IMG/VR virus record: IMGVR_UViG_3300023175_000222
Coordinates: 1-22,010 of that record
DNA length: 22,010 nucleotides
Strand: one strand, 5' to 3'
Source: a virus
Shown here piece after piece: positions 1 through 22,010 of the stretch. Below the pieces are notes generated by a model. That model had not been told where the DNA came from, did not search any database, and saw only the letters and a program-made list of their open reading frames with translations. Both the position numbers and the translations under genes were made by a program. How positions within the stretch are numbered: the stretch's first letter is position 1; each line of letters starts with the position of its first letter.

Positions 1-171
1 TTCTGTCGTAAAGCAAGAGAAGCAGGTATTAAAGTGTGGATGTGTCCTTGGATGAACTTGAACCATGTAGGAACGTATATCTTTAAAGGTAATATGGCTG
101 CAATCGGATCTCTTGGCGTATCTGCAACTGCAGACGCAAAGTCTAGAAAGAAAAACTACAAGAAAAAATAA
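1..171 (+). CDS. C-terminal end of a probable glycosyltransferase-like protein (partial)
   Basis: An open frame runs from the first base to a TAA at 169-171, giving the last 56 residues of a protein whose start lies outside the window. It begins with FCRKAREAG, continues with the aromatic and proline-containing segment WMCPWMNLNHVGTY, and ends in a very basic tail (KSRKKNYKKK). The order 'FC-R-A-G ... W-PW-L-HVGTY-F-GN' resembles the end of family-2-like glycosyltransferases that I remember from marine phages, but the catalytic part is not visible, so this rests on pattern memory only. The neighbouring cytidylyltransferase-like and UDP-glucose-dehydrogenase-like genes downstream make a sugar-transfer role reasonable. 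The lysine-rich end could equally bind nucleic acid or be unstructured. Confidence 0.45.
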   Translation, partial: FCRKAREAGIKVWMCPWMNLNHVGTYIFKGNMAAIGSLGVSATADAKSRKKNYKKK

Positions 172-178
172 AAACTAG

Positions 179-207
179 TTGACAATGAGTGAAGAACAAC
201 GTATAAT
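179..207 (+). promoter_or_regulatory. Consensus sigma70 promoter overlapping a gene start
   Basis: TTGACA at 179-184 and TATAAT at 202-207 are separated by exactly 17 bases, a perfect match to the bacterial housekeeping promoter. The start codon at 185 lies in the spacer, so a transcript starting near 214 would lack that start and would serve the genes from 433 onward. Probably a phage early promoter used by host polymerase. Confidence 0.7.
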
Positions 208-436
208 TCTGATAACAGATTTTATCGAACAGAAACTCCGCAAAGAAAAGGAGTTAGAATTCTATCTCGCAGAACTATCTAAACTCGAAAAGAAAATAGG
301 TTATCTAAGGCGTGAGGTAGATTTGACCAACACCATAATCGGAATGATAAAAGGTGAGATGGTCTATGATATCAAAGAAGGGTTGATGTCTAAAAACGAT
401 AACCTATTAACCTCAGATAAGGATGAAGAAAAATGA
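185..436 (+). CDS. Small coiled-coil protein, unknown function
   Basis: Encodes 83 residues. The frame can be opened by a TTG at 179, but the ATG at 185 is preferred; no strong Shine-Dalgarno is visible. The centre (about residues 15-50) is rich in Lys, Glu and Leu with heptad-like spacing (EKELEFYLAELSKLEKK) and should form a helix or coiled coil. There is no signal peptide and no Cys. Similar short charged proteins occur in T4-like marine phages without known function. It overlaps the next gene by ATGA at 433-436, suggesting coupled translation. A perfect sigma70 promoter sits over its first codons, so its own mRNA must start upstream, probably with the glycosyltransferase-like gene. Confidence 0.75.
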   Translation: MSEEQRIILITDFIEQKLRKEKELEFYLAELSKLEKKIGYLRREVDLTNTIIGMIKGEMVYDIKEGLMSKNDNLLTSDKDEEK

Positions 437-909
437 AAAATATTTTTCTAACGACACTACTGGCTTCTGTGATTGCAATGCCTGCATTTGCAAACGACGA
501 TTCTATTTACTCTCGTAAAGTGAACAAGGCATCTGTGGTAGATCACTACAGAACTGTCACACGAAGTGTTCCAACAACCACAAAGGTATGTTGGGATGTT
601 GAAGTTCCCATTTACGGAAACACTGGTAGCGGTGCCAGTGCGGGTGATGTTCTTGGTGGTATGATTATCGGTGGATTGCTTGGCAAAGGTGCTACTGGTA
701 AGGATGATGGTGCTGCAGCGGGTGCTGTGATTGGTGGTATGATTGCCGCCGACAAGAAAAGGGGTAACAAACAGATCGTTGGTTACAAACAAGAAACTCG
801 TTGTAGAGACGAAACTACTTACACTAATACTTCAGAAGAAGTGTACTCACACAGTGTAATTACTTTCTACGACAATGGCAAAAAATACAAGGTGAAGTTT
901 GTCAAATAA
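433..909 (+). CDS. Secreted glycine-zipper protein (17-kDa surface antigen-like)
   Basis: Encodes 158 residues. Residues 1-20 are a typical Sec signal peptide (Lys-Asn start, hydrophobic core, AFA before the likely cut). The centre (about 64-106) is a glycine zipper with repeated G-x3-G spacing (GDVLGGMIIGGLLG, later GAAAGAVIGGMIAA), as in bacterial outer-membrane glycine-zipper proteins. Two cysteines (53 and 124) flank it and could form a disulfide after export. There is no lipobox Cys, so it is not a classical lipoprotein. A phage protein of this kind would act in the host periplasm or outer membrane, for example altering the envelope or blocking other phages (inference). It overlaps the genes on both sides. 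Confidence 0.75.
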   Translation: MKNIFLTTLLASVIAMPAFANDDSIYSRKVNKASVVDHYRTVTRSVPTTTKVCWDVEVPIYGNTGSGASAGDVLGGMIIGGLLGKGATGKDDGAAAGAVIGGMIAADKKRGNKQIVGYKQETRCRDETTYTNTSEEVYSHSVITFYDNGKKYKVKFVK

Positions 910-1123
910 ACCTAATAAAAAGTTCAACCTAACAGTTCGAGATATTGAAATCATTGAACAGGCTCTTCGGGCAAAGGCGGGTCGTAGAGGACTTGCAATT
1001 GCACAAGGAGAGACGAGTGAAAAACTACATGAAGAAATGATAGAGATACAAGAACTGTTAGGTCGTATTCACGAACAAAAAGTTTGGTACAGACCAAAGG
1101 ATAAAACTTACGTAGGTGGATAA
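899..1123 (+). CDS. Conserved small phage protein, unknown function
   Basis: Encodes 74 residues from a TTG start at 899, chosen because AAGGTG at 889-894 sits at suitable spacing and no earlier ATG exists in frame. It overlaps the end of the previous gene by 11 bases. The core (NLTVRDIEIIEQALR ... EIQELLGRIHEQKVWYRPK) looks like a family I recognise in T4-like marine phages, always without assigned function. It is helical and charged, with no membrane segment. Its stop overlaps the next start (TAATG). Confidence 0.7.
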   Translation: MSNKPNKKFNLTVRDIEIIEQALRAKAGRRGLAIAQGETSEKLHEEMIEIQELLGRIHEQKVWYRPKDKTYVGG

Positions 1124-1704
1124 TGAAGATCGACATACCCTCATATGAAGAACGAGATAGTGCAGGAATGCAGATCACTATTCACAAGTGGGATACTTGG
1201 AATATGGATCATACTCTTGCGTTAATCATTCTACCTATGCTTAAGCAACTTAAAGAAGAGAAACATGGTACACCAAACGTAGACGCTAGTGATGTACCAG
1301 ATAGTTTAAGACCAAGTGAAGAGTGGGTTAAACGATATAATCGTGACGGTGAGATTGATCCATACTTTTTTAAACGATGGGACTACGTTATGAACGAGAT
1401 GATATTCGCTTTCCAAAACAAAGTTGATGATTCTTGGGAAGATCACTACTTCATTGAAGACGAAGAACTAAAAGAAAAATCAGAGATAACAGTAGGGCGG
1501 ACGCTTGAATACAAAGGGGTTGGTGATTGTCAACTTCGCCTGTTCCCAGATGAAGACGGTTTGATGGAAGATTATGAACTCTACGAGTGGGTATGTGGTA
1601 AGTCGCCACGTAAGTTTGATAAAGAAGGATATGATGAATATCAAAAACGAATTTCAAACGGATTCCGACTGTTTGGAAAATATTATGAAAGTTTGTGGGA
1701 TTAG
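1123..1704 (+). CDS. Conserved phage protein of unknown function (DHTLA/ILPMLKQL family)
   Basis: Encodes 193 acidic, soluble residues. The N-terminal part contains WNMDHTLALIILPMLKQLK followed by HG-P-VD-DVP, and the middle has WDYVMNEMIFAFQ then WEDHYF. This order is familiar from many T4-like and other large phage genomes, where the protein is annotated as hypothetical. Conserved His, Asp and Trp residues suggest a binding or catalytic role, but I cannot name one. The start is fixed by the TAATG overlap with the previous gene. No signal peptide or transmembrane segment is seen. Confidence 0.75.
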   Translation: MKIDIPSYEERDSAGMQITIHKWDTWNMDHTLALIILPMLKQLKEEKHGTPNVDASDVPDSLRPSEEWVKRYNRDGEIDPYFFKRWDYVMNEMIFAFQNKVDDSWEDHYFIEDEELKEKSEITVGRTLEYKGVGDCQLRLFPDEDGLMEDYELYEWVCGKSPRKFDKEGYDEYQKRISNGFRLFGKYYESLWD

Positions 1705-1707
1705 AAG

Positions 1708-1893
1708 ATGAAAGTAACAATGTGTGATCCGCCCAGTGGTTGGAAGTATGGATTTCCTAAACCTTTACCTGCAGACTTAGGCGAAGATGAAAGTATCCTT
1801 CCTTGGCTGTTGAGCGAAGGTTATCCGCAGCACGAGATTGACCTATACGGCAAACACTTTTATTGTAGATATTGGGAACAGGAAGAAGAATGA
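1708..1893 (+). CDS. Small conserved hypothetical protein
   Basis: Encodes 61 residues starting MKVTMCDPPSGWKYGFPKPLP and ending with an aromatic and acidic stretch (YCRYWEQEEE). I recall similar short proteins from marine myoviruses, function unknown. It begins three bases after the previous stop, and its TGA overlaps the next ATG at 1890 (ATGA), so it is part of the same coupled string. Confidence 0.65.
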   Translation: MKVTMCDPPSGWKYGFPKPLPADLGEDESILPWLLSEGYPQHEIDLYGKHFYCRYWEQEEE

Positions 1894-2303
1894 AAGTAGG
1901 GTTTACATGCAGTGCGTTTGATTTACTTCATGCAGGACATATTCAGATGTTGCGTGAAGCGAAAGAACAATGTGATTATTTGATCTGTGGATTGCAGATG
2001 GATCCCTCTTATGATCGTAAAGAAAAGAATTCTCCAATACAAACAGTTGTAGAAAGATACACTCAGTTAAAGGCAGTTTCTTATGTAGACGAAATCATTC
2101 CGTACTTGACAGAGTCGGATTTAGATGATATACTATCCATGTATCAAATCGATGTTAGGATCCTTGGTGAAGAGTACCGTGAAAAGGATTTTACGGGCAA
2201 GGATATTTGTAAGAAGCGAGGTATCCAGCTTTATTTCAACAAACGTGATCATCGCTTCTCTTCCTCTGATCTGAGGAATAGAGTATTGGAGAAAATGAAA
2301 TGA
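1890..2303 (+). CDS. Cytidylyltransferase-like nucleotidyltransferase (TagD family)
   Basis: Encodes 137 residues. The frame extends upstream to 1872, but the ATG at 1890, in the ATGA overlap, gives the natural start: MKVGFTCSAFDLLHAGH. HAGH at 14-17 is the HxGH nucleotide-binding motif and FSSSDLR at 123-129 matches the second conserved motif (I/F-S-S-T/S). LGEEYREKDF near residue 92 fits the middle region of glycerol-3-phosphate cytidylyltransferases, and the length is typical of that family. The expected reaction is CTP (or another NTP) plus a phosphorylated alcohol or sugar giving an NDP-linked product and pyrophosphate; the substrate cannot be told. With the glycosyltransferase-like and sugar-nucleotide dehydrogenase genes nearby, it may supply an activated group for surface modification. 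Confidence 0.85.
   Translation: MKVGFTCSAFDLLHAGHIQMLREAKEQCDYLICGLQMDPSYDRKEKNSPIQTVVERYTQLKAVSYVDEIIPYLTESDLDDILSMYQIDVRILGEEYREKDFTGKDICKKRGIQLYFNKRDHRFSSSDLRNRVLEKMK
2106..2134 (+). promoter_or_regulatory. Candidate sigma70 promoter inside a gene
   Basis: TTGACA at 2106-2111 and TATACT at 2129-2134 are 17 bases apart, inside the nucleotidyltransferase gene. Transcription would start near 2141 and serve the small genes from 2300 and the dehydrogenase. The same architecture recurs at 179, 3541 and 7099, which supports function. Confidence 0.5.
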
Positions 2304-2470
2304 CGTGGAATATAATTGTGTTTAATATACTACTCTTTGCAATAGTTGGATTATTATGTTATGGATCATATTATGCAGGATACCATACGCATCCATACTC
2401 TAGGTGTTCTAAAATCTATGAGTCCCCAGAAGATACCAGTGAATGTGTTTGGTTGTTGGAGAATAACTGA
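2300..2470 (+). CDS. Small single-pass membrane protein
   Basis: A 56-codon frame starts at the ATG in the ATGA overlap with the previous gene and ends at TGA 2468-2470, itself overlapping the next ATG. The product opens with a hydrophobic segment of about 20 residues (NIIVFNILLFAIVGLLCYG) followed by a short soluble tail with Cys, His and Tyr and an acidic end. It should be an inner-membrane protein with one transmembrane helix. Function unknown. The precise overlaps on both sides are the best evidence that it is real. Confidence 0.6.
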   Translation: MTWNIIVFNILLFAIVGLLCYGSYYAGYHTHPYSRCSKIYESPEDTSECVWLLENN

Positions 2471-2610
2471 TGGAGAAAAAAGATCCCACTATAGATGAAC
2501 TAAGAAAAATATTCATTAAAAATGGATTAGAATTCTTTATAAAAAAAGAAAAACAGGGGATCGTAAAGGTACACTTTATAGTTAGAAAGGAAGAAGATGC
2601 CACTACCTGA
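2470..2610 (+). CDS. Very small charged protein, unknown
   Basis: A 46-codon frame begins at the ATG overlapping the previous TGA (TGATGG) and ends at TGA 2608-2610, overlapping the next gene by 14 bases. The product is charged (MEKKDPTIDELRKIF, then KKEKQG and a short beta-like VKVHFIV) and has no recognisable domain. The tight packing and coupled start suggest it is translated; no homologue is recognised. Confidence 0.45.
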   Translation: MEKKDPTIDELRKIFIKNGLEFFIKKEKQGIVKVHFIVRKEEDATT

Positions 2611-2788
2611 AGGACGTAAACCACTAACAGATGGCGATATGGTTATACTATTACACAATATTGCACGAAGTGTAGAATCATATGGTGCATCTAATATTGA
2701 CGCAACTGAGATTCGACAAACTGCAGATCGTTTCAGTGAACTTGCAAAGGCAGCAGGTGTTGCACAGCATAAGGCACAACAAGGATGA
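2597..2788 (+). CDS. Small helical protein, unknown
   Basis: Encodes 63 residues with an AGGAAGAAG-like Shine-Dalgarno just upstream (about 2588-2596). The protein is mostly helical with a run of conserved-looking polar residues (DATEIRQTADRFSELAKAAG) and an alanine- and glutamine-rich end. It overlaps the preceding gene by 14 bases and the following one by four (ATGA). No function is recognised. Confidence 0.65.
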   Translation: MPLPEGRKPLTDGDMVILLHNIARSVESYGASNIDATEIRQTADRFSELAKAAGVAQHKAQQG

Positions 2789-3573
2789 AAATTACAGTAG
2801 CTGGTTATGGTTTTGTTGGTAAAGCTGTTGTTGGCGCACTTAACAAAACGGTTGACTATGAGATCGTAGATCCTCAGTATCGGGAATGGAACTACCCAAT
2901 TAGTCAAGATACAGATGGTGTGATTGTTTGTGTTTCAACCCCCCAACACAAGACAGGTGCGTGTGATATAAACAACGTGCACGAGGTAATTGATAGTGCA
3001 CCAGATGTTCCTATCCTTATAAAGTCTACGATTAGTTTAGAGGGGTGGGAACATTTACAAACCGCTTTCCCAGATAAACACATTTCTTTCAGTCCTGAGT
3101 TCCTTCGTGCAGACACGGCAACTGAAGATTTTCTGAAACAAAAATATATGATTATTGGTAACGATACACCAGATAGTTTTTGGTCTAATTTGTTTACAAA
3201 ACGTTTCAAAAGAATTCGTATTCATCACTGTACGAATGAAGAAGCAATTGCAGTCAAGTATGCAGAGAATGCCTTCCTTGCATTGAAGGTAAGTTTCTTC
3301 AATCAACTTTATGATTTCTGTGAAGCTACAGATATTGACTTTGGAGAAGTTAGATATCATCTTTGTCTTGATGAAAGAATTGGAGATGATCATAGTTATG
3401 TTACTAATGAACGTGGTTGGGGTGGTCACTGCTTCCCCAAAGACACACAAGCACTATTGCATACCGCAAAACAATACGAGACAAGTTTTTCTTTGATTGA
3501 AGAGTCTATAAAATATAATCAACGGATTAGAAGAAAAGACTTGACAAAAGATGAGTTTTGGGGTATAGTATAG
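2785..3573 (+). CDS. Short UDP-glucose/nucleotide-sugar 6-dehydrogenase-like enzyme
   Basis: Encodes 262 residues. GYGFVG (7-12) is the NAD-binding glycine motif, KST at 80-82 and SPEFLR at 103-108 match conserved family segments, VKYAENAFLALKVSFFN (157-173) carries the Lys and Asn that line the active site, and GWGGHCFPKD (211-220) contains the catalytic Cys216. These are the hallmarks of UDP-glucose 6-dehydrogenases, which make UDP-glucuronate with two NAD+. The family is normally about 390-450 residues; here the whole C-terminal sugar-nucleotide-binding domain is absent, so substrate and activity are uncertain. The reading frame is intact with a clean stop, so this is a compact form rather than an obvious decay product. 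It is coupled to the upstream gene by ATGA. Confidence 0.85.
   Translation: MKITVAGYGFVGKAVVGALNKTVDYEIVDPQYREWNYPISQDTDGVIVCVSTPQHKTGACDINNVHEVIDSAPDVPILIKSTISLEGWEHLQTAFPDKHISFSPEFLRADTATEDFLKQKYMIIGNDTPDSFWSNLFTKRFKRIRIHHCTNEEAIAVKYAENAFLALKVSFFNQLYDFCEATDIDFGEVRYHLCLDERIGDDHSYVTNERGWGGHCFPKDTQALLHTAKQYETSFSLIEESIKYNQRIRRKDLTKDEFWGIV
3541..3569 (+). promoter_or_regulatory. Candidate sigma70 early promoter for the clamp gene
   Basis: TTGACA at 3541-3546 and TATAGT at 3564-3569 have a 17-base spacer. They lie at the very end of the dehydrogenase gene, about 37-60 bases upstream of the clamp start, so the predicted mRNA would begin near 3576 with a short leader containing the clamp Shine-Dalgarno. 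A sensible early promoter for the gp45 replication unit. Confidence 0.65.
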
Positions 3574-3605
3574 TTCAGATTGACTCATAAGGAGATATGT
3601 ATATA

Positions 3606-4268
3606 ATGAAATTCAGTGAACGCACTCTTACAATTCTTAAGAGTTTTGCTACCATCAACAAATCTATTCAGATGAAAGAGGGTAATGTTCTTAAGACAAT
3701 AACACCAGAACGCACTCTAATTGCGTCTGCTACTATACCAGATCAGATCCCATCGGAAGCATGTATTTACGATATGTCACGTTTTTTGTCGATTTTATCG
3801 CTTTATACAGATCCCGATGTGGAATTCCATGATAAATACTTCATCATCTCAGAAGGGAAACGTAGGACTAAATACTTGTTCGCAGACGTTTCAATGATTC
3901 ATGCAGCGCCTGAGAAGGATGTCAAAATTCCTTCGCAAGACGTTGTTGTTGATGTCTCTTGGGACGATATGCAATCTGTACTGAAAGCCGCAGGCGTTCT
4001 ACAGTTTAGCGAGGTCGCATTTGTCGGAGAAAACGGCACGTGTTATCTCAAAGCAATCGACAGTACTAATGAAGGAACCGACGACTACGGTGTCGAAATT
4101 GGTGAAACTGACGATGAGTTTAAGATCATTATCAAAACTGATAACCTTAAACTTCTACCACAGGATTATAGAGTTACGCTTTGTTCGAAAGGTATCTCTG
4201 AATTCAAAGGTGAAGATGTCACGTATTTCGTGGCAATTGATTCTAAGTCGACTTACAAAAAGGGGTAA
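3606..4268 (+). CDS. 45: Sliding clamp, DNA polymerase accessory protein (T4 gp45)
   Basis: Encodes 220 residues, close to T4 gp45 (228). The frame extends to an ATG at 3597, only two bases after GGAG (3591-3594); the ATG at 3606 has proper spacing and gives MKFSERTLTILKSFATINKSI, which aligns with the T4 N-terminus (MKLSK...LLKNFATINSGI). Further matches are IYDMSRFLSILSL and the C-terminal TYFVAIDSKS. In T4 the trimer encircles DNA, holds the polymerase and, when loaded, activates late transcription with gp55 and gp33. It is preceded by a sigma70-type promoter and followed by a small conserved gene, then a terminator. Confidence 0.95.
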   Translation: MKFSERTLTILKSFATINKSIQMKEGNVLKTITPERTLIASATIPDQIPSEACIYDMSRFLSILSLYTDPDVEFHDKYFIISEGKRRTKYLFADVSMIHAAPEKDVKIPSQDVVVDVSWDDMQSVLKAAGVLQFSEVAFVGENGTCYLKAIDSTNEGTDDYGVEIGETDDEFKIIIKTDNLKLLPQDYRVTLCSKGISEFKGEDVTYFVAIDSKSTYKKG

Positions 4269-4274
4269 TTCCAA

Positions 4275-4538
4275 ATGAATGATCAAATGCAAGGACAGCA
4301 ACAAGTCCAACTTACACTGGCAGATATTTCTACTGTCGTAAACGTTATCGATGCGGTATCACGCCGTGGCGGTTTCGAGGGTCAAGAACTCGCAGGAGTA
4401 GGGACCCTACGCAACAAACTGGTTGCATACGTTAACCAACGTGCACCTCAACCACCTGAAGGTGCAATGGCTGCAGAAGCAGACATCGAAGCACCTGCAG
4501 AACCACTTACAGGTGAACTAGCAGACAAAGTACAGTAA
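4275..4538 (+). CDS. Conserved small protein downstream of the clamp
   Basis: Encodes 87 residues. A glutamine-rich start (MQGQQQVQ) leads to LTLADISTVVNVIDAVSRRGGFEGQELAGVG and RNKLVAYVN, a pattern I recognise from T4-like marine phages next to gp45 but without known function. The last 30 residues are an acidic, Ala/Pro/Glu-rich tail that should be disordered. Only six bases separate it from the clamp stop, so both are cotranscribed and the unit ends at the hairpin at 4551. A clamp- or replisome-associated role is inference from position. Confidence 0.75.
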   Translation: MNDQMQGQQQVQLTLADISTVVNVIDAVSRRGGFEGQELAGVGTLRNKLVAYVNQRAPQPPEGAMAAEADIEAPAEPLTGELADKVQ

Positions 4539-4550
4539 ATACTGTGCTAG

Positions 4551-4580
4551 AGGGGCGGGGAAACTCGCCCCTTTGATCTT
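4551..4580 (+). terminator. Rho-independent terminator after the clamp unit
   Basis: AGGGGCG (4551-4557) and CGCCCCT (4566-4572) form a perfect 7-bp GC-rich stem with an 8-base loop, followed by a T-rich but interrupted tract (TTGATCTTTTCTTTT). It separates gp45 and its partner from the clamp loader genes, so gp44 may need readthrough or its own promoter. Confidence 0.75.
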
Positions 4581-4608
4581 TTCTTTTATATTATGATTGT
4601 GGTGAACT

Positions 4609-5562
4609 ATGACTATTGATGCAAAATCAAACGAAGTACTTTGGGTTGAGAAGTACCGTCCAAACAAAATCTCTGACACGATCCTACCAGAAGACACTCG
4701 CAAGATGTTTGCGAAGTTTGTCTCTGATGAAAACATTCCCAACTTACTTCTATCAGGTGGACCAGGCGTAGGTAAGACTACGATTGCGAAAGCTATGTTA
4801 GAAGAACTAGGTTGTGACTACATCGTTAAGAACGGATCTCTTAACGTAAACATTGACTCTATCCGTTACGACATCTCTACATTCGCATCTGCAGTATCAC
4901 TGACAGGTGGTCGCAAGTATGTTATCTTTGATGAAGCAGACTATTTGAATGCAGCGAATGTTCAACCTGCATTGCGTAACTTCATCGAAGAATACTCTTC
5001 TAACTGTGGTTTCATCTTTACGTGTAACTTCAAGAACCGTATTATCTCACCTCTGCGTTCACGTCTATCTGAGATTGACTTCTCTATTGACAATGAAGAG
5101 AAACCTGCACTTGCGGGTGCGTTCTACAAACGTGTACTTGCAATTCTTGACAACGAAGGTGTTACATATGACAAAGGTGTTATCGCTAAAGTCGTACAGA
5201 AATACTTCCCAGACTTCCGTCGAGTATTAACAGAACTGCAGTCCTATGCAGCGTCTGGTTCTATTGATGAGGGAATCTTCATTAATCTGAAACAAGAGTC
5301 TATTGACGAAGTGTTTCATATGTTGAAGACAAAGAACTTTACTGAAATGCGCAAGTGGGTGGCAAAGAACTCTGATCAAGATATGAACGAAATGTTCCGT
5401 CGAATTTACGACTCTGCAGATAAATATGTTGAGTTCCGTAGTCTGCCTGGATTCTGTGTGACGACTGCAGACTACATGTACAAGTCTGCGTTCGTTGCAG
5501 ATCAGGAGATTAACCTTGTTGCATTCTTAACTGAAGTGATGATCGAATCGGAGTATAAATGA
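4609..5562 (+). CDS. 44: Clamp loader large subunit, AAA+ ATPase (T4 gp44)
   Basis: Encodes 317 residues (T4 gp44: 319). EKYRP at 14-18 is the usual N-terminal motif; Walker A is GGPGVGKTT (50-58), Walker B VIFDEAD (105-111), sensor 1 TCN (138-140), and SPLRSR (147-152) supplies the arginine finger in the position of the SRC motif. Four copies with one gp62 load gp45 onto primer-template junctions using ATP. The ribosome site is weak (GTGGTG). In T4 the next gene is gp62; here four unrelated ORFs come between. Confidence 0.95.
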   Translation: MTIDAKSNEVLWVEKYRPNKISDTILPEDTRKMFAKFVSDENIPNLLLSGGPGVGKTTIAKAMLEELGCDYIVKNGSLNVNIDSIRYDISTFASAVSLTGGRKYVIFDEADYLNAANVQPALRNFIEEYSSNCGFIFTCNFKNRIISPLRSRLSEIDFSIDNEEKPALAGAFYKRVLAILDNEGVTYDKGVIAKVVQKYFPDFRRVLTELQSYAASGSIDEGIFINLKQESIDEVFHMLKTKNFTEMRKWVAKNSDQDMNEMFRRIYDSADKYVEFRSLPGFCVTTADYMYKSAFVADQEINLVAFLTEVMIESEYK

Positions 5563-5563
5563 G

Positions 5564-6304
5564 ATGTGGGAGTCTAAACCCAATGTTGCACCAAATAATT
5601 GGGTTGGTAATAACATAAAAACCAAACCTATTACCGTAACTTACAATAATAACTTTAGTTCATCTGCAAGATCGGGTGGATTTATTATTACAACTAGTGA
5701 TGTCCTACCCGCAACTGAAGACTATAAAAAAGTAAAAGAAATCGTTGAAAGACTTATTGAGTCTGGGATTGGTAAAATGGGAGAGGGTTACTGCATTAGT
5801 GTAAGTGACATTCTTTTCAATATACTTAATCAAAACGGTATCAAGTCTCACTTGATGGAAGTTCAACTTAGTGCTGTAGATCATATAAATGATAGACATT
5901 ACATGGTTGGGTTCAACACAACCTTTCAACAAAATAGCCACACTCAGGTTTCTACTCATGTAGTTGTTGTGACAGATACTGAAATTCCTATGATAGTTGA
6001 TTTATCAATTGCTCATAGGTTGCCTGGCGATTTCCAATGTATAATTGATAAAGCTGTAAACGAAGGTGATAAAGTTCTGTCTAAAATTGACTTTCAAGGA
6101 TGGGGTTACATTTATCAAGAAAAGAAAGATGGAGTAGGGATCCCACAACTCCATCAAATTAGTATACTTGAAAGAATCTCTACTGATAAGAAAATCTTTG
6201 AAGAAATGAAGTCTCTAAAGGCATTGAATATTATTGGTATTGGGTTAAGTATGTTTGCTTTGGTTAACGTTGTTGCCAAGGTCTGGTTAGATTGGTATAA
6301 TTAG
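5564..6304 (+). CDS. Transglutaminase-like/cysteine-protease-fold protein with C-terminal membrane helix
   Basis: Encodes 246 residues; I do not recognise it as a known phage family. Residues 74-101 (GEGYCISVSDILFNILNQNG followed by IKSHLMEV) resemble the nucleophile helix of transglutaminase-like enzymes (G-x-C...L...G-I), HVVVV at 132 fits the catalytic His strand, and IVDLS at 144-148 supplies an Asp14 residues later, so a Cys77-His132-Asp146 triad is possible. A hydrophobic helix (about 221-241, LNIIGIGLSMFALVNVVAKV) near the end could anchor it in the host membrane. The N-terminal 40 residues are Asn/Ser-rich. It begins one base after the gp44 stop. Three 60-base lines counted by hand have about 30-33% G+C against about 43% in gp44, which suggests later acquisition. 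Function unknown; the fold call is tentative. Confidence 0.55.
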   Translation: MWESKPNVAPNNWVGNNIKTKPITVTYNNNFSSSARSGGFIITTSDVLPATEDYKKVKEIVERLIESGIGKMGEGYCISVSDILFNILNQNGIKSHLMEVQLSAVDHINDRHYMVGFNTTFQQNSHTQVSTHVVVVTDTEIPMIVDLSIAHRLPGDFQCIIDKAVNEGDKVLSKIDFQGWGYIYQEKKDGVGIPQLHQISILERISTDKKIFEEMKSLKALNIIGIGLSMFALVNVVAKVWLDWYN

Positions 6305-6305
6305 A

Positions 6306-6806
6306 ATGCAGGGGAAGTACAAAACTTTTGATCCAAGTTTACACAATAAAACTGATAAACCAGGCAAGGATGCGGCACTTGAATTTATAAACCGACATCT
6401 TCGATCTCATAATTCAAACCTTCGAACAATAGAAAACCCTAATCGATATGGGATAGATCTACTGACTTTGAATGAAAAAGACGAAGTAACTATATGTTGG
6501 GAAATTGAAGTTAGGTTAGCATGGAAGGGTGATAGATCATTTTATTTTGACACAGTACACTGTCCAGAAAGAAAAGATCGTCTATGGAAACAAGGCGAAG
6601 AATTTACAAACAGTATTCCCTTCCCATTATCAAGTAATTGTAAACTCTTCTATGTTCAATTGAACGACTTGTGCAACAGAGTTTTGTTGGTTGATAGTAA
6701 AAACATTCTAAGGTGCAAACTCAAACATAGTCCCAATAAAGAAATTTCGGAAGGTGAGATGTTCAGAAACATCCCACTTAAAGCAGTGAAAGAATTGAGG
6801 ATCTAA
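6306..6806 (+). CDS. Putative PD-(D/E)XK-fold nuclease-like protein
   Basis: Encodes 166 residues starting one base after the previous stop. Residues 44-70 read N-P-N-R-Y-G-I-D51 ... W-E66-I-E68-V-R, with an upstream helix (KDAALEFINRHL), which fits the Asp...(Glu)-x-(Glu/Lys) core of PD-(D/E)XK nucleases, although the usual Lys is replaced by Glu. The second half has a strand-rich region (CKLFYVQLN, RVLLVDSKNIL). It could be an active nuclease, a DNA-binding relative without catalysis, or something else. It is AT-rich like its partner upstream, with which it forms an apparent two-gene cassette inserted between gp44 and gp62. Confidence 0.45.
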   Translation: MQGKYKTFDPSLHNKTDKPGKDAALEFINRHLRSHNSNLRTIENPNRYGIDLLTLNEKDEVTICWEIEVRLAWKGDRSFYFDTVHCPERKDRLWKQGEEFTNSIPFPLSSNCKLFYVQLNDLCNRVLLVDSKNILRCKLKHSPNKEISEGEMFRNIPLKAVKELRI

Positions 6807-7006
6807 TGAGTGAATGGATGAAACGACTGATCAAGAAACACACATGTTTCTATTGTGGTGAGAAAGTCGATAAAGCAAACCTCTTCAAAGTAAAGTTACA
6901 AACTGCAGATGGTCCACATGAAGTTACTGCATGTAAACAATGCGGTAAAGATTTAAATGAAGTATTAATAGAGATAGAGAAGGTAAAGAATGATGAAATT
7001 TATTGA
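6806..7006 (+). CDS. Small zinc-ribbon protein
   Basis: Encodes 66 residues. CFYC (14-17) and, about 26 residues later, CKQC form two CxxC pairs expected to bind one zinc. The start is set by the TAATG overlap with the gene before. Such small zinc proteins in phages often bind DNA, RNA or host transcription proteins, but nothing here tells which. The end overlaps the next gene by 17 bases. Confidence 0.7.
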   Translation: MSEWMKRLIKKHTCFYCGEKVDKANLFKVKLQTADGPHEVTACKQCGKDLNEVLIEIEKVKNDEIY

Positions 7007-7277
7007 AACCCATAATAATCTCTTTGGTGAAGAGGGTGCTACGATTGAATACACAGTGCCTGATGATGCCAATCTTGATGAAGTACTAGAATCTTTTGTT
7101 GACTTTTTGCGTGGATGCGGTTATACTATTCCATATGAAAGTTATCTGAGTGTTGTTTCAGATTACGACGAAGAAAAACCCGAACAACGTGAATCATATC
7201 ACGACTACATGGGTCGTAGAATGAGAGAAGAAGATGACCGCATGGAACATTGGGGACAAGATGTGGATTTTGATTAA
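6990..7277 (+). CDS. Acidic protein of unknown function
   Basis: Encodes 95 residues (or 94 if the second ATG at 6993 is used; AAGG at about 6980 suits either). The product is strongly acidic, with an N-terminal region (ATIEYTVPDDANLDEVLESFVDFLRGCGY) that looks like a small alpha/beta domain and a C-terminal Asp/Glu/Arg-rich segment (YMGRRMREEDDRMEH). Its stop overlaps the gp62 start (TAATG), so the two are translationally coupled. A sigma70-like promoter lies inside it at 7099-7127. Confidence 0.65.
   Translation: MMKFIETHNNLFGEEGATIEYTVPDDANLDEVLESFVDFLRGCGYTIPYESYLSVVSDYDEEKPEQRESYHDYMGRRMREEDDRMEHWGQDVDFD
7099..7127 (+). promoter_or_regulatory. Candidate sigma70 promoter ahead of gp62
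   Basis: TTGACT at 7099-7104 and TATACT at 7122-7127 are spaced by 17 bases inside the acidic ORF. A transcript starting near 7134 would carry gp62 and possibly regA, restoring their expression independently of the inserted genes. Confidence 0.45.
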
Positions 7278-7678
7278 TGGCTAAGGAACACACACCTTTT
7301 GATTTCATGAATGCAGTATCTGAGTTTAAGAAAGATATCATTCGTGGGAACGACAATCCAGAAATGGCAGAGAAAGAATACGGTGAGTACATGTACATTA
7401 TCAACCGTGGTTTCTCTTACTTTGAAGATACTATTCTTCATGCAAACGAAATGAACCAGAGACCAGACATGTTTCCTATAGGTTCCTTTGACTACTATAA
7501 TGGTATGTTGAGGAAACGTAAACGGTTCTCTAAATGGCACAAGGCAGAACAGAATGATGACCTTGATGCAATCCAAGAAGTCTATCAATGCAATCGTACC
7601 GTTGCAAAACAATACTTGAAAGTTCTTAGTAAAGATCAACTAGAAGATGTTCACCAGAAGTTATTTGTAGGGGGTTAA
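7277..7678 (+). CDS. 62: Clamp loader small subunit (T4 gp62)
   Basis: Encodes 133 residues. The order PFDFMNAV, then NRGFSYFEDTILHANEMN, then RKRFSKWHK, and a C-terminal helix pair (AKQYLKVLSKDQLEDVHQKL) matches gp62 of T4-like marine phages, which are shorter than T4's 187-residue protein. Gp62 joins four gp44 subunits in the loader that opens gp45. No ATPase motif is present, as expected. It is separated from gp44 by four ORFs, unlike T4 where 44 and 62 adjoin. A hairpin at 7677-7704 follows directly. Confidence 0.85.
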   Translation: MAKEHTPFDFMNAVSEFKKDIIRGNDNPEMAEKEYGEYMYIINRGFSYFEDTILHANEMNQRPDMFPIGSFDYYNGMLRKRKRFSKWHKAEQNDDLDAIQEVYQCNRTVAKQYLKVLSKDQLEDVHQKLFVGG

Positions 7679-7721
7679 GTTATTTAAAATAATAAATAAC
7701 TTTTGTTGATAATGATCAACA
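7677..7721 (+). promoter_or_regulatory. Two tandem hairpins in the gp62-regA gap
   Basis: AAGTTATTT (7677-7685) pairs perfectly with AAATAACTT (7694-7702), overlapping the gp62 stop, and TGTTGAT (7704-7710) pairs with ATCAACA (7715-7721) around a 4-base loop. The first is AT-rich and followed by only a few T, so it is more likely an mRNA processing, stability or pausing element than a strong terminator. It lies upstream of regA and could influence it. Confidence 0.5.
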
Positions 7722-7763
7722 CCACCCATAACAAATAAATTATAAAAAAGGTGAACATGTATT

Positions 7764-8165
7764 ATGAACGAAGATATTTTTAAGGGCGTTGGTGTAGAGA
7801 TTGAACTACCTTCCGATGACAGTTTTTTAAAAGTAAAAGAGACACTAACTCGTATCGGTATTTCATCACGCAAGGAAAAAAGGCTGTACCAATCTTGTCA
7901 TATTTTGCACAAGAAGGGTAGGTATTCCATTTTACACTTCAAAGAATTATTCATCCTCGACGGTAAGACAAACACATTCACAGACGAAGACTTGTCGAGA
8001 AGAAACACAATTGTCAATCTATTAGAGGAATGGGATCTTATTAGGATCATCGACAAGGAAAAAACCAAAGACCCTGTCGCTCCTCTAAATCACATTAAAA
8101 TCATTTCGTATAAAGAAAAAGGTGATTGGGACTTGACCGTAAAATATAATATCGGTAGAAAATAA
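7764..8165 (+). CDS. regA: RegA translational repressor of early genes
   Basis: Encodes 133 residues (T4 RegA: 122). The segment FLKVKETLTRIGIS ... LYQSCHILHKKGRY ... LHFKELFILDG is almost superimposable on T4 RegA (FLKVKETLTRMGIA ... LYQSCHILQKKGLY), as are the LLEEWDLIRI and C-terminal KYNIGR regions. RegA binds AU-rich initiation regions of early phage mRNAs, including its own, and blocks ribosomes. AAGGTG at about 7748-7753 is the ribosome site. The AT-rich leader with two hairpins is a plausible place for autoregulation. Confidence 0.95.
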   Translation: MNEDIFKGVGVEIELPSDDSFLKVKETLTRIGISSRKEKRLYQSCHILHKKGRYSILHFKELFILDGKTNTFTDEDLSRRNTIVNLLEEWDLIRIIDKEKTKDPVAPLNHIKIISYKEKGDWDLTVKYNIGRK

Positions 8166-8172
8166 AAAATTA

Positions 8173-8203
8173 TTGACATTTGGCAGAAAATGTGTTATAA
8201 ATA
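8173..8203 (+). promoter_or_regulatory. Combined sigma70-like and T4 late promoter for hsp20
   Basis: TTGACA (8173-8178), a 17-base spacer and TATAAA (8196-8201) fit sigma70; the same -10 is part of an exact T4 late element TATAAATA (8196-8203). The start would fall near 8208 for either polymerase form, allowing both early and late expression. Confidence 0.75.
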
Positions 8204-8204
8204 G

Positions 8205-8257
8205 ATGCGAACGCCGAAAGGGTTCGCATTTACTTTAATCTTGCTTTAAAAGGAGAT
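8205..8257 (+). promoter_or_regulatory. Structured hsp20 leader with a ROSE-like RNA thermometer hairpin
   Basis: The first hairpin is ATGCGAAC (8205-8212) with GTTCGCAT (8222-8229), closed by CC-GAAA-GG with one bulged G; if transcription starts near 8208, five outer pairs remain. The second is 8238-8246 with 8250-8257: AUCU pairs with AGAU, U8242 with G8253, G8243 bulges, and CUU pairs with AAG around a 3-base loop. This buries the AAGGAG ribosome site (8250-8255) and contains UUGCU (8241-8245) opposite AGGA (8251-8254), the signature of ROSE thermometers that control small heat-shock genes in proteobacteria. Confidence 0.65.
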
Positions 8258-8263
8258 AACGCT

Positions 8264-8707
8264 ATGAATAGAGCACATTTTAATACACTATCACCATATG
8301 CTGTTGGCTTTGATCGTATGATCGACAGAATTTTTGACCATCAAGATCAAGCAACAGGTTTCCCACCATTTAATATTGTAAAGAGAACGGATACTGACTT
8401 CCGAATTGAACTTGCGCTTGCAGGTTACAAGGAAGAAGACTTGGATATTCAATATCAAGAAAGTGTCTTGACTATTACTGGTGATAAGGACAAGTCAACT
8501 GATGATGAAGGATATATCCATCGTGGTATTTCTGGTCGTAAGTTCACTCGCAAATTTACGCTTGCGGATGACATTATTGTTCAAGATGCGGTTTTGGAAG
8601 ATGGTATGTTGACAATTCGTCTGGAAAGAATTATTCCAGAAGAGAAACGTCCACGTACTATTGGTATTAACACCAACATTCAAAAGTCTTTCCTTACAGA
8701 AGACTAA
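8264..8707 (+). CDS. hsp20: Small heat-shock protein, IbpA-like Hsp20
   Basis: Encodes 147 residues. The start (LSPYAVGFDRMIDRIF) is like bacterial IbpA/class A small heat-shock proteins, followed by an alpha-crystallin domain (about 37-130): PPFNIVK, FRIELALAGYKEEDLDI, LTITGDK, YIHRGISGRKFTRKFTLAD, LEDGMLTIRLER. Such proteins are ATP-independent holdases that keep unfolding proteins soluble; in phages they may protect virion assembly or replication proteins. AAGGAG lies 8 bases before the ATG. The gene is a single unit with its own dual promoter, a structured leader and a strong terminator. Confidence 0.95.
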   Translation: MNRAHFNTLSPYAVGFDRMIDRIFDHQDQATGFPPFNIVKRTDTDFRIELALAGYKEEDLDIQYQESVLTITGDKDKSTDDEGYIHRGISGRKFTRKFTLADDIIVQDAVLEDGMLTIRLERIIPEEKRPRTIGINTNIQKSFLTED

Positions 8708-8712
8708 TACTC

Positions 8713-8740
8713 AGAGGGTTCTTCGGAACCCTCTTTTTTT
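8713..8740 (+). terminator. Strong terminator after hsp20
   Basis: A 9-bp perfect stem (AGAGGGTTC with GAACCCTCT), a UUCG tetraloop at 8722-8725 and a T run to 8740: a textbook intrinsic terminator. Confidence 0.95.
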
Positions 8741-8748
8741 GTTACATG

Positions 8749-8777
8749 GGCACGAGGTAAAGTCGTGTCTTTTTTTT
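8749..8777 (+). terminator. Second, tandem terminator ahead of the PiT-like gene
   Basis: GGCACGA (8749-8755) pairs with TCGTGTC (8763-8769; one G-U pair) around a 7-base loop and is followed by eight T (8770-8777). It lies between the hsp20 terminator and the transporter gene, with no clear promoter in the remaining 45 bases. Confidence 0.8.
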
Positions 8778-8787
8778 GTATGTAAGC

Positions 8788-8804
8788 AACGATGTAAAGT
8801 CGTT
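8788..8804 (+). repeat. Repeated hairpin core in the PiT-like leader
   Basis: AACGA (8788-8792) pairs with TCGTT (8800-8804) around TGTAAAG. The core repeats the hairpin just upstream: ACGAGGTAAAGTCGT (8752-8766) and ACGATGTAAAGTCGT (8789-8803) differ at one base. The arms can pair within or between copies, so alternative folds are possible. Confidence 0.6.
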
Positions 8805-8822
8805 AAACATAAGGAGAAGTAG

Positions 8823-9785
8823 ATGGAACTACTAACTTTATGGAGCCTTGTTGGGTTCCTACTGGCTGCGTATGCGGTCATTGCCAATGATTCAGTACAA
8901 ACTCTCGGTACTTGGATGGCATCAAATAATGAGAGATTTAACTATAAAACACTTTGGATTGCCGCCTCGGCAGTTCTACTTGCGACACTCTGGTATGGTT
9001 GGAGTGTCAACGGAGGCGACATCTCATATGGTCGTCTAAACAAGATACCATGGCAAGAAGTTCAGTGGTATCACGCTGCAGCACCTGCAATTCTAGTTGC
9101 ACTTACTCGTATCGGTGTCCCAGTATCAACATCCTTCCTAGTATTATCTGTATTCGCTTCGACATTTGTGTTGGAGAAAATGTTGATGAAATCAATTATG
9201 GGATATGGTGTTGCCGCCGCCTTTGCTTATGCGGTGTGGTTTGCAATCAATAAGTTTGCACACAAATGGTTCGACGAAACTCAACCAGTTAGTGAGGGCA
9301 ATAAAAAGTTCTGGCTAATTGCTCAGTGGGTTGCAACAGGTGGATTGTGGTGGACTTGGTTGTCACATGACATGGCAAACATCGCAGTGTTCTTACCACG
9401 TCAAGTCCCAGTAGATCTGATGATACTCATTTCATTTGTATTTGTTGCAGGACTGTTCTTCATGTTCAGAGAACGTGGGGGTAAGATTCAACAAATTGTT
9501 TTAGAGAAACACAACACACGATATGTTCGTTCAGCGACATTGATTGACTTGTTCTATTGGTTGTGTTTGTACTTCTTCAAGGAACTGAATGATATTCCCA
9601 TGTCGACAACATGGGTCTTCGTTGGTCTACTTGCAGGACGTGAACTTGCAATGGCAACATACTTCGGTAAAAAGAAAACCAAATCTGTATTCCCATTGGT
9701 TGCAAAGGATTTTGGTAAAATGATGGTAGGACTTGGAGCATCAGTCGCATTGGTTTTATTTGTTCATTATATTATTAATCCTTGA
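8823..9785 (+). CDS. PiT/PHO4-family phosphate-transporter-like membrane protein
   Basis: Encodes 320 mostly hydrophobic residues with roughly eight to ten membrane helices. PiT carriers have two related halves, each with a G-x-N-D-x-A-N loop and a P-V-S-T-T loop. Here both halves are seen: AND at 21-23 with LGT following, PVSTS at 100-104; then SHDMAN at 181-186 and PMSTTW at 259-264. The first Gly and some other family residues are changed, so it may carry another anion or be altered in activity. Inorganic phosphate uptake coupled to Na+ or H+ would feed phage DNA synthesis in phosphate-poor seawater (inference). AAGGAG (8811-8816) precedes the ATG. Two tandem terminators and a repeated hairpin lie upstream and no Pho box was found. 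Confidence 0.75.
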   Translation: MELLTLWSLVGFLLAAYAVIANDSVQTLGTWMASNNERFNYKTLWIAASAVLLATLWYGWSVNGGDISYGRLNKIPWQEVQWYHAAAPAILVALTRIGVPVSTSFLVLSVFASTFVLEKMLMKSIMGYGVAAAFAYAVWFAINKFAHKWFDETQPVSEGNKKFWLIAQWVATGGLWWTWLSHDMANIAVFLPRQVPVDLMILISFVFVAGLFFMFRERGGKIQQIVLEKHNTRYVRSATLIDLFYWLCLYFFKELNDIPMSTTWVFVGLLAGRELAMATYFGKKKTKSVFPLVAKDFGKMMVGLGASVALVLFVHYIINP

Positions 9786-9812
9786 CTTCTAACTGAAGAT
9801 ATGATATAAATA
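9783..9812 (+). promoter_or_regulatory. T4 late promoter with sigma70-like -35, before the helical gene pair
   Basis: An exact TATAAATA lies at 9805-9812. TTGACT at 9783-9788 is 16 bases upstream of TATAAA, so host-type recognition is also possible, as at the hsp20 promoter. Predicted start near 9818. Confidence 0.75.
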
Positions 9813-9820
9813 TACTCTGT

Positions 9821-9845
9821 AGCGCATAAAACAAAAATATGCGCT
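9821..9845 (+). promoter_or_regulatory. 5'-terminal mRNA hairpin
   Basis: AGCGCAT (9821-9827) pairs perfectly with ATGCGCT (9839-9845) around an A-rich loop, a few bases after the predicted start. The rest of the leader (ACACACACAAACAC then AGGAG) is unstructured. Probably protects the mRNA 5' end, as at the hsp20 unit. Confidence 0.6.
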
Positions 9846-9881
9846 GCATCGTATAAACACACACAAACACAGGAGAAGATT

Positions 9882-10094
9882 ATGTTTTCAACAGACTATT
9901 TGTCGAACGTATGGATCGACGCAGTACAAAACGCAAAAACAACTTGGGTAAACACTTGGGTTAAAGATGAAGCAATGAGTGCGCCTCTGCACGAGTTCAT
10001 CAAATTGCAAACAGAATTCACAAAAGAAGCAATGAAACATACCACTGCATTTTCTAATGCAGCAGGTTCAGCTATGGCGAAGATGGTAAAATGA
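9882..10094 (+). CDS. Small helical, phasin-like protein
   Basis: Encodes 70 residues with AGGAG upstream at about 9870. It is predicted to be nearly all amphipathic helix: WIDAVQNAKTTWVNTWVKDE, then FIKLQTEFTKEAMKHTTAF and an Ala/Gly-rich end. Spacing of Trp, Phe and Ala resembles short phasin or helical-bundle proteins that coat polymer granules, but homology is only suggestive. It is the first gene of a late unit and is coupled to the next by an ATGATG overlap. Abundant late expression is implied by the promoter, 5' hairpin and good ribosome site. Confidence 0.6.
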   Translation: MFSTDYLSNVWIDAVQNAKTTWVNTWVKDEAMSAPLHEFIKLQTEFTKEAMKHTTAFSNAAGSAMAKMVK

Positions 10095-10315
10095 TGGCGA
10101 ATAAAAACCCTTTTGAAATTAGATCTGAAATGTTACAACTTGCAAAAGACTATATGGATCAACAGTATCACATGAACCGTGAGTTTACGGAAAAAATGTT
10201 TGAAGCGGGTAAAGTTGCAATGGAAGAATATAAAGAAGCAACTAAAATGTATTCCATGGAAGAACTAATGGAAAAAGCAAAGGAAATGTATAGTTTCGTT
10301 TCTAAAAAAGAATAA
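10091..10315 (+). CDS. Conserved small helical protein of T4-like marine phages
   Basis: Encodes 74 residues (73 from the second ATG at 10094). The pattern NPFEIRSEMLQLAKDYMDQQY, then a variable charged helix, then MYSMEELMEKAKEMYSFVSKK fits a family I recall from T4-like cyanophages, function unknown. Strongly helical and charged, no membrane segment. It shares transcription and coupled translation with the phasin-like gene and is followed by a strong terminator. Confidence 0.7.
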   Translation: MMANKNPFEIRSEMLQLAKDYMDQQYHMNREFTEKMFEAGKVAMEEYKEATKMYSMEELMEKAKEMYSFVSKKE

Positions 10316-10318
10316 ATC

Positions 10319-10345
10319 AAAGGGGATCTTCGGATCCCCTTTTTT
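10319..10345 (+). terminator. Strong terminator after the helical gene pair
   Basis: AAAGGGGATC pairs with GATCCCCTTT around a UUCG tetraloop (10329-10332), and T runs on to 10345. Same design as the hsp20 terminator. Confidence 0.95.
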
Positions 10346-10392
10346 CTTGCGTTATGTTGTCACTATTGCGTTTTTCGCATAACAGGTTTCTC

Positions 10393-10419
10393 AAATTGGT
10401 CACCCTTACTGACCAATTT
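10393..10419. repeat. 10-bp perfect inverted repeat
   Basis: AAATTGGTCA (10393-10402) and TGACCAATTT (10410-10419) flank CCCTTAC. There is no T tract beyond the arm, so it is not a clear terminator on this strand; an operator, a processing site or a weak bidirectional terminator are possible. A second looser repeat, GTTATG (10351-10356) with CATAAC (10378-10383), precedes it. Confidence 0.55.
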
Positions 10420-10424
10420 CTGTA

Positions 10425-10432
10425 CTAAATAA
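10425..10432 (+). promoter_or_regulatory. Weak late-promoter-like element before DUF1127
   Basis: CTAAATAA keeps the TAAATA core of the T4 late element but not its first bases. It lies just downstream of the inverted repeat and about 20 bases before the leader ORF, the right place for a promoter, but the match is imperfect. Confidence 0.35.
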
Positions 10433-10450
10433 ATGTGTATAAGGAGTAAA

Positions 10451-10501
10451 ATGCAGACGGTGTTCTGCGCTCGGATCACATCATACATTTATCACATTTA
10501 G
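10451..10501 (+). CDS. Candidate 16-codon leader peptide
   Basis: AAGGAG (10441-10446) is followed by four bases and an ATG that opens the frame MQTVFCARITSYIYHI, ending at TAG 10499-10501. The stop codon is part of the TAGGAG ribosome site of the DUF1127 gene, so ribosomes terminating here would sit on the next initiation site. A short hairpin, GCAGA (10453-10457) with TCTGC (10464-10468), lies inside. This could be a regulatory leader or a translational coupling device. No family is recognisable at this length and the frame could be chance. Confidence 0.4.
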   Translation: MQTVFCARITSYIYHI

Positions 10502-10511
10502 GAGAAAACAG

Positions 10512-10757
10512 ATGACACACGTTGTACTGTCAGTAACAAGCATGTTTAACGCATGGCAAGAAGGTGTTTATTCCTTCATCAAAGAAGTCGCAGTCAAATA
10601 TAAGGCTCGTAGACTTGCAAAAGAAACAATCAATCAACTACAAGGTCTAAATGATCGTGAACTCGCAGACATGGGTTTGCATCGTGGAATGATTCGTCAA
10701 CTTGCAGAAGAACATTATCAAGCAGAAGTAAACAAAAACCTGAACGGATGGGTATAA
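10512..10757 (+). CDS. DUF1127 (YjiS-like) protein
   Basis: Encodes 81 residues. The second half, LQGLNDRELADMGLHRGMIRQLAEE (about 43-67), is the DUF1127 signature (L-x-x-L-x-D-R-x-L-x-D-x-G-x-x-R), preceded by an Arg/Lys-rich helix. DUF1127 proteins are small, basic and common in alphaproteobacteria, where some bind RNA or affect phosphate and carbon metabolism; the role of a phage copy is open. The ribosome site is TAGGAG, overlapping the leader ORF stop. The end overlaps the following small gene. Confidence 0.85.
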   Translation: MTHVVLSVTSMFNAWQEGVYSFIKEVAVKYKARRLAKETINQLQGLNDRELADMGLHRGMIRQLAEEHYQAEVNKNLNGWV

Positions 10758-10936
10758 CAATGGACGCAGTAATGAAATACACATTCGCACCACTATCAGG
10801 ATTTTGGTCAGGGTTCAGCAATTTTTGTGAAGTCGCTGGATACGCACGTGCAGCTTCGCACTTGTCGTCACTAGGATATTACGAAGAAGCAAAACATTGC
10901 ATGATGCAAGTAAATAAATTGAGATCTCGCAAATAA
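10748..10936 (+). CDS. Small partner of the DUF1127 protein
   Basis: Encodes 62 residues from the ATG at 10748 (overlapping the DUF1127 end by 10 bases) or 58 from the ATG at 10760. The segment EVAGYARAASHLSSLGYYEEAKHCMMQVNKLR resembles helical Y-x-R-A-x-x-x-L-x-x-x-G-x-x-x-E-A segments near DUF1127 proteins in alphaproteobacteria, so the two may act together (inference). No signal peptide; the N-terminal part is aromatic and could touch the membrane. Confidence 0.65.
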   Translation: MGITMDAVMKYTFAPLSGFWSGFSNFCEVAGYARAASHLSSLGYYEEAKHCMMQVNKLRSRK

Positions 10937-10968
10937 TCCTCATAAATATTTGTGAGGATATCACAAAT
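10936..10968 (+). promoter_or_regulatory. Mutually exclusive hairpins before the HNH gene
   Basis: ATCCTCA (10936-10942) pairs with TGAGGAT (10953-10959), and ATTTGTGA (10948-10955) pairs with TCACAAAT (10961-10968). Both are perfect and share 10953-10955, so only one can form at a time. CATAAATA (10941-10948), one base off the late consensus, lies in the first. The second ends five bases before AGGAG (10973-10977). Confidence 0.5.
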
Positions 10969-10983
10969 TAGTAGGAGAAAAAC

Positions 10984-11496
10984 GTGTCCGATGTTCTGGT
11001 ACTTAATGCAGACGGTCAACCTATAAACTTTTTACCTCTAAGTACTATCAAATGGAAAGACGCAATCACCTACATGTGGATGGATAAGGTGCATGTCTTA
11101 GACTGGTACGACGACTGGATGGTTCGAAGTCCCAGTTGGGAAACCAAGGTCCCCGCCGTAATCATGATGAAAGAAATGATGCGGAAGAAGGGTAGACCTC
11201 GGTTTTCCAAGACGAACCTTTATATTCGAGACATGTACACTTGTCAATATTGTTTCGAACGGTTTCCACGGAGTTACCTTACTTTAGATCATGTACTCCC
11301 CATATCCAAAGGTGGGAAAACACATTGGGAAAACATCGTCGCCGCATGTGGACCCTGTAATACCAAAAAAGGCGACAAACTTATCTCCCCCAAAATTAAA
11401 CCACACGAACCAGGCTACTACGAACTGGTACGCAAAAAGAAACAGATCGACAATGTCGAACTGAAACATCCTAGTTGGGAAATGTATTTGGGTTAG
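10984..11496 (+). CDS. HNH endonuclease
   Basis: Encodes 170 residues from a GTG start, with AGGAG six bases upstream. Residues 87-90 (CQYC) and 122-125 (CGPC) bind the structural zinc; DH at 102-103, N117 and N126 fit the HNH core (LTLDHVLPISKGG ... WENIVAACGPCNTKKG). The N-terminal part (VLNADGQPINFLPLSTIKWKDAI ... VRSPSWE) is of a type I know from free-standing HNH proteins of alphaproteobacteria, so it may come from a host. It probably nicks or cuts DNA, as a homing-type or packaging-related enzyme; the target is unknown. Its stop overlaps the convergent tape measure stop within TTAG. Confidence 0.9.
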   Translation: MSDVLVLNADGQPINFLPLSTIKWKDAITYMWMDKVHVLDWYDDWMVRSPSWETKVPAVIMMKEMMRKKGRPRFSKTNLYIRDMYTCQYCFERFPRSYLTLDHVLPISKGGKTHWENIVAACGPCNTKKGDKLISPKIKPHEPGYYELVRKKKQIDNVELKHPSWEMYLG

Positions 11497-13319
11497 TTTG
11501 GTAGTGCGAGAGGATTGGTGTCTCCACCACCTCCCCCGATGTACTTAACATCTGCGATATTCTGGTCACCCATTCTGGTTGTCTGGTTAGTGACATAGTT
11601 ATCGCCACCCATCTTACCAATAACAACAGACATTCCACTACCGTTCATACCAGACTGTTCTACTGCATTTACTATTTCTGAACTGAGTGTAGACAATCTT
11701 CTTGGGGTGTAATCTTCATTAAAGAAGTTCTTTACAAACTGTCCTGCAGCGGTGTCTTCAGGGATAACTGCTTCTCTACCATGTAGAATTGCAAGTTGAC
11801 CACTACCGAAATTTCTGAAACCTCTTGTACCATATCTAAATCCATAATCCTCTTGTAGACTTTGCATAAAGTCTACAATATTGTCATTAAAGAATAGTCT
11901 TGCTTCATTAGCGCCAAATCCTGTCATAGATTCTAATTGTGTTCTGATTTCAGGAAATGCTGAATTTAGTGCTTGTAGATTTGCTAACGCTTGTTCTCGT
12001 TGTTCTTGGGTTGATTCTTCATTGTCAATAATATCAGCCATGTTTTCCATGAATGCCATCATCGATTCCTGAACCATTGCATTGTCTGGGTTATCTTTAT
12101 AACCCTGTACAATTCTTGCAAGGTCGCCACTTGCAGCAATTCTTTCACCTAGTGATACGGCTACTTCTGCGCCGTCTAATGCACCAACACCACCAACTGC
12201 ACCCAGATCCAGTCCACCAGTCGCACCACCTGTTGCGACTTCTGTTGCTTCAAAAGGATCAAGAGCAGCGATTTCCGCACGTGCTTGTGCTTGTGCTGCA
12301 GCTTTTGAGTCTTGGAACCAATTATAAAGAGATTTACCTATTACATACGCAACACCAACGGCTGCACCCACAAGCGCACCAGTTGGACCAAACATTGCAC
12401 CTAGTGTTGCAAATTGACCAATCGTTATTGTGCTATCTACTGCAACGCCTGCCCAATCTTCTGGAACGCCTTGTTCCGTTAACCAGTTTTTAACATCTTC
12501 ACCGTAGTAAGCAAGTGCGCCTGTTAGGATACCCAATGCGCCCGCACGTGCGACATTACGTAGTTTGAAAAGTCCACGGCCGCCGCCCCTTTGGTTTGGA
12601 CCTCTTGGATCTCCACCTGTACCTAATACACCAGAGATAATACCTTGGGTCACGCCACGTGCAAGTGCGCCTCCACCAAACCCACTCATAATACCTGCTG
12701 CAGTTAGTCCTGCACCTGCGAGAATGACAGTAAGAGGGTCTGACAGAAATTCGACAATTGAAGTAACTGCTTCTGGTACTTTTGATGCAAATTCTTTAAA
12801 AGATGTTCCTAACGCAGACCAGTCTACCTCTCGGAAGGTTGTGATCATACTATCTTCGAATCTACTAAAACCACCACCAGTCGCTTCGTCGATTGCACCT
12901 TTTGCAAAGTTATATGCAACAAATAGTCCTGCGCCACCAAGTGCAAGTTTTGTTCCTATTCCAAGTAACGTTGATGCAAACCCACCCATCATCTCAAAAA
13001 GACCTTTACTTTCTTTAGTAGGTTTTTCTGGTGTTGTTGTTTCTGGTTCTGGTGTGGGTGTTGGTTCGGGTGGTTGTTGAAGTTCTGCGAGATCGTTTGC
13101 ACGTTTTTGTGCCTCAATCGCCTCTTCTTGAATACCCATAGAAGCACGTAACATATCAGTTTGTTCAGTTATGTTTGCAGAAATCGTATTGAATACACCT
13201 TCGAACTTTTCAAGTTGCACTTTGACAGAACGAATTGAGTGACTACCGCTATTGCGGGTCAACTGTCCTTCTGCTTTTAGACGTTCAATAATCGCTTCTG
13301 TTTCTTTACTGATAGCCAT
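11493..13319 (-). CDS. 29: Tail tape measure protein / tail length determinant (gp29-like)
   Basis: Encodes 608 residues, near T4 gp29 (590). The N-terminus is a charged helix, followed by a Pro/Thr/Glu-rich linker (about 81-103), then Gly/Ala-rich hydrophobic segments (e.g. LLGIGTKLALGGAGLFVAY, VILAGAGLTAAGIMSGFGGG, LGAMFGPTGALVGAAVGVAY) typical of tape measure proteins that may enter the host membrane, and a C-terminal GSGQLAILHGREAVIPED motif common in tape measures. At about 0.15 nm per residue it predicts a tail near 90 nm. It lies last in the minus-strand unit, directly after the gp26/gp51-like pair, where tail assembly chaperones usually precede the tape measure. Confidence 0.8.
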   Translation of the reverse strand: MAISKETEAIIERLKAEGQLTRNSGSHSIRSVKVQLEKFEGVFNTISANITEQTDMLRASMGIQEEAIEAQKRANDLAELQQPPEPTPTPEPETTTPEKPTKESKGLFEMMGGFASTLLGIGTKLALGGAGLFVAYNFAKGAIDEATGGGFSRFEDSMITTFREVDWSALGTSFKEFASKVPEAVTSIVEFLSDPLTVILAGAGLTAAGIMSGFGGGALARGVTQGIISGVLGTGGDPRGPNQRGGGRGLFKLRNVARAGALGILTGALAYYGEDVKNWLTEQGVPEDWAGVAVDSTITIGQFATLGAMFGPTGALVGAAVGVAYVIGKSLYNWFQDSKAAAQAQARAEIAALDPFEATEVATGGATGGLDLGAVGGVGALDGAEVAVSLGERIAASGDLARIVQGYKDNPDNAMVQESMMAFMENMADIIDNEESTQEQREQALANLQALNSAFPEIRTQLESMTGFGANEARLFFNDNIVDFMQSLQEDYGFRYGTRGFRNFGSGQLAILHGREAVIPEDTAAGQFVKNFFNEDYTPRRLSTLSSEIVNAVEQSGMNGSGMSVVIGKMGGDNYVTNQTTRMGDQNIADVKYIGGGGGDTNPLALPN

Positions 13320-13496
13320 TTATTTTCTCTTCTGCGCTTCTTCTTTTTGTTTTTCCAAGAACTGTATCAACATAGCAAAATATAAATCTCTTTCAAACGG
13401 CATCAAATTTTCTATATCTGATATTGAGTATTTATGATGCTGCACCAGTGAAAACACAATCTGATAGTAATCTTTCAGACTCAGATGGCACAGCAT
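13320..13496 (-). CDS. 51: gp51-like baseplate hub assembly protein / tail chaperone second part
   Basis: A 58-codon frame starts at the ATG overlapping the gp26-like stop (TAATG) and ends one base before the tape measure start. The product (YYQIVFSLVQHHKYSISDIENLMPF in two halves around residue 20; ERDLYFAMLIQFLEKQKEE after) resembles short gp51 proteins of marine T4-like phages and also the second domain of tail assembly chaperones (I-x-x-(I/L)-E-x-(M/L)-P-F-x-x-x-x-Y). It can be reached by -1 slippage at U UUU UUC at the end of gp26, giving a fused protein of about 292 residues. T4 gp51 itself is much longer (249), so the name is by position and pattern. Confidence 0.65.
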   Translation of the reverse strand: MLCHLSLKDYYQIVFSLVQHHKYSISDIENLMPFERDLYFAMLIQFLEKQKEEAQKRK

Positions 13497-13508
13497 TAGA
13501 CGAAAAAA
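13437..13508 (-). promoter_or_regulatory. Candidate -1 ribosomal frameshift signal
   Basis: On the minus strand the gp26-like frame ends AGT TTT TTC GTC TAA; T TTT TTC (13508-13502) is an in-phase X XXY YYZ heptamer. After a 5-base spacer, ATGCTGTGCCA (13496-13486) can pair with TGGTGCAGCAT (13447-13437), 11 continuous pairs with two G-U. An inner stem, ATCTGA with TCAGAT, is also possible. Slippage leads into the 58-codon frame. Confidence 0.65.
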
Positions 13509-14197
13509 CTTCGTAATCCTTCAATGACAAAGGTTTTATCATCACCATTAGAGTTCTTGTATTTCATTTCATGACGAAGTTTTGGCATGGTTTCAAAAAA
13601 CTTTTGAATAGACTGCATAACATCACCAGTCATATTGTTCATGAATTCATCGATATCATCTTGACTATAGTCTTTAAAACTATAAGTGTCGTTTTCAGAT
13701 GCCAACTGATCAAGACAAGATGTCATGATGTGATAGTTTGCAAGAGGATCGTTGGGATCCATCATGATAATTCTTTGGAACTCATCAATTGTGGGGTATT
13801 TCAAAAACAAAGTGAACTCTTCGTTGACTTTAACCTTCTTGCTATGATCCTTATCTTTGACGATAGACACATCATCAATATTAAGTTCTAGTTCTACTGT
13901 TTCTTCAGTGTCTGGATCTTTGATCATAAATTTAATTTGGTTGTCCACAGACTTTGCACGGATAACCATCATGACATATTCCAAGTCAAACATTGCTAGT
14001 TTGGATACATCTGTTTTTACTAGACAGTTCTGTACGACTTGTTTGGCTGCAATGAGTTCTTGTTCACGGTCATTAGATTCTTGTGCAACCAAAAGAATCT
14101 TTTCTTCCTTGACCGTAAAGGGTCTGTATTTGATTTTTCTACCAGATGATGGAAGTTTCAATTCAAAAATAGGTAGATCAATTTTAGGTAAAGACAT
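13496..14197 (-). CDS. 26: Baseplate hub subunit, gp26-like
   Basis: Encodes 233 residues (T4 gp26: 208). The start LPKIDLPIFELKLPSSGRKIKYRPFTVKEEKILL is the pattern of the T4 gp26 family in marine phages, followed by a helical region and a strand-rich part (KFMIKDPDTEETVELELN). AGGAG stands upstream of the ATG on the minus strand. In T4 gp26 is a hub assembly protein; its place just before the tape measure, with a possible frameshift into the next frame, also fits a tail assembly chaperone (lambda G-like). It ends ...RSFFV just past a slippery heptamer. Confidence 0.8.
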   Translation of the reverse strand: MSLPKIDLPIFELKLPSSGRKIKYRPFTVKEEKILLVAQESNDREQELIAAKQVVQNCLVKTDVSKLAMFDLEYVMMVIRAKSVDNQIKFMIKDPDTEETVELELNIDDVSIVKDKDHSKKVKVNEEFTLFLKYPTIDEFQRIIMMDPNDPLANYHIMTSCLDQLASENDTYSFKDYSQDDIDEFMNNMTGDVMQSIQKFFETMPKLRHEMKYKNSNGDDKTFVIEGLRSFFV

Positions 14198-14212
14198 AAT
14201 ATAGTTCTCCTG

Positions 14213-14983
14213 TTAAATTCCTATACTTCGTGTTAGGTTATTAAATGAGTTGTTTAAACGTTGGAAGTTGTTTACTGTATCTTGAATACTGTCACCAAGG
14301 AAACCTTGGTTGACTGTTTGTTGTACCACCCCTGCAAATCCTGCAACTGCACCAAGGATGTCGAAGAAACCAGCCCCACGTCCTAGTCTTGAAGTTGGTG
14401 ATCCTGCTCTGAGACCAGAGTATTCAATTCTATCATATGAGAACTGAACAGGAAGTGTAAGGTAGGAGTCATTAGATTCCCATGCAAGATCCAAATCACC
14501 AATCTGACTTGGCCATGCTTTATCTAAAATGACTTCATAATATCTACTTGGATCTTGATCTGTCGAAAAGTGTTTAATACTGATACGACAAGAATATTCA
14601 TCTTTGTAACCAATTTCAAATGGAAGTTTACCATTGTCTTCTGATAAGTTACCCCCTGCAGTTCCAATGTTGATAACACTTTGCATCCATGAATGAAAGA
14701 ACCTCAATATCTGATGGTCGCTGTCAACCATGAAGATTGTGTTGACTGCAGTATTCTGTACACTCATTGGAAATTGTTTTGGTAGTGCAGCGACTGATTC
14801 ATAGTTTGCAACGTTTAGGGATACAGAAGGAATCTGTGCAGTCTTACAGAAGAACGTCAGATCCCTTGGTCCAATCACACTATTGACTGCAGATGGATAT
14901 CCTGTTATTGTAACTTGAAATAAGTTAGCGTGAGAAGGTCCCCCAAACTTATCAAATGTGGATTTAAATTCTGATATGCGCAT
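14213..14983 (-). CDS. 54: Tail-tube-fold baseplate protein, gp54-like tube initiator
   Basis: Encodes 256 residues. Segments NLFQVTI, then FFCKTAQIPSVSL, RFFHSWMQSV, then AWPSQIGDLDLAWESNDSYLTLPVQFSYDRIEY follow the tail tube fold order of T4 gp19 (NLFQVEI, FQCKATALP, and WPTNVGELQLDWDSNNEI). The extra C-terminal tail of about 65 residues (Gly/Ala-rich then Asn-rich helix) and the length differ from gp19 (163) and suit gp54, which caps the baseplate and starts tube growth. In T4 gene 54 follows 48 on the same strand; here they are on opposite strands. It could instead be a second tube protein. Confidence 0.7.
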   Translation of the reverse strand: MRISEFKSTFDKFGGPSHANLFQVTITGYPSAVNSVIGPRDLTFFCKTAQIPSVSLNVANYESVAALPKQFPMSVQNTAVNTIFMVDSDHQILRFFHSWMQSVINIGTAGGNLSEDNGKLPFEIGYKDEYSCRISIKHFSTDQDPSRYYEVILDKAWPSQIGDLDLAWESNDSYLTLPVQFSYDRIEYSGLRAGSPTSRLGRGAGFFDILGAVAGFAGVVQQTVNQGFLGDSIQDTVNNFQRLNNSFNNLTRSIGI

Positions 14984-15591
14984 TATCCGTTCCTTATGAT
15001 TCTACGAGAGTCTGAGTAGACCTTGTTCTTCGATGCACCCACGAAGTTCGCAGTTGGTAAAAATAAAGCTATGTCCCATTCTACAGGATTGACATAGAAA
15101 AATTTAGACCTTGTCTGACTATTCAGATAGTGTTTAATTGTTGGTTTAAACTCTTTGTATTTCGATGCCCCATTAAGTACTTTATACGAAAGTTTAAGTT
15201 TAGTTGTTTCATCATACTTATCGTTTGTCGTCAAATCATATAGTGCATCCATAAGTTTTGCACGTAAAATAGGTGGTAGGTAATGCATGTTAATACCCAT
15301 AAATCCTTTTGGTGCAGGACCAATGGGAAAGATCAAAGGAAACCTATCGTAATATGGAAGAGTCTTTTTGTGTTTTGCTTCATACGCAAAAAAGTACATA
15401 TTTCCATATGCAAGATTGTTGGATGATCTGTCTTTCAACTGAGTTTGAACTACCTCAGAGTTAATTGGTCCCTTCTTAACTGCCTTCTGCGCAGTATCTC
15501 TGTACCACTGTCGTGCAGAAGATTCACGTGCAGGAACTTGCCCTGAACGAATACCTCTAAGTAGAATGTCGTTAAAGAGGGTTGCTGCCAT
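14983..15591 (-). CDS. Conserved virion-region protein of unknown function (YYDRFPL family)
   Basis: Encodes 202 residues. The segment NMYFFAYEAKHKKTLPYYDR, then FPLIFPIGPAPKGFMGINMHYLPP in the order aromatic, PYYDRFPL, GxNxHYLPP, followed by RAKLMDALYD and a C-terminal ALFLPTANF, is well conserved in my memory of T4-like marine phages and some other large phages, always unnamed. Strong conservation and its place between gp4 and the tube initiator suggest a structural or assembly role, perhaps in neck or baseplate. It is coupled on both sides (start overlaps the upstream stop, stop overlaps the downstream start region). Confidence 0.7.
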   Translation of the reverse strand: MAATLFNDILLRGIRSGQVPARESSARQWYRDTAQKAVKKGPINSEVVQTQLKDRSSNNLAYGNMYFFAYEAKHKKTLPYYDRFPLIFPIGPAPKGFMGINMHYLPPILRAKLMDALYDLTTNDKYDETTKLKLSYKVLNGASKYKEFKPTIKHYLNSQTRSKFFYVNPVEWDIALFLPTANFVGASKNKVYSDSRRIIRNG

Positions 15592-15935
15592 TATTCTGTC
15601 TCACATGTACAGGGTTCGTTAAAACACTGACCACACACCCATTCCTTCATCAACTTCTTGATGGTTGCGAGTGCCTTCTTACCGTCTGGGTGATTGGGGT
15701 TGACACTCACTTCATCACCGTTCACGAAGTCAGAGATGTTTGCAGACTTACCCAACGCATTAATTGCCTTGTGCAGTGGATCTTTAGGATCGTACTTTCT
15801 TTCGAAGCCAGGTTTACCTCTAAGTTCAACCCACTTCTTATCGCCTTTGTTCCACATCTTCAGAACATCTTGATCTTTCCCACGAATGAGTTTCAGTTTG
15901 ATGCCTTCTGATATGAATGTTGTATACGACTTCAT
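15591..15935 (-). CDS. Small basic protein with C-terminal cysteine cluster, unknown
   Basis: Encodes 114 residues. The frame is open further upstream, but the ATG at 15935 overlaps the gp4 stop (TAATG) and gives MKSYTTFISEG, a beginning common among short T4-like phage proteins. The middle is basic and polar (KGDKKWVELRGKPGFERKYDPKDP). The end, CGQCFNEPCTC, holds four Cys in a CxxC-x5-CxC arrangement that could bind zinc. Function unknown; it is in the late structural unit, so a virion assembly role is possible. Confidence 0.65.
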   Translation of the reverse strand: MKSYTTFISEGIKLKLIRGKDQDVLKMWNKGDKKWVELRGKPGFERKYDPKDPLHKAINALGKSANISDFVNGDEVSVNPNHPDGKKALATIKKLMKEWVCGQCFNEPCTCETE

Positions 15936-16393
15936 TACTTTATCCCTAGTTCTTTTTCTGTCATGATGACAAACTCCCAACCACGTTTTGCACAGTACTC
16001 TCTTGCTGCTTTCCACTTTGCATCATTGATCCCCCAAGTCTTGACTTCGTTTAGAAATCTACGAGACACACGTCCTGTAGGAGTTGCGTTTTTCTTTCTA
16101 GGATCTGGTGGTAACGTTTGTTTGTATGGTTTTATTTCAACCACAACTGTCTTTAAGTTACCATCACGATCTTTTCTGTTCACAATAACATCAGGAAAAT
16201 ATCGATGAATATGATTGTCCACAGGTGATCTGTAGGGAATAATCAATTCTTCTGACTGCCACCAGTTTACATCTGGATGTTCATCACACCATTTAAAGAA
16301 TTTCAACTCCCATAAACTACGATATATGATGTTAGTTGGGTCGCCTTTATACTTTTTCGGATTCTTTGGACGGAATCTACCATTGTATGCCAT
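15935..16393 (-). CDS. 4: Head completion protein, gp4 (endonuclease-like fold)
   Basis: Encodes 152 residues (T4 gp4: about 150). The open frame begins earlier with TTG at 16432, but ATG at 16393 gives MAYNGRFRPKNPKKYKGD, matching the T4 start (MAYSGKWVPKN...KYRGD). YRSLWELKFFKWCDEHP, WQSEELIIPY, RRYFPDV-like and VVVEIKP follow the TnsA/PD-(D/E)XK-like fold expected for gp4, which joins the filled head to the tail in T4. It is the first gene of the minus-strand late unit, about 38 bases after the predicted transcript start. Confidence 0.9.
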   Translation of the reverse strand: MAYNGRFRPKNPKKYKGDPTNIIYRSLWELKFFKWCDEHPDVNWWQSEELIIPYRSPVDNHIHRYFPDVIVNRKDRDGNLKTVVVEIKPYKQTLPPDPRKKNATPTGRVSRRFLNEVKTWGINDAKWKAAREYCAKRGWEFVIMTEKELGIK

Positions 16394-16413
16394 AACCAAT
16401 TTCACTTTTTGTT

Positions 16414-16421
16414 TATAAATA
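16414..16421 (+). promoter_or_regulatory. T4 late promoter, rightward, for gp48 and baseplate genes
   Basis: Exact TATAAATA at 16414-16421; the start would be near 16427, about 30 bases before the gp48 ATG. It forms one arm of the 9-bp inverted repeat TTATAAATA / TATTTATAA. Confidence 0.85.
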
Positions 16422-16436
16422 GATTTACTCAATAGG

Positions 16437-16444
16437 TATTTATA
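16437..16444 (-). promoter_or_regulatory. T4 late promoter, leftward, for gp4 to tape measure
   Basis: The plus strand reads TATTTATA, so the minus strand carries an exact TATAAATA. The start would be near 16431, about 38 bases before the gp4 ATG. It faces the rightward promoter at 16414, so the two transcripts overlap at their 5' ends. Confidence 0.85.
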
Positions 16445-16457
16445 AGGTTTTAATCAA

Positions 16458-17546
16458 ATGGCAGGAAGTAACAGACCAGAGGTTATGCGTCTCAAAGATT
16501 CATATGCCCGCAATCCAACATTGTTTTCCTTTCCTCAAAACAAAACGGGGCACTCTATTCTGTTCGTTTTCAAGGAATACGACTACAAAGGATACACTAG
16601 ATCAGAAAACAGTCCTTCTTTCTATTCTCAAAGAAGTCGTAATGTCGGAAGGGGTATTGGTCAAAGATCCAATGCGATCTCTTCAACCATTAGTGGGTTT
16701 GGTAGTATAGAACTCCCATTCCCTAAACAACTACAAGATAATACTTCTCTACGTATTAATGCGTTTGAACGTAATGCAATTACTGAAGCAGTTGTGAATG
16801 CAATGTCAAACCAAGGTGTATTCAACAATAATGCGGCGCTTGGTGAAACTCTTATGGCTAAAGCAGGCGAAGTTGCAGGACTTATCCAAGACGTAGGTGC
16901 AGGAGCAGTCAGTATGTTTACGGCGGAAGGACAATCCCAAGCAATGGGTGCTCTTACTTCAGGATTAGAAGGAATTATGAACACAGACACCGCTACTGCT
17001 ACTGCAGCAGCTGGATACTTAATGAGAACTCTCACTAGTAAACTCAGTGGAGACATGGCACGAACTATCGACATGGTAACAGGAACTGCAGTCAACCCTA
17101 AAGAAGCGCTTGCGTTTGAAGGTGTTGATTTAAAATCTCATTCTTTCACTTGGGAACTATACCCTTCTAATAGACAAGAGACAGAGACGATTAACAAGAT
17201 TACGAAACTGTTTAAGAGAAACGCACTACCAGAAACACAAGACTTGGTTGATGGTGTATTTGAACAAACGTTTTTGAAATATCCATCTACTGTAGAGATT
17301 AAACTAGTTGGAACAAATCCAGAGTATTTCCCAAGATACAAACCATGTATGATTAAATCAGTTAATATAAGTTACGAAAACTCTGCGGGTACTGTCCCAA
17401 TCATGCAAGGTGGTGTGCCTGGTTCTGTAACACTTTCTGTTGAACTTCAAGAAATGTCGGCACATAACCGTAATGATGTTGAAGAAGTTATTGGTGAACG
17501 TGATGTGGTAAGTGCACAAGCAAACCAACTACCAGCTGATTTCTAA
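16458..17546 (+). CDS. 48: Baseplate tail tube cap, gp48
   Basis: Encodes 362 residues (T4 gp48: 364). A Ser/Arg/Asn-rich N-terminal half with SSTISGFGSIELPFPK, an Ala/Gly-rich helical middle, and a tube-like C-terminal part (SFTWELYPSNRQETETINKI ... KYPSTVEIKLVG ... YKPCMIKSVNISYEN ... TLSVELQEMS) fit the gp48 architecture, in which a tube-fold domain caps the baseplate centre. The residues near the end resemble T4 gp48 (PCQIQSIRFDKTPNG, then TLEITMREI). First gene of the rightward late unit. Confidence 0.85.
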   Translation: MAGSNRPEVMRLKDSYARNPTLFSFPQNKTGHSILFVFKEYDYKGYTRSENSPSFYSQRSRNVGRGIGQRSNAISSTISGFGSIELPFPKQLQDNTSLRINAFERNAITEAVVNAMSNQGVFNNNAALGETLMAKAGEVAGLIQDVGAGAVSMFTAEGQSQAMGALTSGLEGIMNTDTATATAAAGYLMRTLTSKLSGDMARTIDMVTGTAVNPKEALAFEGVDLKSHSFTWELYPSNRQETETINKITKLFKRNALPETQDLVDGVFEQTFLKYPSTVEIKLVGTNPEYFPRYKPCMIKSVNISYENSAGTVPIMQGGVPGSVTLSVELQEMSAHNRNDVEEVIGERDVVSAQANQLPADF

Positions 17547-17557
17547 AAGGATAAGAT

Positions 17558-17935
17558 ATGGCGAAATATTTTGAAAACTTTCCAATCGTAGATTACAATG
17601 GTAAGAAAGTGAGAGACATTACTAGAAGAAACAATTTTCTTAAAAGTGTTTCTACCAATCCAATGTTGTATCTGCCATATACTGTCAAACAAAATGAACG
17701 TGCAGAGGATGTCGCACAGTTTTATTATGGGTCGGTAGATTATGTTTGGTTGGTATATATGGCCAATCAAATTATCGATCCTTATTACGAATGGCCTATG
17801 GACGAGGAAACCTTCAACAAATATCTCATTGCAAAATATGGGGAAGTTTCTGGTGAGACAGGAGATGATGTTGTCGATTGGACAAAAGAAGAAGGTAACG
17901 ATGAAAATATCGTTTACTACTATAAGGAAGTATAA
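17558..17935 (+). CDS. 53: Baseplate wedge protein gp53, N-terminal part
   Basis: Encodes 125 residues. YFENFPIVDY, DITRR and the LysM-like segment VKQNERAEDVAQFYYGSVDY followed by VWLVYMANQIIDPYYEWPM are typical of gp53 (T4: 196 residues; PEELANAIYGNPQLYWVLLM...DPYYGW). The expected C-terminal N-Y-E-Y-E segment is missing and instead appears in the next ORF, in the same frame after TAA-GAT-ATG. Gp53 clamps the baseplate wedges together. The start has AAAAGG upstream and shares TAAGATATGGC with the start of the next ORF. Confidence 0.8.
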   Translation: MAKYFENFPIVDYNGKKVRDITRRNNFLKSVSTNPMLYLPYTVKQNERAEDVAQFYYGSVDYVWLVYMANQIIDPYYEWPMDEETFNKYLIAKYGEVSGETGDDVVDWTKEEGNDENIVYYYKEV

Positions 17936-17938
17936 GAT

Positions 17939-18196
17939 ATGGCAGTTGATCAGGTTATTCTTGCACCAGAATCATTTAGAACGATCTATCTAAGAAAAGA
18001 AGATCGTGTAATTCTTCGTACAGAACAGGGACGTAAGATTATTATTAAACGTATTATTCCTGATGAGTGGAAAGAATATCGTATCTACGAATATGAGAAA
18101 GATAGAAACGAAGCAAAGAAAGATATTTTTCTTTTTGATAATAGATTCTTACCACAGTTAACAAGGGAGTTCGTTGAATCTATTAGCGACGAATAA
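17939..18196 (+). CDS. 53: Second part of a split gp53 (C-terminal baseplate wedge segment)
   Basis: Encodes 85 residues. EYRIYEYEKDRNEAKKDIFLFDNRFLPQL... corresponds to the conserved gp53 ending (Y-E-Y-E-x3-N-x-x-K-R-x-I-x-L-L), and the two ORFs together (210 residues) match the normal gp53 length. They share one reading frame with a single TAA at 17933-17935 between them. AAGGAAG at about 17922-17928 offers a ribosome site for separate initiation. It may be a true split protein, a stop readthrough, or a sequence error; the independent ribosome site favours the first. Confidence 0.7.
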   Translation: MAVDQVILAPESFRTIYLRKEDRVILRTEQGRKIIIKRIIPDEWKEYRIYEYEKDRNEAKKDIFLFDNRFLPQLTREFVESISDE

Positions 18197-18199
18197 TAA

Positions 18200-19594
18200 A
18201 TGGCAGAATTTAACCCAACATACGCTGTTTGGAAAAATATTGTAGTAACTCCTCATGACGGAAACGCAGAAGAAGATATTACAAAACTTTGCACCAGACT
18301 TGACTTCACGCAGAGTATTAATTCTAGTGCGTGGACTGGTTCTATGCGCATTTTGGATTCTTCGGGTTTGTTGGAAGGAAAGGGGTTTAAACTTAGAGGA
18401 GAAGAAAAACTAACCTTCGAAGTGGAGACTTACGATGGTAAGATGGAAGATCCTCTTAAAATCACGGCACAAATTCTTAGTATCACAGAAGTCTCGCCAC
18501 TCGAAAACCTTTCTGGGGTAACATTCACGATAAACTTTATTTCCAAAATAAGTTATACTGCAGGTTTAAGAAGAGTACGTGAAGCGTTCGTTGATCTTCC
18601 AGCTTCTGAAATTGCAGAAAAGATCTTTAAAAAGTATTATGCAAACGGCAGACTTGTAGAGGACACAAGCGCTCCAAATGAAATCATTCCTTTCAATGCA
18701 AAGAAATTTAGAACAACCGATCTAGGTAGTAGACAAAGAAAACCTTTTTACATACAACCTACAGAGGGGGTGATGCAGTGCGTTATTCCCAATCTACCAC
18801 CCAGCGATGCAATGAATTTTCTTACACAAAGATCTTTCAGTCAAAGTTCGCCTTCTTGTTCCTTTAGATTTTTCGAAACTTTTACAGGTTATTGGTTTGT
18901 TACAGACGAATTTATGATTCAACATGGATTAGAAAATAATCAAACCATTGAAGAATTTTCTTACAACGTTCAAAACTCCCAAGACGGACAAGATGCAGAA
19001 GTGCAAGTGAAATCTTTTAAGGCTTTCAAAAACCCTTCACGTGTAAATACCGCAACTGATTTGCATAGTGGTGGTTATAGAAACAAAGTCATAGAAGTAG
19101 ATCTAGGAAGAAGACGTGCAAGAAACATCGATTATGATTACATTGAAGATGCAGACTACGTTGATATGTCTGGTCAAAAAACATCTTTGAGAAATGTACC
19201 TCATACAGAAGAATATATTAGAGAAACTTTTACAGATGAAAATGCACGTAGAATGCTTGTGTTCAAAGACTGGTATGATGAAAACGGACAAACACTAAGA
19301 TCTAATCAACACTATCCAGAAATTCTTCAAAACAGAAGTGTTTATACTCATCACTTAGGACAAACAATAGTTTCTGTTAGTTTGAATGCGTCAAGATTAG
19401 ATCTAAGGCCAGGCAAAATTATATCGGTAAGATTACCAAAGTTTACAATTGCTTCTACACCAGACTCACCTTATAATGACGAGTTGTCTGGTAATTATTT
19501 AATTGTATCTATATCACATTCTTTGCAAGACGATGTGATGACAACAAATGCGTCTCTTGCCAAGTATGGATGGAGTGGAGAATATAGACCATGA
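18200..19594 (+). CDS. 27: Baseplate hub protein, gp27-like
   Basis: Encodes 464 residues (T4 gp27: 391). The start has two related beta domains (DITKLCTRLDFTQSINSSAWTG; LTFEVETYDG ... ITAQILSITEV ... TFTINFIS), then a helical domain (PASEIAEKIFKKYY; SDAMNFLTQRSF), and a C-terminal beta domain (LDLRPGKIISVRLPKF ... SGNYLIVSISHSL) as in hub proteins of contractile tails. The order and its position directly before the gp5-like spike identify it; sequence similarity to T4 itself is low. The trimeric hub links the spike to the tube. It overlaps the next gene by ATGA. Confidence 0.75.
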   Translation: MAEFNPTYAVWKNIVVTPHDGNAEEDITKLCTRLDFTQSINSSAWTGSMRILDSSGLLEGKGFKLRGEEKLTFEVETYDGKMEDPLKITAQILSITEVSPLENLSGVTFTINFISKISYTAGLRRVREAFVDLPASEIAEKIFKKYYANGRLVEDTSAPNEIIPFNAKKFRTTDLGSRQRKPFYIQPTEGVMQCVIPNLPPSDAMNFLTQRSFSQSSPSCSFRFFETFTGYWFVTDEFMIQHGLENNQTIEEFSYNVQNSQDGQDAEVQVKSFKAFKNPSRVNTATDLHSGGYRNKVIEVDLGRRRARNIDYDYIEDADYVDMSGQKTSLRNVPHTEEYIRETFTDENARRMLVFKDWYDENGQTLRSNQHYPEILQNRSVYTHHLGQTIVSVSLNASRLDLRPGKIISVRLPKFTIASTPDSPYNDELSGNYLIVSISHSLQDDVMTTNASLAKYGWSGEYRP

Positions 19595-21147
19595 TGGAAT
19601 CGGGTATTGGCATAACTAACCCACTATTTTTTATTGGTGTGGTGGAAAACAACAGAGACCCTCACTTCGAAGGTCGTATCAAAGTTCGTGCGTTTGGTAT
19701 TCACGGTGACAACTCGGAGATCCCAACCCCAGAACTTCCATGGGCAATCTGTGCAAAGGGTGACTATGATCCAAACGGATCTGTGCCACCATTGAATTCA
19801 TTTGTATACGGAATGTTTTTGGACGGACGTGCAGCGCAACATCCACTTGTACTTGGACTTATTCCTTCACAATTTGCAGAACCCATCAACCCAGAACAAA
19901 ATGGATGGGGTGTCGTACCAGATTGTAACGGAGAACTACTAGCGCAGGGCGCAAGACCAGAAGATTTTGGACAACCACAAAACTCACGACTTGCACGTGG
20001 TGAAAACTTGGAAGAAACTTATGTTCTTCAACAAGAGATGAACCGTGTTGAAAATGTATATATTGCAGGTCAACAGGAAGTAGAACCAAACGAGGACGAA
20101 CAAATAACATGGAGTGAACCTAGTCCTGCATACGGTGCAAGGTATCCATACAACCGTGTCATATCAACTGCAAAACACTCAATTGAAATAGACGACACGC
20201 CAGGCGCAGAACGCATTATGATTTACCACAACGAAGGATCGTATGTGCAAATTGATTCACGTGGATCTACCACACACAAGTCTGTGGGCGACAAATACGA
20301 AATCAACGACAGACAACAACATGTGTATGTTGGTGGTCCAAGTATGGTTACGATCAATAGTGATGCATATGTCTATGTCAGAGGTAATAAAACTGAAGAG
20401 ATCGAAGGTGACTACAACATGATTGTACGTGGAAACGCACAGTTTGGTGTTGGTGGTTCCTTCTTTGTTAACGCAAGTGATCAGTTGCAAATGAGAGCCG
20501 CAGACGTGATGTTGGACGCAAACGTTTCCACATTAGAAATCTTTGGTAAAAAAGAAATCAAAATGACAACACCTATTGCGTTCTCTATGACTGCGAAGAA
20601 GATGTTCCAACACATAGGGGAAGAGTGGCACGGAAAGTCTGATGGATTTATCAAGTTTGAATCTACGGATGGTTTCTGGCAACAGTCAACAGACGCAGGT
20701 TTCAACTTCAAGGCTGCAGAGAATATCCAATTCCAAACAGACGAGACGTTCTCACTCAAAGCGGGGGATGCAGTTAATGTTGATCCAGGCAGTGGTATTA
20801 TCGATCTTGCAAGTGGATCTTCAGTAGAATCAGAAGCGGCAGAAGCAGAGGATGCGCAAATCGCAGAACAAACTCAGATGCCAGAACCACCCGCAAAGTC
20901 TACTGCGATTGTTAACTCTGAAATCGCATCAATGGATGCACCAGTATCTATGGCAACAGATGATAGTGCAGATCCATCTCATGAAGAAGAAGGTAGTAAC
21001 TACTTCGACAATATGGGTGTCGCACAATTAGAGAAAGAAAATCTAACGGTTGGGAATACATATAAGATAGGTAACACGAATTATACATTACAATCTAATC
21101 CAAGTGATCCAGAAGATTCTAGTCTTTGGTACTTTGAGGAACAATAA
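19591..21147 (+). CDS. 5: Central spike protein, gp5-like, without lysozyme domain
   Basis: Encodes 518 residues (T4 gp5: 575). Residues 12-95 form the OB-fold (FFIGVVENNRDPHFEGRIKVRAFGIHG ... WAICAKGDY, split here by a few residues), followed by a linker and a repetitive beta-helix region (about 210-400; repeated V/I-x-G/N strands such as YVQIDSRGSTTHKSVGDKYE, YVYVRGNKTEEIEGDYNMIV). In T4 gp5 a lysozyme domain sits between OB-fold and helix; no such domain or catalytic pattern is seen here. The last 100 residues are acidic and Ala/Ser-rich with a small terminal domain (VGNTYKIGNTNYTLQ). Confidence 0.8.
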   Translation: MMESGIGITNPLFFIGVVENNRDPHFEGRIKVRAFGIHGDNSEIPTPELPWAICAKGDYDPNGSVPPLNSFVYGMFLDGRAAQHPLVLGLIPSQFAEPINPEQNGWGVVPDCNGELLAQGARPEDFGQPQNSRLARGENLEETYVLQQEMNRVENVYIAGQQEVEPNEDEQITWSEPSPAYGARYPYNRVISTAKHSIEIDDTPGAERIMIYHNEGSYVQIDSRGSTTHKSVGDKYEINDRQQHVYVGGPSMVTINSDAYVYVRGNKTEEIEGDYNMIVRGNAQFGVGGSFFVNASDQLQMRAADVMLDANVSTLEIFGKKEIKMTTPIAFSMTAKKMFQHIGEEWHGKSDGFIKFESTDGFWQQSTDAGFNFKAAENIQFQTDETFSLKAGDAVNVDPGSGIIDLASGSSVESEAAEAEDAQIAEQTQMPEPPAKSTAIVNSEIASMDAPVSMATDDSADPSHEEEGSNYFDNMGVAQLEKENLTVGNTYKIGNTNYTLQSNPSDPEDSSLWYFEEQ

Positions 21148-21149
21148 AG

Positions 21150-22010
21150 ATGGCAAAAAGTAATTGTATTGACTTAAACGATCAGATATATCAGTCCAGA
21201 CAGAGACTTGGCGGTGCTCCCATCAGTAATGGTGGGGAACTGAACGTATATGCTATTGAAAATTATAAAGCAGAATTCTTAGAAGGGATCAAAACAGACA
21301 GTTTAACTGATCCTGTAGATCTTCAAGTTTCTCTTCATGGAAATGCATTTTATGAATCGTTAACAGATTTTAATAACTTTTTAAGTGGAAGTCAATTAAC
21401 AGACTATCCTGAAGTGTTGGAAAGATTTGAAAAGGGCCCTATTTCCACAATTGAATTCGCAGACTTTTGTGGTGCGTATAATTACACCCCACCTAAGATT
21501 AAAACTGCGTCTACACTTGCAGACTTGAACCTATTAAAAAATTTGAATTCATATTATAAAGATCCTAATTCAAGTATTCTTGGTGGATTTTGTAGTATGA
21601 TGCCTCAGGTATTTGGCGCAATTGGTGGTTTCTTTACTATTATTGGTTCTGTTGCAGGTCTCATCAATGATGCAATTGCATTCTTAAATAAAATTAGAAA
21701 CCTTGAAGATCCGATTAAAGCGATCATTGAAAAGATAACAGTAAAAGCACTTATCGAATCTATTAAAGAAAAAGTGGGTCAGGTTATTGAAGAAACTTTT
21801 GAGTCGGTAGTGAATGCAGTTAAAAACTTTGATCTTGAAGAAACTATTGGTGAAATAAAAACATACATCAACGAAAAGGTATTTGCAAAAGCTGCACAGA
21901 TTAAAGATGACATTTCTGCCATTCTTACAGACGAAAATAAAGAGGGTTTGGTTGAAAAGGTAAAAGCACTTTTTGATTATGCAGTTGGACTTTTCTCTAA
22001 TCCATCTTTG
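21150..22010 (+). CDS. N-terminal part of a large protein, probably virion-associated (incomplete)
   Basis: An ATG at 21150, two bases after the spike stop, opens a frame that runs to the window end (287 residues). The first 140 residues are polar with a few Cys (SNCIDLNDQIYQSRQRLGG; IEFADFCGAYNY), then a hydrophobic Gly/Ile stretch (QVFGAIGGFFTIIGSVAGLI) and a long amphipathic helix region (KIRNLEDPIKAIIEKIT ... VIEETFESVVNAVKNF). I do not recognise a domain. Lying next to the spike in the late unit it is likely a tail or puncturing-related structural protein; the missing lysozyme function could be in the unseen part. Confidence 0.65.
   Translation, partial: MAKSNCIDLNDQIYQSRQRLGGAPISNGGELNVYAIENYKAEFLEGIKTDSLTDPVDLQVSLHGNAFYESLTDFNNFLSGSQLTDYPEVLERFEKGPISTIEFADFCGAYNYTPPKIKTASTLADLNLLKNLNSYYKDPNSSILGGFCSMMPQVFGAIGGFFTIIGSVAGLINDAIAFLNKIRNLEDPIKAIIEKITVKALIESIKEKVGQVIEETFESVVNAVKNFDLEETIGEIKTYINEKVFAKAAQIKDDISAILTDENKEGLVEKVKALFDYAVGLFSNPSL

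Follow-up and report, generated by a model that had tools for sequence, protein, structure and literature searches.

In phage lambda, the tail assembly chaperones G and GT are reportedly made by -1 frameshifting (Levin et al. 1993; Xu et al. 2004; cited in PMC12859696). The lambda slippery sequence is G GGA AAG. The locus described here lies in the window, i.e., the whole stretch of 22,010 nucleotides of DNA from a marine T4-like phage that was analyzed, and it resembles the lambda system in that a short and a long form would be made from one start, in that the -1 slip would occur near the end of the first frame, and in that the genes are located just upstream of the probable tape measure gene. 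It differs from lambda in the slippery sequence, which is U UUU UUY, in the families of the encoded proteins (PF12322 and phrog_634), and in the position of the fusion, which is at the very end of G.

The tail assembly chaperones of T4-like phages are the subject of Vladimirov, Gautam and Davidson (2022, Virology 566:9-15); according to its title, that paper concerns the same gene families as those analyzed here and stresses a mechanism other than frameshifting. In the available text of PMC10885494, Vladimirov et al. 2022 is cited for phages with a short gene and a separate long fused gene, a summary that fits T4 gp26 and gp51. In the available text of PMC12846349, poly-T slippery signals are stated to be known in TAC-N genes of T4-like phages, again citing Vladimirov et al. 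2022. Thus, the first-pass annotation of the window, which was inclined to regard frameshifting as undescribed for T4-like phages, is probably wrong on this point, and frameshifting in T4-like chaperone genes is probably not new in principle. The same part of PMC12846349 describes the TAC locus of phage Adele (Vandenendeviridae/Andersonviridae), which is similar to the present locus in having an extension in the -1 frame, a poly-T motif (GTTTTT) at the end of TAC-N, and a downstream ORF misannotated as a separate gene; it differs in belonging to other phage families, and a codon-controlled stem test is absent from this part of the account. In the open-access literature, i.e., with subscription journals outside the search, we found no paper that names frameshifting of gp26/gp51 in cyanophages or KVP40 and no report of a codon-controlled stem, of start-less gp51 genes, or of the scale of conservation. 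The additions of the present analysis are its breadth, the codon-controlled stem, the missing start codons, and the misannotated gp51 genes.

The gp26-like gene of the window (13496..14197, minus strand) encodes a G-type tail assembly chaperone of 233 aa as its zero-frame product and has the 3' end GGA TTA CGA AGT TTT TTC GTC TAA. The last base of AGT together with TTT TTC forms the slippery heptamer T TTT TTC (13502..13508, minus strand) in the zero-frame phase X XXY YYZ, and the in-phase U UUU UUC that had been noted before the gp26 stop is present. Slipping by -1 at this heptamer leads into a gp51-like T domain comprising 60 residues after the slip (13320..13502, minus strand). As annotation would draw it, the gp51-like ORF extends from 13496 to 13320 with 58 codons and a product of 58 aa, and it adjoins the ATG of the next gene at 13319, which confirms the frame that the first-pass annotation had proposed to be entered by the slip. 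Translation of the slip frame predicts a gp26-gp51 fusion of 292 aa, matching the earlier estimate of about 292 residues, and this product would share its N-terminus with the predicted 233-aa zero-frame product. Together with the comparative analyses described below, these features make us highly confident that a -1 programmed ribosomal frameshift makes both tail assembly chaperones, G (gp26) and GT (gp26-gp51), from one start site.

The gp26-like protein matched PF12322 (T4_baseplate; E 1.5e-54, 185.5 bits against a cut-off of 24.5) and phrog_150 (E 1.5e-61), and the gp51-like frame of the window matched phrog_634 (E 2e-23). A search of NCBIfam gave no match, and a PDB sequence search with gp26 gave no relevant match. 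Using an AlphaFold model of gp26 (pLDDT 86.6), the first of 350,542 PDB chains was the HK97 tail assembly chaperone 2ob9 as a weak match (E 0.28, TM 0.20/0.41), and the model also matched many T4-like baseplate hub proteins in BFVD. The model of the T domain is helical (pLDDT 82). PMC3004832 lists T4 gp26 and gp51 among the chaperones of hub assembly and gives T4 gp51 as required for assembly yet absent from the particle. The G/GT identity that had been proposed for the pair is supported by the weak HK97 match, by the T4 gp51 alignment described below, and by the title of Vladimirov et al. 2022; such an identity would bring the T4 hub chaperones gp26 and gp51 together with the G/GT chaperones found in other long-tailed phages.

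The chaperone pair is encoded between a tail tube protein gene upstream (14213..14983, minus strand; PF23849, 5.6e-12; phrog_45, 6e-34) and the gene placed as tape measure (11493..13319, minus strand). The first-pass annotation had located the tape measure gene directly downstream of gp51; the adjoining gene is there, and it is considered the probable tape measure gene by position, by the length of its product (608 aa), and by hydrophobic segments and composition. The 608-aa product had no family match in Pfam or PHROG profile searches, no profile alignment to T4 gp29, and no profile homology to the products of the downstream genes of the Cr30, phiM19, Melnitz, S-PM2, KVP40-like, and P-SSM2 phages. 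Because these profile comparisons found no homology, the tape-measure identity stays positional.

For the comparative analysis, loci were gathered by gp26 similarity regardless of the junction, and isolates were then added. The main set comprises 142 unique gp26/gp51 junctions outside the T4-even phages; an IMG/VR scan with gp26 of Aeromonas phage Ahp1 gave zero matches. The hosts of the isolates include Synechococcus, Prochlorococcus, Vibrio, Aeromonas, Stenotrophomonas, Pseudomonas, Rhizobium, Sinorhizobium, Caulobacter, Methylophilales, and Desulfovibrio. All of the untruncated loci of a first scan (79 of 79) have TTT TTY as the two Phe codons that precede the gp26 stop. In the main set, 140 of the 142 junctions have an in-phase UUUUUUY that ends 0, 3, or 6 nt ahead of this stop, and the gp51 domain is in the -1 frame in all 142; this domain matched phrog_634 (E 3e-24) in 89 of 89 members. 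Because 140 of 142 gp26 genes but only 2 of 585 other long ORFs in the same loci end this way, the heptamer is not explained by chance. The conservation of heptamer and phase that the first-pass annotation called for is, therefore, observed, and the same holds for a stem beyond coding (see below).

Phe-Phe is invariant in the gp26 alignment, as would be expected if the T run reflected a coding constraint on these two residues and the stem were a coding coincidence. We give this explanation practically no credence. The residue preceding Phe-Phe varies (Ser, Thr, Asp, Asn, Ala), and the third base of its codon, directly ahead of the Phe pair, is T in 140 of the 142 junctions, while codon usage predicts 83 (sd 5.8); this third-base excess of ~10 sd is, like the other significances reported here, an upper bound because the junctions are phylogenetically related. 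Moreover, T4-even phages retain similar aromatic residues but encode them by non-slippery codons, and the stem exceeds codon-controlled nulls.

Two junctions are exceptions to the conserved heptamer. In one locus (L043), the end of gp26 reads G TTT TTT, which resembles the GTTTTT of Vandenendeviridae/Andersonviridae chaperone genes. The other exception, Pseudomonas phage Cygsa01 (L088, 2238), is the only isolate that departs from the canonical heptamer; it reads C ATT TTC ACC TAATG and has no downstream structure (z +0.5); this phage may use coupling in place of frameshifting or an unusual slip site.

In the window, the heptamer is followed by the 5-nt spacer GTCTA (13497..13501, minus strand), a length within the range of about 5-9 nt expected for stimulatory structures at -1 sites, and then by a stem with the 5' arm ATGCTGTGCCA (13486..13496, minus strand) and the 3' arm TGGTGCAGCAT (13437..13447, minus strand). 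This outer stem has 11 pairs including two G-U pairs, and both the spacer and the stem were found as the first-pass annotation had described them. The RNA fold of the junction region has an energy of -24.8 kcal/mol (z -3.6), and 0 of 200 shuffles were as good. An inner 6-bp stem had also been proposed; the fold predicts a different inner helix of 7 bp, and the clade consensus contains no inner stem, while its outer stem is reduced to 7 core pairs. The inner 6-bp stem was, therefore, dropped as part of the signal because it is not conserved in relatives.

Both arms of the outer stem are supported by pairing and covariation in 56 unique relatives. As a null model, we permuted the codons of the -1 frame only within the same amino acid and the same alignment column. 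In the 56 relatives, stem pairing was 92.2% compared with 87.5% in codon-permuted sequences, with 0 of 2000 permutations reaching the observed value, and the mean MFE was -20.7 compared with -16.7 (z about -11). One stem pair occurs as U-A, A-U, U-G, and G-C across relatives. Per-sequence synonymous recoding gave a mean z of -2.8 with 100 of the 142 junctions below -2; for the clade of the window, the mean z was -3.6 (56/61 below -2), and for the remaining junctions, it was -2.2 (44/81 below -2). Thus, in the clade of the window, the stem is stronger than protein coding accounts for. In some lineages (P-SSM7, ACG-2014d, S-CREM1, and others), the heptamer is kept without a clear stem, and alifold on 37 mixed junctions gave no single consensus stem for all cyanophages, though many of these fold well singly.

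Upstream of the heptamer, at a distance of 8 nt, there is a putative SD-like stimulator, GAAGGA (13517..13522, minus strand). In relatives, the Glu-Gly codons at this position are enriched for GAG (Fisher p 1e-11) and GGA/GGG (3e-8) relative to the rest of gp26 in a comparison that ignores kinship. GAAGGA may stimulate slippage as in dnaX.

In the mechanism that we propose, most ribosomes would read gp26 to its stop and make G of 233 aa. A minority would pause where the stem begins, 5 nt after U UUU UUC, possibly with help from the SD-like GAAGGA, and the Phe tRNAs in the P- and A-sites would re-pair one base back on UUU UUU. Translation would then extend 60 codons further, across the gp51-like T domain, and give GT of 292 aa, and both proteins would work on the tape measure and the tail tube in the manner of lambda-type tails. 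The comparisons show the signal, its phase, its conservation beyond coding, the dependence of start-less relatives on it, and the homology of T4 gp51 to the fused form; that ribosomes slip in cells, how often they do so, and that the products serve as chaperones is inferred.

The gp26 stop of the window shares bases with an ATG (TAATG), and because of this overlap a separate gp51 is possible in this phage. Under translational coupling, ribosomes would terminate at the TAA of gp26 and reinitiate at the ATG that overlaps it, giving a separate gp51 of 58 aa, and the T run and the stem would merely tune the restart. This explanation is in agreement with the TAATG of the window, with the presence of an ATG at -20 to +8 of the stop in 68 of the 142 junctions, and with older GenBank records, which list gp51 as its own gene. 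However, 50 of the 142 junctions contain no ATG, GTG, or TTG in the gp51 frame at -20 to +8 of the stop, and the first start is often located 38 to 56 nt downstream within the conserved domain. Because these relatives have no start near the junction, coupling cannot replace frameshifting there; judging from these junctions, gp51 can only be completed via frameshifting in them. Coupling also leaves unexplained the phased T at 140 of the 142 junctions and the fused gp51 of T4, and we consider it very unlikely. The first-pass annotation had named relatives that keep TAATG and lose the heptamer or stem as evidence against frameshifting; the data contradict such a pattern, since in many relatives the ATG is gone and the heptamer is still there.

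Both the heptamer and a nearby ATG or GTG/TTG are found in the window and in roughly half of the relatives. In phages that keep the ATG, both routes could operate, so that some gp51 would be fused by frameshifting and some would be made as a free domain by restart. However, the start codon is not conserved and, therefore, the free domain is not generally required; we regard the use of both routes as possible but doubtful.

Returning to frameshifting as the preferred reading, in hundreds of genomes of cyanophages and their relatives, gp51 would usually be the tail end of a frameshift product and not a separate gene, which would be the reason why many GenBank records truncate or omit gp51. The GenBank annotation omits gp51 in ACG-2014e (L084), ACG-2014d (L092), and S-WAM1 (L104), and gp51 is N-terminally truncated in S-RSM4 (L082, 1249-1383) and P-SSM7 (L103, 2001-2096); in all five, the -1 frame is intact.

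The T4-even phages provide a comparison. As in the window, T4 gp26 is a homologue of G; in contrast to the window, T4 genes 26 and 51 are two separate and divergent genes, and the heptamer is absent from 10 of 10 T4-even gp26 genes, most of which read TTC TTT. An hhalign comparison (E 3.5e-17) aligned the gp51 family of T4-even phages with the predicted fusion over 237 columns that span the junction and reach into the T domain, and this family is also homologous to T4 gp26 (hhalign E 5.4e-17). The T domain of the window corresponds to the C-terminus of T4 gp51 in the alignment. Since gp51 is co-linear with the whole predicted fusion and homologous to gp26, T4 seems to carry G and GT as a pair of paralogous genes. 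We tentatively suggest, with slightly more doubt than conviction, that frameshifting is ancestral and near-universal for gp51 outside the T4-even phages, that T4-even phages lost it to a duplicated pre-fused copy and their Phe codons turned non-slippery, and that each lineage built its own stem inside the overlapping T-domain code. Frameshifting relatives and two-gene T4-even phages would offer a clean natural comparison for understanding why the ratio of the two products is kept.

The tail genes of the window are split by strand. The minus-strand region 11493-16432 includes the genes for head closure, end protector, tail tube, and the chaperone pair, and the plus-strand tail genes (16458-21147) include those for the tube cap (gp48-like) and a gp53-like baseplate protein. 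A host-like gene cluster on the plus strand (8264-10936) encodes an HSP20 protein, a DUF1127 protein (PF06568, 8e-11), and, all without a Pfam match, a 320-aa membrane protein and two small phasin-like proteins. Judging from the DUF1127 and phasin-like genes, the host may be an alphaproteobacterium.

Follow-up and report, generated by a model that had tools for sequence, protein, structure and literature searches.

The DNA analysed here (the window, a virus record of 22,010 bases) carries T4-type replication genes together with structural genes, the latter forming two divergent sets on either side of a 64-bp gap, with the gene for gp4 (head completion) to its left and that for gp48 (tail-tube cap) to its right (Table 1). 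Two 9-base sequences within the gap, TTATAAATA and TATTTATAA, form a perfect inverted repeat with a 15-bp spacer, and each arm holds an exact T4-type late box, TATAAATA, directed toward the gene on the far side. A first-pass annotation of this DNA had described such a repeat between gp4 and gp48, each arm acting as a late promoter for the far-side gene; its coordinates proved exact, both gene assignments agree with the protein-family matches, and the two facing boxes are predicted to be promoters of the divergent sets.

Table 1. Features of the window around the gp4/gp48 junction and the genes of the sliding clamp and its loader
Feature	Position	Strand	Family or remark
gp45-like sliding clamp, late-transcription activator in T4	3597..4268	+	phrog_223; PF09116
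gp44-like clamp loader	4609..5562	+	phrog_168; PF21328
Baseplate hub family protein, left arm	13496..14197	-	phrog_150
Tail tube family protein, left arm	14213..14983	-	phrog_45
gp2-like DNA end protector, left arm	14983..15591	-	phrog_429
Unnamed ORF, left arm	15591..15935	-	no family
gp4-like head completion (head closure), first left-arm gene	15935..16393	-	phrog_218 E 4e-59; PF08722
Late box TATAAATA, rightward into gp48	16414..16421	+	9-base arm 16413-16421; predicted start 16427
15-bp spacer with both predicted starts	16422..16436	.	length and sequence vary among relatives
Late box TATAAATA (TATTTATA on the + strand), leftward into gp4	16437..16444	-	9-base arm 16437-16445; predicted start 16431
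AAGG, likely Shine-Dalgarno of gp48 (putative role)	16444..16447	+	overlaps the end of the leftward box (TATTTATAAGG)
gp48-like baseplate tail tube cap, first right-arm gene	16458..17546	+	phrog_230 E 2e-41; PF11091
gp53-like baseplate wedge subunit, right arm	17558..17935	+	phrog_232
Tail protein, right arm	18200..19594	+	phrog_350
Baseplate hub subunit / tail lysozyme (gp5-like), right arm	19591..21147	+	phrog_430

The exact box occurs four times in the window (8196 +, 9805 +, 16414 + and 16437 -), the mean in shuffled windows being 1.25, with one shuffle of 100 reaching four; the facing pair, sought as TTATAAATA-N{5,30}-TATTTATAA, is found once in the window and in none of 100 dinucleotide shuffles. 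No further exact late box is present in the window upstream of either structural arm, so the earlier claim that the pair controls both arms is likely to hold, with the reservation that a weaker box of the CATAAATA type lies on the left arm at 13429-13435. Neither a sigma-70 two-hexamer site nor a -35 element was found in 16300-16600, nor a terminator-like site at the junction of the facing boxes, and the RNA fold of the junction is no better than that of shuffles (z +0.29 and +0.61); an RNA hairpin, a terminator, and a sigma-70 promoter were rejected as candidates on these grounds.

Elsewhere in the window intergenic TAAATA boxes precede the genes at 4609, 7764, 8264, 9882, 10512, and 10984. 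In the segment 8196-8707 the Hsp20 gene has an exact late box 61 bases upstream. The segment 8823-10315 contains a 320-aa ORF and two small ORFs of 70 and 74 aa, with the exact box at 9805 upstream of the first small one; neither the 320-aa nor the 70-aa ORF was assigned to a PHROG or Pfam family, and the 74-aa ORF is without a Pfam family. The gp4-like protein (15935-16393) matches the N-terminal domain of Tn7 TnsA-like endonucleases (PF08722, E 4e-23).

The features of a T4-type late promoter found at the junction are the box, its placement at leader length before a structural gene, the missing -35 element, and a gp45 clamp gene in the same DNA, while the late sigma factor gp55 is found in relatives. 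The gp55 family, phrog_234, was picked out using T4 gp55; another probe, phrog_1740, was dropped, being without a match in T4, the positive control. Of the 16 records searched, from relatives and named phages, 12 gave a match to phrog_234, the near relatives G003 and G031 among them, and none of the 14 cellular controls did; there was no match in the fragments G001, G002, G004, and G005, and gp55 was not seen in the 22-kb window fragment itself. The available text of PMC1524935 and PMC2984593 gives T4 late consensus sequences matching TATAAATA or its shorter form NATAAATA, and late boxes require little else according to the accessible part of PMC2988020.

Conservation of the facing boxes

As megablast of window positions 13400-22010 against named phages gave no match, relatives were gathered by protein searches, with 80 gp4 loci obtained from virus contigs and 14 loci from a search with gp48. 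At gp4 identities of 68% or more, every one of the 41 loci has the facing NATAAATA pair, and in 24 of them both boxes are exact 8-mers. The first-pass annotation had named conservation of the inverted repeat as a check on its proposal and loss of one arm in close relatives as the outcome that would speak against it; both arms are kept in 41 of 41. The gp4 genes of the six nearest lineages show 75-84% DNA identity; across these lineages 16 of 16 box columns are invariant versus 37 of 152 third-codon columns of gp4. All six share CCTTATAAATA, in which the leftward box runs into AAGG, and their spacers, 13, 14, or 15 in length, change in sequence as well. In a distant group of loci the box directed to gp4 is degenerate and the opposite one is retained.

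Further gp4 queries, from the cyanophage S-RIM2, T4, and the pelagiphage Mosig, brought the set to 249 loci, of which 246 had enough upstream sequence and 97 remained after the removal of near-duplicates. In this survey the looser box [ACT]TAAATA was used and the pair was sought within 97 bp of gp4. A divergent neighbour of gp4 is found at 96 of the 97 non-redundant loci and a facing pair at 85, a count not adjusted for kinship, where shuffles averaged 0.55 and never exceeded 2 in 100 rounds; back-to-back pairs occur at four (shuffle mean 0.65, maximum 4). Of the 12 loci without a facing pair, 11 retain a box directed away from gp4, one of these (L055) having also a gp4-ward box that does not face it, and a single locus (L220) has neither. 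Nineteen named phages include 12 with a facing pair, one (Ah1) with abutting back-to-back boxes, and six with neither; for Cr30, a member of this set, the stretch examined precedes gp48 far from gp4 and is not a proper test.

Of 18 ORFs scanned as the divergent partner of gp4, 14 encode gp48, three a tail tube protein, and one gp53, and the facing pair is retained with each of the three partners; it has outlived the change of the partner gene or has been re-formed. Two sets of loci show variant arrangements at the gp4 start codon. In L049, L054, L060, L076, and L080 the sequence TATATATTTATATG lies over it and there is no clear gp4-ward box, so that gp4 may have a variant promoter or a very short leader; in the cyanophage set L132-L211 the gp48 box commonly overlaps it (TATTTATG), and for gp4 a leader of about 16 nt is predicted.

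In whole records the facing exact pair is present in 11 of 30, once in each and in ten of them at gp4, versus none of the 30 in the reversed-sequence control, which is independent here; the back-to-back exact pair is found in one of 30. With the 7-mer pattern, 18 named phage records yielded facing pairs in five records at seven places, four of them at gp4, and back-to-back pairs in three records; ATAAATA is the same read backwards, so in this set the reversed control is the back-to-back pattern and is not independent. The facing pair is not peculiar to the phage studied here: at gp4 it is old and widespread among T4-like phages, T4 included.

Predicted use of the junction

Judged from sequence, the two boxes are very probably ordinary T4-type late promoters packed face to face. 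They would be recognised by the late RNA polymerase of the phage, composed of the host core and gp55 and activated by the gp45 clamp, so that transcription of the gp48 operon would begin near 16427, from the left box, and that of the gp4 operon near 16431, from the right one. The start positions are expected from the span of the T4 late box, -13 to -6 in the accessible text of PMC1524935, and the actual ones may move by 1-2 nt. The RNAs of the two arms would then share about 5 nt (the predicted overlap equals the box-to-box distance minus 10), in line with the overlap of a few bases anticipated in the first-pass annotation. The predicted leaders measure 31 nt to gp48 and 38 nt to gp4, and each box falls in the early part of the opposite operon's predicted RNA.

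Taking the usual size of a polymerase footprint as the basis, two complexes at the junction would overlap sterically: both boxes lie inside one footprint, hence polymerase would occupy either orientation on any one DNA copy, never both together. In the available portion of PMC2988020, the late footprint is extended by 13 bp at its upstream end by the clamp. Mutual exclusion, as the first-pass annotation suggested, would follow from this overlap wherever the two promoters share a single DNA copy, and might have a regulatory role.

The likely reason for the arrangement is packing, as each box could sit within the leader of the opposite operon. Both operons need a late promoter and such a promoter needs little beyond its 8-bp box, which would explain why the arrangement has been kept. 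At 82 loci the median junction leaders are 26 and 26 nt, and single NATAAATA sites elsewhere have a median leader of 52 nt (127 sites, 55 of them with at most 45 nt). Junction leaders are therefore within the single-box range, and the facing orientation is the outcome of two such leaders in most gaps of this size. Packing is not a full account, however. The intergenic length (SD 16.4) is more variable than the box-to-box distance (SD 3.9), and in the L016-L032 group facing boxes 19-21 bp apart lie inside gaps of 76-97 bp, which would also fit a shared-box or back-to-back placement. A shared-box layout is seen at the 26/51 junction, where the non-facing late box TATTTATAAATA is palindromic; it was observed in teqsoen (L127, 4812-4863), and T4 has boxes at the matching places (L131, NC_000866 116441-116461). 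Since the 26/51 gap is 50 bp, the facing layout is not the sole way to fill so short a gap.

The first-pass annotation went further and proposed a shared switch balancing the two operons, possibly by mutual exclusion. In such a switch the exclusion would be under selection because it couples head completion to the baseplate, so that one goes up as the other goes down, or noise is damped. The gap, less variable than the intergenic length, is in its favour, as are the footprints, which necessarily overlap in every facing case, and the overlap survives the altered geometry in Ah1, whose boxes abut. Nevertheless, we consider such a switch unlikely. No fixed geometry is kept, as facing boxes are spaced anywhere between 4 and 23 bp and 24 of 39 sister pairs differ in spacing, for which reason a phase-locked geometry was also rejected, and the predicted RNA overlap is lost at the 7-bp gap of T4. 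The change of partner genes implies that no particular pair of products is being balanced, and, many genome copies being present late in infection, exclusion on single copies would be averaged out. As to precedent, in the accessible text of PMC12825309 competition by itself is enough to repress the opposite RNA and to reduce noise at strongly activated bidirectional promoters of E. coli, yet the five promoters tested showed no competition at basal activity.

It is decidedly improbable that the junction holds a single promoter, with the other box being an RNA or translation element (an AU-rich leader, a RegA-type site, or the Shine-Dalgarno neighbourhood) or a chance occurrence. The right box does end in AAGG, likely the gp48 Shine-Dalgarno sequence, in the six nearest lineages, and 10 of the 12 loci without a pair keep one box alone. 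Both boxes, however, fit the late consensus and are invariant in near relatives, and facing pairs are found again where the partner gene and the flanks differ. The fold is no better than that of shuffles, and each RNA predicted from the junction contains only one arm of the repeat.

Two further readings involve the orientation of the clamp. In the accessible part of PMC2988020, T4 late activation depends on which strand is nicked, from which comes the idea that clamp orientation selects the arm. Oriented gp45 clamps would activate a single polarity, and the strand onto which passing replication forks load them might choose the arm transcribed from each copy, exclusion making the choice all-or-none, the site being an old directional selector; this has a very low probability. 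Slightly lower still is that of a site whose firing promoter is picked by the strand with the loading 3' end, the site following or reporting the direction of the fork. A facing pair is indeed one DNA site open to both orientations, and gp45 and gp44 are encoded in the window and gp55 in relatives, but this property is common to any two opposite late promoters, and its use by facing ones is conjecture. A bidirectional terminator or protein operator built from the 9-base inverted repeat, perfect as the repeat is, can be practically dismissed, as there is no terminator-like site, the A/U-only arms fold weakly, the arm is the late consensus itself, and the spacing at the centre varies between 4 and 23 bp, whereas that of an operator is fixed. 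Taken as a pair of ordinary late promoters, the junction looks like an old, compact two-way start site and not a new kind of switch.

Comparison with T4 and other two-way promoters

The closest known counterpart is the 4/53 junction of T4 (NC_000866), TATAAATA-7 bp-TATTTATA, where two exact boxes likewise face each other, flanked by divergent structural genes that include gp4. It differs in its gap (7 bp versus 15) and in the partner (gp53 versus gp48), and at 7 bp the predicted RNAs of the T4 junction do not overlap. T4 late promoters in general share with the window site the box sequence, short leaders, the lack of a -35 element, and the clamp and clamp-loader genes; the window site departs from them in having two boxes that would overlap in one footprint. 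T4 has a second facing pair, between inh and segE (L130, 112022-112041), whose counterpart in teqsoen lies between inh and a uvsW-like helicase gene. Facing NATAAATA pairs are also found in T4 at segB/tRNA-Ile and at I-TevI within td, neither being a divergent gene pair. In Aeromonas phage Ah1 (L125) gp4 is preceded by abutting back-to-back boxes, TATTTAGCTAAATA (gap 0); as annotated, gp48 lies 335 bp away, and the annotation may have missed a nearer start.

Oceanic and E. coli phages of the T4-like group have alike retained a two-way late start site by gene 4, despite replacement of the partner gene. According to the available text of PMC7029224, late promoters could not be predicted for pelagimyophages in one published survey; the gp4 junction offers a practical landmark at which a late box of the pelagimyophage type is directly visible. 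The T4 junction, in turn, provides one site, with an internal control, at which one could measure how polymerases exclude each other and how the orientation of the clamp affects the choice of promoter. The accessible parts of PMC3037559 and PMC2984593 treat late boxes upstream of single genes. Searches covering facing, overlapping, or divergent late promoters, 5'-end maps of T4, and genes 4 and 53 together found no paper in literature that was mostly outside subscription; the T4 4/53 pair may well have been noted elsewhere.

Beyond T4, the site can be compared with two kinds of promoter pairs. In the sigma-70 bidirectional promoters described by Warman et al. (PMC12825309, PMC10268837; available text), as predicted here, the orientations exclude each other on each copy and the RNAs diverge. 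For five tested E. coli pairs, PMC12825309 describes competition and lower noise once one side is activated. These promoters share one symmetric -10 element, their starts being most often 18, also 10 or 23 bp apart (range 7-25), whereas the window site has two separate facing boxes 15 bp apart and starts that nearly coincide; with separate boxes and predicted starts overlapping by 5 nt, it was not assigned to that class. P2-like phages such as 186 also have promoters that face each other; in the accessible text of PMC7498355 these are 40-60 bp apart, have repressor sites, and serve the lysis-lysogeny choice. The window site, with a 15-bp spacer whose sequence varies in relatives, was not placed with these switches: its two promoters would both be late promoters of one class.
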